Positions 1-64,000 of a stretch of DNA of 64,000 nt are shown piece by piece. Position numbers and translations under genes: made by a program. Origin of the DNA: Bacteroides caecigallinarum (GTDB lineage: Bacteria > Bacteroidota > Bacteroidia > Bacteroidales > Bacteroidaceae). Location: positions 1 to 64,000 of the forward strand of contig NZ_JACJLE010000008.1 in NCBI RefSeq assembly GCF_016901995.1, given 5' to 3'. The notes beneath the pieces are model-generated. The model had not been told where the DNA came from. It searched no databases and saw only the letters and a list, made by a program, of their open reading frames with translations. Within the stretch, counting starts at the first letter, position 1; each line of letters starts with the position of its first letter.

Positions 1-49
1 AAACAAACTAAATTAATAATTAATTCAACCTCTCATATATTTTGTAAAA

Positions 50-2795
<2,746 letters not shown>

Positions 2796-2825
2796 AAAGC
2801 TGCCCTTCAACATAAAGGACAGCTT
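2796..2825 (-). terminator. Intrinsic terminator after the GH5 gene
   Basis: The arms AAAGCTGCCCTT (2796-2807) and AAGGACAGCTTT (2814-2825) pair with one mismatch around a 6-base loop. Read on the minus strand, the stem is followed by a T-rich tail. It lies 40 bases past the GH5 stop codon and separates GH5 from GH2. Confidence 0.75.
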
Positions 2826-2864
2826 TACACATATAAATCTTGTATTTATTCTAATACCTATTAA

Positions 2865-3821
2865 TTATTTTCTTACCAGTTCATCTCGAACTATATTTCC
2901 CCATTCTTTAATATCTTTATCCTTCCAGTCATAATCTGGAGCTGTGGGATAAAACATAGAACAGGTTTCATCTTTATCTGATACTGACCATGCAGCCCAA
3001 CTGATCTTGTTCTTTTTCATCCACGACTGCCATTTATTCCATTCTACAATATCTATAGGACCATCTCCGCTTGCTTCCATGCCGGCACATTCCGAAACAA
3101 AAATCGGAAGTCCTTTCTTTAAAGCATAATCGGCACGTTCGCGCAGAGAATCACGATGGGTTGCGGCATAAAAGTGCAAAGTGTACATTATATTATCAAC
3201 ATTTTTTATAGGATTATCTGCTGCCAGATGAACATCCTGATCCCAATGTGGAGTACCTACAAGAATTAAAGCCTCCTTATCCACTTCTCTTATAACCTTT
3301 ATGACCTCTTCAGCATATTCTTTCACATCATCCCAAGAGTCTTCTACAGGTTCATTGAATATTTCGTATATTACATTTGGAACTCCTTTATAACGAAGTA
3401 CTATATCATGGAAAAACGATTTTGCCTCATCTGTATGTATTCCATGACTATGCCAGTCTATGATAACATACATATTGTTTTCTATAGCAGCATCGGCAAC
3501 TTCCGTAATACACTTTAAGGCCTTATCATGATTTGAAAGATAAGCTCCTTCAGGCTCTACTCCCATTGCCGCACGAATCAACGTACAATTCCAATCCTTC
3601 TTTAATGTTTTAACTGCAGAAGCATTATAAAAACGTGGCCACCAATTATGCCAGCCAAAACTTACTCCTCTTAACACTACATTCTCGCCACTCTTATTTA
3701 CCAATGAAGTACCTTTTACTATCAGCCGTTCAACGTTCTCACCCGAAATTACAGGAACTACACAGCATAAAGTAAAACAAATAAAAGTAATAATACGTAA
3801 TCTAAAATCTAATCTAATCAT
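2865..3821 (-). CDS. GH5 family endo-glycanase (cellulase/mannanase type), secreted
   Basis: Protein of 318 residues with an N-terminal hydrophobic signal segment (about residues 8-27). It is a single GH5 TIM-barrel domain: the IIDWHSH motif near residue 120, the acid/base Glu in IFNEP (E157) and the nucleophile in FVSEC (E244). The compact size and these motifs resemble the Cel5A-like GH5_2 subfamily, which cleaves internal beta-1,4 bonds, but mannan specificity is equally possible beside an alpha-galactosidase. It starts 33 bases after the GH36 stop codon, so the two are very probably co-transcribed. There is no carbohydrate-binding module. Confidence 0.87.
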   Translation of the reverse strand: MIRLDFRLRIITFICFTLCCVVPVISGENVERLIVKGTSLVNKSGENVVLRGVSFGWHNWWPRFYNASAVKTLKKDWNCTLIRAAMGVEPEGAYLSNHDKALKCITEVADAAIENNMYVIIDWHSHGIHTDEAKSFFHDIVLRYKGVPNVIYEIFNEPVEDSWDDVKEYAEEVIKVIREVDKEALILVGTPHWDQDVHLAADNPIKNVDNIMYTLHFYAATHRDSLRERADYALKKGLPIFVSECAGMEASGDGPIDIVEWNKWQSWMKKNKISWAAWSVSDKDETCSMFYPTAPDYDWKDKDIKEWGNIVRDELVRK

Positions 3822-3854
3822 ATCATTGCCTATATTATAGTCTTTATATAAAAA

Positions 3855-6071
3855 TTATTTCACTTCCTCCAGATAAAGCACTCTACTTGAATAATCATTC
3901 TGCTTATGGTAGTCAACCTTATGATTGTAAGGTATTTCCAGTCCATTAGCCATCAAGTATGCACCACTGAAGACTTTTCCTTCGAATTCCAAAGGGACAT
4001 TATCTATACGATTAAGTTCCATAACCTTGTATTTCTTTTCAGGGTCAAGTCCTGCCATTATGACTCTAGGCAAATGCTGATTTACAAAGTGCTCGGTTTT
4101 CCACCAATAGAACACTGCCTTATCTTTTACGTCACTAATATACATCAACGATGCCACTCCAAGTTTATCATATGGAGATATCAAACGATATATATTACCA
4201 AATTGTACAACAGGGCGTATCTTCTTATAGTCAGCTATTGCCTTACGGCACAAATCCTTTTCTTCGTCAGTCATATTCTTAGGCTGGATTTCCATACCAA
4301 GCCTTCCGCTCATGGCAACATCAATACGATATTTCAACGGAATAGTACGGAATGTCTGATGGTTTGGAGCAGCACTTATATGAGACGCCATAGCAATGGC
4401 TGGGAAAAAATATGATGTTCCCCACTGCATATATACTCTCTGCAAGGCATCAGTATTGTCACTAACCCAAAATTCGTCAAAATAAGGGAGATATCCGTAA
4501 TTGGCACGTCCTCCACCACTTGCACAAGCCTGAATAACCAGATCAGGATATTTTTCTCTTATTCTCTGGCATACTTTCTCAAAACCTTTGTGATACTCTA
4601 TATACATATGACTCTGATTGTCCTTAGTAAGATAATTTGAGCCATGATTCATTATAGCCATATTGGCATCCCATTTTATATAAGCAATCTCAGGATGCTT
4701 TGTCATAAGGTTATCAACGATATCAAACGCAAAGTCCTGTACCTCAGGATTAGCCAGATCAAGCACTACCTGCGTTCCTCCACGTCCCAACACCGGTTCG
4801 CGTTGAGGGGATTTAATAATCCACTCCGGATGTTTTTCATAAAGTTCGCTTGTAGTATTTGCCATTTCAGGTTCTATCCATATACCAAACTTTATACCGT
4901 GCTTCTTTGCATCACGAATCAGCCCATCTATTCCTTCAGGAAGTTTTTTCTCATCCACGACCCAGTCACCTAGTGAGGAAGTGTCATTATTACGAGGATA
5001 CTTGTCACCGAACCATCCATCATCCATTACGAATAGCTCACCTCCCATTGAAGATATATCCTCCATCATCTGATCCATTCCTTTCTGGTTTATATCGAAA
5101 TATACACCTTCCCAACTGTTCAGAAGAATATCACGTTCCTTGTCTCCATGAGCCAGTTTATACATCCTTCCCCATTTATGGAAGTTTCTACTTGCTCCAC
5201 TTAATCCCTCATTACTATATGTAATGGCAAGTGCCGGAGTCTTGAACACTTCTTTCTTATCCAGACTATACGATGAATTCTCTTCGTTTATACCGGCATA
5301 AAACTGATGATAATCACTGTCGTCTGTATCTATTCTCAATTTATAGTTTCCTGTATAACAGAGGGCAGCTCCGATAACTCTTCCTTTGTTTTCCTGCGGC
5401 TTACCGTCAAGAGAAAACATAACCTCTGAATGTGACGTATGAGAATTTCTTACTCCATCCTTATTCTTTATTACTGTCATACCAGGTTCCAACTGTTCCT
5501 GAGCCAGCTGACCTTCATTAGCCCAAGAGCCATAAAGATGGGAAAGCCACACGTTCCCTCTACGTATAGGAAGATATGCTGATGAATACTGAGTAAGCAA
5601 AACAGGTTTCTTTTCCGTATGACTTATTTCGGTCCATGTTTCTATCATATCTACATCTGAATAAGCCTTATAATACACATCAACATAGAATGGATAGACA
5701 TTATCTTTCAACTTTATACTGGTAACAGTTGTCTGTTCATTCTTATATGTATCCACATCCACAACACTCATCTGTGTTGACATATTTCCATCGGCATGCT
5801 TGACTGACAACGCTACTTCTCCCGGACAGTTCATACCATATACAGGATATGCATTATGATTGCAGTTACCAGCCTGTTCTATGTTCTCAAAATCCGTTTC
5901 ACTCAGTTTATTTCCGTAATAAAGATATTTCAATTCTCCACCCTTTTGTGCTTTCAACACTAAAGATGTATTAGGAGTAGAAATACAAATGTTTTGTGCA
6001 AATAACGCATTTGTTACAAATATGGAGGCACCTGCCAAAAGAAAAAATTGTTTCATATTAATGTTTTTCAT
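3855..6071 (-). CDS. GH36 alpha-galactosidase, secreted
   Basis: Protein of 738 residues with a signal peptide ending near ALFAQ (residue 26). The layout is that of GH36: an N-terminal beta-supersandwich, a central barrel and a C-terminal beta domain. The nucleophile lies in YIKWDANM (D468) and the acid/base in VSDNTDAL (D538); the GIWIEPEM and ACASGGGR motifs are also present. The enzyme removes alpha-1,6-galactose, for example from galactomannan or raffinose-type sugars. The first of two nearby methionines is used here; the second, at MKQFF, would also leave a full signal peptide. It is the first gene of the GH36-GH5 operon and is divergent from an AraC regulator 159 bases away, which probably controls it. 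Confidence 0.92.
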   Translation of the reverse strand: MKNINMKQFFLLAGASIFVTNALFAQNICISTPNTSLVLKAQKGGELKYLYYGNKLSETDFENIEQAGNCNHNAYPVYGMNCPGEVALSVKHADGNMSTQMSVVDVDTYKNEQTTVTSIKLKDNVYPFYVDVYYKAYSDVDMIETWTEISHTEKKPVLLTQYSSAYLPIRRGNVWLSHLYGSWANEGQLAQEQLEPGMTVIKNKDGVRNSHTSHSEVMFSLDGKPQENKGRVIGAALCYTGNYKLRIDTDDSDYHQFYAGINEENSSYSLDKKEVFKTPALAITYSNEGLSGASRNFHKWGRMYKLAHGDKERDILLNSWEGVYFDINQKGMDQMMEDISSMGGELFVMDDGWFGDKYPRNNDTSSLGDWVVDEKKLPEGIDGLIRDAKKHGIKFGIWIEPEMANTTSELYEKHPEWIIKSPQREPVLGRGGTQVVLDLANPEVQDFAFDIVDNLMTKHPEIAYIKWDANMAIMNHGSNYLTKDNQSHMYIEYHKGFEKVCQRIREKYPDLVIQACASGGGRANYGYLPYFDEFWVSDNTDALQRVYMQWGTSYFFPAIAMASHISAAPNHQTFRTIPLKYRIDVAMSGRLGMEIQPKNMTDEEKDLCRKAIADYKKIRPVVQFGNIYRLISPYDKLGVASLMYISDVKDKAVFYWWKTEHFVNQHLPRVIMAGLDPEKKYKVMELNRIDNVPLEFEGKVFSGAYLMANGLEIPYNHKVDYHKQNDYSSRVLYLEEVK

Positions 6072-6104
6072 CGTTTTTTAGTAACAAAATTATTTTATTT
6101 ACTG

Positions 6105-6112
6105 CAAAAATA
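6105..6112 (-). promoter_or_regulatory. Possible -7 element for the GH36-GH5 operon
   Basis: CAAAAATA, read on the minus strand as TATTTTTG, matches the Bacteroidetes TAnnTTTG -7 box and would give a leader of about 25 bases. A second match, CAAAATTA at 6085-6092, would leave almost no leader. No clear -33 TTTG was found for either. Confidence 0.4.
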
Positions 6113-6176
6113 AACTTTACTTTTTATTTTATATAATACTGTTTTATCATATTTTGATAGAAAATTCATTTCAACT

Positions 6177-6206
6177 TTTGTGATTATATATTATTACGTA
6201 TATTTG
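6177..6206 (+). promoter_or_regulatory. Promoter of the AraC regulator gene
   Basis: TTTG at 6177-6180, an 18-base spacer and TATATTTG at 6199-6206 match the Bacteroidetes -33/-7 consensus, about 25 bases before the ATG at 6231. Confidence 0.65.
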
Positions 6207-6230
6207 TATGGACTGAAAAAATAAAATATT

Positions 6231-7121
6231 ATGGAGAAGCCAAATAAGGAGAATTTTATACGTGAAATAACCCCACTATCCGATAAAGACTGTTTCTATA
6301 TAGCAGACCGACATAAGGAAGGGTTCACATATCCGATGCATTCACATAATGAATTCGAACTGAACTTTGTAGAGCATGCACCGGGAGTACGTCGTATTGT
6401 AGGAGATTCATCCGAAGAGATTGGAGATTATGATTTGGTGCTGATAACAAATCCCGATCTGGAGCACGTGTGGGAACAGGGTAAATGCACATCCAAGAAT
6501 ATCAGAGAAATAACAATCCAGTTTGTACCTACTTTTATCAACGGCCTTATAGACAAAAACCAGTTTGATTCCATTCATAAAATGTTGGAGAAAGCCAAGA
6601 ACGGAATAAGCTTTCCTATTGATGCCATAATGAAAACTTACTCATTAATAGACAAGCTTCCAGAAATGAAAGGATTTTATGCAGTTATTAACTTTCTGAC
6701 CCTGCTATACGAGTTGTCTCAATTTACGGAACAGGCCCGCACACTGTCCAGTTCTTCGTTCGCAAGAATAGAGGTACATTCGGACAGCAGAAGAGTACAG
6801 AAAGTCCAGAGTTACATAAACAAACATTATCGTGAAGAAATCAGGCTAGAACAACTGGCAGATATGGTAGGAATGACAGAAGTTTCTTTCAGCCGCTTTT
6901 TCAAACTTCGTACTGGCAAAAACCTGTCTGACTATATAATAGATTTACGTTTGGGACATGCCACACGTCTTTTGGTGGATTCAACCATGAATATAGCTGA
7001 GATTTGCTATGAATGCGGCTTCAATAATTTATCAAACTTCAACCGTATATTCAAGAAGAAAAAGAATTGCTCTCCTAAAGAATTCAGAGACAATTATCGC
7101 AAAAAACGTACTGTAATCTAA
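6231..7121 (+). CDS. AraC family transcriptional regulator of the adjacent CAZyme genes
   Basis: Protein of 296 residues. The N-terminal part (about 20-160) reads as a cupin-type ligand-binding domain (YPMHSHNEFELNFVEH). The C-terminal part (about 190-290) holds two helix-turn-helix motifs of the AraC/XylS family (LEQLADMVGMTEVSFSRFFK and NIAEICYECGFNNLSNFNRI). Such proteins are usually sugar-responsive activators. It is divergent from the GH36-GH5 operon, which makes that operon its most likely target; the inducer is not evident. The coding region runs directly into a four-copy GTGCGCAC repeat array. Confidence 0.88.
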   Translation: MEKPNKENFIREITPLSDKDCFYIADRHKEGFTYPMHSHNEFELNFVEHAPGVRRIVGDSSEEIGDYDLVLITNPDLEHVWEQGKCTSKNIREITIQFVPTFINGLIDKNQFDSIHKMLEKAKNGISFPIDAIMKTYSLIDKLPEMKGFYAVINFLTLLYELSQFTEQARTLSSSSFARIEVHSDSRRVQKVQSYINKHYREEIRLEQLADMVGMTEVSFSRFFKLRTGKNLSDYIIDLRLGHATRLLVDSTMNIAEICYECGFNNLSNFNRIFKKKKNCSPKEFRDNYRKKRTVI

Positions 7122-7205
7122 GCGTGCGCACATTCAGTCTAAAGCGTGCGCACATTCGATTCAAAACGTGCGCACGTTTCAAGTAAAATGTGCGCACATT
7201 TTTTT
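7121..7205. repeat. Four-copy GTGCGCAC palindrome array, period 22 bases
   Basis: The perfect palindrome GTGCGCAC occurs at 7124-7131, 7146-7153, 7168-7175 and 7190-7197, exactly 22 bases apart, beginning at the last base of the AraC stop codon. The arms extend the symmetry; copy 3 reads AAACGTGCGCACGTTT. The last copy is followed by a run of seven T, so it could also terminate transcription. The 22-base spacing puts all copies on about the same face of the helix, which fits repeated binding of one protein. Confidence 0.85.
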
Positions 7206-7278
7206 CGGACAATAAAAATGCTCAAATACTGACATAACCGGCAACTTGAAGTCGTTTCTGACTATAGATTTATTGACT

Positions 7279-7431
7279 TTATTCAAGTTTAATGGACTGA
7301 GGACGATTCCAATTGGTGCTTTTTTTCTCAAATGCTACTTCCATATTATTGTCTTCGGTCATCCACATAAAAGTATGCACTCCCTCATACCATTCTGATT
7401 CCAACCTATCAATTTGAGGGCAGTCATTAGC
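7279..7431 (-). pseudogene. Decayed C-terminal fragment of an unidentified protein
   Basis: On the minus strand a stretch of 50 codons between two stops reads like real protein, with segments EWYEGVHTFMWMTEDNN and STNWNRPQSIKLE before the stop at 7279-7281. It has no start codon, and its upstream side is closed by an in-frame stop at 7432-7434. I do not recognise the family. It sits beside IS-like remnants, so it is probably the leftover of a disrupted gene. Confidence 0.4.
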
Positions 7432-7654
7432 TTAAGCTGATGATTTCTGCATTCTATCTTTCATAAAGTAATTTTCAATTACTATCTTTTAATTATTAGG
7501 CTAAGCCTTTCATAGAACATATTTACTCCACTACTACGACCTCTACCGACTTCTCACGGAAAACATTACTCTATACATTTCGTATAAAACTATTATTATT
7601 CCCGCTATAAGGAGCTATTGGAAACTTAAACACAAATAACTATGCCATCTTATT
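7432..7654. other. Non-coding stretch, probably decayed mobile DNA
   Basis: No open frame, RNA gene or promoter is supported here. The text between about 7525 and 7640 has an irregular, remnant-like look next to an IS-type inverted repeat, but nothing can be assigned. Confidence 0.3.
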
Positions 7655-7825
7655 GAGAGTGTCAAAACTCATTTTTTGAAAATATGAACTTATAATTTGA
7701 AATTTGAGTATCCTAAAAGACTAAAGAAAGGGCCGTATCATTACTCAATACAGAGTTTGATACGACCCTTATAAATATTATAGTTAAATTTTGAGGAGTA
7801 GTCATTTTAGTTTTGACCCACCCTC
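7655..7825. mobile_element. IS- or MITE-like remnant with imperfect terminal inverted repeats
   Basis: The left end GAGAGTGTCAAAACT (7655-7669) matches the reverse complement of the right end AGTTTTGACCCACCCTC (7809-7825), apart from a 2-base gap and one mismatch. Inside, AAGGGCCGTATCA (7728-7740) and TGATACGACCCTT (7758-7770) form a hairpin with one mismatch, like the terminator often found beside an IS end. There is no transposase frame in the 171 bases. It ends 12 bases from the GH43 stop codon. I read it as a deletion derivative of an insertion sequence; the family is not certain. Confidence 0.5.
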
Positions 7826-7837
7826 TAATACACTAGT

Positions 7838-9424
<1,587 letters not shown>

Positions 9425-9549
9425 TTATAAATATAACTCCTATATATTCTGAAACAGATAAAAGAGTTCCTAATTAGACACACGAATTTATCACTTTAGA
9501 ATAGTAAAAATAAAAACATGCCGTAATGCGATATACAACCTTTAGCCCA

Positions 9550-10656
9550 TTACCAGTTCATAAGTTTTCTCAAATATTCCGTCAATTCTGAAGCCATTTT
9601 CTGATGTTGCCTCATCGACGGATGATAGTCGGCACCCATGCCTAAGGAACCTGTCTGTGGGGACATATCAAATCTGTAAACTTCTTTGTCGCCATCACCG
9701 TTCATCTCTACTACGACTTTGTCCATTGCATTTCTTACATCCTGAAGGGATTTTCCTGTCAACATAGAGCCACTAAGAAGAACCAATTTTGCATCAGGAT
9801 AGACATTACGTAACTTTTTAATGAATTTCCTATAGGCATCAGTCAATAATTCTTTGTCATAATTATCCAGACTCGTATCATTAGTACCCAAATTTACACA
9901 GACCACATCGGGAGTATAATTGGAGAAATCCCACAGTTCGGTAGAATCTGAAAACAAGACCTGATTATACATATTCGGCATACAATCACTGCTTCCTGTT
10001 CGTGGGGCACCAAAATTTCGATATACTCCTATACCGGAGCGTGCTACAACCAGATGCTGCGCCTGCAAAGCTCTTGCCGTACGGGCTGCATAGGTATAAT
10101 AATGGTTTTCTGTTTCATATGAGAATGGCTCTAAAGGATTATCAGACTCTACTCCATAGCCACACGTCATTGAATTGCCCACAAATTCTATTCGGCGTGT
10201 AGGTAAAACCGGAGCATCAGCCAGGGAACATCCATTGTCCAAATAGAAACCTTTAAATTCAGGCTTCATCTCATACCCTTCCACTACATACATAATACGT
10301 GCACTATGAGTACCTTCAGGAAGTCCTTCCGCTAAAGTATGGATAGAATCTTTTTCAGAGAAATTGATTCTGTATGGTAAATTATCATCAATCTCTACCA
10401 TGAAAGATCCGCTTCCCGGCTTTGCTTTCATCTGCAAGGAAGTTCCTTCGAAATTTGCGTAAATGCTAACCCCAGGATAAGTAAAACGTATGGTTTCGGG
10501 AACGCTTCGGCTTATTCTTCCCATATAAACGATATTGGGATTATCCGATGATACAAAAACTTTATTATCTGACATATCATCAGCAAACACTGAAGAGGAA
10601 AACACTGACAATAATCCTCCTAGCAATAAATTGAATATATTCTGTCTGTTTTTCAT
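9550..10656 (-). CDS. CE2-type SGNH/GDSL acetyl esterase, secreted
   Basis: Protein of 368 residues with a signal peptide (about residues 1-25). The N-terminal beta-sandwich (about 30-145) and the following SGNH hydrolase domain (about 150-368) are the two-domain layout of carbohydrate esterase family 2. The nucleophile is S162 in VGNSMTCGYG, the GTND block is at 257-260, and D343/H345 in DYHPS complete the active site. CE2 enzymes remove O-acetyl groups from hemicelluloses such as acetylxylan or acetylmannan, which would open the chain to the GH43, GH5 and GH36 products of this cluster. Confidence 0.87.
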   Translation of the reverse strand: MKNRQNIFNLLLGGLLSVFSSSVFADDMSDNKVFVSSDNPNIVYMGRISRSVPETIRFTYPGVSIYANFEGTSLQMKAKPGSGSFMVEIDDNLPYRINFSEKDSIHTLAEGLPEGTHSARIMYVVEGYEMKPEFKGFYLDNGCSLADAPVLPTRRIEFVGNSMTCGYGVESDNPLEPFSYETENHYYTYAARTARALQAQHLVVARSGIGVYRNFGAPRTGSSDCMPNMYNQVLFSDSTELWDFSNYTPDVVCVNLGTNDTSLDNYDKELLTDAYRKFIKKLRNVYPDAKLVLLSGSMLTGKSLQDVRNAMDKVVVEMNGDGDKEVYRFDMSPQTGSLGMGADYHPSMRQHQKMASELTEYLRKLMNW

Positions 10657-10675
10657 ATATTATTGAATTTCTATG

Positions 10676-10683
10676 CAAATGTA
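10676..10683 (-). promoter_or_regulatory. Probable -7 element of the CE2 esterase gene
   Basis: CAAATGTA on the plus strand reads TACATTTG on the minus strand, a match to TAnnTTTG, 20 bases before the start codon. The -33 box is weak (TTGG on the minus strand, opposite CCAA near 10704-10707). Confidence 0.5.
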
Positions 10684-10762
10684 AACGATATAATATTTTT
10701 ATACCAATATTATATTATCAGAATTTTATCATACCTGACAAAAGATAAAATTGGAAACATAA

Positions 10763-10802
10763 AAAATGGCTTGTCATTCCATTTAGAATAGCAAGCCATT
10801 TT
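10763..10802 (-). terminator. Intrinsic terminator after the TonB-dependent receptor gene
   Basis: AAAATGGCTTG (10763-10773) pairs perfectly with CAAGCCATTTT (10792-10802). It lies 23 bases past the receptor stop codon, and on the minus strand it is followed by TTTT. Confidence 0.8.
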
Positions 10803-10825
10803 AATTTATTTTTTTAACGGATAAA

Positions 10826-13186
10826 TCAATATTCAAACGTAATACCAATGGTAGGAAGCAGAGTTCCACTTTCCATCTTGATATTTTTCATTATATAGTG
10901 TCCTGGACGCTCCGGATCTTCTACTCCCGTACTCATAAGAGCATCAGGCTGACGTAATTTGCTTGCAGTGATGTTCTGTATGTCGAGATAAAAGCCTAGC
11001 ATACATTTCTTCAGATAGAATGTCTTGTCAACTCTGACATCAAGCTGGCCGAAAGCCGGAAGACGCTCCATGTTATAACGGCTGTAGTCATAGTAAGCAC
11101 GTCCCTGCACATTCCATGCTTCTATAAGAGAAGATTTTTCCTCATCGTATGGAGTGAACGGAGAACCGCCTATGGCACATACACGCATACCTACACTCCA
11201 GTTCTTAGGCAAATTGTATGTACCGCTCATATTGAAGATAAACCTGTTGTCCCATGCCGACGCTACATATTTATCATCTGCACCCGATTTGAACTCACTT
11301 CTGAAAAGTGTCAATGATGAAGAAAGATTAAGTTTCTTTGCCAACAGCCATTTGAACATTATTTCGACACCATATGAACGCCCTTCCGCATCAGACACAA
11401 GTGGTTCATTACCGATAACGCTGTAATCGTTTCCCTTGCACGACAAAGGTATATTGTCGGAAACAGAAAGAGGCATGTTGTTATATTTTTTGTAGAAACC
11501 TTCTGCCGAGACTTCCATTGTTTCAGTAGGATTCCATGTCAGTCCCAAACTTTCCTGAGTGACAGATGTATAGTCCAGGTCCTTATTCACATATACGTCT
11601 TCATTATTCTTATATCCCAAGGCTGTATATGCAGGCAGCTGATAATAGAGTCCCATGTGACCGCTCAGGTAAAGACCGTCTATAAGACGATAAGATACTG
11701 AAAGACGTGGCGACAGCTGTCTCCAGAGCTCCTTCATCTTATCGCTATAGTTATTTCCGTCGGTACGTACTCCTAAAGAAGCTGTAAACCTGTCGTCGAA
11801 TGAGGAATAATCGGCTGATGCATATATTCCCCATCGCAACATATTGAGACGGGTATCGTAATTGAACTCACGCAGTACATCGGTAAAGATCTTCTGATAT
11901 GTATCATTAGTATAATGTGTATAATTCAGTTCGAAACCTGCATTCATTTTCCATGAATCCCATTCGGATGTATTCTCCACTCTAAGTTTTGTTTCCTGCT
12001 CCACCGAGCCCAGATCCAGATTCAGATTATCGGGATTGCTGTCATCATTGTCCTGATACTTGTAATTACGGTTATGCAGATAGCTGTGACTCAAAGTCAA
12101 TGACTGTACATGATTTCCCGCATAATGACGGTAAACACCTCCAAGAGTGAATGTCTCCTGCTCTATGGTAGGAAGATAGCTCAACAGATATTCAGCATAG
12201 TCGCCGTCAATATCCATATTAAGCTTCATGCGGTCAAGACCTCCAAGTCCAAGAACGGTAAGCTCGTTCTTATCATCAAATCTTGTCTTTATCTTGAACG
12301 AAGCATCTGTATATGCCGGAAGAAAAGGAAGGCCCAAAACCTTGAACAACATCTGAAGATATGACTGGCGCACGGATACAAGATAAGAAGTCTTATCGCC
12401 TATGTGGCCGTTCGAACTGAGAGAAACTTCGGAAGCTCCCAAAGTGGCTTTCAATGAATTGCGCTCCATGCTTCCATCACGAAGACTGAAGTCGAGCACA
12501 GAACTAAGTGCGTTCCCTCTGTGTGCAGGGAAAGCGCCGCTATAAAATTTCACATTACGTATCAGGTCGGCATCAATCAGTCCTACAGGACCGCCGGATG
12601 CGCCCTGAGTACTAAAATGGTTTATGTTAGGTATTTCCACCCCATCCAGATAAAACCTATTTTCAGAAGGGCCTCCACCACGCACTATGAGGTCATTTCT
12701 ATATCCTATAGGCGAGAACGCTACTCCCGGATAGTTCTGAACCACGCGCGATATATCACGGTTTGCTCCAGGAGCCTTTTCTATCTCCTGAAGACCTATA
12801 ACTCTAAGGCTGACAGGACTTTCTGCCACTCTTCTGAAAGGTGAGGCTGTAACAGTCACTTCCGATATGGAAGTACTTTCCTCCTCCATCTCTATATTTA
12901 TGTGCGGTGTAATATGATTGACTCTGTATTCTTCGGTAAATACAGTTTTATAACCGATGGTGGAAGCTCTGAGCTGATATATTCCAGGAGGAACTGAATT
13001 AATGGTAAAATTTCCGTTGACATCTGTCGATGCACCTATATTAAGACCTACTACAAGTACATTTACAAATTCCAATGGTTCGTGAGTGGTCTTGCTGATT
13101 ACCGTTCCTTTTATCTGATAGTTCTGGGCCATGACAGCCACTGCAATAAACAGCAATAATATTCCACTGAAGATTCTTTTATTCAT
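10826..13186 (-). CDS. TonB-dependent outer-membrane receptor with N-terminal carboxypeptidase-regulatory-like domain
   Basis: Protein of 786 residues with a signal peptide (about 1-20). A CarboxypepD_reg-like beta-sandwich (about 22-110, KGTVISKTTHEPLEFVNVLV) is followed by a plug domain (about 115-235, including DLIVRGGGPSENRFYLDGVE) and a 22-stranded barrel ending in an aromatic residue (TIGITFEY). It imports a bulky substrate through the outer membrane using TonB energy. It is shorter than typical SusC proteins (about 1000 residues), and no SusD gene follows, so it belongs to the stand-alone receptors for siderophore, cobalamin, metal or peptide. The substrate is unknown, and a link to the neighbouring CAZymes is not shown. 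Confidence 0.85.
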   Translation of the reverse strand: MNKRIFSGILLLFIAVAVMAQNYQIKGTVISKTTHEPLEFVNVLVVGLNIGASTDVNGNFTINSVPPGIYQLRASTIGYKTVFTEEYRVNHITPHINIEMEEESTSISEVTVTASPFRRVAESPVSLRVIGLQEIEKAPGANRDISRVVQNYPGVAFSPIGYRNDLIVRGGGPSENRFYLDGVEIPNINHFSTQGASGGPVGLIDADLIRNVKFYSGAFPAHRGNALSSVLDFSLRDGSMERNSLKATLGASEVSLSSNGHIGDKTSYLVSVRQSYLQMLFKVLGLPFLPAYTDASFKIKTRFDDKNELTVLGLGGLDRMKLNMDIDGDYAEYLLSYLPTIEQETFTLGGVYRHYAGNHVQSLTLSHSYLHNRNYKYQDNDDSNPDNLNLDLGSVEQETKLRVENTSEWDSWKMNAGFELNYTHYTNDTYQKIFTDVLREFNYDTRLNMLRWGIYASADYSSFDDRFTASLGVRTDGNNYSDKMKELWRQLSPRLSVSYRLIDGLYLSGHMGLYYQLPAYTALGYKNNEDVYVNKDLDYTSVTQESLGLTWNPTETMEVSAEGFYKKYNNMPLSVSDNIPLSCKGNDYSVIGNEPLVSDAEGRSYGVEIMFKWLLAKKLNLSSSLTLFRSEFKSGADDKYVASAWDNRFIFNMSGTYNLPKNWSVGMRVCAIGGSPFTPYDEEKSSLIEAWNVQGRAYYDYSRYNMERLPAFGQLDVRVDKTFYLKKCMLGFYLDIQNITASKLRQPDALMSTGVEDPERPGHYIMKNIKMESGTLLPTIGITFEY

Positions 13187-13215
13187 AAAAACAGGTTTTT
13201 CACATTAACAGATTG

Positions 13216-13223
13216 CAAATCTA
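13216..13223 (-). promoter_or_regulatory. Possible -7 element of the TonB-dependent receptor gene
   Basis: CAAATCTA reads TAGATTTG on the minus strand, matching TAnnTTTG, 30 bases before the start codon. The -33 position falls in the stem of the HIT terminator and is not clear. Confidence 0.45.
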
Positions 13224-13238
13224 ATGATAACAAACAAA

Positions 13239-13264
13239 AAAAGCCATCTATTCGGATGGCTTTT
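13239..13264 (-). terminator. Intrinsic terminator after the HIT gene
   Basis: AAAAGCCATC (13239-13248) pairs with GATGGCTTTT (13255-13264). On the minus strand it is followed by a T-run, 22 bases past the HIT stop codon. Confidence 0.8.
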
Positions 13265-13285
13265 AATACTTATATATTAGGAAAA

Positions 13286-13693
13286 TTATTTCTGAGCTTC
13301 AGTCCATGCCTTGTTGATTGCATTTGCGATAGACACAAACTCTTCTGGAGTAAGCGACAGTTTAGGATTTGAGAAAAGCATATCCGATTCCTTTTGTATA
13401 GGAATAAGGTGAATGTGTGCATGTGGCACTTCCAAACCTATAACTGCTTCTCCAACCTTCTTGCACGGGAATGCCTTCTGTATTGCCAACGCCACTTTCT
13501 TGGCAAAGACATGCATTTCAGCCAATTCGCTGTCTTCGAGGTCGAATATATAATCAACTTCTCTCTTAGGAACAACCAATGTATGTCCTTTGACTAACGG
13601 ATTGATGTCAAGAAAAGCATAAAATTTTTCATTCTCTGCTACTTTGTAACTTGGAATCTCTCCTGCAATGATTTTACTGAATATTGTTGCCAT
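13286..13693 (-). CDS. HIT family protein (histidine-triad nucleotide-binding protein)
   Basis: Protein of 135 residues, the usual length of the HIT family. The histidine triad HAHIHL supplies H91, H93 and H95, and the N-terminal part (SKIIAGEIPSYKVAE, FLDINPLVKGHTLVVPK) is typical of HinT-like phosphoramidases that hydrolyse nucleoside phosphoramidates or adenylates in the cytoplasm. It follows greA by 55 bases in the same direction, so read-through is likely. The physiological substrate is not known. Confidence 0.93.
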   Translation of the reverse strand: MATIFSKIIAGEIPSYKVAENEKFYAFLDINPLVKGHTLVVPKREVDYIFDLEDSELAEMHVFAKKVALAIQKAFPCKKVGEAVIGLEVPHAHIHLIPIQKESDMLFSNPKLSLTPEEFVSIANAINKAWTEAQK

Positions 13694-13712
13694 ATATTAT
13701 TGGATATTAAAT

Positions 13713-13743
13713 AAGGCAAGCCTGCACAAAACAGACCTGCCTT
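13713..13743 (-). terminator. Weak intrinsic terminator between greA and the HIT gene
   Basis: AAGGCA (13713-13718) pairs with TGCCTT (13738-13743), and an imperfect inner stem extends the hairpin. The T-run on the minus strand is poor, so partial read-through into the HIT gene is likely. Confidence 0.5.
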
Positions 13744-13748
13744 AACTA

Positions 13749-14213
13749 TTAAAATGATATACTTAAAATTTCAAGACTGATTTTACCCTGAGGTATAGTA
13801 ATTTCCGCTATATCACCAACTTTCTTGCCCAACAAACCCTGTGCAATAGGTGTAGTAACAGAAATCTTTCCTTCTTTAAGGTTTGCTTCGCTCTCCGATA
13901 CAATTGTATAGGCCATCTTCATGTTGTTCTTGACATTCTTCAGTTCAACACGTGTAAGAATCTGGACTGTATCAGCTTTCATCTTTGATGTATCGATAAT
14001 CTTGGCATCACCGATAGTCGCTTTAAGCTGGTTGATTTTCATTTCCAACAATCCCTGAGCTTCTTTGGCTGCATCATATTCTGCATTTTCCGACAAGTCA
14101 CCCTTATCACGTGCTTCAGCGATAGCTGCAACAATTCTCGGACGCTCAACAGCCTCCAGATGTTTTAGTTCGGCCAAAAGTTTCTGATAGCCTTCTTCTG
14201 ACATATAAGCCAT
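13749..14213 (-). CDS. greA: Transcription elongation factor GreA
   Basis: Protein of 154 residues, the length usual for GreA. The N-terminal coiled coil (about 1-75) carries the acidic tip region (DKGDLSENAEYDAAKE), whose Asp/Glu residues enter the RNA polymerase secondary channel. The C-terminal FKBP-like domain (about 80-154) ends in PQGKISLEILSISF. GreA stimulates cleavage of backtracked transcripts. The start is supported by a strong AGGAGG ribosome site (14225-14230 on the opposite strand) about 11 bases upstream. Its leader contains a terminator-like hairpin, described separately, that could make expression depend on read-through. Confidence 0.96.
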   Translation of the reverse strand: MAYMSEEGYQKLLAELKHLEAVERPRIVAAIAEARDKGDLSENAEYDAAKEAQGLLEMKINQLKATIGDAKIIDTSKMKADTVQILTRVELKNVKNNMKMAYTIVSESEANLKEGKISVTTPIAQGLLGKKVGDIAEITIPQGKISLEILSISF

Positions 14214-14270
14214 AATAATTTTCCTCCTAAAATATTTCGTTATTAATAATTATCTCATTTGACATAAAAC

Positions 14271-14305
14271 AAAAAAGAATTCCGACATGTTCAACTATGC
14301 CGGAA
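14271..14305 (-). promoter_or_regulatory. Terminator-like hairpin in the greA leader
   Basis: TTCCGACAT (14280-14288) and ATGCCGGAA (14297-14305) pair with one wobble. Read on the minus strand, the stem is followed by TTCTTTTTT. The -7 box for greA lies at 14329-14336, upstream of the hairpin, so the hairpin falls inside the greA leader. It could be an attenuator or the source of a short leader RNA, and it may also end transcripts of the gene upstream. Confidence 0.6.
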
Positions 14306-14328
14306 CCCTTTGTCTTATATTCTGCGTG

Positions 14329-14362
14329 CAAAGATAAGCTTTTTTCTTATAAGTCAAGCAAA
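14329..14362 (-). promoter_or_regulatory. Promoter of greA
   Basis: CAAAGATA (14329-14336) reads TATCTTTG on the minus strand, a full -7 match. CAAGCAAA at 14355-14362 provides a -33 TTTG or CTTG at a spacing of 18 to 22 bases. Confidence 0.65.
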
Positions 14363-14395
14363 TAAGTATTCTATTTTTACATGCTATTAAACATG

Positions 14396-15541
14396 TTAGA
14401 GTAATTTCTTGATTTCGGCTTCAATATCCGATTTTTCATTCAGCCTAAGCACCAGTTCATTGTTTTTATTTACAAGGAATGCTGTAGGCAATGCTGTTAC
14501 GCCATATATGTTGACATAAGTTGAATAAGGTCCTTGCGGATCGCGCACGCATACCCATGGAAGGTTGTCGCATGCCGTTTTCCAGAAATGCTCGTCCGTA
14601 TCAAGCGAAACCTGATATATCACCAGACCTTGTGAAGAATATTTATTATACAATTCTCTAAGCGCCAAAGTTCTTGCTCCAGAACTTGGAGTGCCGTATG
14701 CCGTGAAATCTATAAGCACGACCTTACCTTTATAGTCTGTAAGATGTTTTGTCTCGCCGTTTATATCTTTCAAAGGAATATCTATTATTGATGTCTCATT
14801 TATCATATCCTCAGATATTTCCAGAGTTTTTGTCTGAGGAGTACGAGTATTTTTCATACCCTTGATAACCATATTATAAAGGTTTCTGGAACGGTCCGCA
14901 TGCGGATAGTTATGGTTCAGGCTTGTAGCCACAGCAGCAAAACACTTAACATCTTCCTTATTTGATAACGGATTGAATATCATAAATCCATTCAACTGCT
15001 GGAAAAGAGCAAAATATGACGAAGCCTTGTCCGGTTCCTTATAGATGTAATTACGTTTTACATCATTCTTGTAGCTTTCAATCATACGGAACAGACTGTC
15101 CTGAGCAAGTCCGGCAGGCATTCCGGATTTATTAAGTTCATTTACCTTAGCCTGAAGATCAGCCTGAAGCAATGAAAGTTCCTTTATCTTTACATTACTT
15201 TCGGAACCGGTTACGGAATATCCGGAAGAGAAAGTATTATAGTCCGAACTGATGTTTACCGTCTCTGTTGAATCTACAACAAAATTTATAATTCTGTCGT
15301 CAACTCTCAAACGATAGAAATCCGGAGCTTCAGGTCTGGCTTCTGAAAAATGGTATCGGCCATCGCCGCTTAATTTTGTAGAATCCAATCTTACAACGCC
15401 TTCTATCGAAGAATGTTCAATATACAACATCTTACCTTCTGCGCCCGAAATTTCACCCTCAACATTAAAAACGGGACCACGATTACATGCTGCAAATCCT
15501 GCAGAAATAAGGACGGCAGCAATATAGCTTTTTTTGCTCAT
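14396..15541 (-). CDS. TlpA/AhpC-like thioredoxin-fold lipoprotein with DUF4369-type N-terminus, lacking the CxxC pair
   Basis: Protein of 381 residues. The N-terminus carries a lipoprotein signal with lipobox Cys19 (AGFAAC), then a beta-rich DUF4369-like domain (about 25-120), a helical linker and a C-terminal thioredoxin-fold domain (about 248-381). Members usually have WCxxC after the VLIDFWA strand; here the same place reads DFTAYGTPSSGAR (residues 278-290), so both active-site cysteines are replaced, by T284 and S287. The protein is therefore unlikely to act as a disulfide oxidoreductase and may bind or chaperone something instead. It is divergent from pnp. Confidence 0.85.
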   Translation of the reverse strand: MSKKSYIAAVLISAGFAACNRGPVFNVEGEISGAEGKMLYIEHSSIEGVVRLDSTKLSGDGRYHFSEARPEAPDFYRLRVDDRIINFVVDSTETVNISSDYNTFSSGYSVTGSESNVKIKELSLLQADLQAKVNELNKSGMPAGLAQDSLFRMIESYKNDVKRNYIYKEPDKASSYFALFQQLNGFMIFNPLSNKEDVKCFAAVATSLNHNYPHADRSRNLYNMVIKGMKNTRTPQTKTLEISEDMINETSIIDIPLKDINGETKHLTDYKGKVVLIDFTAYGTPSSGARTLALRELYNKYSSQGLVIYQVSLDTDEHFWKTACDNLPWVCVRDPQGPYSTYVNIYGVTALPTAFLVNKNNELVLRLNEKSDIEAEIKKLL

Positions 15542-15583
15542 ATTGTTTATTTCAAAAAATGTTTAATCTTTATTTTTGCGATG

Positions 15584-15613
15584 CAAAGTTACTGTTTTAA
15601 ACGATTTGACAAA
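15584..15613 (-). promoter_or_regulatory. Promoter of the TlpA-like lipoprotein gene
   Basis: CAAAGTTA (15584-15591; TAACTTTG on the minus strand), an 18-base spacer and CAAA (15610-15613; TTTG on the minus strand) give a complete -7/-33 pair. Confidence 0.7.
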
Positions 15614-15706
15614 GTTTTTTTACTTCTTCTTAGTAATAAGCTACAAAAAAATAGCATTTTATGAAAGTTTTACCTCAGTTTCACCTGTTTACTGCGATAA
15701 AATGTA

Positions 15707-15714
15707 TATCTTTG
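15707..15714 (+). promoter_or_regulatory. -7 element of the pnp promoter
   Basis: TATCTTTG is a full match to TAnnTTTG, 39 bases before the pnp ATG. A -33 TTTG is not obvious; TTTA at 15688-15691 is the best candidate. Confidence 0.6.
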
Positions 15715-15753
15715 CGCATATTTTGACGAAAAAACTATATTAAATCAATTTTT

Positions 15754-17922
15754 ATGATCAATCCAATTGTTAAGACGATCGAGCTTGGAGATGGCAGAAC
15801 CATCACACTCGAAACGGGAAAGCTAGCAAAACAGGCAGATGGTGCTGTTATGCTACGCATGGGTAACACCATGTTGCTAGCTACTGTTTGTGCAGCAAAA
15901 GATGCAGTTCCCGGAACAGATTTTATGCCTTTACAGGTAGAGTACAAAGAAAAATATTCAGCATTCGGACGTTTCCCTGGCGGTTTCACTAAACGCGAAG
16001 GCAAGGCATCTGACTATGAAATTTTGACTTGCCGTCTTGTTGACCGTGCATTACGTCCTCTTTTCCCTGATAATTATCATGCAGAGGTATATGTAAACAT
16101 CACACTCTTTTCAGCAGATGGTGTTGATATGCCTGATGCACTTGCAGGACTTGCAGCTTCGGCAGCACTTGCTGTTTCAGACATACCTTTCGGTGGTCCT
16201 ATTTCAGAAGTTCGTGTAGCACGTATTGACGGTAAATTCGTTATCAATCCTACATTCGAAGCCCTTGAAAAGGCAGATATGGATCTTATGGTGGCAGCCA
16301 CTTACGAGAACATCATGATGGTGGAAGGCGAAATGGAAGAAGTTTCAGAACAAGACCTTCTTGAAGCAATGAAATTCGCACACGAAGCTATCAAGGTTCA
16401 CTGCAAAGCTCAGATGGAGCTTATGGAAGAAGTAGGCACTACAGTTAAACGTGAATATTGCCACGAAGAAAACGACGAAGAACTCCGTAAAGCAGTTCAT
16501 GACGCATGCTACGAAAAAGCTTACGCTATAGCAGCTTCAGGCAACAGAAACAAGCACGAACGTGGTGATGCTTTCGATGCTGTTTGCGAAGAATTCAAAG
16601 CACAGTTCACAGAAGAAGAACTTGAAGAAAAAGGTGCAATGATAGACCGTTACTATCACGACGTAGAAAAAGAAGCTATGCGCCGTTGCATCCTTGACGA
16701 AGGCAAACGTCTTGACGGACGTACTACTACAGAAATCCGTCCTATCTGGTGCGAAGTTAGCCCACTGCCTGGTCCTCACGGTTCATCAATCTTCACACGT
16801 GGTGAAACTCAGTCTTTGAGTACTGTAACTCTCGGTACAAAACTTGACGAAAAAGTAGTTGACGACGTACTTGACCAGCACAAGGAACGTTTCCTTCTTC
16901 ATTATAACTTCCCTCCATTCTCTACAGGTGAGGCTAAGGCACAGCGCGGTGTAGGACGTCGTGAAATCGGTCACGGCCACTTGGCATGGCGTGCTTTGAA
17001 GGGACAGATACCAGCAGATTATCCATACTGCGTACGTGTAGTTTCAGATATACTTGAATCAAACGGTTCATCTTCAATGGCAACAGTATGTGCCGGAACA
17101 TTGGCTCTTATGGATGCCGGTGTACCTATCAAGAATCCGGTATCAGGTATTGCAATGGGATTGATCAAAAATGCCGGCGAAGACAAATATGCTGTTCTTT
17201 CAGATATTCTTGGTGATGAAGACCACTTGGGAGATATGGACTTCAAGGTTACAGGTACTTGCAAGGGTATCACTGCTACACAGATGGATATCAAGTGTGA
17301 CGGTCTTACATACGACATCCTTGAGAAAGCACTTCTTCAGGCAAAACAGGGTCGCGAATATATCCTTGGCAAACTGACAGAATGTATCGCAGAACCTCGC
17401 GCTGAATTGAAGCCACACGCTCCACGTATCGAGACAATGACAATTCCTAAAGAATTCATCGGTGCTGTAATCGGCCCTGGAGGTAAGATTATCCAAGGAA
17501 TGCAGGAAGAAACAGGTGCAACTATCACTATCGAAGAAGTTGACAACGCAGGACGTATCGAAATCTCAGGTACAAACAAGAAGTCTATCGATGATGCTAT
17601 CCGCCTGATAAAAGGCATAGTAGCAATCCCTGAAGTAGGTGAAGTTTACACAGGTAAAGTTCGTTCTATAATGCCATACGGTGCATTCGTAGAATTCCTT
17701 CCAGGAAAGGACGGTCTGCTCCACATCTCAGAAATCGACTGGAAACGCCTTGAGACTATCGAAGAATCAGGATTGAAAGAAGGTGACGACATCGAAGTAA
17801 AACTTCTTGAAATTGATCCTAAGACAGGTAAATTCAAACTTTCACACAAGGTTTTATTACCAAAGCCTGAAGGTTTGGAAGAAAACAACAAGAAACGCGA
17901 TAGAAAACCTCAACAGAAATAA
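15754..17922 (+). CDS. pnp: Polyribonucleotide nucleotidyltransferase (PNPase)
   Basis: Protein of 722 residues, close to the usual 700-720. Two RNase PH-like domains (about 1-230 and 320-550) are joined by an alpha-helical linker. They are followed by a KH domain (about 560-625, with [16 protein letters not shown]) and an S1 domain (about 628-698, [20 protein letters not shown]). The enzyme degrades RNA 3' to 5' with phosphate and acts in mRNA turnover. A basic tail ([10 protein letters not shown]) ends the protein. It is transcribed alone, with its own promoter and a strong terminator. Confidence 0.97.
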
Positions 17923-17930
17923 ATCTAAAG

Positions 17931-17959
17931 AAAGGTGATCACAATGATCACCTTTTTTT
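17931..17959 (+). terminator. Intrinsic terminator of pnp
   Basis: AAAGGTGATCA (17931-17941) pairs perfectly with TGATCACCTTT (17945-17955) around a 3-base loop and is followed by a T-run to 17959. Confidence 0.9.
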
Positions 17960-18026
17960 ATCTATAAACTCCAATAAGGAAGATAAATAAATATAAGAAA
18001 CAAGTTAACTTAAAAAAGAATATACC

Positions 18027-18914
18027 ATGACAAGGCATCTACAAACAGCAAAAAGATTTGCTCTAAATGCATTTGCAGCATTTATCACACTGACAATGTT
18101 CTCATGTTCGTCTGTAAAAGACAATCCATCTGAAACAACCTATGCTACATTTAATATCAGGCTTGACCATTCAGGTGACAGTCTGAACAACTGGAAATAC
18201 CGCAAAGACACTGTCGCAAGCTTTATACATGCTCAGGACTTGGATATTATAGGTATGCAGGAAGTATTACACAATCAATTGGAAGAGTTAAAAGCAAGAC
18301 TGCCTGAATATGCAGAAGTAGGTGTAGGACGAGAAGATGGCAAGACCAAAGGCGAATATGCCCCTATATTCTTCAAAAAAGACAGATTTGAGATACTGGA
18401 CAATAATACATTCTGGCTGTCACAATATCCTGACAGTGTAGGATTCATAGGATGGGATGGAGCATGTACCCGTATAGCCACATGGGCAAAAATCAAAGAC
18501 AAGAAAAACGGAAAGATTTTCATGGCTGTAAACACTCATTTTGATCATGTCGGAACAGAAGCACGTCGCAAAGGTGCGCTGCTTATTATTGAAAAAATAA
18601 AAGAAATAGTAGGCGATAAACCTGCAATCCTTACCGGAGATTTCAATGTAAACGAGCTTTCTGAAGCATACAAGACTTTAACAACAAACAGTTTTGTACT
18701 AAAAGATACACACAAAGAAGCTGAAAATACAAGTGGAGTAAATTATACATACCACGATTTCGGACGTTTAAATCCAGGCTCCAGAGATAAAATAGACTTT
18801 ATTTTCATCACTCCACAAATTAAGGTTAAAAGCAGCTATATACCTAAAGAGGGTACAAAAAGTGACAAACACCTTTCCGACCATAATCCTGTGATAGTAA
18901 AATTATCATTCTAA
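18027..18914 (+). CDS. Endonuclease/exonuclease/phosphatase family lipoprotein
   Basis: Protein of 295 residues with a lipoprotein-type signal ending in MFSCSS (Cys near residue 28). The EEP fold motifs occur in order: ATFNIRLD, IIGMQEV (metal-binding Glu), NTHFDHVG, ILTGDFNVNE and the final SDHNPVIV with the catalytic Asp/His. Family members are DNases, phosphodiesterases or sphingomyelinases; the substrate cannot be told. It lies 104 bases after pnp, beyond the pnp terminator, and is the last gene before the tRNA-associated island. Confidence 0.88.
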   Translation: MTRHLQTAKRFALNAFAAFITLTMFSCSSVKDNPSETTYATFNIRLDHSGDSLNNWKYRKDTVASFIHAQDLDIIGMQEVLHNQLEELKARLPEYAEVGVGREDGKTKGEYAPIFFKKDRFEILDNNTFWLSQYPDSVGFIGWDGACTRIATWAKIKDKKNGKIFMAVNTHFDHVGTEARRKGALLIIEKIKEIVGDKPAILTGDFNVNELSEAYKTLTTNSFVLKDTHKEAENTSGVNYTYHDFGRLNPGSRDKIDFIFITPQIKVKSSYIPKEGTKSDKHLSDHNPVIVKLSF

Positions 18915-18957
18915 AAGTTGAACTTCAGACTACAGTCTAATAATAATATGATAAAAT

Positions 18958-19003
18958 GAAGTGCACCCAAAAAGTCAGGCATAAAACTTTTAGGGTGCAC
19001 TTC
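18958..19003. repeat. 46-base near-perfect palindrome, IS-end-like
   Basis: GAAGTGCACCC (18958-18968) pairs perfectly with GGGTGCACTTC (18993-19003). After one A/A mismatch, AAAAGT (18970-18975) pairs with ACTTTT (18986-18991), leaving a 10-base loop. It lies 44 bases past the EEP stop codon and could act as a bidirectional terminator. The TGCACCC-AAAAAGT text also resembles the ends of some insertion sequences, so it may be two IS ends with the middle lost. Confidence 0.6.
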
Positions 19004-19040
19004 AAAATTAATATGATTTAAGCCGCCCCATGTAAAACAA

Positions 19041-19125
19041 AAAAAGCGATAACGGCTTGATTTTACGCATTGTTTACGCAAGCGCATAAAAAAAGCAGCT
19101 ACAAAATTCGTAACCGCTTGATTTT
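19041..19125. repeat. Two degenerate copies of a tRNA-type terminator next to the left attachment repeat
   Basis: AAAAAGC...AACGGCTTGATTTT (19041-19064) and AAAAAGC...AACCGCTTGATTTT (about 19091-19125) resemble each other. The second also resembles the terminator of the intact tRNA at 27331-27367 (AAAAAGCA...GCTTGATT). Only the copy beside the intact tRNA still pairs perfectly. They may mark successive insertions at the same tRNA site. Confidence 0.45.
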
Positions 19126-19129
19126 CAAG

Positions 19130-19175
19130 GTGGACCAGCCAGGGCTTGGACCTGGGACCTCCAGATTATGAGTCT
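19130..19175. repeat. Left attachment repeat (attL) of the tRNA-Met island
   Basis: 46 bases identical, except for one position (19149), to 27372-27417 inside the tRNA-Met gene. It covers the 3' part of the tRNA from the anticodon stem to the acceptor end, as expected for integration into a tRNA 3' end. The integrase gene begins 170 bases inside this repeat. Confidence 0.88.
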
Positions 19176-19239
19176 TTTCGAGTAATATTTCATAAAATTC
19201 CGTGTAATATAAATGTGTTGATTTACAGTATCTAATGTA

Positions 19240-19271
19240 TTTGGCAGTTTGCAGAGAAATACATACATTTG
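19240..19271 (+). promoter_or_regulatory. Promoter of the island integrase
   Basis: TTTG at 19240-19243, a 20-base spacer and TACATTTG at 19264-19271 match the Bacteroidetes promoter. They lie just upstream of the paired AGGTCACC sites, so integrase binding there could repress or occlude transcription. Confidence 0.65.
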
Positions 19272-19290
19272 CAGTAGTTTGCTCCCGAAA

Positions 19291-19375
19291 AGGTCACCTC
19301 AAGGTCACCGAAACGAGTAAAGTTTGGCTTATAAATTAACGTATTATGAAGAAAGAAGGAATTGATAAGGTCACC
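19291..19375. promoter_or_regulatory. AGGTCACC direct repeats, candidate integrase arm sites (left)
   Basis: AGGTCACC occurs at 19291-19298 and 19302-19309, 11 bases apart, and again at 19368-19375. A pair with the same 11-base spacing lies at the right end of the island. Repeats shared by both ends of an integrated element are the usual form of arm-type binding sites for tyrosine recombinases or their accessory proteins. Confidence 0.55.
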
Positions 19376-20845
19376 GAAATGGTGAATAAGGAGGTAAAAA
19401 CCATTTCAAGAGGTGAAAAATGCCTTGCTAAATTCACAGCTTCTAATGGCAATGTATATGGCTCGTTGACTCTTGACATACGAAAAGCAGGAGATTATTC
19501 GCAACCGCTTCCTGTTGCCGTGCGTGTATGTCATGCCGGACAGAAAGTCTTTCTTCGTTTGGGCAAAACATACACTATGGAAGAATGGTTGACCTTGTGC
19601 GAATACGAAAAAAGTGGTCGTCGTGTTCAACTGACAGAGAGAAACAACATGAAAAATCTAATGGATAGGGTGGAACTTATCGCCAATCAACTTATCGCAG
19701 AAAACAACTTCTCTCTTCGCAAGCTGCAAGACAGATTTCAGGGTAGAAAGGATGATGACAGCACCATTATTACAGTGTGGGATTCATACATTCAATCTAA
19801 AACTAATGAAGGCAAGGCTGGCTCTGCTCGTTGCAGTAAAGATGTGCGCAACCGTTTTGTCAAAGATTTGGGAATGGACATATCGTTTGCCGATATAAAC
19901 CGTGACTTTATCTTGAAATGGGTAAAAATCATGAAGAAAAACGAATTGAGTACCACGACCATTGCCATCGCACTTCGTAGCCTCAGAACAATCATCAATA
20001 TGTGTATCTCAAATGGTTTAATGAAAGGTGATACCAAGGAAATGTTCAAGGACACAGGTTACAATAAATCCCAAAGCCGCAAGCATGAGTTTCTTGATGT
20101 GGCTACCATGCGTAAACTTTATGACTTCTGGAAAACAGGTGAGGCAAAAGACAAGGATGGGAACGAGTTGTTTCTTGGACGAGAAAAACATGCTATATTT
20201 CGCGACCTCGGATTATTCCTCTTTATGTATTTAGGCGATGGGCAAAATCTTGCTGATACTCTTCGTTTGACTTATGATGAACTATACTATGCCACTCATG
20301 GCAAACAGTTACGTTTTCTTCGTCATAAGACCCGGGAACGAAACGAGAGTGCCAGTGAGGTAATATTTCCTGTTACACCTGAGATACAAGAGATACTCAA
20401 CCGATATGGTAATGCTCCAAAACTTGGGCGAAGGGTATTTCCCATAATGAGCGAACTTATTACCCCTGAACAGGAGATATGGGTTATTCAACGTTATAAT
20501 AGATATATACGTGAGCACATGGCAAAAGTCGCTAAACTCATAGGACTGGAACAAACACCATCACCAACATGGGCAAGACATAGCTTTGCTACCAATCTCA
20601 ATAATTCAGGTGTTGTACCTTATAAATATATAAGTGACAGCATGGGGCATAGTGGTGGCAGTGACATCACTTCCAACTATATAGGTGCCTATCCTCTTGC
20701 GAAGATGTTGGAGTACAATTATTATTTGCTTAATGAGAAGCCTAAAGAAACTGTCCCAGTTGTAGATAAGAAAGCTTTGTTAAAGATGTTGAAAGGCTTG
20801 AGCGAAGAGGAGAGGATGGAACTTATAGCTAATCTATCTGACTAA
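19346..20845 (+). CDS. Tyrosine recombinase (island integrase)
   Basis: Protein of 499 residues. The N-terminal half holds an arm-binding part and a SAM-like core-binding domain (about 135-225, TVWDSYIQSKTNEGKAG). The C-terminal catalytic domain (about 245-450) has WARHSFAT with R411 and H412, MGHSGG and the nucleophile Tyr445 in TSNYIGAY. The box I arginine is replaced within GDGQNLAD, as is common in Bacteroidetes recombinases. It lies at the left end of an island in tRNA-Met and faces inward. The start is uncertain: the third AGGTCACC copy lies inside the first codons, and the methionine at 19379 is an alternative. Confidence 0.93.
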   Translation: MKKEGIDKVTEMVNKEVKTISRGEKCLAKFTASNGNVYGSLTLDIRKAGDYSQPLPVAVRVCHAGQKVFLRLGKTYTMEEWLTLCEYEKSGRRVQLTERNNMKNLMDRVELIANQLIAENNFSLRKLQDRFQGRKDDDSTIITVWDSYIQSKTNEGKAGSARCSKDVRNRFVKDLGMDISFADINRDFILKWVKIMKKNELSTTTIAIALRSLRTIINMCISNGLMKGDTKEMFKDTGYNKSQSRKHEFLDVATMRKLYDFWKTGEAKDKDGNELFLGREKHAIFRDLGLFLFMYLGDGQNLADTLRLTYDELYYATHGKQLRFLRHKTRERNESASEVIFPVTPEIQEILNRYGNAPKLGRRVFPIMSELITPEQEIWVIQRYNRYIREHMAKVAKLIGLEQTPSPTWARHSFATNLNNSGVVPYKYISDSMGHSGGSDITSNYIGAYPLAKMLEYNYYLLNEKPKETVPVVDKKALLKMLKGLSEEERMELIANLSD

Positions 20846-20856
20846 TTATAGCTGTT

Positions 20857-20971
20857 TACCGCAAGAGCACCAAGTGAAATACCACAAAAACACGGAACAA
20901 AACACAGCAAAAATACCGAATGAAATACCGCAAAAAAGTGGATTTAATTACCACAAAAAACACGAATTGGC
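20857..20971. repeat. Five tandem 23-base repeats (iteron-like array)
   Basis: Units start at 20857, 20880, 20903, 20926 and 20949, exactly 23 bases apart. The first 11 positions are conserved as TACC[GA]CAAAAA, with small changes in units 1 and 3; the rest is looser (CACGGAATGAAA-like). The array fills the gap between the integrase stop codon and the promoter of the ATPase gene, and its last unit overlaps the likely -33 box. It may be an operator array for autoregulation or an iteron-type origin or binding region. Confidence 0.8.
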
Positions 20972-21001
20972 AATACAATTCGCAGAAAATGTGTATCTTT
21001 G
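20967..21001 (+). promoter_or_regulatory. Promoter of the DUF4143 ATPase gene
   Basis: TATCTTTG at 20994-21001 is a full -7 match, 19 bases before the ATG. TTGG at 20967-20970 is a weak -33 box inside the last 23-base repeat. Confidence 0.6.
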
Positions 21002-21020
21002 CCATTGAAAAATATATTAT

Positions 21021-22313
21021 ATGAATTATTATAAAAGAACAGCCGATGCCCTGCTGCAAGATTTACTGGATGCATTTGGGGCAGTATTGATAGAAGGTCC
21101 CAAATGGTGCGGTAAAACCACTACGGCATCTCAACTTGCCAATAGCATCTTGAGAATGCAAGACCCAAGTATGCGTGAGGAGTATTTAGCCACAGCTAAA
21201 ACTAAGCCGTCCATTCTGTTAAAAGGAGATACACCTCGTCTTATTGATGAGTGGCAAGATGCTCCAATGTTGTGGGATGCGGTACGAACAACTGTTGATG
21301 ACCGCCAAATTCCCGGACAATTTATACTCACTGGTTCCAATGCTGTTGACAAATCTCAAATACATCATTCCGGAGCTGGTCGTATTGCCCGGCTGCGTAT
21401 GTTGCCTATGAGCTTGTGGGAGTCGCAAGAATCTACGGGCGAAGTTTCATTGAAAGAACTTTTCAACAATCCTGATTATGATATTGACGGTAAAATGTCT
21501 AAGATGACAGTCGAAGACCTAATCTTTGCCGCATCCCGAGGTGGATGGCCGGCTTCTTTGTTGGCTCGTACTCCAAAAGCTCAATTACTTGTGGCAAAGA
21601 ACTATGTTCAAACCATTTGTTCTGACGACGTTTCCGGTATTGATGGAAAGAAAAGAGATGCCAAACTGACCAGCATGATACTTCGGGCTTATGCCAGGAA
21701 TGTTTCGACATTGGTCAAGAAAAAATCTCTTTTAGATGATGTAACCTCGTCTGGCGAAGTAAGTTGTCACGTAGATACATTTGATGATTATGTTTCGGCT
21801 TTAGAAAAACTATTTGTTATCCAGAACATAAGTGCATGGTGTCCTGCTATAAGAAGCAAGACCGCTATCAGAAGCAGTGTAAAACGATGCTTCTGTGACC
21901 CTTCTATACCGATTGCCCTTTTGGGACTATCTCCCGAATCATTAAGTATGCAGCTTAGGACGTTTGGATTTATCTTTGAGCAGATGTGTATTCGTGACCT
22001 AAAGGCGTACACCATTGATTTGAACAGTCATGTATCTTACTACCATGACCGATACGACTTGGAAGCGGACATAGTGCTGCATTTGGAAGATGGACGTTAT
22101 GCTCTCATTGAGTGCAAACTTGGTAGTAGCGAAATTGATGAAGGAGCTAAACACTTACTCGAACTCAAAAGGCTTATACAGGAGCACAACAAAACGGAGA
22201 AGCAGGTGCCTATTCGGGAGCCGGACTTGCTTATTGTGATGACGGGTGGAACAATGGCATACTCTCGTCCTGATGGAGTTAAAGTGATTCCTTTGGCATG
22301 TCTCAAAGATTAA
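21021..22313 (+). CDS. AAA-family ATPase with C-terminal DUF4143 domain
   Basis: Protein of 430 residues. The N-terminal ATPase (about 1-190) has Walker A GPKWCGKTTT (26-35), Walker B in RLIDEWQDAP and the sensor-like ILTGSN. The DUF4143 domain follows (about 190-430); near its end ADIVLHLEDGRYALIECKLG has the D...ExK spacing of a PD-(D/E)XK nuclease-like fold. The family is widespread and common in Bacteroidetes, but its function is unproven; roles in stress or defence have been suggested. It is followed 21 bases later by a frameshifted gene and preceded by the 23-base repeat array. Confidence 0.88.
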   Translation: MNYYKRTADALLQDLLDAFGAVLIEGPKWCGKTTTASQLANSILRMQDPSMREEYLATAKTKPSILLKGDTPRLIDEWQDAPMLWDAVRTTVDDRQIPGQFILTGSNAVDKSQIHHSGAGRIARLRMLPMSLWESQESTGEVSLKELFNNPDYDIDGKMSKMTVEDLIFAASRGGWPASLLARTPKAQLLVAKNYVQTICSDDVSGIDGKKRDAKLTSMILRAYARNVSTLVKKKSLLDDVTSSGEVSCHVDTFDDYVSALEKLFVIQNISAWCPAIRSKTAIRSSVKRCFCDPSIPIALLGLSPESLSMQLRTFGFIFEQMCIRDLKAYTIDLNSHVSYYHDRYDLEADIVLHLEDGRYALIECKLGSSEIDEGAKHLLELKRLIQEHNKTEKQVPIREPDLLIVMTGGTMAYSRPDGVKVIPLACLKD

Positions 22314-22334
22314 CCATTTAGCAAAACTGTTTAT

Positions 22335-23641
22335 ATGGATGATGATATGAAGGAACTTCACCATGATAACTATCCCAGTCAATCGGAAATGCAGGAATGG
22401 CTTGAAGCGAATCGAGAAATCTATACAGACTTTAAGAGTAAGATTCAATCAATCTTAAAGAACCTGTTGTGCGATAACTACAGTAAACAGATAGATGATG
22501 AGACAAACAAGTTACAAAGCATAATCCTGGAGATAATGACCACAGAAGAAGGGGTTACTACCGATGAGTTGATTGACAAATTCTCCAATGCCATAAAAGA
22601 TGGGAATGTGTCTGCCTGCTGCTTGTATTGCTATTTGGAATTGGACAATGGGTTTAAGGAAATAGAATATGCCATGAGCAAATTTGTGAGCAATCAGAGG
22701 ATGCAAAATACATTAAAGAAGGCATTCATGCCTATTGGGAGGATAAGAAACGTGAAACTCAAGAAGCAGTTAACAAGGATTTGAATTCGCTCAGCCTGCG
22801 TCGCTGGCACTATGAACACCCCGGAGACTATCAAGAATTTACAAATCTTTTTGCCAAAGCATACGAAGGTGATATGACTTTCATTCTTAAAGGCATGTCT
22901 TACTTGGTAGAAATGCTGTCTCTCAATGGGATTAAGGGCATTACAGAATTACTTGAAAGCCTTTGTCCTGGGACTGAAAGCTACAATAAAGCTCAATTTG
23001 GAAGCAATTACCAGCAAGTCCATGAGAAACTGACAGCCTTGTTTGCTTCTACATTTAATCAAGAGGTTACGAAACAAAAACTCCTGCATAACAATCCTTT
23101 CATGTGTAGTACGTTCTACTGGATGATATTTGACGATGGTTTTGTGAAGATGGGAGATTTACTCTCCAAAACAATGATGGGAGAAAACTCGTCTGTCTGG
23201 CAGAAAGGTTTTGGTGGGCAATTTATACGCTCTTTAATGCTTACCAGTTTTGACAAAGCGGCTTATACCAAAGGGGCATGGAAAGCTATGGGTAAAAATG
23301 GTGGGGCAAAAGAGGTAGTCAGTTCCACCTTGCAGGAGTCTAAAGGTCGCCGTGGACGCAAGCAAGTCTGTGTCCTGCTTGAAGAAATGCTTATACAACC
23401 TTATGCGGAACTTCTTACCAATGGGATAGAGACAATACTCACCGAATGGATGGAAACGAATGCTACAGACTCCGTTCTTGCCTATATTTTTGCTGCGTTG
23501 ACTAATGGCGGCTTGCTTAATGATTCTTACAATTACCGAACTTTTCATACTGCCATTTTGGAGAGGTTCCCAGCCCTTGGATTCAAATCTGGTTTTGATT
23601 GGGCAGAAGCTCTTTATAGTGCCAATCAAAGAAAAATCTAA
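22335..23641 (+). pseudogene. Unidentified island gene split by a one-base frameshift
   Basis: Two overlapping frames form one former protein of about 435 residues. Frame 1 (22335-22784) reads well up to FVSNQRMQNT, then turns to basic nonsense. The other frame (to 23641) is protein-like from 22712 (IKEGIHAYWEDKKRETQEA, then NKDLNSLSLRRWHYEHPG). Only two bases separate the two good frames at 22710-22711, so one base was lost there. The downstream part alone would need a TTG start at 22781. The protein looks helical, with no transmembrane segment or catalytic motif I recognise; a family of Bacteroides mobile-element proteins (DUF6043-like) is a tentative guess. It is probably co-transcribed with the ATPase gene. 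Confidence 0.7.
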
Positions 23642-23839
23642 AATCCCTTGAATACGAAAACCTTTCCACCCATCATCACGTTGAGTGACATTGGCCGGAA
23701 CATCGCCGGTAATGCATACCAAGGATTTTTCTTCATCTGTTTTCCCGATGAAACAGTATTCCGCATTTAAGTTTACAAGCGAATAATCCGCTACTTTGCA
23801 CACTGAAAAATCGTGATTAATCTTTTTTATTTCCATCAT
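23621..23839 (-). pseudogene. Truncated ACT-domain protein gene
   Basis: The first 73 codons read as an ACT-domain protein of the short Bacteroidetes type (KINHDFSVCKVADYSLVN, EEKSLVCITGDVPANV, GWKGFRIQGILDFSLIG). The usual second half is missing. Beyond about 23621 the frame simply runs through the 3' end of the plus-strand gene as an artefact. The two genes overlap tail to tail, which marks a recombination junction. ACT domains bind amino acids; this fragment is unlikely to fold fully. Confidence 0.7.
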
Positions 23840-23927
23840 GTTGTCCTCTACAAATTTATAAATACGTAGGTTGCTTCTCTTTCAAGGTTTTGCATCCATT
23901 CCTTCCAGCTGGAATAAAAGATAAACG

Positions 23928-24491
23928 TCACTTTATTTGTGCCCTAATCCTGCTCAGACTTGCCTGCGTGATGCCTAAATAGGTGGCGATACTTCCCAAC
24001 GGCAACCGCTGTAACAAATCAGGCTCTTTCTCCAACAACTCGTGATACCGTTCCGAGGCGACGGCTGACAACATGGAAATCAGCCGTTCCTCGGCAGCAA
24101 GCAGTTCCATTTCCGCATAACGCCGTCCCCAATTGGCTATGTGCAAATCCTTCAAGAATAACTCTTTCAGTTTTTTCCTTTCCAATACATATAAGACAGA
24201 ATTTTCCATCAGCTCCATTGTTTCATACCCCGGTTCGTCATTCACATATCCTTTCATGGAAACAATAGTCGCCCCTTCCTTGCCGACCCAAAAGGTAATT
24301 TCTTTCCCCTCTACCGAAGTATAGGCGCGGACAATGCCTTTCTTGATGAAAAAGATGTCTTTTTCTATCTTGCCATATTCCAACACTTGGAATCCTTTTG
24401 GGTATGAGACTTCCGTCAGGCATTGCCGCAACTTGTCCAAAGACGCATCCGGCATGGCATATCTCTGGTTGATGATTTCCTTTATATCCAT
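23928..24491 (-). CDS. Crp/Fnr family transcriptional regulator
   Basis: Protein of 187 residues. A cyclic-nucleotide-binding-like beta roll (about 10-120, YPKGFQVLEYGKIEKDIFFI, FWVGKEGATIVSMKG) is joined by a long helix to a short C-terminal helix-turn-helix (about 160-187, LGSIATYLGITQASLSRIRA). This layout matches the Crp-like regulators often found beside small transporters in Bacteroidetes; they do not necessarily bind cAMP. It is divergent from the SMR and MFS genes, with 157 bases between, so it probably controls them and itself. Confidence 0.87.
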   Translation of the reverse strand: MDIKEIINQRYAMPDASLDKLRQCLTEVSYPKGFQVLEYGKIEKDIFFIKKGIVRAYTSVEGKEITFWVGKEGATIVSMKGYVNDEPGYETMELMENSVLYVLERKKLKELFLKDLHIANWGRRYAEMELLAAEERLISMLSAVASERYHELLEKEPDLLQRLPLGSIATYLGITQASLSRIRAQIK

Positions 24492-24510
24492 AAGTCATTT
24501 TGTTGTGGTA

Positions 24511-24518
24511 CAAAATTA
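24511..24518 (-). promoter_or_regulatory. Probable -7 element of the Crp-type regulator gene
   Basis: CAAAATTA reads TAATTTTG on the minus strand, a TAnnTTTG match 20 bases before the start codon; no -33 box is clear. Confidence 0.45.
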
Positions 24519-24561
24519 TAAAATAGCGCACAGAAACAGCTGCTAACGGCTGTTTTTTTGT

Positions 24562-24601
24562 CAAATGCAAAATCCGTTTTTACCAAATGTAAAAAACGGT
24601 T
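24562..24601. promoter_or_regulatory. Candidate operator between the Crp-type regulator and SMR genes
   Basis: CAAATGCAAAATCCGTT (24562-24578) and CAAATGTAAAAAACGGTT (24584-24601) are direct repeats 22 bases apart. CCGTTTTTAC and GTAAAAAACGG within them are also inverted. The position upstream of the SMR -7 box suits a regulator-binding site. Confidence 0.45.
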
Positions 24602-24615
24602 AGAAATTACTTGCT

Positions 24616-24623
24616 TACTTTTG
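24616..24623 (+). promoter_or_regulatory. -7 element of the SMR-MFS operon
   Basis: TACTTTTG matches TAnnTTTG, 25 bases before the SMR start codon. The -33 region overlaps the direct-repeat operator. Confidence 0.55.
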
Positions 24624-24648
24624 CACCCGAATTTAATAAATCATAGGT

Positions 24649-24975
24649 ATGAATTGGATAATTTTATTTTTGGCAGGATTGTTTGAGGTAAGCCTTACAT
24701 TCTGCTTGGGAAAAACGAGAGAGGCATCAGGTATTGGTTTTTATCTGTGGGGAAGCGGTTTCTTGGCTTCCACGGTATTGAGTATGGCATTACTTGCCAA
24801 AGCGGTTCAGACTTTGCCTTTGGGCACAGCATACGCCATTTGGACGGGTATCGGAGCGGTCGGCACGGTCTTGATTGGGATATTCGTTTTCAAAGAGCCG
24901 GCCACTCCCATACGTCTTTTCTTCCTGTTCACGCTCATTGCCTCCTTGATTGGATTGAAAGTTGTGTCATACTGA
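24649..24975 (+). CDS. Small multidrug resistance (SMR) family efflux protein
   Basis: Protein of 108 residues with four transmembrane helices, the standard SMR size. The essential membrane glutamate is E13 in AGLFEVSLTF, and the second half has the WTGIGAVGTVLIG signature of EmrE/SugE-like proteins. Such proteins exchange protons for cationic drugs or guanidinium compounds as dimers in the inner membrane. The MFS gene starts 12 bases later behind an AAAGGAGG ribosome site that overlaps the SMR stop region, so the two are one operon. The base composition here is visibly more GC-rich than the flanking core genes. Confidence 0.92.
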   Translation: MNWIILFLAGLFEVSLTFCLGKTREASGIGFYLWGSGFLASTVLSMALLAKAVQTLPLGTAYAIWTGIGAVGTVLIGIFVFKEPATPIRLFFLFTLIASLIGLKVVSY

Positions 24976-24987
24976 AAGGAGGAATAA

Positions 24988-26172
24988 ATGATGAAATATG
25001 AATTGAGAGAAAACCACGGCATTCCGGCACCTCTGCTGGCTCTGATGGCAGTCGCTACCGGGCTTTCCGTTGCCAACTGCTACTACAACCAGCCTTTGTT
25101 GGGCAGCATGGCAAAGGATTTTGGGGTAAGCGACTTTTCTGCCAGCATGGTTGCGACATTGACCCAGATAGGTTATGTAGTCGGACTTGTGTTTGTCATT
25201 CCGCTTGGCGATTTGGTTTCACGAAAGCAGCTGATATTGACCAATTATATCATTTCATCGTGCGCATTGCTTGCCATAGCACTTGCCCCTAACATCTATT
25301 GGGTGTGGGGCGCATCCTTGCTTGCCGGAGCATCTTCGGTTATGCCGCAGTTCTTCATCCCGTTGGTGTCTTTCCATTCAGCACCAGCACACAAGGTACG
25401 CAACGTGGGGATTATACAGTCCTGTCTGCTCATAGGCATTCTTGGCTCACGGGTGTTAAGTGGTTTCCTGGCTGATATGTGGGGATGGCGTTCCGTCTAT
25501 TTTGTGGCTTGCTTTTTCATGTTCGGATGCTTCCTGATGATTCACAAGATGTTGCCCGCGTTGCCTGTTCGTTCACGTGAAAATTATGCGGGTCTGATGA
25601 AATCCCTGTTGCACCTGTTATCCCAATATCCGTACTTGCGTATCGCTTCTTTGAGGGCGGCGTTGGCTTATGGCTCGTTCTTCGCTTTATGGAGTTGTCT
25701 TGCTTTCCGAATGAAGCAAGAGCCTTTCTTCGCGAGTGACGATATTATCGGCGCACTCGGTTTGTGCGGACTGGCAGGTGCATCCACGGTGGTTTTCATC
25801 AGCGGCTATATCCAAAAGTATGGCGCAAGGTTTTTCTCTATTGTCGGAGGATGTGTGGTATTGGCTGCATGGTTCTTGGCATTTTGGGGGAATTCCAGCT
25901 ATGTGTGGATGATAGTCGCTATCCTGTTGATTGATGCAGGAATGCAATGCATCCATCTGTCCAATCAGACCAGCGTGGTCGCCCTCGATGCATCCGCCAT
26001 CAACCGGGTCAATACCGTTTATATGACCATTTACTTCTTGGGCGGTTCTGCCGGAACATTCGTTTCAGGTCTGTTTTGGCAACATTGTGGATGGACGGGT
26101 GTGGTAGGAGTAGGAATCGCTTTTACCGTAGCCTCCTTGCTTGTTAATTGCTTCAACTCTAAAACAGCATAA
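24988..26172 (+). CDS. Major facilitator superfamily exporter
   Basis: Protein of 394 residues with about 12 predicted transmembrane segments. The N-terminal half has MAVATGLSVANCYYNQPLLG and the MFS motif A region GDLVSRKQLIL, typical of YnfM/AraJ-like drug or sugar efflux carriers. The start follows a strong ribosome site (AAAGGAGG at 24975-24982). It lies in an operon with the SMR gene under a divergent Crp-type regulator. A diverged, internally deleted copy of its 3' end lies at 26830-26922, so this unit was once duplicated. Confidence 0.88.
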   Translation: MMKYELRENHGIPAPLLALMAVATGLSVANCYYNQPLLGSMAKDFGVSDFSASMVATLTQIGYVVGLVFVIPLGDLVSRKQLILTNYIISSCALLAIALAPNIYWVWGASLLAGASSVMPQFFIPLVSFHSAPAHKVRNVGIIQSCLLIGILGSRVLSGFLADMWGWRSVYFVACFFMFGCFLMIHKMLPALPVRSRENYAGLMKSLLHLLSQYPYLRIASLRAALAYGSFFALWSCLAFRMKQEPFFASDDIIGALGLCGLAGASTVVFISGYIQKYGARFFSIVGGCVVLAAWFLAFWGNSSYVWMIVAILLIDAGMQCIHLSNQTSVVALDASAINRVNTVYMTIYFLGGSAGTFVSGLFWQHCGWTGVVGVGIAFTVASLLVNCFNSKTA

Positions 26173-26178
26173 GTGTGG

Positions 26179-26271
26179 ATGTCAAATATTCAGCCTGAAT
26201 ATAGTAATGCAGACCACGGTAAATGGAATGGCTACAGATTCATTGCCCGAAAACAAAGAGAATCTTTGTAG
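26179..26271 (+). pseudogene. Short N-terminal fragment of an unidentified protein
   Basis: Thirty codons after the MFS gene (MSNIQPEYSNADHGKWNGYR... to a stop at 26269). The segment resembles 27016-27060 (SDADYGNWNGYQL), and the differences fall mainly at third codon positions. That suggests both descend from a real coding sequence in this frame. I do not recognise the family. Confidence 0.35.
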
Positions 26272-26296
26272 GAATAGGAAATAAACTGATAACAAT

Positions 26297-26796
26297 ATGG
26301 AGACAAAAGATGGTTTTATCATCCGTCCAATCAAGGAAACGGATAATGCTCAAATGGCTCGTCTGATACGATGTGTTATTGATGAATTTGGTGTGTCGCG
26401 TACAGGCATGGTGTATGATGACCCTGTCACGGACTGCATCAGTCAGTCGGTTGAAAATGTAAATACAGAATATTGGGTGATTGATTACGGCGGAGAGATT
26501 CAAGGAGGCTGTGGCTTCTATCCCACCAAAGGCTTGCCCGGCAAGTGTGCTGAAATAGTCAAGTATTATTTATCGCCTGCTGTCCGAGAAAAAGGATTGG
26601 GAGGCATGATTCTTGATTTGATTGTCCGCCGTGCAAAGGAAGCGGGCTATACCAGCCTGTATATAAAACATTCCCTTCGTTTGGTAAAGCCATTGATATG
26701 TATAAGGAACGGGGATTTCAGCTGTTGGATGGTCAACTCGGAGATTCCGGGCATACGGCAACCAGTATATTCATGTTGAAGGTTTTAACCGACTGA
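26297..26796 (+). pseudogene. GNAT acetyltransferase gene with a one-base frameshift
   Basis: The first 123 codons read as a GNAT N-acetyltransferase (FIIRPIKETDNAQMARLIR, VREKGLGGMILDLIVRRA with the acetyl-CoA loop). After 26665 the frame shifts: the following bases in the +1 frame restore FGKAIDMYKERGF and DSGHTATSIFMLKVL and end at 26796. Loss of a single base (probably G) at about 26665/26666 explains it. The unshifted frame ends at 26779 with an unrelated tail that lacks the last strands, so activity is doubtful. It may be the third gene of the SMR-MFS set. Confidence 0.75.
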
Positions 26797-26829
26797 CACA
26801 TAGCTTCCCGCATGACAACCTAAACCTCT

Positions 26830-26922
26830 GAGGAAATGCAATGCATTCATTTGTTATGGATAAGAGTTGCTTTTACCGTGGCTTCCTTGTTTGCAATTTG
26901 CCTTAAACCTCAAACGGCATAA
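26830..26922 (+). pseudogene. Remnant of a second MFS gene copy
   Basis: In frame, EMQCIHL is followed directly by RVAFTVASLFAICLKPQTA and a stop. The intact MFS gene has GMQCIHL and, after a further stretch, GIAFTVASLLVNCFNSKTA. The middle is deleted, and the differences are largely synonymous. It is followed by GTGGATG, as after the intact gene. Confidence 0.6.
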
Positions 26923-27272
26923 GAGTGGATGCCAATCAGCTGAAAGAATATTGGGAATGATTATTCCAGTCGGAATATTTTTCGTACTTTTGCATCCGTA
27001 AGAGTTACCCGAACAAGCAAAGCGATGCAGACTACGGCAATTGGAACGGTTACCAACTCATTACCCCAAAACGAGGTAATTCTTCTAACTCTTTTGATTT
27101 CAGGTAGGTATATTTCTTATACAGATTTACGAAATAATTCCTCGACAAGTTATTGCGGTCTTATCTTATCCCTTACACGAATAATCGCAGCGATTTATTA
27201 AAAAGCCAGATTTAGCCACTCTCTCTATTTAAAAATCTATAAAAACTCTCTGTAATTTCATGGAATTACAGA

Positions 27273-27321
27273 AGGTCACTATTACAGAGTTTCGCTTCAA
27301 AAAGGTCACCTGAAGGTCACT
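27273..27321. promoter_or_regulatory. AGGTCAC direct repeats, candidate integrase arm sites (right)
   Basis: AGGTCACT at 27273-27280, AGGTCACC at 27303-27310 and AGGTCACT at 27314-27321. The last two are 11 bases apart, the same spacing as the pair at 19291 and 19302 at the other end of the island. Confidence 0.55.
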
Positions 27322-27333
27322 GTATAAAAGAAA

Positions 27334-27361
27334 AAGCACTTGCGATTTCTCGTAAGTGCTT
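27334..27361 (-). terminator. Intrinsic terminator of the tRNA-Met gene
   Basis: AAGCACTT (27334-27341) pairs with AAGTGCTT (27354-27361), and three more pairs extend the stem. On the minus strand it is followed by TTTTC, just past the tRNA 3' end. Confidence 0.8.
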
Positions 27362-27371
27362 GATTCTTAAC

Positions 27372-27417
27372 GTGGACCAGCCAGGGCTTGAACCTGGGAC
27401 CTCCAGATTATGAGTCT
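27372..27417. repeat. Right attachment repeat (attR) within tRNA-Met
   Basis: Matches 19130-19175 at 45 of 46 positions. Because this copy completes an intact tRNA, the element restored the gene on insertion. Confidence 0.88.
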
Positions 27418-27446
27418 GTTGCTCTAACCAACTGAGCTACAAGTCC
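27373..27446 (-). tRNA. tRNA-Met (anticodon CAT)
   Basis: 74 bases read on the minus strand: acceptor 5' strand GGACTTG, D stem GCTC/GAGC, anticodon loop CTCATAA with CAT, T arm CAGG-TTCAAGC-CCTG and acceptor end CTGGTCC-A; CCA is not encoded. The anticodon stem lacks the GGG/CCC run of initiator tRNA, so it is elongator tRNA-Met or possibly tRNA-Ile2 with a modified CAT. One T-T mismatch lies in the acceptor stem. It is the integration target of the island. Confidence 0.93.
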
Positions 27447-27748
27447 GATAATCGTTTTATTTTCGATTGTGATGCAAAGGTAGTGTTTATTTTTTATTCT
27501 GCAAACATTTGAAGAAAAAAAATGGAACTTTTTATTTTAGACAGTCATTTTATAATCTTAAAACAGCGTAATATGGCACAAGGATATGAATATTTTTAAA
27601 CGTGTGCATGTTTTTTAAAAGGCATAAAAAAGCGAAAAGCAATAATTTCCATCTAAGCATACGTAATTTATATAAATGAAAATAGTTCATATATACTCTA
27701 TTAAGAAGTTTTACATCCCATGACACCGTAACTTCGGAGATATTATTG
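27447..27748. other. Intergenic region between tRNA-Met and the P-type ATPase gene
   Basis: It holds the tRNA promoter at its left end and the ATPase promoter at its right end. Between them the sequence is AT-rich, and I see no gene or repeat. Confidence 0.5.
27475..27505 (-). promoter_or_regulatory. Promoter of tRNA-Met
   Basis: CAAAGGTA (27475-27482; TACCTTTG on the minus strand), a 19-base spacer and CAAA (27502-27505; TTTG) form a complete Bacteroidetes promoter about 30 bases upstream of the tRNA. Confidence 0.75.
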
Positions 27749-27756
27749 TATTTTTG
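27749..27756 (+). promoter_or_regulatory. -7 element of the P-type ATPase gene
   Basis: TATTTTTG matches TAnnTTTG, 29 bases before the ATG; no clear -33 box. Confidence 0.5.
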
Positions 27757-27785
27757 CACCGATTAATCGATTAAAAATTAAAGAC

Positions 27786-30416
27786 ATGTCACAGAAAATG
27801 AATGAAAATCATCTGAACGGACTTACTGACCAGGAGGTTATTGCCAGCCGTCAGAAATATGGGGAAAACTTGCTTACTCCTCCAAAACGTCCATCTATCT
27901 GGAAACTTTATCTTGAAAAATTCCAAGACCCTGTCATCAGAGTTCTTCTGGTGGCTGCCGTTTTTTCACTTATCATATCGATTATAGAGAATGAATATGC
28001 CGAAACTATAGGTATCTTCTTCGCTATTTTCCTGGCTACGGGTATCGGATTCTACTTTGAATATGATGCCAACAAGAAGTTCGACCTTCTGAATGCTGTA
28101 GGCGAGGAAACCCCTGTCACCGTTATACGAAACGGAAAGGTAAAAGAGATTCCAAGAAAGGAAATCGTAGTCGGAGATATAGTGATTCTGAATACCGGCG
28201 ATGAGATTCCTGCCGACGGAACGCTGGTAGAAGCTGTTTCACTGCAGGTGAACGAAGCTAACCTTACAGGGGAGCTTATGGTAAACAAGACTACCGACCC
28301 TGAACATTTTGATGATGAGGCTACATATCCGTCGAATGCCGTAATGCGCGGTACTACAGTTACGGACGGACACGGAACGATGAGGGTTGACCGTGTGGGT
28401 GACGCTACAGAAATCGGTAAGGTTGCTCGTCAGTCAACAGAACAGAGCGACGAAAAGACTCCGCTAAACATACAGTTGGAGAAGCTAGCCAACCTGATTG
28501 GTAAGGTAGGTTTCACTATCGCCATACTTACTTTCGTGATTTTCACAGGTAAAGACCTTTATGCATATTTCACTGCCAATACAGTTGAGACATGGGAACA
28601 GTGGCTTGAGGTAGCTCAGATTGTATTGAAATACTTCATGATGGCTGTAACGCTGATTGTTGTGGCTGTGCCTGAAGGACTTCCTATGAGTGTGACACTG
28701 AGCCTTGCGCTGAATATGCGCCGAATGCTGAAGACCAACAACCTTGTGCGCAAGATGCATGCATGCGAAACTATGGGTGCCATCACTGTGATTTGTACAG
28801 ATAAGACAGGTACTCTGACTCAAAATCTGATGCAGGTACACGAAGCTCAGGTAGATGAGTCAAATCCAGAACTTGTGGCAGAAAGCATTGCCGTAAACTC
28901 TACCGCTTTCCTTGAAGAGAAGGCCGAAGGAGAAAAGCCGTCGGGTGTGGGTAATCCTACAGAAGTTGCCCTGCTCTTGTGGCTCAACGGAAAGGGTGCC
29001 AACTATATCTCACTGCGTGAAAATGCCCATACAGTAAACCAGCTTACTTTCTCTACAGAGAGAAAATATATGGCCACACTCGTTGATTCGCCTGTAATGA
29101 ACAAACGTGTTCTGTATATAAAAGGTGCTCCTGAAATTGTAATGTCGAAATGTTCATTGAGCGACGATAAAATCAAGGCATACAACGAGCAACTCCTTGC
29201 ATATCAGAACAAGGCTATGCGTACTCTGGGACTTGCATACAGAATCATCCCTGAAGGAAAATCGGAAGATTGTGCTGAGCTTGTGGCTGAAGGCGGCATG
29301 ACATTCCTCGGAATATTCGCAATAAGCGACCCTATACGTCCTGACGTGCCTGACGCTGTCAAGAAATGCCAGTCGGCAGGTATCGGTGTGAAGATTGTAA
29401 CCGGTGATACTCCGGGAACAGCTACCGAAATTGCCCGTCAGATTGGTTTGTGGACTGAAAACGACACCGAACGTAATCGTATCACAGGTACAGATTTTGC
29501 CGCATTAAGCGATGAAGAAGCTCTTGAAAGAGTTCTTGACATAAAGGTGATGAGCCGTGCGCGTCCTATGGACAAACAGCGCCTGGTACAGTTGCTACAG
29601 CAGAAAGGTGCGGTAGTGGCAGTTACAGGCGACGGTACAAATGATGCTCCTGCCCTCAACCATGCCCAGGTTGGTCTGTCAATGGGTACAGGTACATCCG
29701 TAGCTAAAGAGGCCAGCGACATCACTCTGCTCGACGATTCGTTCCACAGTATAGCTACAGCCGTGATGTGGGGACGTTCGCTCTACAAGAACATACAGCG
29801 TTTCATCGTGTTCCAGCTTACTATCAACGTAGTAGCATTGCTGAGTGTCCTCCTTGGAGCATTCTTCGGTTCTGCCCTACCGCTAACCGTTACACAGATG
29901 CTTTGGGTGAACCTGATTATGGATACTTTCGCCGCCATGGCTTTGGCTTCAATTTCTCCAAGTATGGACGTAATGAACGAAAAGCCTCGTAAGCGTACAG
30001 ATTTCATCATCAGCAAAGCTATGCAGAAGAATATCTTCGGTACAGGTATCTGCTTCCTTATCGTACTGATGGGACTTATGGCATACATGAACAATTCTGC
30101 CACTGGTATGGATGTCCATAACCTGACAATATTCTTCACAGTGTTCGTGATGCTTCAGTTTTGGAATCTGTTCAATGCCAGTGTATTCGGGACAAACCAT
30201 TCTATCTTCAAGGATGCAGGTCATGCACTAGGTATGCTCAGTGTGGCACTGATAATTCTTGTAGGTCAGTTCATTATCGTTACCTTCGGTGGCAAAGTGT
30301 TCCGTACCGAGGCTCTTCCGCTGATGGATTGGGTTTATATTATAGGCGGAACTTCTATTGTACTTTGGATTGGCGAAATCTGGAGAGGTATCAAGAGAAT
30401 GAGCTCTAAAGGATAG
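27786..30416 (+). CDS. Calcium-type P-type ATPase (PMCA/SERCA-like)
   Basis: Protein of 876 residues. An N-terminal cation-transporter domain with an early pair of membrane helices is followed by the actuator domain with LTGEL, a second pair of helices with VAVPEGLPM, the phosphorylated D339 in DKTGTLTQN, the nucleotide domain (KGAPEIV), the hinge motif VTGDGTNDAPAL and a C-terminal set of membrane helices. The PEGLP motif places it with P2-type Ca2+ or Mn2+ pumps of the PMCA kind, exporting the ion from the cytoplasm. It is transcribed from its own promoter, and the HAD gene follows 49 bases later. Confidence 0.93.
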   Translation: MSQKMNENHLNGLTDQEVIASRQKYGENLLTPPKRPSIWKLYLEKFQDPVIRVLLVAAVFSLIISIIENEYAETIGIFFAIFLATGIGFYFEYDANKKFDLLNAVGEETPVTVIRNGKVKEIPRKEIVVGDIVILNTGDEIPADGTLVEAVSLQVNEANLTGELMVNKTTDPEHFDDEATYPSNAVMRGTTVTDGHGTMRVDRVGDATEIGKVARQSTEQSDEKTPLNIQLEKLANLIGKVGFTIAILTFVIFTGKDLYAYFTANTVETWEQWLEVAQIVLKYFMMAVTLIVVAVPEGLPMSVTLSLALNMRRMLKTNNLVRKMHACETMGAITVICTDKTGTLTQNLMQVHEAQVDESNPELVAESIAVNSTAFLEEKAEGEKPSGVGNPTEVALLLWLNGKGANYISLRENAHTVNQLTFSTERKYMATLVDSPVMNKRVLYIKGAPEIVMSKCSLSDDKIKAYNEQLLAYQNKAMRTLGLAYRIIPEGKSEDCAELVAEGGMTFLGIFAISDPIRPDVPDAVKKCQSAGIGVKIVTGDTPGTATEIARQIGLWTENDTERNRITGTDFAALSDEEALERVLDIKVMSRARPMDKQRLVQLLQQKGAVVAVTGDGTNDAPALNHAQVGLSMGTGTSVAKEASDITLLDDSFHSIATAVMWGRSLYKNIQRFIVFQLTINVVALLSVLLGAFFGSALPLTVTQMLWVNLIMDTFAAMALASISPSMDVMNEKPRKRTDFIISKAMQKNIFGTGICFLIVLMGLMAYMNNSATGMDVHNLTIFFTVFVMLQFWNLFNASVFGTNHSIFKDAGHALGMLSVALIILVGQFIIVTFGGKVFRTEALPLMDWVYIIGGTSIVLWIGEIWRGIKRMSSKG

Positions 30417-30465
30417 CTGAGAAGGTTTCAGTTAACAAGTTGACAAGTTAACAAGGTTTTAAAAT

Positions 30466-31080
30466 ATGAATTCAAAAATCAAAAATATAATATTTGACTG
30501 GGGTGGCGTTCTTATCGACGTCACCTTGGACAGATTTCTAGCCGAATGCAAAGCAGCCGGAATCTGTTTCGAGGATAAAGAAATAACCGGCACTCACAAG
30601 ACAGGATTCTTCCTTGAATACGAACTTGGCAATATATCTGATGACGATGCGCGCAATGAGTTGCGCCGTAGAGCAGGCAAAGATATATCAGATGAGGAAA
30701 TCGACCGTATATGGAACACCATGATAGACAGTATTCCGGAAGAGAAACTTGAACTGCTTTACAGACTGAAGGATAAATACAATCTGTATATACTTAGCAA
30801 CACTAATGCAATTCATTGGGATAATGTAGCACCGAAAGTATTCAGCTACAAAGGATTGGGTATTAATGATTTCTTCAAGAAAGTATTCCTCTCGCATGAA
30901 ATGCACCTTGCCAAACCGGACACTGCAATTTATCTGAAAGCACTGTCAGAAGCAGGACTCAAGGCAGAAGAAACCATGTTTATAGACGACTCAAAACTGA
31001 ACTGCGACGCAGCACAATCGGTAGGTATAAATACCGTACATTACATTCCGGGAGATGATCTCTCACTGATTTTCAAATAA
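30466..31080 (+). CDS. HAD-IA family hydrolase
   Basis: Protein of 204 residues. The HAD motifs are FDWGGVLID (nucleophile Asp near residue 10), LYILSNTNA (motif II), KPDTAIY (motif III Lys) and MFIDDSKLNCDAA (motif IV acids). A small helical cap lies between motifs I and II. Such enzymes dephosphorylate sugar phosphates or nucleotides; since ribF follows 5 bases later, a role in FMN or riboflavin-precursor phosphate metabolism is conceivable but not shown. Confidence 0.88.
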   Translation: MNSKIKNIIFDWGGVLIDVTLDRFLAECKAAGICFEDKEITGTHKTGFFLEYELGNISDDDARNELRRRAGKDISDEEIDRIWNTMIDSIPEEKLELLYRLKDKYNLYILSNTNAIHWDNVAPKVFSYKGLGINDFFKKVFLSHEMHLAKPDTAIYLKALSEAGLKAEETMFIDDSKLNCDAAQSVGINTVHYIPGDDLSLIFK

Positions 31081-31085
31081 TAAAA

Positions 31086-32009
31086 ATGAAGTTTATAGAA
31101 GAATACGATAAAACTGACATAAAGCCATGCGCGGCAACAATAGGATGCTTCGACGGAGTACACACCGGACACCGCTATCTGGTAAAACAGGTTCGCGACA
31201 TAGCCGATGAAAAAGGTCTGAAAAGTGCCCTTATCACCTTTCCTATACATCCACGCCAGGTTATGCAGGCAGACTATATGCCGGAACTCTTATCGTGTCC
31301 TGCACAAAAAACTTCACTTATCAGTTCTCTTGATTCCGATTACTGCATAGTCCTCCCTTTCACTAAAGAACTTTCGCAACTTACGGCACGCGAGTTCATG
31401 GAGCTACTGCACAACAGATACAATGTACGTGCACTGGTTATAGGCTATGACCACCGTTTCGGACACAACCGCACAGAGACTTTCGAGGATTATTGCCGCT
31501 ACGGACAGGAACTTGGTATGTCTGTAATAAAAGCCGAACCTCTGAAATGTGACATCACAGATACTTTCATCAGTTCATCTGCCATAAGAAAGCTACTTAA
31601 ATGTGGTGATGTGGTTACGGCAAACCGCTTCCTGGGATATAACTACTATATTGACGGTACAGTGACTGACGGACACAAGATAGGACGGAAAATCGGCTTC
31701 CCTACTGCAAATATCATTCCTTCATGTCCGGAAAAACTAATACCGGAGAACGGAGTTTATGCAGTACGCGTACCAATAGACAATACAGTTTACAAAGGGA
31801 TGCTGAACATAGGCAACCGCCCTACCCTGAACAATGGCAGTAACGTAAGCATCGAAGTACATATAATCGACTTCAGCGGTGATATATATCATCATCCTTT
31901 AATGATTGAGTTTATCAGCAGAATAAGACAGGAGATAAAGTTTACCTCAATGGAAGAGTTGATAGAACAACTTGAAAAAGACAAAACGATAATATCAAAA
32001 ATAGAATAA
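31086..32009 (+). CDS. ribF: Bifunctional riboflavin kinase/FAD synthetase
   Basis: Protein of 307 residues, the standard RibF length. The N-terminal FMN adenylyltransferase domain (about 1-180) has the nucleotidyl-transferase motif GCFDGVHTGHRYL and the ISSSAIR-like SSSAIRKLL. The C-terminal flavokinase domain (about 185-307) has GRKIGFPTANI and the NIGNRPT motif. It converts riboflavin to FMN and then FAD in the cytoplasm. It lies between the HAD gene and the DEAD helicase gene with gaps of 5 and 15 bases, so the three form an operon. Confidence 0.96.
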   Translation: MKFIEEYDKTDIKPCAATIGCFDGVHTGHRYLVKQVRDIADEKGLKSALITFPIHPRQVMQADYMPELLSCPAQKTSLISSLDSDYCIVLPFTKELSQLTAREFMELLHNRYNVRALVIGYDHRFGHNRTETFEDYCRYGQELGMSVIKAEPLKCDITDTFISSSAIRKLLKCGDVVTANRFLGYNYYIDGTVTDGHKIGRKIGFPTANIIPSCPEKLIPENGVYAVRVPIDNTVYKGMLNIGNRPTLNNGSNVSIEVHIIDFSGDIYHHPLMIEFISRIRQEIKFTSMEELIEQLEKDKTIISKIE

Positions 32010-32024
32010 TTTTAATAACAACAA

Positions 32025-33923
32025 ATGAAGACATTCGAAGAATTAGGCGTTTCCGAAGAAATACGCAGGGCGATAGAAGAAATGGGATATGAGTATCCTA
32101 TGCCCGTACAGGAAGAAGTTATACCGTATTTATTAGGAAACGGAAATGACGTAGTGGCTCTGGCACAAACCGGAACCGGAAAAACAGCCGCATTTGGTCT
32201 GCCGCTGATACAGAAAATTAATCTTGATGAATGTGTACCGCAAGCACTGGTGCTCTGCCCTACACGAGAACTGTGCCTGCAGATAGCAGGTGACCTTACT
32301 GACTATTCAAAATATATTTCAGATCTTAAGATATTACCTGTCTATGGAGGTTCATCCATAGAAAGCCAAATCAGAAGCCTAAAAAAAGGTGTGCATATCA
32401 TAGTAGCTACTCCGGGACGACTCATCGACCTTATGGAGCGCAAAGTGGCCCGCCTTGAAACTATCAGAGACGTAGTGATGGACGAAGCCGACGAGATGCT
32501 CAACATGGGATTCACCGAAAGTATCAATGCCATACTGGAAAAAGTGCCTGAAGACCGTAACACTCTGATGTTCTCTGCCACAATGAGTCCTGAAATCTCG
32601 CGCATTGCGAAGACTTACCTGCATAACGCAAAAGAAATAACCATAGGAACAAAGAACGAAGGCAGCAAGAACGTAAACCATATAGCATATATCGTACACG
32701 CAAAGGACAAGTATCTCGCGCTGAAACGTATCGTGGACTACTATCCTCAGATATACGGTATCATCTTCTGCCGTACACGAATAGAGACTCAAGAGATAGC
32801 CGACAAGCTGATACAGGACGGATACAGTGCCGACTCTCTTCACGGCGAACTGAGTCAGGCCCAACGTGACCTCGTGATGCAGAAATTCCGCCAGCGTCAT
32901 CTGCAGCTTCTTGTAGCTACTGACGTGGCAGCACGCGGACTTGACGTGAACGACCTTACTCACGTTATCAACTATGCCCTGCCTGACGATACAGAAAGCT
33001 ATACACACCGAAGCGGACGTACAGGACGTGCAGGAAAGACAGGTATCTCTATCGCCATAATCAATATGCGCGAGAAGGGAAAGATGCGTGAGATAGAACG
33101 TATCATCAACAAGAAATTCACGATAGGCACACTCCCAGCCGGAAAGGAGATTTGCGAACAACAGCTCATCAAGGTTATAGACGATATAGAAAAAGTTAAG
33201 GTGAACGAGGAAGATATCGAAGCATTCCTCCCTGGCATCTACCGCAAGTTCGAATGGCTGAGCAAGGAAGACCTTATCAAGCGCGTAGTATCAATGGAGT
33301 TCAACCGCTTCCTGGAATACTACCGCAATGCACCTGAAATAGAACAGCCTAAGGCAAACGAGAAAGATAAGTCGGACAAGCCCCGTAAGGATCGCGGAAG
33401 CGACAAGGAAAAGACAGCCCGCAAAGCAGAAAAGGGATATGCACGTCTATTCCTCAACATGGGTAAAACTGACGGTTTCTATGCAAATCAGGTCATAGAA
33501 CTGATTAACCGCAACACAAAGAAAGAGCGCATACAGATAGGACGCATTGACCTGATGCAGAACTTCTCATTCTTCGAAGTGGCAGAACAGCAGGCTGACA
33601 TCGTTATGAAAGCTCTTAACAAAGTTGTTTTAAAAGGTAAGAGAATTATAGTGGAAATAGCCGGAGAGAACAACGGCAAAAGTGATAAGAGCGGCAAGAA
33701 GCGCAATTCCGGTTCTTCAAAAGAGAAAACCACAAAGGAAACTCCTGCAAAAGAAAAGAAGGCTTCAAAGAAGGATAAGCCAAGCCGCGAGGAACGCGGA
33801 TATACTTCAGCTCGCGGACCAAAGCATAAGGATGACTGGAAACAGTTCTTCGTGCATGACAATAACTCTTCAAATCCGGGATTTGATGATGCCGGAATGG
33901 GAAAGAAGAAAAAGAAGAAATAA
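32025..33923 (+). CDS. DEAD-box ATP-dependent RNA helicase with DbpA-type RNA-binding domain
   Basis: Protein of 632 residues. Q motif at the start (FEELGVSEEIRRAIEEMGYE), motif I AQTGTGKTAA, motif II DEAD, motif III SAT and motif VI HRSGRTGRAGKTG lie in two RecA-like domains (about 1-370). After a linker rich in Lys, Asp and Arg, a DbpA-type RNA-binding domain (about 470-545, ARLFLNMGKTDGFYANQVIE) is followed by a long basic tail ending in GKKKKKK. It probably acts in ribosome assembly or cold adaptation, unwinding structured RNA. It is the last gene of the HAD-ribF operon. Confidence 0.93.
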   Translation: MKTFEELGVSEEIRRAIEEMGYEYPMPVQEEVIPYLLGNGNDVVALAQTGTGKTAAFGLPLIQKINLDECVPQALVLCPTRELCLQIAGDLTDYSKYISDLKILPVYGGSSIESQIRSLKKGVHIIVATPGRLIDLMERKVARLETIRDVVMDEADEMLNMGFTESINAILEKVPEDRNTLMFSATMSPEISRIAKTYLHNAKEITIGTKNEGSKNVNHIAYIVHAKDKYLALKRIVDYYPQIYGIIFCRTRIETQEIADKLIQDGYSADSLHGELSQAQRDLVMQKFRQRHLQLLVATDVAARGLDVNDLTHVINYALPDDTESYTHRSGRTGRAGKTGISIAIINMREKGKMREIERIINKKFTIGTLPAGKEICEQQLIKVIDDIEKVKVNEEDIEAFLPGIYRKFEWLSKEDLIKRVVSMEFNRFLEYYRNAPEIEQPKANEKDKSDKPRKDRGSDKEKTARKAEKGYARLFLNMGKTDGFYANQVIELINRNTKKERIQIGRIDLMQNFSFFEVAEQQADIVMKALNKVVLKGKRIIVEIAGENNGKSDKSGKKRNSGSSKEKTTKETPAKEKKASKKDKPSREERGYTSARGPKHKDDWKQFFVHDNNSSNPGFDDAGMGKKKKKK

Positions 33924-33937
33924 ATCACATACTAGTA

Positions 33938-33982
33938 AAAAAACGAAATGCGCAGCCTTGAAAGTTGCGCATTTCGTTTTTT
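33938..33982. terminator. Bidirectional terminator between the helicase and DUF389 genes
   Basis: AAAAAACGAAATGCGCA (ending 33954) pairs perfectly with TGCGCATTTCGTTTTTT (33966-33982) around an 11-base loop. A/T runs on both sides serve the two convergent genes. Confidence 0.9.
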
Positions 33983-33984
33983 AT

Positions 33985-35349
33985 TTATTTTTCCATTACA
34001 ATAAGTTCAAGCTTCTTTGCATTGGTACGTGTCTTGAGCCAGTCTGCCATACGTTTCTTATCAGCAGCAGATGGTTTCTTGGCACATTGCAATATAGCAA
34101 ATGTAAGAGTGTCAGGCTTGAGACTGTCAAGTTCCAAACGGATACTGCGCGACAGTGCAACGGACTTGATACCTCCACCGAACAAAGCTTTCATCTCTCC
34201 TGCCAATCTGCTGTCAGCCTGTCCGCTACGGGTATAGAGCTCCAACTGTGTTTTCAGGGAATCTATTTCATGCTGTTGTGCAGCAAGCTTCTGTTCACTC
34301 TTCTTGTAGAAGTCCTCCATCACCATCGACTTAATATTACTTATGTCCATATCGCCATTATTCACTCCTTGGAATACTACAAGCTTAGTTTTTCCGAGGT
34401 TGTACTTTTCAAGCTTCTGCTCGGCAGCGGCTATCTGGCTTTCGGACACCTCATTGCCGACCATCACCACCTTAATCTCACGTTTGGAATAAGATATTTC
34501 CCTACTGAGGATTTGTGAATTAGGGAACTGGAGTTCCTCAGATATGTAATTGTTTGCAGCACTGTGATAGAATGTTTCCTTAACGATACCGTATGTAAGA
34601 TATATCGCAGGACACATTGTCACTAAAGTTATGGTTATAATATATTTACGAACCAGTTTCTCACGATTTTTATCCACAAACTCCTTGTGCTTGAATTTCA
34701 TAAACCGTACTCCCAGGAAAGTGGCAAGGCTTATGAACACGGAGTTGATGAAATAGAGATAGAAAGCTCCCAAGAAATAAAGCAGATTGCCGGTTGCCAA
34801 TCCGAATCCGGCAGTACAGAGTGGCGGCATCAATGCTGTAGCGATAGCCACACCAGGTATGACATTACCTTTCTCCTTTGTAGCCACAGCCACTATACCA
34901 GCAAGACCACCGACCAGGGCTATGAATACGTCATAGATGGTAGGCGAAGTACGTGCCAACAATTCCGATTGCACTTCATCAAGCGGAGTGAATGCAAAAT
35001 ATATTGTGGCGGTAGTGACACTGAACACAGTAGCTATGAAATAACTCTTCAGAGAGCGCTTCATAAGTTCGAAATCGTTGATACCGATAGCAAGTCCCAC
35101 ACCCATAATAGGCCCCATAAGCGGAGAAATCAGCATGGCACCGATGATTACGGCAGTAGAATTGACATTCAGTCCGAGAGAGGCAATAAAAGTGGCAAAC
35201 ACAAGAATCCACAAGTTTGCTCCACGGAATTCCACTCCATTGCGGATGCTCTCAACCGTGAGTTGCTCATCCTCCATACTTTTGTTCAAGTCCAGATAGT
35301 CATCGTAAAACTTTCTTATCAGGTACTTCTTTCTGTTGTTAAGTTCCAT
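33985..35349 (-). CDS. DUF389 family membrane protein
   Basis: Protein of 454 residues. After a cytosolic N-terminus, a membrane part (about 45-260) has the conserved small-residue helices NSTAVIIGAMLISPLMGPIM and a VGGLAGIVA segment typical of DUF389 (TIGR00341) proteins. The C-terminal part (about 265-454) is soluble, with coiled-coil character and an OmpA- or BON-like end. The family's function is not established. It starts 2 bases after the flippase stop codon, so the two are co-transcribed. Confidence 0.85.
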   Translation of the reverse strand: MELNNRKKYLIRKFYDDYLDLNKSMEDEQLTVESIRNGVEFRGANLWILVFATFIASLGLNVNSTAVIIGAMLISPLMGPIMGVGLAIGINDFELMKRSLKSYFIATVFSVTTATIYFAFTPLDEVQSELLARTSPTIYDVFIALVGGLAGIVAVATKEKGNVIPGVAIATALMPPLCTAGFGLATGNLLYFLGAFYLYFINSVFISLATFLGVRFMKFKHKEFVDKNREKLVRKYIITITLVTMCPAIYLTYGIVKETFYHSAANNYISEELQFPNSQILSREISYSKREIKVVMVGNEVSESQIAAAEQKLEKYNLGKTKLVVFQGVNNGDMDISNIKSMVMEDFYKKSEQKLAAQQHEIDSLKTQLELYTRSGQADSRLAGEMKALFGGGIKSVALSRSIRLELDSLKPDTLTFAILQCAKKPSAADKKRMADWLKTRTNAKKLELIVMEK

Positions 35350-35351
35350 AA

Positions 35352-36833
35352 TTATTTCTTTATAAATCGGTTAATAACAGGGATACTTCTCAAAGGTAAG
35401 TCTTTTTTTATGATATATGCAACAAACAGCACAAGTAATAATGTACGGAAAGCAATACGCAACACTGTATTTTCAGGATAAATGTATATTGATGCTACAT
35501 AAAGCACTGCCGCAAACACCAAATAGACGAACATATCCTTTATAGGATAAGCCACAGGATATTTCTTCTGACCTATGAAATACGACAGAACAGTGATAAG
35601 TCCATAGCCTGCCACCGATGCCCATGCCGAAGCCAGATATCCGTACTTAGGAACCAGCCAGATATTAAGTATAAGTATCACCGCACATCCTATAAGAGAG
35701 AAATATGCTCCCCAGCGTGTCTCGTCAATCAGCTTATACCAAAAAGAAAGATTGAAATAAATACCTTTCAATATTTCAGCTCCCATTACTATGGCAACCA
35801 CACTAAGGCCTTCCCAATAGTCCGGAGCTACCATATATTTCAGAATATCCATATAGAACATCACAGCCAGAAATGCCAAAAGAGAGAAGATAAAGAAATA
35901 CTTCATAGCTCCTGCGTAGGATGATGTGCTGTCCTTCTTATTGCTGTTGCCAAACACGAAAGGCTCGTATGCATATCTGAAAGCCTGGGTAAACATAGCC
36001 ATAATCATTGCTACCTTACTTGTGGCACTATATATACCCAGTTGTACAAGTCCTTCCTGACGGTCGTCATAAAGGAAAGGATATATCATCTTGTCAACAG
36101 TCTGGTTCAATATTCCCACTACCCCGAATATAAGTATCGGGAACGAATAGCTTAACATACGTTTCTGAAGTTCGAAGTCAGGTTTTAAAGTCAGCTGTCT
36201 CAGTTCCGGAATAAAGAAGAGCATCTGTGCCGCCGACATTATCAGATTCGACACGAATATGTAGCCCACCAGATAATCAGGATTATAGAACCATGAGACC
36301 AATGAAGGTGCATGTTCGTTCAGCCATGGACAAAGAAGAAGGAAGAAGAGATTCAGAACTATATTGCCAATGATATTGAAAAGCTTTATTGACGCAAATT
36401 TTATAGGCCTTTTCTTATATCTGAGCCATGCGAAAGGAATACAAAGAAACGAATCGAGAGCCACTACCACCATCATCATCCCCACATAATCCTTATGGTC
36501 GGGATATTCAAGGAATTGCGATATAGGCTCCAGAAATATCAAGCCAAGAATAACAAAAAGCAACGATAGTCCTCCCACAAAAAGGGATGTATTAGAGAAA
36601 ACCTTTACAGGGTCCTCTTCCGACTTGTTTGCAAAACGAAAAAAGCCTGTCTCCATACCGAAAGTAAGGAACACAAGTATAAGTGCCGTATAAGCATAAA
36701 CATTCGACACTACACCGTAGCCTCCCGACTCTGCCGAAAGGACTGCCGTATATAGCGGAACGAGCAGATAGTTGAGGAAACGTCCTACTATACTGCTCAG
36801 TCCGTAAATTGCTGTATCTTTAACTAATGACAC
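35352..36833 (-). CDS. Polysaccharide flippase (Wzx/MATE-like, MOP superfamily)
   Basis: Protein of 493 residues with about 14 transmembrane segments. The N-terminus (SLVKDTAIYGLSSIVGRFLN) and the pattern of helices match the polysaccharide biosynthesis protein family that flips lipid-linked oligosaccharides across the inner membrane. No glycosyltransferase cluster lies nearby, so its substrate is open; a conserved role in O-antigen, capsule or lipid-carrier metabolism is possible. It comes after ruvB in the same direction, separated by 181 bases of repeats, and is tightly coupled to the DUF389 gene. Confidence 0.88.
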   Translation of the reverse strand: MSLVKDTAIYGLSSIVGRFLNYLLVPLYTAVLSAESGGYGVVSNVYAYTALILVFLTFGMETGFFRFANKSEEDPVKVFSNTSLFVGGLSLLFVILGLIFLEPISQFLEYPDHKDYVGMMMVVVALDSFLCIPFAWLRYKKRPIKFASIKLFNIIGNIVLNLFFLLLCPWLNEHAPSLVSWFYNPDYLVGYIFVSNLIMSAAQMLFFIPELRQLTLKPDFELQKRMLSYSFPILIFGVVGILNQTVDKMIYPFLYDDRQEGLVQLGIYSATSKVAMIMAMFTQAFRYAYEPFVFGNSNKKDSTSSYAGAMKYFFIFSLLAFLAVMFYMDILKYMVAPDYWEGLSVVAIVMGAEILKGIYFNLSFWYKLIDETRWGAYFSLIGCAVILILNIWLVPKYGYLASAWASVAGYGLITVLSYFIGQKKYPVAYPIKDMFVYLVFAAVLYVASIYIYPENTVLRIAFRTLLLVLFVAYIIKKDLPLRSIPVINRFIKK

Positions 36834-37014
36834 GTTGGGAATTAAGAATTAAAAATTAATAATTAATAATTAGAAAGAGTTGATCAGGCTTCAGTTACGA
36901 GTTGACCAGGCTTTGGCTTCGCTGACCTTTGGTTGACTCCGTCGATTTTCAATTCATCCGGACGGAGAACCTTGTCAACTCGTCAACTCGTTAACTTGTC
37001 AACTAAATTAGTAT
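36834..37014. repeat. Repeat-rich spacer with GTTGAC/GTTAAC motifs
   Basis: GAGTTGATCAGGCTT (36877-36891) and GAGTTGACCAGGCTT (36899-36913) are direct repeats 22 bases apart. GTCAACTCGTCAACTCG and TTAACTTGTCAAC follow (36974-37004). The spacer at 30431-30455 has the same kind of text (GTTAACAAGTTGACAAG). No gene is present. Confidence 0.55.
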
Positions 37015-38040
37015 TCAATCAAAAAGCGTTTTCTCCTGCTGCCAGATGCTCCTTCCAAGATGTTTATATGCCAATTCTGTAACTTCACGACCACGAGGAG
37101 TGCGTTTCAGGAAACCTTCCTTTATAAGGAAAGGCTCATACACCTCCTCCAATGTACCGGGGTCTTCACCCAAAGCAGTGGCAATGGTAGTAAGCCCTAC
37201 AGGACCACCCTTGAACTTGTCGATAATAGTACAAAGAATCTTGTTGTCTATCTCATCGAGTCCATAGCGGTCGATGTTCAGAGCTTCAAGAGCATATTTG
37301 GCTATTTTCAAATCAATATGCCCGTCTCCTTTCACCTGGGCAAAATCACGTACTCGTCGGAGCAAGGCATTTGCTATACGTGGAGTTCCACGGCTTCTTG
37401 ACGCAATCTCACCTGCAGCCTCAACATCGCATGTCACTCCGAGAATTCCGGCCGAACGCATAACTATGCGCGACAGAACATTCTCATCGTAATACTCCAA
37501 ATGAAGATTTATACCGAATCTGGCTCTGAGCGGTGCAGTAAGCAATCCACTGCGTGTAGTTGCTCCTACTAGAGTAAAAGGATTCAAATCTAGCTGTATG
37601 CTTCGTGCCGACGGTCCCTTGTCTATCATTATGTCTATACGATAGTCCTCCATAGCGGAATACAGGAACTCCTCTACTACCGGACTCAGACGGTGTATCT
37701 CATCGATAAACAACACATCATTAGGTTCCAGACTGGTCAGCACTCCGGCCAAATCACCCGGTTTGTCAAGTACAGGCCCTGAAGTAACCTTGAAACCTAC
37801 TCCAAGCTCGTTTGCTATGATATTACTCAATGTAGTCTTTCCCAATCCCGGAGGTCCGTGAAGCAGCACATGATCCAGAGCCTCAGCCCTGAGCCTTGCA
37901 GCCTTCACGAAGATACGCAGATTATCAACAACCTTGTCCTGTCCGCTGAAATCCTCAAATTGTAGCGGACGGAGGGCGTTCTCAAAATCGCGTTCCTTTC
38001 CCGTAGGCTTATAATCTCTTATATCAAACTGATCTTCCAT
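37015..38040 (-). CDS. ruvB: Holliday junction branch migration ATPase RuvB
   Basis: Protein of 341 residues, the normal RuvB length. Walker [11 protein letters not shown], Walker B FIDEIHRL, sensor GATTR and the C-terminal winged helix ([18 protein letters not shown]) are all present; [14 protein letters not shown] is the family N-terminal motif. It forms a hexamer that drives branch migration with RuvA in recombination and repair. ruvA and ruvC are not adjacent, which is usual in this phylum. Confidence 0.97.
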
Positions 38041-38062
38041 ATAATATTGTAAAATACAAATG

Positions 38063-38070
38063 CAAAATTA
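38063..38070 (-). promoter_or_regulatory. Possible -7 element of ruvB
   Basis: CAAAATTA reads TAATTTTG on the minus strand, 23 bases before the ruvB start; no -33 box found. Confidence 0.4.
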
Positions 38071-38136
38071 CAAAAGAAAATCATGAAAAGAACATATTTA
38101 AGCCAAAATAGGATAAACAGAAAGTGCGTCATTGCT

Positions 38137-39660
38137 TTATAACGGCAGCGTTATCTTAAAGTATTCACTGTCTCTATGCTCTTTCTTGATTATATCAATC
38201 ATCTTCTGTACAATATCAGGATGATTTGCAGAAATATCATTATCCTCATGAATATCAGTTGATAAATCATATAGATGAGGTTTGCCTTTCTTTACGACCA
38301 ACTTCCAGTCGCCCATACGTACTGCCATCTGGTCTGTTTCATGGAATTCCCAATACAGATAGTCATGTTTCTTCTGCATTTCATCATTTCCCATCAAAGT
38401 AGGAGCAAACGATATACCGTCAAAACAGTCACCGTCAAGTTTCTTATTTAAATACTTTTTAGGGAATTTCTTATCGCCAACCAGTTCGCAGAAAGTAGGC
38501 ATAATATCATAGAAAGCCAACTGATGATCGTTCACTGTTCCAGCCTCAACTTTACCAGGCCAACGCACAATAAAAGGAATTCTTATTCCACCTTCATAAC
38601 ACTGGCGTTTCAAGCCTCGCAATTTTCCGTCACGGCCGAAAAACTCCGGATCTGCACCACCCTCTTCATGAGGACCGTTATCGCTACTGAATATTACTAT
38701 GGTATTTTCATCAAAACCTTTCTCTTTCAGCTTCGCCAATATCTCACCCACGTATTCATCCAAACGGGTTATCATTCCGGCAAACTCAGCATGAGTATGT
38801 ACTGCAGGATTGTATCTGCTGCCTTCTTCACCGCCCCAAGTCTTGTCGTGGAAAAACTTTTTCTTATATGACTTCAAAATGGAATCATTTGGCTGAGCCA
38901 ACTCTGCATGAGGTAATGTGTATGTAAAGAAACCATAGAAAGGAGTACTTCCGTCTTGCGAATCAATCCACTTAAGAGCCTCACGATGAATCATATCTGC
39001 AGAATATTGTGGACGTTTCTTATAGTCGTCGCCATACATCGGATATTTAATGTTTTCATCCATTATAATACGTACTGTTGCCGTATCTCCCATCGACTTA
39101 CTGTAACGGTTTAGGAAATTAGGATAATAAAGATGTGCCTGGAACTGACATATGAATCCATAATATTCATCTATTCCACGCTTGTCTGGAGTAGAGCACG
39201 AGCCTTCATATCCTCCTGCCCACTTACCGAACATACCCGTGGTATATCCGTTTTTTTTCATTATTTCAGGAAGAATGATATGAGCAGGATCATATGGCTC
39301 CTGACCTACGACTGTATATTCATCATTGTCGCCATACTTCATGGTAGGAACATTTTTCCAATATTCCTTATTTCCACGCACGTGTGTATGTCCGGAATGC
39401 TGTCCTGTCATTATCGTAGCACGCGACGGCGCACTCACTGGGCTACCGGCATAGGCCTGTGTAAAGCGCATTCCTTCTTGCGCCATACGGTCAATATTAG
39501 GTGTATTGATATATTTCTGGCCATAGCATCCCAAATCGCCATATCCCATATCGTCGCATAAGATGAAAATGATATTAGGTCTCTCTGTTTTTTTAGCGGC
39601 TTGAACTTGACACACACCAGTCGCAAATACTCCTGCACAAATCACTATGTTCTTAATCAT
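38137..39660 (-). CDS. S1-family sulfatase (arylsulfatase A type), secreted
   Basis: Protein of 507 residues with a signal peptide (about 1-22). The metal-binding NIIFILCDDMGYGDLG (about 30-44) is followed by the formylglycine site SAPSR with S76, the serine type that needs an anaerobic sulfatase-maturating enzyme. FSSDNGPHEEGG and the C-terminal subdomain with VVKKGKPHLYDLSTD are also typical. It removes sulfate from a glycan, probably a host or algal polysaccharide; the exact bond is not evident. It stands alone, between pckA and ruvB. Confidence 0.92.
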   Translation of the reverse strand: MIKNIVICAGVFATGVCQVQAAKKTERPNIIFILCDDMGYGDLGCYGQKYINTPNIDRMAQEGMRFTQAYAGSPVSAPSRATIMTGQHSGHTHVRGNKEYWKNVPTMKYGDNDEYTVVGQEPYDPAHIILPEIMKKNGYTTGMFGKWAGGYEGSCSTPDKRGIDEYYGFICQFQAHLYYPNFLNRYSKSMGDTATVRIIMDENIKYPMYGDDYKKRPQYSADMIHREALKWIDSQDGSTPFYGFFTYTLPHAELAQPNDSILKSYKKKFFHDKTWGGEEGSRYNPAVHTHAEFAGMITRLDEYVGEILAKLKEKGFDENTIVIFSSDNGPHEEGGADPEFFGRDGKLRGLKRQCYEGGIRIPFIVRWPGKVEAGTVNDHQLAFYDIMPTFCELVGDKKFPKKYLNKKLDGDCFDGISFAPTLMGNDEMQKKHDYLYWEFHETDQMAVRMGDWKLVVKKGKPHLYDLSTDIHEDNDISANHPDIVQKMIDIIKKEHRDSEYFKITLPL

Positions 39661-39816
39661 AATACTTTGAATTTTGAGGTTAAACCTTTAAAAATTAAGT
39701 TATAAGTCTAGTTTTACAAAATATAATAACCAGACGCTAATATAGGAATATTTTCCGGAATAAGACTTTTCAGAAGAAGACAAACTGAAAATTTTTTATT
39801 ACATACCGCTTAAAAC

Positions 39817-39850
39817 AAAAAAAGCTGCCCCATTTCTGAGACAGCTTTTT
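39817..39850 (-). terminator. Intrinsic terminator of pckA
   Basis: AAAAAAAGCTG (39817-39827) pairs with CAGCTTTTT (39842-39850), 22 bases past the pckA stop codon, with a T-run on the minus strand. Confidence 0.85.
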
Positions 39851-39871
39851 GTTATATGTTGTAGTATTAAA

Positions 39872-41476
39872 TTACAACTTTGGACCAGCAGCAACAAGAG
39901 CCTTACCAGCTTCGTTACCTGTAAACTTAGCGAAGTTCTTGATGAAACGTCCAGCCAAGTCTTTAGCTTTTTCTTCCCACTTGCAAGCGCAGTCGTAAGT
40001 GTCACGTGGGTCAAGAATCTTAGGATCAACACCCGGCAATTCAGTAGGAACGACAAAGTTGAAGTAAGGGATAGTCTTAGTTGGAGCTTTTTCGATAGAA
40101 CCGTCAAGGATAGCATCGATGATACCACGAGTATCACGGATAGAGATACGTTTGCCAGTTCCGTTCCAGCCAGTGTTAACCAAGTAAGCCTTAGCACCTG
40201 TCATCTTCATCTTCTTAACCAATTCTTCAGCATATTTTGTTGGGTGCAATGACAAGAATGCAGCACCGAAACAAGCAGAGAATGTAGGAGTTGGTTCAGT
40301 GATACCACGTTCTGTACCAGCCAACTTAGCAGTAAATCCTGACAGGAAGTAGTACTGAGCCTGTTCCTCGTTCAAGATTGATACTGGAGGCAATACACCG
40401 AACGCATCAGCTGACAAGAAGATAACTTGTTTAGCGTGAGGACCTTTAGAAACCGGTTTAACGATGTTGTTGATGTGATAGATAGGGTAAGAAACACGAG
40501 TGTTTTCAGTTACGCTCTTATCAGCGAAGTCTATCTTACCGTTAGCGTCAACAGTTACGTTTTCCAACAAAGCGTCACGTTTGATAGCATTGTAGATATC
40601 TGGCTCTGATTCCTTATCAAGGTTGATAACCTTAGCGTAGCAACCACCTTCGTAGTTGAATACACCTTCGTTATCCCATCCGTGTTCGTCATCACCAATC
40701 AACAGACGTTTAGGGTCAGTTGACAAAGTTGTCTTACCTGTACCAGACAGACCGAAGAAGATAGCTGAGCTCTTGCCTTCTTTATCTGTGTTAGCTGAAC
40801 AGTGCATAGAAGCGATACCACGAAGTGGGTTGAAGTAGTTCATCATAGAGAACATACCTTTCTTCATTTCACCACCATACCAAGTGTTAAGGATAACCTG
40901 TTCCTTAGTAGTAAGGTTGAATACAACTGCTGTTTCAGAGTTCAAGCCAAGTTCTTTGTAGTTTTCAACTTTAGCCTTAGAAGCGTTGTAAACGATGAAG
41001 TCAGGTTCGAATGATTCAAGTTCTTCAGCTGTTGGGCGGATGAACATGTTAGTTACGAAGTGAGCCTGCCATGCAACTTCCATGATGAAACGAACTTTCA
41101 AGCGAGTAGCTTCGTTAGCACCGCAGAAACCATCAACTACATAAAGTTTCTTGTTTGACAATTCTTTAGCAGCAAGTTCTTTCAATACATTCCAAGCTTC
41201 TGTAGTTACAGGCTTGTTGTCGTTTTTATATTCTTCTGAAGTCCACCATACAGTGTTTTCACTTGTAGCGTCTTTTACCAAGAATTTATCTTTAGGAGAA
41301 CGACCAGTGTAGATACCAGTCATAACGTTCACTGCACCAAGTTCAGTTACCTGACCTTTTTCATAGCCTTCCAAACCAGCTTTTGTTTCTTCAGCGAACA
41401 ATACTTCGTATGAAGGATTGTGCAAGATTTCTACGGTACCCTGGATACCGTATTTGGTAAGATCTAAATTTGCCAT
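39872..41476 (-). CDS. pckA: Phosphoenolpyruvate carboxykinase (ATP)
   Basis: Protein of 534 residues, as usual for the ATP-type enzyme. The P-loop [12 protein letters not shown] (about 242-252), the GDDEHGW metal-binding block and the oxaloacetate-binding GRSPKDK are present. In Bacteroidetes the enzyme mainly runs towards oxaloacetate, fixing CO2 on the way to fumarate and succinate. It has its own promoter and terminator. Codon use is strongly regular, which fits high expression. Confidence 0.97.
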
Positions 41477-41535
41477 TGTTCTAATGAATTTAATTGGTTA
41501 TTATTTTAGATATATTTATTTCCTTTTTGGCGACA

Positions 41536-41543
41536 CAAAAATA
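41536..41543 (-). promoter_or_regulatory. -7 element of pckA
   Basis: CAAAAATA reads TATTTTTG on the minus strand. CAAT at 41562-41565 is a weak -33 partner at an 18-base spacing. Confidence 0.55.
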
Positions 41544-41753
41544 CAACATTTTATTTGAATGCAATTAATAATTAGAGAAAAAAATCCGTAATAATGAAAT
41601 ATTTATACTTGTGTAACACATTTGCAAGGTATATGTTGCAAAACATAGTTTAAGGACTAGAATTCAGGCATTAAGAAGCCTTCGCAAAACGCCTTGGCAT
41701 TTGATTTAAAACGATTTGGCTTTTTCTGCAATACATCTCATACAAAAAGAAGA

Positions 41754-41779
41754 CTGCCCGAAGATCACTCCCCAGGCAG
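41754..41779 (-). terminator. Terminator of the RND efflux operon
   Basis: CTGCC (41754-41758) pairs with GGCAG (41775-41779). On the minus strand it is followed by TCTTCTTTTT, about 80 bases past the last stop codon of the operon. Confidence 0.55.
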
Positions 41780-41857
41780 CCCCAATCATCTAATTATCAC
41801 ACTAGATAATGATAACAGTTAATTTTATATGAAATGATTGTGTGTGTTTCCGGAATT

Positions 41858-43222
41858 TCATTCTCCCCTTCCTCCTCCTAGAGCCTGGTAGAGACTTATC
41901 ACACTCTGTATCTCCATAAAGCGGTTAGATACTTGTGTGAGTTGTGCATTGAGCAATGACTGACGCGCAGTCAATACCTCAAGATAGTTTGTTGTTCCGT
42001 ATTCCATAAGCAGTGAGGTGCTCATTACAGTCTTTTCCAAAGCCTTTACCTGTTTCTGATAAAGCTCGGTTTTCGACTTGCATGACTGATATGCTGTAAG
42101 TGCATCGTTCACCTCGGCTCCGGCATTCAACAATGTCTGCTGGAAATTCAGACTGGCCTCTTCCTGCTGAGCCTTTGCTATACGGAGTTGTGCTATATTC
42201 TGTCCACGGTTGAACAGAGGTAAAGTGAGCTGTCCCACAGCATTGGCAATAAACTTGGCAGGATTAACAATAATCGATCCTGCAAGATTTGTCCATCCGG
42301 CAGTTCCGCTAAGCACTATTGAAGGATAGAAAGCCGAACGTGCCTGGTTGGTAACATAGAATGCAGCCTCAAGAGAACGTTCCGCCGAACGGACGTCAGG
42401 ACGGTTTGACAACATTTGCAATGGCACACCAACAGACAAATCCTCAGGCATCTTCTGATCCGCTAATTTTCCACGTTCATAATCGCGTGGAGTTTCTGCC
42501 AGAAGCAGTGCCATACTGTTCAATGTCTGGTTAATCTGTTCTTTCAGGTCAATTACAGACGTCTGCACACTATAATATGTAGCTTCCATCTGTGAAACAC
42601 CTGCTTCATTATATTGTCCGGCATCCATAAGCGCACGTGCAGCATCTACCGTTTCTTTCCATGCAGTTTCTGTCTCCTGCGACAACGCCAATTGTTCGTC
42701 AAGCATAAGAAGTGTATAATATGTATTGGCTACACTTGCTATCAGTTGCGAACGTACAGCCTGCTTATAATCAATGCTTTGTGCATATAATGCCTGAGCC
42801 TGTTTCTTGGAATTGCGCATACGTCCGAAGATATCAAGTTCCCAACTTGCTGTAACAGGAAGCTGATATGATTTTGTGGCTTTCTGACCATCAAAGCTGC
42901 TGATTGTTCCCTGCGGAGCCAAAGCGAATGACGGCAGGAAAGCAAGCTTAGAAGCAAGGAGAGTAGCTTTCGACTCTTCTATTCTCAATTGCGCAGACTG
43001 ATAATCGGTATTATTCTGCAATGCCTGCTCTATCAAGGTCTGCAGATGAGGATCTGTGAAAACCTCTTTCCAGTCGGAATTGCCGAAATTCAGCGTATCC
43101 GCAACCTCTACCTTTTCTCCGTACAGGCTGTCAGGAACTGTTTCTGCAGGTTTATATTTTGTATATATACCACAGCTGCTTAACATTGCAGCTGTAGTAG
43201 TAAGTATTATAAATTTCTTCAT
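41858..43222 (-). CDS. RND efflux outer-membrane factor (TolC/OprM family lipoprotein)
   Basis: Protein of 454 residues with a lipoprotein signal (MKKFIILTTTAAMLSSCG; Cys17). Two repeated outer-membrane efflux protein domains give the long alpha-helical hairpins of the channel (QTLIEQALQNNTDYQSAQLR; SAERSLEAAFYVTNQARSAF). It carries substrates from the RND pump through the outer membrane. It is the third gene of the operon AcrA-like, AcrB-like, OprM-like, 18 bases after the pump gene. Confidence 0.93.
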   Translation of the reverse strand: MKKFIILTTTAAMLSSCGIYTKYKPAETVPDSLYGEKVEVADTLNFGNSDWKEVFTDPHLQTLIEQALQNNTDYQSAQLRIEESKATLLASKLAFLPSFALAPQGTISSFDGQKATKSYQLPVTASWELDIFGRMRNSKKQAQALYAQSIDYKQAVRSQLIASVANTYYTLLMLDEQLALSQETETAWKETVDAARALMDAGQYNEAGVSQMEATYYSVQTSVIDLKEQINQTLNSMALLLAETPRDYERGKLADQKMPEDLSVGVPLQMLSNRPDVRSAERSLEAAFYVTNQARSAFYPSIVLSGTAGWTNLAGSIIVNPAKFIANAVGQLTLPLFNRGQNIAQLRIAKAQQEEASLNFQQTLLNAGAEVNDALTAYQSCKSKTELYQKQVKALEKTVMSTSLLMEYGTTNYLEVLTARQSLLNAQLTQVSNRFMEIQSVISLYQALGGGRGE

Positions 43223-43240
43223 GTGTTATTCTTTTAATGA

Positions 43241-46200
43241 TTATACCTGTTCATCATTCTTGAAAGCACTTCTCTCTTCAAGGCTACGTTCATGCTCTAA
43301 TTTAAACTGTGCATCTCCTTCTACCTGCATAGGTTTACGGATTTTCTCCTGAAGATACTCGAATGTTATATAGAACACAGGAACCACAAAAAGAAGAGCC
43401 AAAGTACCGATAAGCATACCACCGACAACACCTGTACCCAATGAACTGTTACCGTTAGCTCCGGCACCGGTTGCAAACATAAGCGGGATCATACCGAAAA
43501 TCATTGTCAATACAGTCATCAGGATAGGACGCAAACGGGCTTGAGCTGCAGAATAAGCAGATTCTATAATACCCATTCCTCTACGACGGCGCTCCAACGC
43601 ATATTCCGTAATCAGAATGGCTGTCTTTGACAGCAAACCAATCAACATGATAACACCTGTCTGAAGATAGATATTGTTTTCCAAACCGAACAACTTGGCA
43701 AACAAGAAACTACCCATCAAACCAAATGGTACTGAGAAGATAACTGCCAACGGTACAAGGAAGCTTTCATACAGACATGAAAGGATAAGATATATAAGGA
43801 CTACACATATTATATATATGAACACTGTCTGTGAACCTCCACTCTGTGATTCCTCACGGGCAATACCACCATATTCATATCCATATCCGGTAGGAAGAGT
43901 CTGAGCGGCAACCTCTTTGATTGCGTTCTGTACTTCACCTGTTGAATATCCTGCCTGTGCGTTAACATTTACATTTATAGAACTGTAAAGGTTGAATCGT
44001 TTTGCAACTTCAGCTCCCATTACATTCCTCAATGTAACAAACTGACCTAAAGGAGCCATCTCAGAGCCGTTACGTACATACATATTATTAAGGGACTGTT
44101 CGTCAAGACGATATTCAGGTGATGCCTGAAGCATTACACGATATACCTTACCGAATTCATTGAAGTTTGATACATAGGATCCACCGCAATAGCTACCCAA
44201 TGCAGAAAGAACATCCGATGGAGATATTCCTGCACGCTTACATTTAGCAGCATCTATATCAACAGCTATCTGTGGGAAGTTCATGGCGTAAGAAGTATAT
44301 GCCATAGCTACCTCAGGACGCTGGTTCAAAGCTCCAAGGAAATTCATGACATGTCCGAAGAAGACAGACATATCACCTCCGGTCTTATCCTGCATATACA
44401 GTTCTACAGAGTTACCCATACCGTAACCAGGAATCATACCAGTCTGGAAGCAGAAAATCTGGGCTTCCTTTATTTGAGCAAACTGTGCATTCAGTCGTGC
44501 AAGAACGGCATCGGCAGAATGTTCCGCTCCCTTACGTTCATCCCATGGTTTAAGATCGACGATACATGATGCATAAGAAGTTCCCTGACCAGAGATAAGA
44601 CCATAACCTGATGTGGCACTGTAGTTATCAACCTCAGGAGTATTCTCCAGAATATCTTTTACCTTTTCCAATACCTTGACTGTTTCAGTAAGAGTACTAC
44701 CAGGAGAAGTACTGATATTTACCATAACTGTTCCCTGGTCTTCCTGTGGAACCAGACCTGTCTTGGTAGTCTTCATGAAGAATACCAGCAAAACTACAGA
44801 TTCGATGAGTGCTGCCCAAACTATCCATCTGTGATGAATTGCAAACATTACTCCTTTCTTATATTTATTCATTGTAGCATTGAAAGAAGCATTATATGCA
44901 GCCTTTACACGACCGTTAAAGCTTTTGGCACTCTTCTGTCCGTCAGACGGTCTCATCATTATGGCACAAAGGGCAGGGCAAAGAACCAAGGCACAAATCA
45001 TGGACAAACCTACTGATGTAGCCATTGTGATACCAAACTGAGTATAGAATATACCAGATGTACCTCCCATGAATGTTACAGGGATAAACACTGCCATAAA
45101 CACACATGTACATGAGATAACGGCCATAGTTACATCACTCAATGCATCTTTTGTTGCCAGATATGGAGAAGTGTAGCCTGAATCGAATTTCTCCTGCACA
45201 GCTTCCACCACCACAATGGCATCATCCACCACGGTACCGATAGCAAGCACAAGCGCAAACAAAGTAAGAATGTTTATACTGAAACCTGCTGCAACAAGAC
45301 AGGCAAACGTACCGATAAGAGATACAATGATTGAAATAGAAGGAATCAATGTACTCTTGAAATCCTGCAAGAAGAAGTAAACCACAAGAATAACAAGTAT
45401 GATTGCTATTACAAGTGTTTCCACAACGTTGTGAATAGATGCATAAAGGAAGTCATTCGAACTCATCATCTGAACGAACTCTACGCCAGGAGGAAGAGCC
45501 TCTGACATTTCTTCCAGTCGTTTTGTAATGGCTTCATTAACTTCTGTCGCATTGGCACCTGCAACCTGGAAAGTAAGGAAAGTCACACCAGGACGGTCAT
45601 TTACCTCACCATGGAAACTATACGATAAACGACCTAGTTCAACCTTAGCAATATCTTTAAGTCTAAGGACAGAACCGTCATCATTTGAACGTATCACAAT
45701 ATCCTCAAACTGTTCTACCGATTTAAGACGTCCTTTATATTTCAAAGCATATTGAAATACATTTGGAGAGTTTTCGCCAAGATTACCGGCAGGAGCTTCA
45801 ATGTTCTGTTCACCAAGCACTGCAGTAACATCATCTGGAATCAGACCATACTGAGCCATACGTTCCGGATTAAGCCATATACGCATACTGTAAGTATCAC
45901 CAAGCAATGTTGCATCACCCACACCTTCGATACGTTTAATTTCCGGTATGACATTAATATCCAGATAATTGGCAAGGAATGTCTCGTCATATTTACCGTC
46001 GGTGCTAACCAACGAGTTAATCTGAAGGAAGCTTGTCTGTCTTTTTGCTGTTGAGACACCGATTTTTGTTACTTCAGACGGCAACAATCCCTGCGCCTTT
46101 GATACACGGTTCTGCACGTTGACAGCAGCCATATCAGGATCTGTACCCTGCTTGAAATAGACCTGTATTGTAGCCGAACCGGAGTTTGTTGCGGTAGAAG

Positions 46201-46438
46201 TGATATACATCATGTTTTCCACACCGTTTATACTCTCTTCCAAAGGCATTATAACACTGTTCATTACCGCATCGGCACTGGCTCCTGTATATGTAGCATC
46301 AACCACAACTGTAGGAGGAGCTATATCAGGATACTGTTCTACCGGCAACGATATGAGTGAGATAAATCCCACCAACAAAATCACGATGGAGATGGAAATA
46401 GCCATCACCGGTCGTTTTATAAATATATTTCCTTTCAT
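43241..46438 (-). CDS. RND multidrug efflux pump (AcrB/MexB-like, HAE-1 family)
   Basis: Protein of 1065 residues, the standard length. The first helix, two large periplasmic porter/docking loops and 12 transmembrane segments are visible. Proton-relay acids occur in helix 4 (LALVLAIGTVVDDAIVVVEA). The N-terminus (MKGNIFIKRPVMAISISIVI) is typical of HAE-1 pumps. It exports drugs, detergents or bile salts by proton antiport. The divergent AraC regulator is the likely controller. Confidence 0.95.
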   Translation of the reverse strand: MKGNIFIKRPVMAISISIVILLVGFISLISLPVEQYPDIAPPTVVVDATYTGASADAVMNSVIMPLEESINGVENMMYITSTATNSGSATIQVYFKQGTDPDMAAVNVQNRVSKAQGLLPSEVTKIGVSTAKRQTSFLQINSLVSTDGKYDETFLANYLDINVIPEIKRIEGVGDATLLGDTYSMRIWLNPERMAQYGLIPDDVTAVLGEQNIEAPAGNLGENSPNVFQYALKYKGRLKSVEQFEDIVIRSNDDGSVLRLKDIAKVELGRLSYSFHGEVNDRPGVTFLTFQVAGANATEVNEAITKRLEEMSEALPPGVEFVQMMSSNDFLYASIHNVVETLVIAIILVILVVYFFLQDFKSTLIPSISIIVSLIGTFACLVAAGFSINILTLFALVLAIGTVVDDAIVVVEAVQEKFDSGYTSPYLATKDALSDVTMAVISCTCVFMAVFIPVTFMGGTSGIFYTQFGITMATSVGLSMICALVLCPALCAIMMRPSDGQKSAKSFNGRVKAAYNASFNATMNKYKKGVMFAIHHRWIVWAALIESVVLLVFFMKTTKTGLVPQEDQGTVMVNISTSPGSTLTETVKVLEKVKDILENTPEVDNYSATSGYGLISGQGTSYASCIVDLKPWDERKGAEHSADAVLARLNAQFAQIKEAQIFCFQTGMIPGYGMGNSVELYMQDKTGGDMSVFFGHVMNFLGALNQRPEVAMAYTSYAMNFPQIAVDIDAAKCKRAGISPSDVLSALGSYCGGSYVSNFNEFGKVYRVMLQASPEYRLDEQSLNNMYVRNGSEMAPLGQFVTLRNVMGAEVAKRFNLYSSINVNVNAQAGYSTGEVQNAIKEVAAQTLPTGYGYEYGGIAREESQSGGSQTVFIYIICVVLIYLILSCLYESFLVPLAVIFSVPFGLMGSFLFAKLFGLENNIYLQTGVIMLIGLLSKTAILITEYALERRRRGMGIIESAYSAAQARLRPILMTVLTMIFGMIPLMFATGAGANGNSSLGTGVVGGMLIGTLALLFVVPVFYITFEYLQEKIRKPMQVEGDAQFKLEHERSLEERSAFKNDEQV

Positions 46439-46479
46439 TGTTATTCTTTATTAATTAAAGTCACATCAACTCTGTTTGT

Positions 46480-47586
46480 TTATTTCACCTGAGTTCCTTC
46501 GCGAAGAAGACCTGCTCCCTTAGCTACTATTTCATCGCCTGGATTAAGACCTTCGAGTACGATATACTCGCGTCCGTCATTATAGGCGGCAACCTTAATT
46601 AATGTTGTCACAGCCTTGCCGTCAACAACCCTAAACACTGAAATCTTATCTTGTTGTTTTACTGTAGCTTCCTGAGGTATTATTATATAATCATTGTATG
46701 TACTTGGTATCAACACCTTGCCGGATGAACCGCTCAACAACAAACCTTTCTCGTTAGGGAATACGGCACGTACCCCAACTGTACCAGTCTGTGTATCTAT
46801 TACTCCACTGACAGATTCAATCTTTCCTTTTTCTGAATATGTAGTACCATCGTTCAGTTCAAGCGATATTTCCGGCATTTTAGCTATAGCCTCATCCATA
46901 GAACCATAGTCACGAACCATACCGAGTACCTGATTTTCTGTCATAGAAAAATAAACATACATTTCAGAGTTATCAGAGACGGTAGTCAACGGCTGTGTCA
47001 TAGACGGACTTACCAATGTACCTACACGATATGGCAACATACCTACCACACCATTGCTAGGACTTTTCACTTCAGTGTATGACAAATCGTTACGGGCATT
47101 GACTTCCTGCGCCTCTGCCTGTGCCAATTGGGCTTTCGCTGTCAAATACTGATTTTCCGAAGTTTGCAATGTAAATTCCGATACTACCTTTTTAGCATAC
47201 AGTTCCTTATTACTGTTATAAGTCAATTCCGAAGTAGCCAATGCAGCCTGTGCCGACTTCACATTTGCTACTGCAGTATTAAGCGCAGCCTTGTAAGGAA
47301 CCTGATCGATAATGAAAAGCACCTGGTCTTTTCTTACCTTCTCACCTTCTGTTACACATAATTTCTGTATTGTACCTGATACCTGAGGCATGATATTGAT
47401 ATCCTGGCGTCCGCGGATTGTAGCCGAATAATTTGTTTCTACAACTTTGTCAGCTTTTGCCACAACCATTGTTTCATAACCACCGGTTTGCATTTCTCCT
47501 TTTTGAGTTTGTCCACACGAAGCGAACCCAATTGCGCAACCAACTATTCCCATCAGTTGCAACCATTTTTTGTTTACTGTTACCAT
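46480..47586 (-). CDS. RND efflux periplasmic adaptor (membrane fusion protein, AcrA-like)
   Basis: Protein of 368 residues with a lipoprotein signal (GCAIGFASCGQ; Cys24). It shows the lipoyl and barrel domains (RQDINIMPQVSGTIQKLCVT, VKSPSNGVVGMLPYRVGT) flanking a coiled-coil hairpin rich in Ala, Gln and Glu (about 95-165), followed by beta-barrel and membrane-proximal domains. It joins the pump to the outer-membrane factor. It is the first gene of the operon; the intergenic space to the divergent AraC gene is 258 bases. Confidence 0.94.
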   Translation of the reverse strand: MVTVNKKWLQLMGIVGCAIGFASCGQTQKGEMQTGGYETMVVAKADKVVETNYSATIRGRQDINIMPQVSGTIQKLCVTEGEKVRKDQVLFIIDQVPYKAALNTAVANVKSAQAALATSELTYNSNKELYAKKVVSEFTLQTSENQYLTAKAQLAQAEAQEVNARNDLSYTEVKSPSNGVVGMLPYRVGTLVSPSMTQPLTTVSDNSEMYVYFSMTENQVLGMVRDYGSMDEAIAKMPEISLELNDGTTYSEKGKIESVSGVIDTQTGTVGVRAVFPNEKGLLLSGSSGKVLIPSTYNDYIIIPQEATVKQQDKISVFRVVDGKAVTTLIKVAAYNDGREYIVLEGLNPGDEIVAKGAGLLREGTQVK

Positions 47587-47614
47587 ATAAATCTTTTTAC
47601 TTTAAAATTCGTGG

Positions 47615-47622
47615 CAAAATTA
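47615..47622 (-). promoter_or_regulatory. -7 element of the RND efflux operon
   Basis: CAAAATTA reads TAATTTTG on the minus strand, 29 bases before the adaptor start. No -33 box is clear, which fits an activator-dependent promoter. Confidence 0.45.
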
Positions 47623-47844
47623 AATTAATTGCGAAGAACGTTAATTTTCTTTTTTACAGCACAATTGTTCAAAAACGGAACTCACTGTCCGCTTTATAAA
47701 TTATTAAGACCTTAAATTTTTTTTATTTAACGAAGAATAAATAATAAAAAAACAACGCAATATATTACAGAATTGCAATTTTAGATACTATTTTTACTAT
47801 GTATTTTTATTGATATAAATTGTTATTAACAAAATTGAAACTAT

Positions 47845-48678
47845 ATGCATATATTTCAACTGCCAGATGATGAAATTTTCAAAGCAGGAGCAGACAAGAA
47901 TGAATGGCTACCTCAGGGTAAAACCATGAAAGTAGATGTAGATACAATTATCTTTTGCAGAAAAGGTACTGCCCACATAGAAATAGACCTTATCCCATAC
48001 GAACTGGTAGCCAATACACAGCTAATAATAATAGCCGGGAGCATAGTCCACAATATCAGCAATAGTGACGATTTCAAAATCTCATATATAACATTCAAAC
48101 ACGAAGTTTACGACGAAGCGACAGCACAACTGGAACCTTCGTTCACTTTTTTCCTGAAAGAATATCCCTGCGTACAATTAGGAGAAAAAAGAATAAACAA
48201 AATGAACTATCTGGTAGAAGCTATGAAAGATTTCTATAATGAAAAGACCAACTGTTTCAGAGTAAAAATCTTCAAAAACAATATCCAAAGTTTCCTACTT
48301 GATGTATATGACAAGACAAGAACCCTATTTAAAATAGACAAATCGGAGGAAGTGGGAAGAAGAGAAGAGCTGTTTATAAAGTTCATTCATCTGATACACA
48401 AGTATTGTCCACAACAAAGAGAAGTAGGGTTTTACGCAGAGAAACTATACATAACATCACGCTACTTATCGTCAATAACACAAAATGTTGCAGATAAATC
48501 AGCCAAATACATTATCGACAAACATGCAATACAGAGAATAAAGATAATGCTTAAATACTCGAATATGTCCATACAGGATATCTCGTATGAATTAAACTTC
48601 CCTGATCAATCATTCTTCTCAAGATATTTTAAAAAGCATACAGGCATGAGCCCATTAGAGTATAGAGCAAAACCTTAA
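47845..48678 (+). CDS. AraC family regulator divergent from the RND efflux operon
   Basis: Protein of 277 residues. The N-terminal part (about 15-110) is a cupin-like sensor (VDTIIFCRKGTAHIEIDLIP). The C-terminal AraC domain (about 180-277) has two helix-turn-helix units (VGFYAEKLYITSRYLSSITQ; SIQDISYELNFPDQSFFSRY). It is divergent from the efflux operon and very probably regulates it. The inducer is unknown. Confidence 0.88.
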   Translation: MHIFQLPDDEIFKAGADKNEWLPQGKTMKVDVDTIIFCRKGTAHIEIDLIPYELVANTQLIIIAGSIVHNISNSDDFKISYITFKHEVYDEATAQLEPSFTFFLKEYPCVQLGEKRINKMNYLVEAMKDFYNEKTNCFRVKIFKNNIQSFLLDVYDKTRTLFKIDKSEEVGRREELFIKFIHLIHKYCPQQREVGFYAEKLYITSRYLSSITQNVADKSAKYIIDKHAIQRIKIMLKYSNMSIQDISYELNFPDQSFFSRYFKKHTGMSPLEYRAKP

Positions 48679-48744
48679 TAAGTGTATAACATACGGCAAT
48701 AATACTAAATAGTGTTATAAAACATAAGTTTTCGCGCACAAAAC

Positions 48745-48774
48745 TTGCAGATAACGGAAAAGTCCGTACCTTTG
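48745..48774 (+). promoter_or_regulatory. Promoter of mnmA
   Basis: TTG at 48745-48747, a spacer of about 19 bases and TACCTTTG at 48767-48774 form a good Bacteroidetes promoter. Transcription should start near 48781, giving a leader of about 100 bases. Confidence 0.65.
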
Positions 48775-48780
48775 TACTGT

Positions 48781-48843
48781 GTTTTTCATAGTATTAGATT
48801 TTAAGGTTAACAAAGGTTGGAGTACAGCGGTACTCCTTTTTTT
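48781..48843 (+). promoter_or_regulatory. mnmA leader with an internal terminator hairpin
   Basis: GGAGTAC (48819-48825) and GTACTCC (48830-48836) form a perfect stem with an AGCG loop, followed by T to 48843. The whole hairpin lies between the promoter and the start codon, so full-length transcripts need read-through. The upstream part (TTTTCATAGTATTAGATTTT) resembles, as I recall but cannot check, a leader found before several Bacteroides genes. It may be a conserved attenuator or give a short RNA of about 60 bases. Confidence 0.6.
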
Positions 48844-48884
48844 ATGTCCTTACGTCAAGCTATCACTTTCAAGGAGACAGAATT

Positions 48885-49937
48885 ATGGAAGAAAACAATA
48901 AAGTATTATTAGGGATGAGTGGAGGTACAGACAGTTCTGTAGCCGCTATGTTGCTTTTGGATGCAGGATACGAAGTTACAGGAGCAACATTCCGCTTCTT
49001 TGAAAAAGATAACAATACAGAATATCTGGACGACGCACGAGAGCTTTGCTCCAGACTTGGCATTCCGCACATTACTTACGACCTCAGAGACAGATTCAAA
49101 AAATACATCATAGACTATTTTATAAAGGAATATATGACAGGGAGAACCCCTGTTCCATGCACGCAGTGCAATAACTATCTGAAATGGCCTATACTTAAAG
49201 AAATAGCCGACAGGGAAGGAATATACTATATTGCTACAGGACATTACGTACAAAAAACATTATGCGACGGATATTGGCATATAAAGAGTGGTACTGACCC
49301 AGATAAAGACCAGTCTTTCTTTCTATGGGGACTTCCACAGGATATTATGAAGCGGATGGTACTGCCATTGGGAAATATAACAAAAACAAGAGTTAGAGAA
49401 ATAGCAGCAGAAAGAGGCTTCATGAAAGCTTCCGTAAAGAAAGACAGTCTTGGAGTATGCTTCTGCCCTATGGATTACAGAAGTTTTTTAGGAAAAAATG
49501 TAAATCCTGACTTAATCAAACCCGGCATATTCTGTGATGAAGAAGGCAATAACATTGGGAAACATGAAGGATATCCCTTTTATACAATAGGACAACGCAG
49601 AGGATTGGGGATATATATGAACAAGGCATTGTTCGTAAAAGAAATAATTCCTGAAGAAAACAAAGTTGTAATAAGTGACAAACTGTCTTCGCTTGAACAC
49701 AGCGAAATGTGGCTCACGGACTGGAATATAATAAATCCGGAATCCCTGTTGGGTAAGGATGATGTAATAGTAAAAATAAGATATCGAAAGCAGGCGAACA
49801 GATGTACCGTTACAATGACCGGTGACGGACTGTTACACGTGAAACTTCATGAACCGTTGGCGGCAATTGCCCCGGGACAAGCAGCTGCATTCTACAGGGG
49901 TAATATTGTCCTCGGCGGAGGAATCATAAACAAGTAA
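48885..49937 (+). CDS. mnmA: tRNA-specific 2-thiouridylase MnmA
   Basis: Protein of 350 residues, normal for the family. The PP-loop is [12 protein letters not shown] (10-21). The catalytic cysteines are C92 (in PCTQC) and C192 (in GVCFC). TGHYV and [11 protein letters not shown] are the other conserved blocks, and a C-terminal beta-barrel follows. It thiolates U34 of tRNA-Lys, Glu and Gln in the cytoplasm. Bacteroides genomes often carry more than one MnmA paralogue; this copy's [10 protein letters not shown] is a slight variant of the commoner CFIG text. A ribosome site AAGGAGA precedes the ATG. Confidence 0.94.
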
Positions 49938-49982
49938 AAAGATTTCTAACGGAAAGAAAACTTCATCGCGTGCTTTTATCTT

Positions 49983-50070
49983 CTATAAATATAATCTATG
50001 TTTATACAAATACAACTTGCATTCTTATAAACATAGATTATATTTGTAAAAACACAAGTTGTATTTATAG
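49983..50070. repeat. Interleaved inverted repeats (order A-B-A'-B')
   Basis: A (49987-50006) is a perfect 20-base inverted match to A' (50026-50045). B (AAATACAACTTG, 50008-50019) matches B' (50055-50066), and CTATAAAT/ATTTATAG (49983-49990, 50063-50070) closes the block. Because the order is A-B-A'-B', the two stems cannot nest: as RNA they would form a pseudoknot or two exclusive folds. It lies between the convergent 3' ends of mnmA and a surface-lipoprotein gene. Confidence 0.85.
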
Positions 50071-50074
50071 ATAA

Positions 50075-50101
50075 TGTCAGTCCGTTTAGTGTTTACTGAC
50101 A
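50075..50101 (-). terminator. Hairpin after the surface-lipoprotein operon
   Basis: TGTCAGT (50075-50081) pairs perfectly with ACTGACA (50095-50101), 3 bases past the stop codon of the last operon gene. The T-run on the minus strand is weak. Confidence 0.55.
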
Positions 50102-50104
50102 GTA

Positions 50105-52336
50105 TCAATATATGTATTCCACATCAGACTTCTTAAATCTCAGGATACGGGTATCATTCGGACCTGCTGAGTTCTTTGACGGATAAAGGCCATTCATTCC
50201 ACCCACGAAAAACCATCCCTGACCATTTGATGGATTATGAACGGCAATCAACAGATTGTTGTAATGGCCATGATTTATACCGTTATCATTCCACTGCGGA
50301 CTTGAGCCATACCACACAAGCGGCTCATACTCTGTCTCCGACTGATTATACATAGATATATAAATAAGATCTGTCAGTGACACTGTTCCTACGGTAACAT
50401 CATTTCTTCTGCGTTGCCTGCGCTGTATAGTGGTACTTCCATTCCAAGCTGTAGTATGCGAACCATCCCACATCAGCCAAATAGTTCCGCTTGTAGAATT
50501 GAATACTCTTTCAAAGTTCTCCATGGATGGCAATTCATAGCCGTCAGGAGCCAGAGCCTTAGCGTCTATCTTATTTATATGCTCGGTACTTGAAGAATAA
50601 CCTTCCAGTTTCGCCACTCCTCCATCGTCTATTACCTGAAGTCCTTGTGAACTCTTACCTTGATAATTCCATTTCCAGAGATTGAAGAACTCATCAGCCG
50701 TACAGTCCCTCAAATAATCGAATACTGTCTTACCGGCCATTACCGCAGGATCTGCCGATGAAAGAATCTGGTCTGAAAAGTTTTTTGCATCACCTATGGC
50801 ATTATACTTACACCACCATACTCCATTAAGCTTTGTAACAGGCAATCCCCAGTTACGGCGTGAAATAACGTATTCCTCTTTTTCAGAGCCATCAGCCGAA
50901 TTATTTATTACTATGCGTGCCTTCTGTACTCTGCCGTTTGCAGTCTTATCATTAGGACGCCATCCTCCAATAATACGTACCCTCTGACCTGACGTATCAA
51001 GTTTAACCCATTCGTCTTCTCCCTCGTCGTACTCAACAGTTATCGACTTCGATGCCGGAACTGTAAAGACACCAAGCTCATTATCTATATATTTTCCGAA
51101 ATCGAATGATGCATTGTCTTCAAAATGTATCAGTCCTTCCAGTTTAACCGGATGTTCAGACATTACAACATTTATATAATCATCAGCATAATTCTCATTC
51201 AGTCCTTTACGATGAAACATCAGTTTTCTCTCTACACGTTCCATACCAGGATACCATATTTTCTTTATTAGGCGAAACAGATTCTTTCCTACATTCTCCG
51301 CTCCTCCTATACGTTCAACGGTCATTGGAAGTTCAGGATCGGCTATCAGCTCCAGTTCATCGTCGCAATCTATGGAGAGAACGAAATCCGAAGCATAGTG
51401 TGACAATACTATTCCCCTGCGGTCAGAATCCACCTCTGTATTTGCAGGAAATGATGTTCCTTCCACGTCCACTGTCAGACCTCTTTCGTTTGGTGCAAGA
51501 TTAAAGTCACCTCCGTTTTCCCAATCTGTTACACTTAAGGTTACGTCAGCCTGTACAGATGCTTTAAACACATTTATAGTATAAACACAGTTTCTCTTTA
51601 GTATGGAAGGCATAGCAACTTCTTTTTCCACAGTTTCGCCATCTACATTTATGGTCAACACTGCAGAGATATTCTCCGAGGCCTGTTCGCACAGATAAGC
51701 CACTCCATATGTGTTACCGGTAAGAGGAGTTTCTATGACAGGAGTAACATCGTTGTAACCTGTACTTTCGGGTGATTCTACAGTATGACGGCGGTTCAGA
51801 TACGACTTCTGTGCCACATTCCTGAACATAATAGCCGGTACAGACAAATCGTGTTCTCCTGAAACGTTGACATCTATACGTGCTACTCCCCTATAAAGTT
51901 GCAAAACTCCATGGGACATGTCTGACAAGTCAATAACTCCACTCATATATCTCAGGTTTACACCTCCCTTATGTAGTATTGTGGTTGACAGCCACTCCTC
52001 CTCAGTCATACCTATATTATAAAAAGAAGAGGAATTATTTCCTTCTATATTGGCAACCATATAAAGACGCCCCTTACTGTCATCTATCTTGATGCCGGCC
52101 AAAGGATCTATATCAGCATAAACGCGTGTCATAACACCATTCTCAAAGAGACAGGCATGAAGTATTCCTATCTCCTTTGTTTCTGCTGTTTCATCATTTC
52201 CGGAACTATAATTATATGATGACACGCGTGGTAATATAACAGAATCTGTTCCACTATGCTCGTTCATCGCTTCTTTATCTGTACATGATATTACAGCAAG
52301 CGAAACAATTATAGCAAGTATGTTCTTTATAGACAT
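50105..52336 (-). CDS. FimB/Mfa2-like surface lipoprotein with C-terminal FISUMP-like domain (paralogue 1)
   Basis: Protein of 743 residues with a lipoprotein signal (LAVISCTD; Cys18). The N-terminal half has the beta-rich organisation of FimB/Mfa2-type fimbrial proteins (LQLYRGVARIDVNVSG; TPLTGNTYGVAYLCEQ). The C-terminal part (about 520-743) resembles the FISUMP domain (APDGYELPSMENFERVF, ending RILRFKKSDVEYIY). It shares RIIGGWRPND, NWGLPV and WWCKYN with the gene upstream, so the two are tandem duplicates. It is the last gene of a three-gene operon, 23 bases after its paralogue. It is probably a fimbrial accessory or adhesin on the cell surface; no function is proven. Confidence 0.75.
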   Translation of the reverse strand: MSIKNILAIIVSLAVISCTDKEAMNEHSGTDSVILPRVSSYNYSSGNDETAETKEIGILHACLFENGVMTRVYADIDPLAGIKIDDSKGRLYMVANIEGNNSSSFYNIGMTEEEWLSTTILHKGGVNLRYMSGVIDLSDMSHGVLQLYRGVARIDVNVSGEHDLSVPAIMFRNVAQKSYLNRRHTVESPESTGYNDVTPVIETPLTGNTYGVAYLCEQASENISAVLTINVDGETVEKEVAMPSILKRNCVYTINVFKASVQADVTLSVTDWENGGDFNLAPNERGLTVDVEGTSFPANTEVDSDRRGIVLSHYASDFVLSIDCDDELELIADPELPMTVERIGGAENVGKNLFRLIKKIWYPGMERVERKLMFHRKGLNENYADDYINVVMSEHPVKLEGLIHFEDNASFDFGKYIDNELGVFTVPASKSITVEYDEGEDEWVKLDTSGQRVRIIGGWRPNDKTANGRVQKARIVINNSADGSEKEEYVISRRNWGLPVTKLNGVWWCKYNAIGDAKNFSDQILSSADPAVMAGKTVFDYLRDCTADEFFNLWKWNYQGKSSQGLQVIDDGGVAKLEGYSSSTEHINKIDAKALAPDGYELPSMENFERVFNSTSGTIWLMWDGSHTTAWNGSTTIQRRQRRRNDVTVGTVSLTDLIYISMYNQSETEYEPLVWYGSSPQWNDNGINHGHYNNLLIAVHNPSNGQGWFFVGGMNGLYPSKNSAGPNDTRILRFKKSDVEYIY

Positions 52337-52359
52337 TTATTTTTTTATTTACAGATTAA

Positions 52360-54552
52360 TTAATAAATATATTCAACAGGAGATTTCACACATCTTATGG
52401 TTCTGGTTTTCTGTGCATTGCTTGCAGCGAACTTGAACCAGTTTCCTCTGCCATCAGTCTTGGAATAACCTTCGATCAGCCATGTACTGCCGGAATTACC
52501 GTATGTGGCAAACTGAATCATTTTCTTAGATATTCCTGTTTCACTCCACTGATGACCGAGACCGCATAATACAAGGTGCTCTCCTTCATACTCAAAATCG
52601 TAGAAGGTTACATTTCCGTACTCATAGCCCAGGAACATGGCTTCTCTCTCTACCACAGAGAAGTTTAATCTCTGCCCCAAACCATTATTGAACGCGCCAG
52701 GATTAAAATAACCTAAATTACAGTCAGTTCCCCAGGTGAAGAATCTATAATCGTCATAATCAGGTATTTCATAACCGTCAGGAGCCATATAACCAGGGGC
52801 TAATGTGCCGAAATTATCTGTTTTCGTAGAATATCCATCAAACAGGAATCCCGTACCGTCATTCTTCAATTTCAGACCATCGCGATTACCAGCCTGATAC
52901 TGGTCGCCAAGAACATTAAGGTACTCATCGTCCGTACACTCAGCCAGATAGTCTGCGATACTTCCACCACGGGCAGGATCGTTTGAAACAAGAATCTGAT
53001 CGGTAAAATCTTTAACGTTTCCACGAAGATTGTATTTACACCACCATGTACCGTTTATGTTTACTACTGGAAGTCCCCAATTCTGTCTCTTTACCGTATA
53101 GGTTTCATTGTGCACACCTGACACGTCGGAAATCAAAATTCTTCCTTCTTGTATTCTTCCATCAGCATCAGCGTCATTCGGGCGCCATCCTCCCAGAATA
53201 CGGTATGTGCCATCCGCTGTTTCTTCCAGTTTCATCCATTCCGGTGAGTTTTCGTCGAATTCCAGTCTTATCACTTTATCATCAGGAACGTTCAATACAG
53301 CCAGTTCACCGTCTATATATCGTCCGAAATCGCAAACATAGTTGCCGTCAAAACTCAACTGTCCCTGCATCTTAACCGGATTTGCCAAAAATACAAGTAC
53401 GACTCTACCACGTAATGCATCACCGTTATGTACATTAACATACATATATCCGTCCACACTACCAATCATCTTATTACTGCTGTTCACATTCAAGCTGCAC
53501 ACATTATCAAGATTTCCGGAACGAGAAACAGTGACATCAACACCTTTCACCAAGCCATCCACATTCACAGTCGAACCTAACTCACCGCTTATGGCAAGAC
53601 TGAAGTTTGTTTCCCATGATGGTATAAAAACAGAATCGCGTGTTTCATTAACTCTAATGCCATCACTCAGTACTGAGTTATCAACATCTACAAAAGCATT
53701 TCTAAGTCCGTCTGAGGTTGTTCCGTCGCCTTCCTGCCAAGAAGCTTCAACTACTTTTACTCTAAAGTCTTCACCATCAGCATAAACTTTAAGAGTATAA
53801 ACCTTATTGCGTGATATGTCCGGCAGAACAGTTTTCAGTCTGTGCCATGAGCCTGAGGATGTAACCATTATTTCTACTTCAAAGTTATTACCTTCCTGGT
53901 GCGGAAGATAAAACAATGTTTCTTCAGCAGCTGTTAGTGGACTATCAGCATAATCTTTCACCATATCAACCGGCTGAGGAATCTCTCCACCATTACCTCC
54001 CTCAAGTACATAACCTTTAGGGCAAACATTCTTCACCTTTACACTATTCACCGAAAGGTTATTGATTGGAGAACTTATATCTATTCGCGCTACAGAACGT
54101 TTCATAGCTACTGCTACAGACGATGTCTGTCGGCTTATAGTTGACATACCAGACAAAAACATTCCACCTGATACCATTTCATCGGCTCCGGCAGTCATTG
54201 CCTGGAAATCTGATTCAGAGGTCACGCCTACTTCAAAACCACGACCGGAAACGAGATTTCCTGCGTTAATCATAAAATATACATTACCACTCATGGCAGA
54301 AGGCTTAAGAGACACTACTCCATCTGTTCCCGGCTCAAGCGTTTCAAACACCTCTGTTAATATGCCACCATCGAAACGATATGCTGACACATTCTCTACT
54401 GCATCAGTTTCTGCGGCAGAAGTGCTAAGCAATGATAGTCTGGCAGCAACTACATCACCAGATGAATTTCCAGAGGATATGCTGTCATCACTACATGAGT
54501 AAAGAGAAATCAATAATAATGCAGATAATATATTTACAAGTCTTACTCTCAT
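52360..54552 (-). CDS. FimB/Mfa2-like surface lipoprotein with C-terminal FISUMP-like domain (paralogue 2)
   Basis: Protein of 730 residues with a lipoprotein signal (SLYSCSDD; Cys20). The organisation matches the gene downstream: an N-terminal FimB-like part (AMKRSVARIDISSPINN), a central region and a C-terminal FISUMP-like domain (APDGYEIPDYDDYRFF, ending RTIRCVKSPVEYIY). RILGGWRPND, NWGLPV and WWCKYN are shared, while the N-terminal halves have diverged much more than the C-terminal halves, as for exposed proteins under selection. It is the middle gene of the operon, 30 bases after the protease gene. Confidence 0.75.
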   Translation of the reverse strand: MRVRLVNILSALLLISLYSCSDDSISSGNSSGDVVAARLSLLSTSAAETDAVENVSAYRFDGGILTEVFETLEPGTDGVVSLKPSAMSGNVYFMINAGNLVSGRGFEVGVTSESDFQAMTAGADEMVSGGMFLSGMSTISRQTSSVAVAMKRSVARIDISSPINNLSVNSVKVKNVCPKGYVLEGGNGGEIPQPVDMVKDYADSPLTAAEETLFYLPHQEGNNFEVEIMVTSSGSWHRLKTVLPDISRNKVYTLKVYADGEDFRVKVVEASWQEGDGTTSDGLRNAFVDVDNSVLSDGIRVNETRDSVFIPSWETNFSLAISGELGSTVNVDGLVKGVDVTVSRSGNLDNVCSLNVNSSNKMIGSVDGYMYVNVHNGDALRGRVVLVFLANPVKMQGQLSFDGNYVCDFGRYIDGELAVLNVPDDKVIRLEFDENSPEWMKLEETADGTYRILGGWRPNDADADGRIQEGRILISDVSGVHNETYTVKRQNWGLPVVNINGTWWCKYNLRGNVKDFTDQILVSNDPARGGSIADYLAECTDDEYLNVLGDQYQAGNRDGLKLKNDGTGFLFDGYSTKTDNFGTLAPGYMAPDGYEIPDYDDYRFFTWGTDCNLGYFNPGAFNNGLGQRLNFSVVEREAMFLGYEYGNVTFYDFEYEGEHLVLCGLGHQWSETGISKKMIQFATYGNSGSTWLIEGYSKTDGRGNWFKFAASNAQKTRTIRCVKSPVEYIY

Positions 54553-54582
54553 ATTGAAATATTATTTATGATAATTCAGATA

Positions 54583-56442
54583 TTAATTGTATTTATGAGG
54601 ATTTGAGGCACTCTTTAGATAAACAGGCGAGTCTATAGGCATTTTGCCAATATTGTCAACATAAAAATTATTCATCAGCTGCTCTGCCCAAGGACCATAT
54701 GTGAACGAACTACTGTGTCCGTATCCCATAACGTGTCCCAATTCATGGAACATCACGCTACATGCATAACGGTTTGAATAATGTTCGAACCATCCTCGTT
54801 CATACGCTCCATACACACTCGGACTACCCAAACCGATTACACCATTACCCGGATAAACCAGTCCGACCTGAAGTGTCTGTCCACGTCGCATCTTGGCCAA
54901 TACTTCCTCCACCTTTACAGGTTGTTTATTATCGTCGTATAACTTACCCGCATTTTCATGAAGGATAGCTTCGTGCTCATCCATATCTATCATATAGGTA
55001 AAATTAAGGAAGAAAGCCACAGATTCTCTACAATGTACCGGACGGATACCCATCCAGTTACCTACCGGACCTCCATCTTCGCGTGAAGGGTCTCCACCAA
55101 AGAGTCCCCAGTAAAGTGTCCATCCGTGCTTTATTTCCTGTAGTTTTGCCCAATAAGGATCTGATGACAGTACCTTTAACTCCGCTCCGGCTATGGCGGC
55201 AGCGTCAAGTGCTGGAACATTGATTATGCGACCGCTCTCAGTACGACACATAGTGCCTTTCTCTACCAGTGGAGATGACTCATAGAAATCGCAGAAAGCA
55301 GGAATAGAATCGAAATATGCAAAATCGAAATATTCATCATCCACAGCCGCTATACGTGCTCTCACCGTTACTCCATAAAGCACACGTGGCGAATAAAAAC
55401 GCGCATGCAGTTGCCCCTCATCAGTAATGGAAAGCTGTAATGGCTTTGCCGTGTTAAAAGTGCGCTGAGACCTGTTCGTATAAACAGACACCGGTTCATC
55501 ATCATCCAGAATTCGTGCATGATTTCCAGCTCTGTAGGCATCGGCAGTTATATACATCACCGGAGAAATGTCATCAGGATGCTTTACCGCAGTACTTACC
55601 GTATGTGCATGATTTGGCAACACTTCCTGCTGGTCAAAATTGAAATCAAGAACAGTCTTCTCATCAAGATAGTTTACTGAAGTATGGAAAATATCTCCTT
55701 TTAAAACAGTACCGGCAATTGTAGGCATAAAAAGATAAGGTATGTCCTCTCTTAAAACCATATCGTCTATAATACCGTCACTTTCTCCCGTAAAAGCACC
55801 TCCACCTGTTATTGATGTATAGAACTTTGATTCAGCAAGTCTCACTCTTTTCTCGACTGTTGCATTACGCACATATCGGTTGTTATATACAAAATTGAAA
55901 TCCAAACGACCTACTATCCTGTCCTGTGTAACTTCGCTGTCAATGCTGATAACTTCAGTGCTACCTCCTTCAGCAGGAACTAAACGGACTGTAAACGGTG
56001 TACACGAATAAAAATACTCCGCTTCCAGAGGTTTGTGCAGATCCGAAGGAAACACCAGCCATTCATCATCCATACTTGATATTTCATTTATCTCGGCACG
56101 ATCGGCCGTTTCATCACCCTTTATAGCCAAAACTAGCAGGTTATAGTCTCCCTCATGAAGACCTTCGGCATATATTTCCGAAGTTAGCGCATTATATTTG
56201 CCATGTACTGTAGTCATTACATCGCCTTCAGAGTCGGCTATGTAGAAAAAGACTTTGTCATAATCGCCTGTACTTACAGATTCTGTACGCGAGTTAATGT
56301 CACCAATGTATGCAGACTTTTTCAAACGAAAACGTATGCCACTGCGTCCAGAACCTGTATTACTATTATTCATCATCTCGTCGTTAGTACACGACACCAT
56401 AAAAAGAAAGCCTATAAGTGCAAATAGTGTTATCCTTTTCAT
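54583..56442 (-). CDS. FimB-like lipoprotein with C-terminal metzincin zinc protease site
   Basis: Protein of 619 residues with a lipoprotein signal (FLFMVSCTND; Cys18). The N-terminal part (about 30-290) resembles FimB/Mfa2 domains (TGDYDKVFFYIADSEGDVM; VGRLDFNFVYNNRYVRN). The C-terminal part holds HELGHVMGYGH with H566, E567, H570, G573 and H576, a complete metzincin motif (HExxHxxGxxH), and a Met-turn candidate in EQLMNNF about 20 residues later. It should be an active cell-surface protease. As first gene of the operon it could process the two proteins encoded after it, by analogy with protease maturation of Porphyromonas fimbriae, but this is inference. Confidence 0.8.
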   Translation of the reverse strand: MKRITLFALIGFLFMVSCTNDEMMNNSNTGSGRSGIRFRLKKSAYIGDINSRTESVSTGDYDKVFFYIADSEGDVMTTVHGKYNALTSEIYAEGLHEGDYNLLVLAIKGDETADRAEINEISSMDDEWLVFPSDLHKPLEAEYFYSCTPFTVRLVPAEGGSTEVISIDSEVTQDRIVGRLDFNFVYNNRYVRNATVEKRVRLAESKFYTSITGGGAFTGESDGIIDDMVLREDIPYLFMPTIAGTVLKGDIFHTSVNYLDEKTVLDFNFDQQEVLPNHAHTVSTAVKHPDDISPVMYITADAYRAGNHARILDDDEPVSVYTNRSQRTFNTAKPLQLSITDEGQLHARFYSPRVLYGVTVRARIAAVDDEYFDFAYFDSIPAFCDFYESSPLVEKGTMCRTESGRIINVPALDAAAIAGAELKVLSSDPYWAKLQEIKHGWTLYWGLFGGDPSREDGGPVGNWMGIRPVHCRESVAFFLNFTYMIDMDEHEAILHENAGKLYDDNKQPVKVEEVLAKMRRGQTLQVGLVYPGNGVIGLGSPSVYGAYERGWFEHYSNRYACSVMFHELGHVMGYGHSSSFTYGPWAEQLMNNFYVDNIGKMPIDSPVYLKSASNPHKYN

Positions 56443-56763
56443 CTCAAATTATTAAATGTTATACGCCTATCAAGACAAAAAGAACAACAGGTTTGTTCAA
56501 TATTAACGACAAATATTTTACTTTTTCGAGCTTTTTTGATTTAAATCAATATAAAATGGCGGTAAAAACTTCACATCACATAAATTATAAAAGCATTTTG
56601 TTACATGTTAAAATAGAGTATCCTCAGAAAACGAAGTTGTTTCCTGAGACCTGGAAAAACATTGATATAGAAAGAAGAATAATAAAATGACATCACTATA
56701 AAAGTTTAAACAAAATCACAAGTATTTTCCACAATATTATAACAATTATAAAAGCCGAAAAAA
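56443..56763. other. Intergenic region between divergent lipoprotein and lyase genes
   Basis: A 359-base gap between the two start codons. The right end holds the lyase promoter. A 90-codon frame crosses part of it (56418-56690) but starts inside the neighbouring gene and has no protein-like features. No promoter was found for the lipoprotein operon. Confidence 0.4.
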
Positions 56764-56771
56764 TATCTTTG
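56764..56771 (+). promoter_or_regulatory. -7 element of the heparinase-like lyase gene
   Basis: TATCTTTG is a full TAnnTTTG match, 30 bases before the ATG at 56802. A TTG codon that could be taken for a start at 56769 overlaps this box, which argues for the later ATG. Confidence 0.65.
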
Positions 56772-56801
56772 TCTAACAATAACAATTTAATTATAATTCA
56801 C

Positions 56802-59144
56802 ATGAAACACACATTTATATTATTAACACTATGTATCTGTTCATTTTTCAACCACATCTTTTGTCAAGAGTTGAATAAAGGAGTAACCTGGTGTAATATG
56901 GACGGAGTGTCTGTACCAATACCTCCTAAGACTCACCCAAGACTTTATATCCGTCCAAATGAAATTTCAGAACTAAAAGAAAGGCTACAAACACCTGAAG
57001 CACAACAAACAATAGCTGTGCTAAAAGGGCTTTCCAAACCTAGAACTGCCATTGAAGAAAAAGCAGAAGGAGAAAACCGCGGTTTCAGATATTATTATAA
57101 AATGAGAGGTATAACCAGTGAAGTACAATTACAAGCGTTAGATTATCTCGTTAATGGAAAGAAAGAACAAGCCAGAAAAGCCATTACGGCAATGTTAGAC
57201 ACATTAAAGAATACCAATTTTGGAATAGAAAAGGACAATTCAAGAGCAAGTGGAGCTATGCTTATGGTTGGAGCCATAGTCTATGACTGGTGTTACGACC
57301 AAATGAAGAAAACCGAAAAAGAAGAATATATAAATTCCTTTATACGAATAGCCCAAACAATGGAATGTGGTTATCCTCCCCGCGACAATCAACCAATTTC
57401 CGGTCATCCATCGGAATGGATGATTATGCGCGACTTATTATCTGCAGGAATAGCAATATATGATGAATATCCGGATATGTACAATCATGTAATAAAAATG
57501 CTATTCCGCGATTACATACCTGCAAGAAACTTTTTTTACGAAGGACATAACTACCACCAAGGTACAAATTATATTCACGTTCGTTTCGCATGTGATTTAT
57601 TCCCTTTATGGATTCTTGACAAAATGGGTGCAGGATGTGTATATAACTCATCCCAACAGTTTGTACTCTATGATATGATATACAGAAGAAGGCCCGATGG
57701 AGTTGTTTTGCCATCAGGTGATGATTACCCTCAGAACCGCCCTACCACTCTTACTTTCCCGCTACCGATGCTCCTCGCTTCTAGTTATTATAAAGATGAG
57801 TATTTGGCATACGAATTTGAGAGAAATCCACATTTGGAAAATTCCGGAAATGAAGTTATGAATCATTGCCTTATTTTTGACCTGTTATGGAGAGACTATA
57901 CTTTAAAAGGTAAGGCTCCTGACGATTTACCATTAACACGTTTTTCCGGTTCTCCTTTTGGATGGATGATAGCCAGAACAGGATGGGGAGAAAACAGCGT
58001 CATAGCAGAAATGAAAATAAACGAACATTTTGTGGGTAATCATCAACATTTGGATGGTGGAAGTTTTCAAATATATTATAAAGGTCCTCTCGCTATTGAT
58101 GCAGGAGCATATAGCGGTAGTTCAGGGGGTTACAACAGTCCACACAACAAAAATTATTTCAAACGCACTATCGCGCATAACTCTTTATTAGTTTATGACC
58201 CTGATGAGAAATTTGCCTGCCACAATTATGGAGGAGCAAACAAATCAAGTTTTGCCGCTAATGATGGAGGACAAAGAATGCCCGGTGATGGTTGGAAAAC
58301 ATGCAACAGTATGAACGACCTGTTATCCGATGAATATACTGTGGGAAAAACAATCGCCCATGGATATGGACCTGACAATAACATGCCAGAGTATTCTTAT
58401 TTAAAAGGTGACATTACAAAAGCATATTCAAACAAAGTAAAGGAAGCTAAGCGTTCTTTTGTTTTTCTTAATTTCAAATCGGAAGTAGTTCCTGCCGCAT
58501 TAATAGTATTCGATAAAGTAGTTTCTTCAAATCCTGATTTCAAGAAATACTGGCTTCTACACAGTATAGAGGAGCCTGAAATAGACAATAACTCAATTAC
58601 AATAAAACGGACTAAAAACGGTGATTCCGGCATATTAAAAAATCATGTTCTACTACCTGTTTTACAGAACGCTTCAATAGAGAAAATTGGTGGTCCCGGT
58701 AAGGAATTCTATGTATTCGGCCAGAATTATAAAAATGATGCTTTAGAATCTTATCCTGATCCCGCAAACGAACGTGGAGCATGGAGAGTAGAATTATCAC
58801 CAATACAACCATCAGGAGAAGACTTATTCCTGAATGTCATGCAAATGACAGACAACATTGAAAAGACTTACGAAGTCAAACGTATAGATTCCGAACGCAT
58901 TGTCGGTGTCCGGATAAAAGACAGAGTTGTAACATTCAGTAAAGGAAGTAACGAAATAACAGGTAAGTTTGATTTCACTATTAACGGGGAGGGGAAATAC
59001 ACATTTGTAATCACAGATCTTAAAGCCGGCAACTGGCAAATAAAGAAAAACGGGAAAATAATTATCCCTACTCTTGAAGCTAAATCAGATGAAGGGACAT
59101 TATACTTTGAAGGAACTGCCGGTAAATATGAGTTTAACAGATAA
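56802..59144 (+). CDS. Heparinase II/III family polysaccharide lyase, secreted
   Basis: Protein of 780 residues from ATG 56802. This start gives a clean signal peptide (MKHTFILLTLCICSFFNHIFCQ), whereas the upstream TTG lies in the promoter. An N-terminal alpha/alpha toroid (about 30-390) and a C-terminal beta-sandwich (about 400-780) form the heparinase II/III layout. The conserved lyase residues are in HNYHQGTNY and NEHFVGNHQHLDGGSFQIYY. Members cleave uronic-acid-containing polysaccharides by beta-elimination: heparin/heparan sulfate, alginate or related glycans. It faces the FucP-like transporter, ROK, PHP-like and sulfatase genes that probably work with it. Confidence 0.88.
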   Translation: MKHTFILLTLCICSFFNHIFCQELNKGVTWCNMDGVSVPIPPKTHPRLYIRPNEISELKERLQTPEAQQTIAVLKGLSKPRTAIEEKAEGENRGFRYYYKMRGITSEVQLQALDYLVNGKKEQARKAITAMLDTLKNTNFGIEKDNSRASGAMLMVGAIVYDWCYDQMKKTEKEEYINSFIRIAQTMECGYPPRDNQPISGHPSEWMIMRDLLSAGIAIYDEYPDMYNHVIKMLFRDYIPARNFFYEGHNYHQGTNYIHVRFACDLFPLWILDKMGAGCVYNSSQQFVLYDMIYRRRPDGVVLPSGDDYPQNRPTTLTFPLPMLLASSYYKDEYLAYEFERNPHLENSGNEVMNHCLIFDLLWRDYTLKGKAPDDLPLTRFSGSPFGWMIARTGWGENSVIAEMKINEHFVGNHQHLDGGSFQIYYKGPLAIDAGAYSGSSGGYNSPHNKNYFKRTIAHNSLLVYDPDEKFACHNYGGANKSSFAANDGGQRMPGDGWKTCNSMNDLLSDEYTVGKTIAHGYGPDNNMPEYSYLKGDITKAYSNKVKEAKRSFVFLNFKSEVVPAALIVFDKVVSSNPDFKKYWLLHSIEEPEIDNNSITIKRTKNGDSGILKNHVLLPVLQNASIEKIGGPGKEFYVFGQNYKNDALESYPDPANERGAWRVELSPIQPSGEDLFLNVMQMTDNIEKTYEVKRIDSERIVGVRIKDRVVTFSKGSNEITGKFDFTINGEGKYTFVITDLKAGNWQIKKNGKIIIPTLEAKSDEGTLYFEGTAGKYEFNR

Positions 59145-59156
59145 TAATACATCTTT

Positions 59157-59195
59157 AAAGGCTGCTCAGAACTAAATCTGTTGCAGCCTTTTTAT
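59157..59195. terminator. Bidirectional terminator between lyase and transporter genes
   Basis: AAAGGCTG (59157-59164) pairs perfectly with CAGCCTTT (59184-59191), followed by T to 59194. The two genes are convergent. Confidence 0.8.
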
Positions 59196-59207
59196 TATTA
59201 TATATGT

Positions 59208-60482
59208 TTATTTTATTCCTAACAATTCTTTCACACTTACTGTTTTATTATTAACAAGCGGATGTGCCGTAAATGCTACAAAAACAATATAAGCAACAAA
59301 GATAAAAATAACACACATACCAATCCTTAATGATGTCAAATCAGCAATACTGCTAATTATAAGTGGTCCGGCAGCTCCTCCAACTATAGCAGTACATAAT
59401 ATTCCTGCAAAAGAGCCATGATTGGACGGAACCGAATTAAGAGCCAACGAAAACACGATAGAATACATTACAGAAATACTAAATCCTATCGCAGGGAAAG
59501 CTAATGAAGATAGACTACGACCTCCCCAAATTGCACAAGCCAGAAGAATTATTGTAAGACATCCGGAATACTTCAATAATAAACGACTGTCAATCAATTT
59601 AAGTAATAACATACCTACCAGACATCCTGCAGTCATCAATCCCCAGAAAAGACTTACGATAAATGCCCCATCCGTTTGAGGATTCACTCCATGATATTTT
59701 TCAAGGAAAGTAGTCATAAAAATGGATGTCCCCTGCTCCGTACTGACATAACAAAATATTCCAAGAAAAAACATCCACACTGAAGTGTTTTTAAACAAAG
59801 ACAAGTAAGTGTCTTTACTTCCGCCGCGTTCGTCATCATTTAGCTCGATTTTAGGGAAACGGGAAGACAACACAGTTACAACCATCAACGCAAGCAATAA
59901 TGCAAATATCCAGTATAATGAGACCCAAGGTAAGTCAGGTGGGGTAACTGATGCCAATATATCTGCAACAACACTATTGCCGGGTACATAAACATCCGGA
60001 GAAAGACGTGACATTAAACCTGAATATACCAAAGGACTAACAAACGAAGCTACTCCAAAAACGAACTGTGCAAGTTCTGCTATAAAAGCATAATTTTCTT
60101 CTCCACCTACCGTACGCTGTAAAGGATTTATTACAGTCTGCAACATTGCCATTCCAAGACCTATAATAAATGATGAGACCAGAAGTGCGGGATATGTATG
60201 TATAGAGGCAAAAATAACAGAGCCTAACAATGGCATAAAAAAGCCACAAAACAAAACAGGTTTCTCACCGTATTTGTCAATAAGTATTCCAGACGGAATT
60301 GACATTATAGCATAAGCTAGAAAAAATGACGTCGGGATGAAACCTGCCATAGCAAGATTAGATAAATTGAAATTACTGATAATGTCCGGTATTAAAGGCC
60401 CAAGAATGTTTGTTATAAAAGAAATGGTAAACCAAAACGACATTATCAATATCAAATGAATTGTCCTTTTACTCATAATCAA
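59208..60482 (-). CDS. MFS sugar transporter (FucP-like)
   Basis: Protein of 424 residues with 12 predicted transmembrane segments. LAYAIMSIPSGILIDKYGEKP is the loop 2-3 signature, and the whole resembles sugar:proton symporters of the FucP/NagP group found in Bacteroidetes polysaccharide loci. It would import the monosaccharide released by the lyase and sulfatase. The ROK kinase gene lies upstream in the same direction; a 107-base gap with a hairpin separates them. Confidence 0.85.
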   Translation of the reverse strand: MIMSKRTIHLILIMSFWFTISFITNILGPLIPDIISNFNLSNLAMAGFIPTSFFLAYAIMSIPSGILIDKYGEKPVLFCGFFMPLLGSVIFASIHTYPALLVSSFIIGLGMAMLQTVINPLQRTVGGEENYAFIAELAQFVFGVASFVSPLVYSGLMSRLSPDVYVPGNSVVADILASVTPPDLPWVSLYWIFALLLALMVVTVLSSRFPKIELNDDERGGSKDTYLSLFKNTSVWMFFLGIFCYVSTEQGTSIFMTTFLEKYHGVNPQTDGAFIVSLFWGLMTAGCLVGMLLLKLIDSRLLLKYSGCLTIILLACAIWGGRSLSSLAFPAIGFSISVMYSIVFSLALNSVPSNHGSFAGILCTAIVGGAAGPLIISSIADLTSLRIGMCVIFIFVAYIVFVAFTAHPLVNNKTVSVKELLGIK

Positions 60483-60517
60483 ATCCTTTAATAAATATAT
60501 ATACTTTATAAATTATA

Positions 60518-60555
60518 TAGGCGCATAGAATTATAATTATAATCTACTACGCCTA
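60518..60555 (-). terminator. Hairpin between the ROK kinase and MFS genes
   Basis: TAGGCG (60518-60523) pairs with CGCCTA (60550-60555), with an AT-rich inner palindrome. It may partly reduce transcription from the kinase gene into the transporter gene. Confidence 0.4.
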
Positions 60556-60589
60556 AATAAGTAAAGACAAAAGCCAATGGAATACAATT

Positions 60590-61552
60590 TCATCCCTGAA
60601 AAGCACAATATTTGTTATCAAAAATCATTGATGCCGCTCCTAAGCTACCAGCCTTATTACCAAGTCCGGCAGAAACGATATCAGTATTGACAGCACAGTC
60701 AGGCATAGCATTTTTCAAAGCTTCCTCTTTAACCATATCTATATAAAATTGCCCGGCATCGGACAATCCACCTCCTATTACTACCAATTGTGGACTAAAG
60801 ATGTTTATAAAACCTGCTATACCTTGTCCTAAATAATGACAATGCTTGCGAAGGCAATCGACTGCAAGCGGATGATATTCTTTATACAAACGAACTATAA
60901 GCTCTCCATCAACCCCTCCTTCAGGAATAGAGTATCCATATGCAGGAGCTTCAGATATAAACATTCTAACTAAAGCCGATGCAGAAGCATAATGTTCTAG
61001 GCATCCCGTTGCTCCACAAGCACATTTCTCTCCATTGGCAATCAATGGTACATGACCTAATTCTGTTCCACGATTGGCATAACCTCCAAAGAGTTTCCCA
61101 TCTATAACTACTGCACCACCTATTCCAGTACCAACAGTAATAAATACGACATCAGTCATACCCTTACCTGCTCCAAAACGTGTTTCTCCAAGTCCCATCA
61201 TATTGGCATCATTTCCAACCATAACAGGAAGTTTTGTCTCTTTTTCTATCAGGTCTGCAAGATAAACATTTTCCCATCCTTTAATATTCTCAGCACCACC
61301 CATTACTATACGTGATGTAGCATCAACAATACCAGGAGTGCCAATTCCTATACCATCTACTTTTAGACCATTTGAAACAGCATAAGCATTTACTTCATTT
61401 ACAGAATACAAGATTTGTCCAACCACGGCTTCTGCCGAAATATCAGCTTTTGACGGTACACGTCCCTGAAAATGAAATACGCCTTCGTCATCAATCAAGG
61501 CGTATTTCACAGATGTACCGCCTAGGTCTATTCCTATAGCGTATCTTTTCAT
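60590..61552 (-). CDS. ROK family sugar kinase (glucokinase-like)
   Basis: Protein of 320 residues. ATP site GIDLGGTSVKYALID (7-21), GIGTPGIVD, GNDANMMGLGE with the catalytic Asp, TVGTGIGGAVV and the zinc-binding CACGATGCLEHYAS place it in the ROK family (repressor, ORF, kinase) without the DNA-binding N-terminus, so it is a kinase. It phosphorylates glucose, N-acetylglucosamine or a similar sugar in the cytoplasm. It follows the PHP-like gene by 11 bases. Confidence 0.92.
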   Translation of the reverse strand: MKRYAIGIDLGGTSVKYALIDDEGVFHFQGRVPSKADISAEAVVGQILYSVNEVNAYAVSNGLKVDGIGIGTPGIVDATSRIVMGGAENIKGWENVYLADLIEKETKLPVMVGNDANMMGLGETRFGAGKGMTDVVFITVGTGIGGAVVIDGKLFGGYANRGTELGHVPLIANGEKCACGATGCLEHYASASALVRMFISEAPAYGYSIPEGGVDGELIVRLYKEYHPLAVDCLRKHCHYLGQGIAGFINIFSPQLVVIGGGLSDAGQFYIDMVKEEALKNAMPDCAVNTDIVSAGLGNKAGSLGAASMIFDNKYCAFQG

Positions 61553-61563
61553 ATTTAATAGAT

Positions 61564-63192
61564 TTATACCCGTTCAACCCATATTGGTGTACTGAAAGCC
61601 CATTGTTGATCTTTCTGACGTACCCTCACATAATAATAATCTGTATCTCTCTCAGGTTCGTTATCTTCCATATAGTGTTCAATGGTATAACAATCCTCAG
61701 GCATTGCCCTATTGAAGAGTATAGCCTCACTTAACCATCCTATCATAAAATGGCTACGCGAACCGACAAGCAATTCTCCCAATGAATGTTCAAAATGTTT
61801 CCCATTAAAATCAGCAGATAAAATTCCATCTTTAGGTATCTCCAATTCCAGAATTACAGCCTGAGTTGCAGGAGTTAATGTATTTGGGTTCTTAGTGGTG
61901 TAAAGTTTTAATTCTACAGAAGTATCCGTAGCTGAAAGAACGCGATTCACATGAGTATGGAATTCTGTTTCACCTTCCTGCGGAGATGTAAATGCTGCCC
62001 CTCTGAAACATGGTGTTACACTGAGTATACGTCCTTTATTGATACTTAATGCACCATTCCATGTAACATACTTTTCTTCACGGTTCCATCCGAATTCAAC
62101 TTTTACTTTACAACGTACTGTATCATCTGCAGATACAATAGGACTCATAGGTCCGTTCATTCTTGCAAGCAGTTTACCGTTCTTAATGATATCAATATAA
62201 TCTATACAACTCTGTCCTTCAACATTCAAATATATACGACGTTGGTTTCCTCTTACAACGTCACCCATAAAAGCATCATTAAGCCGGAAATCAATCAATA
62301 TTTTATCACCGGTGGAACAGCATACATGACGATTAGCCATAGCATTCCACAATGCATCACGTGTAAGAGATGATGCCAATACTCCTATACGTCCATCACC
62401 ATAACTTCCCGGATATCCGGAATGTTGGTCTGTAGAGCCCATAAGACCAAATTTATAACCACGCTCCAGACCACATAGTATTGTTCCTTCCCACTGACGT
62501 GGCCCCATATCGTGAAGATACGGATAGTCTCCCTGATCTGATTCTGCAAGACCATGGCGAGAATACATTTCTACGAAAGGTGTTTGTTTACCTTCAGTAA
62601 AGAAATCCCAATTATATCCTCTGTATCCAGTCTGGTAACCCATATGATGCGGAGTAATAAAGACTTTATGTCCACGAGCTTTCTGTTTCCAGTCTTCAAT
62701 GGAAGTACATTCCACCAAAGGAGCGTCAAGATCATAATTTAGCGCTACATGATCACCGTGTTCCATACTATGAGCCTCATAACCAATAAATGCAAGAAAT
62801 TCACCTTCCTTATTATATTCATTGGTCATAGCCACATATTTCTCATAACCACCCTGTCTAAGACGTTTAAATGCACCTGTATGATAATCTATTACCCATT
62901 TCAGACGAGGGTCATTTGCACCAGGAATATCAGGCCACATAGCATGTGGTGTAACACTTACAAAATCCAGCTGTGTCTTGGCTGCTTCGAATGCATCGCG
63001 CATATCACCATGTCCATAAGTCAAATTACAATGATTATGAAGGTCTCCCCAAAACATTTTATAAGGAGATTTGCTTGGCATTATTCTTTTTGCTTCCTTA
63101 GAACCAGGAGTACAAGAGCCGAGCAAGCTACCGGATGCAGCAATACCCAGCAATGACCATCCAGAAACTTCTAAAAATTTTCTTCTATCCAT
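61564..63192 (-). CDS. PHP-like DUF3604 family protein with Tat-type lipoprotein signal
   Basis: Protein of 542 residues. The N-terminus (MDRRKFLEVSGWSLLGI, then GSLLGSC with Cys27) has twin-arginine-like and lipobox features. A PHP-like metal-binding motif (WGDLHNHCNLTYGHGD, near 49-64) and later histidines (SVTPHAMW, ITPHHMGYQ, STDQHSGYP) suggest a metal-dependent hydrolase domain. The family DUF3604 has no established activity; its place in a sulfatase-lyase locus suggests a phosphoesterase or sulfoester role on the same glycan. A C-terminal beta-domain follows. Confidence 0.75.
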   Translation of the reverse strand: MDRRKFLEVSGWSLLGIAASGSLLGSCTPGSKEAKRIMPSKSPYKMFWGDLHNHCNLTYGHGDMRDAFEAAKTQLDFVSVTPHAMWPDIPGANDPRLKWVIDYHTGAFKRLRQGGYEKYVAMTNEYNKEGEFLAFIGYEAHSMEHGDHVALNYDLDAPLVECTSIEDWKQKARGHKVFITPHHMGYQTGYRGYNWDFFTEGKQTPFVEMYSRHGLAESDQGDYPYLHDMGPRQWEGTILCGLERGYKFGLMGSTDQHSGYPGSYGDGRIGVLASSLTRDALWNAMANRHVCCSTGDKILIDFRLNDAFMGDVVRGNQRRIYLNVEGQSCIDYIDIIKNGKLLARMNGPMSPIVSADDTVRCKVKVEFGWNREEKYVTWNGALSINKGRILSVTPCFRGAAFTSPQEGETEFHTHVNRVLSATDTSVELKLYTTKNPNTLTPATQAVILELEIPKDGILSADFNGKHFEHSLGELLVGSRSHFMIGWLSEAILFNRAMPEDCYTIEHYMEDNEPERDTDYYYVRVRQKDQQWAFSTPIWVERV

Positions 63193-63274
63193 AATATTTG
63201 ATTTTAGTTTTTTTATTTAATAAATATATACCGACAATTATTATAAAACAATAGGTAATACAAGATAATACCTA

Positions 63275-64000
63275 TCAATGAGTTTTTACCCTATCCATAA
63301 CTCTTCTATCTCCCTTAAAAAGAACTTTTTCTTTTTCTTCAGGATCATTGTCACCATACTCTTCTTGAGATTTTTCAAGTAAATTATGCATCATTTTCCT
63401 GACTTCACCATATGAAGAGTTTTCATATACATTATTCATTTCATCCGGATCTTCATCAAGATCATACAATTCCCATTCATCTATATCATTATAAAAATGA
63501 ATAAGTTTATAACGATCTGTACGTATTCCATACTGACGTTTTACAGAATGTTCTGCCGGATATTCATAATAATGATAATATGTATTCTTACGCCAATCAG
63601 CCGGAACTTTTCCTGCATTATCAATTACAGGGCGAAGGGAACGTCCCTGCATATCCTTAGGGATTTCCACACCTGCATAATCCAAAAAAGTAGGTGCAAA
63701 ATCAATATTCATACACAAAGCCTTGCTCTCACTTCCTGCCTCTATAGAACGCGGATATCGGATTATCAGTGGCATACGTGTTTCCTCATACATAAATCGC
63801 TTGTCAAACCATCCGTGTTCACCCAAGAAAAAACCTTGGTCTGAAGTATAAACAATAATAGTATTGTCTAGTTCTCCTATATCTTCAAGATGCTTCATCA
63901 GTCGCCCAACACTCTCATCTACAGACATTGCAGTAGCAAGATAATCACGCATATACTGTTGATATTTCCAACTCACAAGTTCACGTTCATTCATATTACC
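63275..64000 (-). CDS. Sulfatase, C-terminal part (cut by the window edge)
   Basis: The open frame runs off the window at 64000 with no start codon of its own: the ATG at 63994 is internal, because upstream codons continue. The visible 240 residues are the second half of an S1 sulfatase: NTIIVYTSDQGFFLGEHGW, then the metal/substrate loop MYEETRMPLIIRYP and the C-terminal subdomain with YKLIHFYNDIDEWELYDLDE. The formylglycine site lies outside the window. It is the most upstream visible gene of the set that runs to the transporter. Confidence 0.9.
   Translation of the reverse strand, partial: GNMNERELVSWKYQQYMRDYLATAMSVDESVGRLMKHLEDIGELDNTIIVYTSDQGFFLGEHGWFDKRFMYEETRMPLIIRYPRSIEAGSESKALCMNIDFAPTFLDYAGVEIPKDMQGRSLRPVIDNAGKVPADWRKNTYYHYYEYPAEHSVKRQYGIRTDRYKLIHFYNDIDEWELYDLDEDPDEMNNVYENSSYGEVRKMMHNLLEKSQEEYGDNDPEEKEKVLFKGDRRVMDRVKTH

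Follow-up and report, generated by a model that had tools for sequence, protein, structure and literature searches.

The window analyzed here comprises 64,000 nucleotides of Bacteroides caecigallinarum (assembly GCF_016901995.1, contig NZ_JACJLE010000008.1, positions 1 to 64,000). At positions 50105 to 56442, three lipoprotein genes, designated P1, P2, and P3, follow one another on the minus strand with intergenic gaps of 30 bp and 23 bp (Table 1). As reported in the preliminary description, all three open reading frames (ORFs) start with a lipoprotein-type signal. The signals end at Cys18 in P1, Cys20 in P2, and Cys18 in P3, and this cysteine is invariant among the aligned relatives (66 P1, 58 P2, and 60 P3 rows).

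Table 1. Features of the P1-P2-P3 locus, in window positions
Feature	Position	Strand	Basis
P1, 619-aa lipoprotein: predicted fimbrillin-fold head, Ig-like domain, and metzincin-type catalytic domain	54583..56442	-	ORF, motif, lipobox, model
P1 lipoprotein signal, residues 1-18	56389..56442	-	Cys18 invariant in 66 rows
P1 head, residues 32-291, predicted two-domain fimbrillin fold	55570..56349	-	VIA-align of model
P1 Arg52 in the first loop (beta1-beta2), where P1 itself may be processed	56287..56289	-	Conserved basic column; analogy
P1 Ig-like beta-sandwich, residues 332-435	55138..55449	-	Weak fold similarity (Z from 4 to 5); region common to 9tpb
P1 catalytic domain, residues 436-619	54586..55137	-	Conservation; 9tpb profile match
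P1 zinc motif HELGHVMGYGH, residues 566-576	54715..54747	-	Intact in 80/80 loci (best 80 of 118 relatives)
P2, 730-aa lipoprotein: predicted fimbrillin head 31-275, two Ig-like domains 286-494, FISUMP-like tail 495-730	52360..54552	-	ORF, model
P2 FISUMP-like tail	52363..53070	-	Weak label: 14.9 bits to PF09603, cut-off 33.9
P3, 743-aa lipoprotein, P2 paralogue, layout as P2	50105..52336	-	ORF, alignment
P3 tail, homologous to P2 tail	50108..50845	-	37% identity

Relatives of the locus were collected with two P1 patterns, IRPVHCRE and S[SA]FTYGPW, which found 118; the best 80 of these make up the named loci. HExxH was no part of the search patterns, and conservation at the two searched stretches, together with the lack of broken P1 genes, is partly due to selection. 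Within the length limits, the 80 loci yielded 77 P1, 73 P2, 69 P3, and 37 fourth-gene ORFs. Rows at least 88% identical to a retained row were dropped, and those with internal stops in the stretch taken were removed (P2 of L056, L067, and L087; P3 of L109). P2 of L078 and L114 was also omitted from the P2 alignment (A6). The final alignments contain 66 P1, 58 P2, 60 P3, and 31 fourth-gene rows.

Linkage of the genes in relatives, on which the preliminary description had staked its reading, is strict. P2 follows P1 in all 80 loci and P3 is present in order in 78 (best 80 of the 118 relatives), the contigs of L078 and L115 ending before P3. This order is kept at approximately 50% protein identity while the flanking genes vary. 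Among 251 genomes of the family, full-length P1 and full-length P2 occur in an identical set of 13, and a protease match is found in 21; the genome studied here has a single P1 copy. Both the co-occurrence of P1 and P2 and the retained gene order exceed chance.

Judging from the short gaps only, the trio may be co-transcribed. The Bacteroides promoter pattern matched nine times in the 64-kb window and not once in the gap upstream of P1, and sigma-70-type sites and terminators were no commoner than in shuffled sequences. The best single promoter-like site (11/12, minus strand, 56611-56584) falls in that same gap. A phase-variable promoter upstream of P1 was considered and rejected, as a search of 56350-56900 for inverted repeats of at least 10 gave nothing.

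An optional fourth gene is present in 38 of the 80 loci (best 80 of 118). Its 31 aligned rows match the Pfam families Big_5 (19 rows), Mfa_like_1 (14), and Mfa2 (6); isolated low-scoring hits to other, unrelated families were disregarded. Big_5 is also matched by 4 of the 60 P3 rows, and the Big_5 results are left unused in the argument below.

Fimbrillin-type heads and FISUMP-like tails

The structural model of P1 (mean pLDDT, 90.2) predicts that its N-terminal part adopts a fimbrillin fold. By VIA-align, the head superimposes on 4rdb (Z 12.9, rmsd 4.2, 234 residues aligned) and on Mfa2 (5nfi; Z 11.8, rmsd 6.2, 232 aligned). The modeled P2 head likewise matches 3up6 (Z 17.1, rmsd 3.3, 240 aligned), and P3 probably has the same fold by homology to P2. 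The FimB/Mfa2-like N terminus that had been proposed for P1 is hence supported as a fold, Mfa2 being one match among others.

The sense of a fimbrial anchor is not. In Porphyromonas, according to PMC5789003, the shaft and tip subunits, which are cleaved, carry a basic residue in the beta1-beta2 loop that sets them apart from the anchor. The corresponding loop of P1 has a basic residue at position 52 in 55 of the 66 rows (Arg 50, Lys 5). By analogy, this shaft/tip mark speaks against a FimB/Mfa2-type anchor, and that assignment was rejected. A basic residue of this type is conserved in P1 only: the best Arg/Lys column of the loop is occupied in 9 of 58 P2 rows, 8 of 60 P3 rows, and 3 of 31 fourth-gene rows. 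The conserved loop Arg of P1 is in itself no demonstration of cleavage.

P2 and P3 are tandem paralogues, as previously suggested, and align from end to end with 29% identity (E = 7e-88). Their identity to each other is 28% in the head, 35% in the middle, and 37% in the tail. Among relatives, the mean pairwise identity is 0.59 for the tail versus 0.38 for the head in P2, and 0.61 versus 0.34 in P3. The contrast between diverged N termini and conserved C termini drawn in the preliminary description is therefore right in direction, clear among relatives, and modest within this genome. Support for calling the tails FISUMP is weak. The P2 tail misses the gathering score of PF09603 (Table 1), the P3 tail has no Pfam match, and FISUMP is found at E<0.01 in 6 of 58 P2 rows and 0 of 60 P3 rows. 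A distant partner, in L042, passes PF09603 with 63.5 bits; profiles of the P2 and P3 tails do not match this true FISUMP tail (E = 2.4 and 0.056).

The lipoprotein signal and the two-domain beta-sandwich heads of P1 and P2 are shared with the type V fimbriae of Porphyromonas gingivalis (Mfa1-5 and FimA-E), and the loop Arg of their shaft and tip subunits is also found in P1. Unlike these fimbriae, P1 to P3 carry C-terminal enzyme or FISUMP-like domains, and P2 and P3 differ from shaft and tip subunits in having no conserved loop Arg. The heads run on into the further domains (P1 and P2 in the models, P3 by alignment) and leave no free C-terminal donor strand. The FimA family (PF06321) has no match on the window's contig (C221), in agreement with the earlier remark that no standard fimbrillin gene lies beside the trio, and is matched on three other contigs. 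Further FimA/Mfa2-type loci of this genome are C36 and C209.

Catalytic domain and its partners in other lineages

The catalytic region is the better conserved part of P1, with a mean pairwise identity of 0.76 versus 0.44 for the head (66 rows). It contains a complete HExxHxxGxxH site with the putative catalytic Glu567, as had been noted, and H566, E567, H570, G573, and H576 are invariant in the 66 rows. M590, conserved in at least 90% of these rows, is a candidate for the Met-turn. In several distant relatives, a Met lies four residues past the third His, at the position of Phe580 in P1.

All matches of the catalytic region to Pfam lie under the cut-offs, and the matrixin family (PF00413) was rejected for P1 (15.8 bits versus a cut-off of 24). 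A sequence relation was found to 9tpb, a structure called a metzincin by its depositors: residues 301-582 of P1, spanning the Ig-like and catalytic domains, align to it by phmmer with E = 6.7e-12. A profile of 15 relatives (residues 293-619) retrieves 9tpb at E = 2e-35, 9tpy at 1.9e-5, and 9tp2 at 0.009. The solved metzincin 9tpb/9tpc and HomA (9tpy/9tp2) thus have the Ig-like plus catalytic region in common with P1. The 9tpb chain of 356 residues is matched from residue 36 and, unlike P1, its aligned part is without a fimbrillin head. Fold searches with the P1 model gave no metzincin-named chain among the 50 matches listed in either search, both lists being filled by head matches.

Matrixins, serralysins, and myroilysin share HExxHxxGxxH with P1 and show a weak profile likeness around the active-site helix, at E = 0.01 to 0.12 for the leading members of each group, but differ in their accessory domains. 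Like P1, the elastase FP0506 of Flavobacterium psychrophilum (PMC6414381) is predicted to be a surface lipoprotein with zinc protease activity, comes from Bacteroidota, and falls into no known peptidase family. Its authors, going by an ExxA motif, place it in the gluzincin clan, whereas the zinc motif of P1 includes a third His. Kinship of P1 to this elastase was consequently rejected. A literature search, with most subscription journals outside its scope, found no paper tied to 9tpb, to HomA as a peptidase, or to a fimbrillin-headed metzincin.

Outside this branch, the protease stands beside, or is fused to, a domain that appears to be a beta-propeller, an association that is new relative to the preliminary description. 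The propeller-like domain adjoins or is fused to the protease in 18 of the 21 loci read (L036-L041, L043, L157-L161, L182-L184, and L186-L191), which include proteases with and without a fimbrillin head. In a sister clade, the protease sits on another head and is followed by a partner with an Mfa2-type head (over the Pfam cut-off in all five scanned) and a propeller-like tail. In a genus of another order, found in 10 genomes, a headless lipoprotein protease is followed by a propeller-like lipoprotein in all five loci whose gene neighbors were read. The domain is fused to the protease in L043, L182, L183, and L186, the last with Asp at the third zinc-ligand position. The catalytic-domain loci L187, L190, and L191 have no recognizable partner.

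The beta-propeller-like fold is suggested at the sequence level only, by a profile of 11 partner domains, which retrieves an NHL beta-propeller from the PDB (E = 2.9e-6); single Pfam matches are under the cut-off. When a profile is built from L043 and the partners of the other order, its matches include the partners of L182-L184, L186, L188, and L189 (E no higher than 8e-14) and, with E between 8e-10 and 0.002, those of the sister clade; P1, P2, and P3 are not among them. Compared directly, other-order partners and sister-clade tails are not significantly similar (best blastp E = 4e-4; profile E of at least 0.4), and the two are linked through L043 and similar sequences as a bridge. A search for a propeller partner in the present genome, run without a positive control, gave no match. 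On a midpoint-rooted tree of 25 catalytic domains, in which L042 and L185 form long branches and L029 is included with its head (584 aa), the FISUMP-partner label needs three changes, a count that partly depends on calling the window tails and the L042 FISUMP tail alike when their profiles do not match.

Possible roles of the protease and its partners

The locus may encode a surface-displayed protease with recognition partners, a reading to which we give an even chance. P1 is predicted to be an outer-surface lipoprotein whose head would dock it in an assembly common to P2 and P3, by way of the heads of the same fold on these two proteins. The metzincin-type domain would then cut extracellular proteins, and the P2 and P3 tails would bind or position the target, possibly a protein of the host mucosa, the diet, or microbes. 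The protease would be the constant part and the partner would vary by lineage, carrying either a beta-propeller-like or a FISUMP-like tail. This reading draws on the strict linkage, on the catalytic domain and the tails being better conserved than the heads, on the change of partner between lineages with its three label changes on the tree, and on the P1 loop Arg. Weighing against it are the weak FISUMP label, the three loci whose partner is not recognizable, and the Asp in the zinc motif of L186. By analogy with Mfa1, Mfa3, and Mfa4, P1 itself may be processed at Arg52 by another protease, for which the C11-family peptidase encoded in this genome is a candidate. C25 peptidases gave no match in this genome, nor in any control genome, so this search shows nothing.

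Gingipains process fimbrial subunits for polymerization in Porphyromonas. The preliminary description suggested that P1 may mature, assemble, or shed its partners, and P1 may still assemble or shed them. As a dedicated maturase, P1 would trim P2, P3, or other fimbrillins for polymerization. The operon linkage with fimbrillin-fold lipoproteins agrees with such a role, but the partner loops are without the conserved basic site seen in 55 of 66 P1 rows (another specificity is possible), the protease match is limited to 21 of 251 family genomes, and a single P1 copy stands beside additional FimA/Mfa2-type loci (C36 and C209) in this genome. Headless relatives of the protease, moreover, are paired with propeller-like proteins. 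We therefore consider a maturase improbable. Since only P1 has the conserved basic loop column, and since the protease is elsewhere paired with or fused to a propeller-like domain with the head optional, an outward-acting protease with exchangeable partners on fimbrillin heads is the likelier of the two. As a sheddase or length regulator, P1 would free P2, P3, or entire fimbriae from the surface, which fits the strict linkage and the expected shared surface location. In other lineages, the partner domain is fused to the protease, an odd arrangement if the one were the released substrate of the other, and this role seems very unlikely.

The adjacent or overlapping genes and the fusions would suit a closely coupled regulator just as well, namely a propeller or FISUMP-like tail that keeps the protease inactive until a signal arrives. 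Two unrelated tails, and two partners per protease in the window, read more easily as recognition modules than as one inhibitor, which is an argument only, and we hold an inhibitory partner to be quite unlikely. P1, P2, and P3 could also be tip subunits capping type V-like pili whose shaft genes lie elsewhere. Several features are consistent with a protease-tipped fimbria: P1 shares its loop Arg with tip and shaft subunits, C-terminal domains stand where a donor strand would be, other parts of the genome contain FimA-type and Mfa2-type loci, and a fourth gene is optionally present (38 of the best 80 of 118 loci; Mfa2-like in 6 of 31 rows). Against it, the window's contig has no FimA-family match and the loop Arg is conserved in neither P2 nor P3; we regard this reading as rather doubtful. 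This proposal overlaps with the surface-displayed protease favored above and adds polymerization to it.

Fimbriae of gut Bacteroidales have mainly been treated as adhesins. If the protease and its recognition partners are indeed displayed on a common type of head, the locus would encode a targeted surface protease with a swappable partner, and other unannotated fimbrillin-headed lipoproteins would need to be read for cargo, beyond binding. The trio offers a defined protein set for testing how commensal metzincins find their targets. Tentatively, and with less confidence than in the surface-displayed protease itself, it may belong to a paired surface-protease system across Bacteroidota, consisting of a metzincin core and an exchangeable partner. 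In Bacteroidales, both would have gained fimbrillin heads, and donor-strand exchange would place the protease on a fimbria-like structure or at its tip. The trio likewise gives reason to examine the gene neighbors of the solved structures 9tpb and HomA.

Three lipoprotein genes and their predicted folds

The operon encodes three lipoproteins, P1 to P3, with intergenic gaps of 30 bp (P1-P2) and 23 bp (P2-P3). As the preliminary description proposed, P1 contains a complete HExxHxxGxxH site (HELGHVMGYGH, residues 566 to 576), and P2 and P3 are tandem paralogues, aligning end to end with 29% identity (E = 7e-88). Scanning P1, P2, and P3 against Pfam and NCBIfam gave no match over cut-off. P1 is present as a single copy in its own genome, and its closest named relative is from Bacteroides caecigallinarum (94%).

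Lipoprotein genes of the operon in the window
Product	Location	Strand	Type
P1 lipoprotein, 619 aa	first ORF within 56442-50105	minus	ORF
P2 lipoprotein, 730 aa	second ORF within 56442-50105	minus	ORF
P3 lipoprotein, 743 aa	third ORF within 56442-50105	minus	ORF

The P1 model (66 sequences; mean pLDDT 90.2) was compared with known folds, and residues 32 to 291, the head, match fimbrillin-fold proteins. These include PG_0181 (4rdb; Z 12.9, rmsd 4.2, 234 aligned), the anchor Mfa2 (Z 11.8, rmsd 6.2, 232 aligned), Mfa4 (Z 10.9, rmsd 3.6, 205 aligned), and FimA (6jzk; Z 9.4, rmsd 4.2, 212 aligned); the fold is therefore that of the whole superfamily and not anchor-specific. The suggested FimB/Mfa2-like N-terminal part thus stands as a fimbrillin fold with Mfa2 among its matches, but not as a fold limited to the anchor. 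Residues 332 to 435 weakly resemble Ig-like domains. For the P2 model (58 sequences; pLDDT 86.5, pTM 0.58), the matches listed identify the head as a fimbrillin fold (3up6; Z 17.1, rmsd 3.3, 240 aligned). They also indicate two domains of Ig- or cadherin-like type at Z of about 7, a similarity that may reflect no more than a common arrangement.

According to PMC5789003, the Porphyromonas shaft and tip subunits Mfa1, Mfa3, and Mfa4 are cleaved at an arginine in the loop that follows the first strand, unlike the anchor Mfa2. In the same loop, P1 position 52 is arginine in 50 of 66 alignment rows and lysine in 5, and 62 of 66 rows have an arginine somewhere in the loop. The best loop column is arginine or lysine in 9/58 rows for P2, 8/60 for P3, and 3/31 for the fourth gene described below. 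Because of this conserved basic residue, P1 appears closer to the cleavable subunits than to the anchor, which argues against calling it FimB-like in the anchor sense. The window's genome encodes a C11-family peptidase that could cleave the P1 loop. Its contigs C36 and C209 carry further, separate loci of FimA and Mfa2 type.

Linkage and constraint among relatives

In all 80 named loci (the best 80 of 118 relatives), a P2-type ORF starts less than 500 bp past the end of P1. In 78 of them, a P3-type ORF of 400 aa or more comes next; in the other two, the contig ends first. Among 251 family genomes, P1 found matches in 21: 13 full length, one distant full length (G232), and seven matching from about residue 280 to 310 onward. 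A P2 profile run on the same 251 genomes matched 20, with full-length P2 confined to exactly the 13 with full-length P1. Beyond these, the profile picked up the distant partner in G232, a piece of 355 positions in a genome without P1 (G112), and, in five genomes, weak matches to the head alone. The genes therefore co-occur in relatives.

The C-terminal ends of all three proteins are kept while the heads drift. Mean pairwise identity rises along P1 from 0.44 (head) through 0.54 (Ig-like part) to 0.76 (catalytic part), and the zinc motif is intact in 80/80 loci. From head to tail, the corresponding values are 0.38, 0.50, and 0.59 for P2 and 0.34, 0.49, and 0.61 for P3, in agreement with the diverged N-termini and conserved C-termini initially described.

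In 38 of the 80 loci, P2 and P3 are separated by a gene for a single-head protein of about 300 aa (e.g., L084:13141-14028), which is not present there in the window. At E < 0.01, its 31 rows match Mfa2 (6), Mfa_like_1 (14), and Big_5 (19). This optional gene, Mfa2-like in some members, is a possible candidate for an anchor or adaptor.

Partners of the protease core

In most loci the protease core is accompanied by a partner lipoprotein, irrespective of the type of head and of the tail that the partner carries. Searched against PDB chains, a profile covering the Ig-like and catalytic parts in 15 relatives matched 9tpb, a chain named metzincin (E = 2e-35), and HomA (9tpy, E = 1.9e-5; 9tp2, E = 0.009), followed by collagenase-type matrixins, serralysins, and myroilysin (E = 0.01 to 0.12).

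The FISUMP branch comprises the 80 named loci, L185, L042, and, from the order sample, five class-1 loci in which P2 adjoins P1; one of these five, L179, stops at the contig edge. At L185, the neighbour of a distant protease is a head protein with a tail that matches those of P2/P3 (E of about 1e-26). At L042, where the protease is likewise distant, the adjoining head protein has a true FISUMP tail, which P2/P3 tail profiles did not match.

Outside this branch, 18 of 21 loci have a propeller-like partner, adjoining or fused. In the sister clade (L036-L041), the protease N-terminal part differs from that of P1; in the two proteases scanned, it shows similarity to Mfa_like_1 plus BACON that falls short of the Pfam cut-offs. 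The next gene combines a Mfa2-type head (over cut-off in 5/5 scanned) with a tail of propeller-like repeats (6/6), divided between two ORFs at L036. A genus of another order in the same class has a headless lipoprotein protease of 404 to 412 aa, followed in 5/5 loci read by a lipoprotein partner of 342 to 344 aa; with the start codons chosen here, the two genes overlap at their ends. Fusions of protease and partner domain occur at L043, L182, and L183, where a second copy of the partner domain follows, and at L186, where a separate copy lies upstream. The L186 fusion (L186:5062-7164) has aspartate at the third zinc-ligand position (HEFGHGMGYGD), as known from some other metzincins. Protease and partner genes adjoin at L184, L188, and L189; no recognisable partner was found in the neighbourhoods of L187, L190, and L191.

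Direct comparison of other-order partners with sister-clade tails gave no significant match. The L043 tail matches the other-order partner (E = 8e-13), and its separate copy matches both that partner (E = 4e-13) and the sister-clade tails (E = 4e-14). A partner profile built without the sister clade recovers all six sister-clade partners (E = 8e-10 to 0.002) and those of L182-L184, L186, L188, and L189 (E = 8e-14 or better); P1, P2, and P3 were not among its matches. A profile of 11 partner domains matches an NHL beta-propeller (E = 2.9e-6). Since single domains match Pfam only below cut-off, the beta-propeller-like fold is inferred from sequence.

A tree of 25 catalytic domains groups the window's clade with the propeller-partnered sister clade (99/99). 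The FISUMP-partner label requires three changes, forced by the starred branches, a number of partner swaps to be taken as a lead, as the tree is midpoint rooted, L042, L185, and L189 sit on long branches, one row retained its head, and the label pools two possibly different tails.

Possible roles, neighbours, and variants

A predicted surface protease with a recognition partner is the simplest account. Fimbrillin heads would be the docking part in Bacteroidales, and the protease would be surface exposed and catalytically active. An inhibitor fused to or adjoining the protease would produce a very similar pattern. The boldest interpretation consistent with the observations is a fimbria that carries the protease at its tip. 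The earlier proposal that P1 matures its partners found little support.

In 36 loci (L058, L064, L074, and L111, among others), a Crp/Fnr-type regulator of about 203 aa is encoded divergently less than 900 bp ahead of P1, with 76 of the 80 carrying 900 bp of upstream sequence; the cNMP-binding domain is over cut-off in 4/4 scanned. The window lacks this regulator at that position, and the divergent neighbour of P1 there (56769-59144) is a putative heparinase II/III-type lyase. Operon neighbours vary from genome to genome. In one genome, a 337-aa gene that, judged by eye, begins like a lipoprotein (L032:11039-12052; no match in a Pfam scan) lies 24 bp ahead of P1.

At L052, L055, L056, and L087, P1 is open but either P2 or P3 is split or interrupted by an internal stop, which may equally be assembly error or real variation; P1 is open in all 80 loci, a set partly selected for that. 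Of the 80 record titles (L044-L123), 20 contain names derived from birds, such as gallinarum, pullorum, and avium; this may point to an association with the avian gut, but sampling was uncontrolled.
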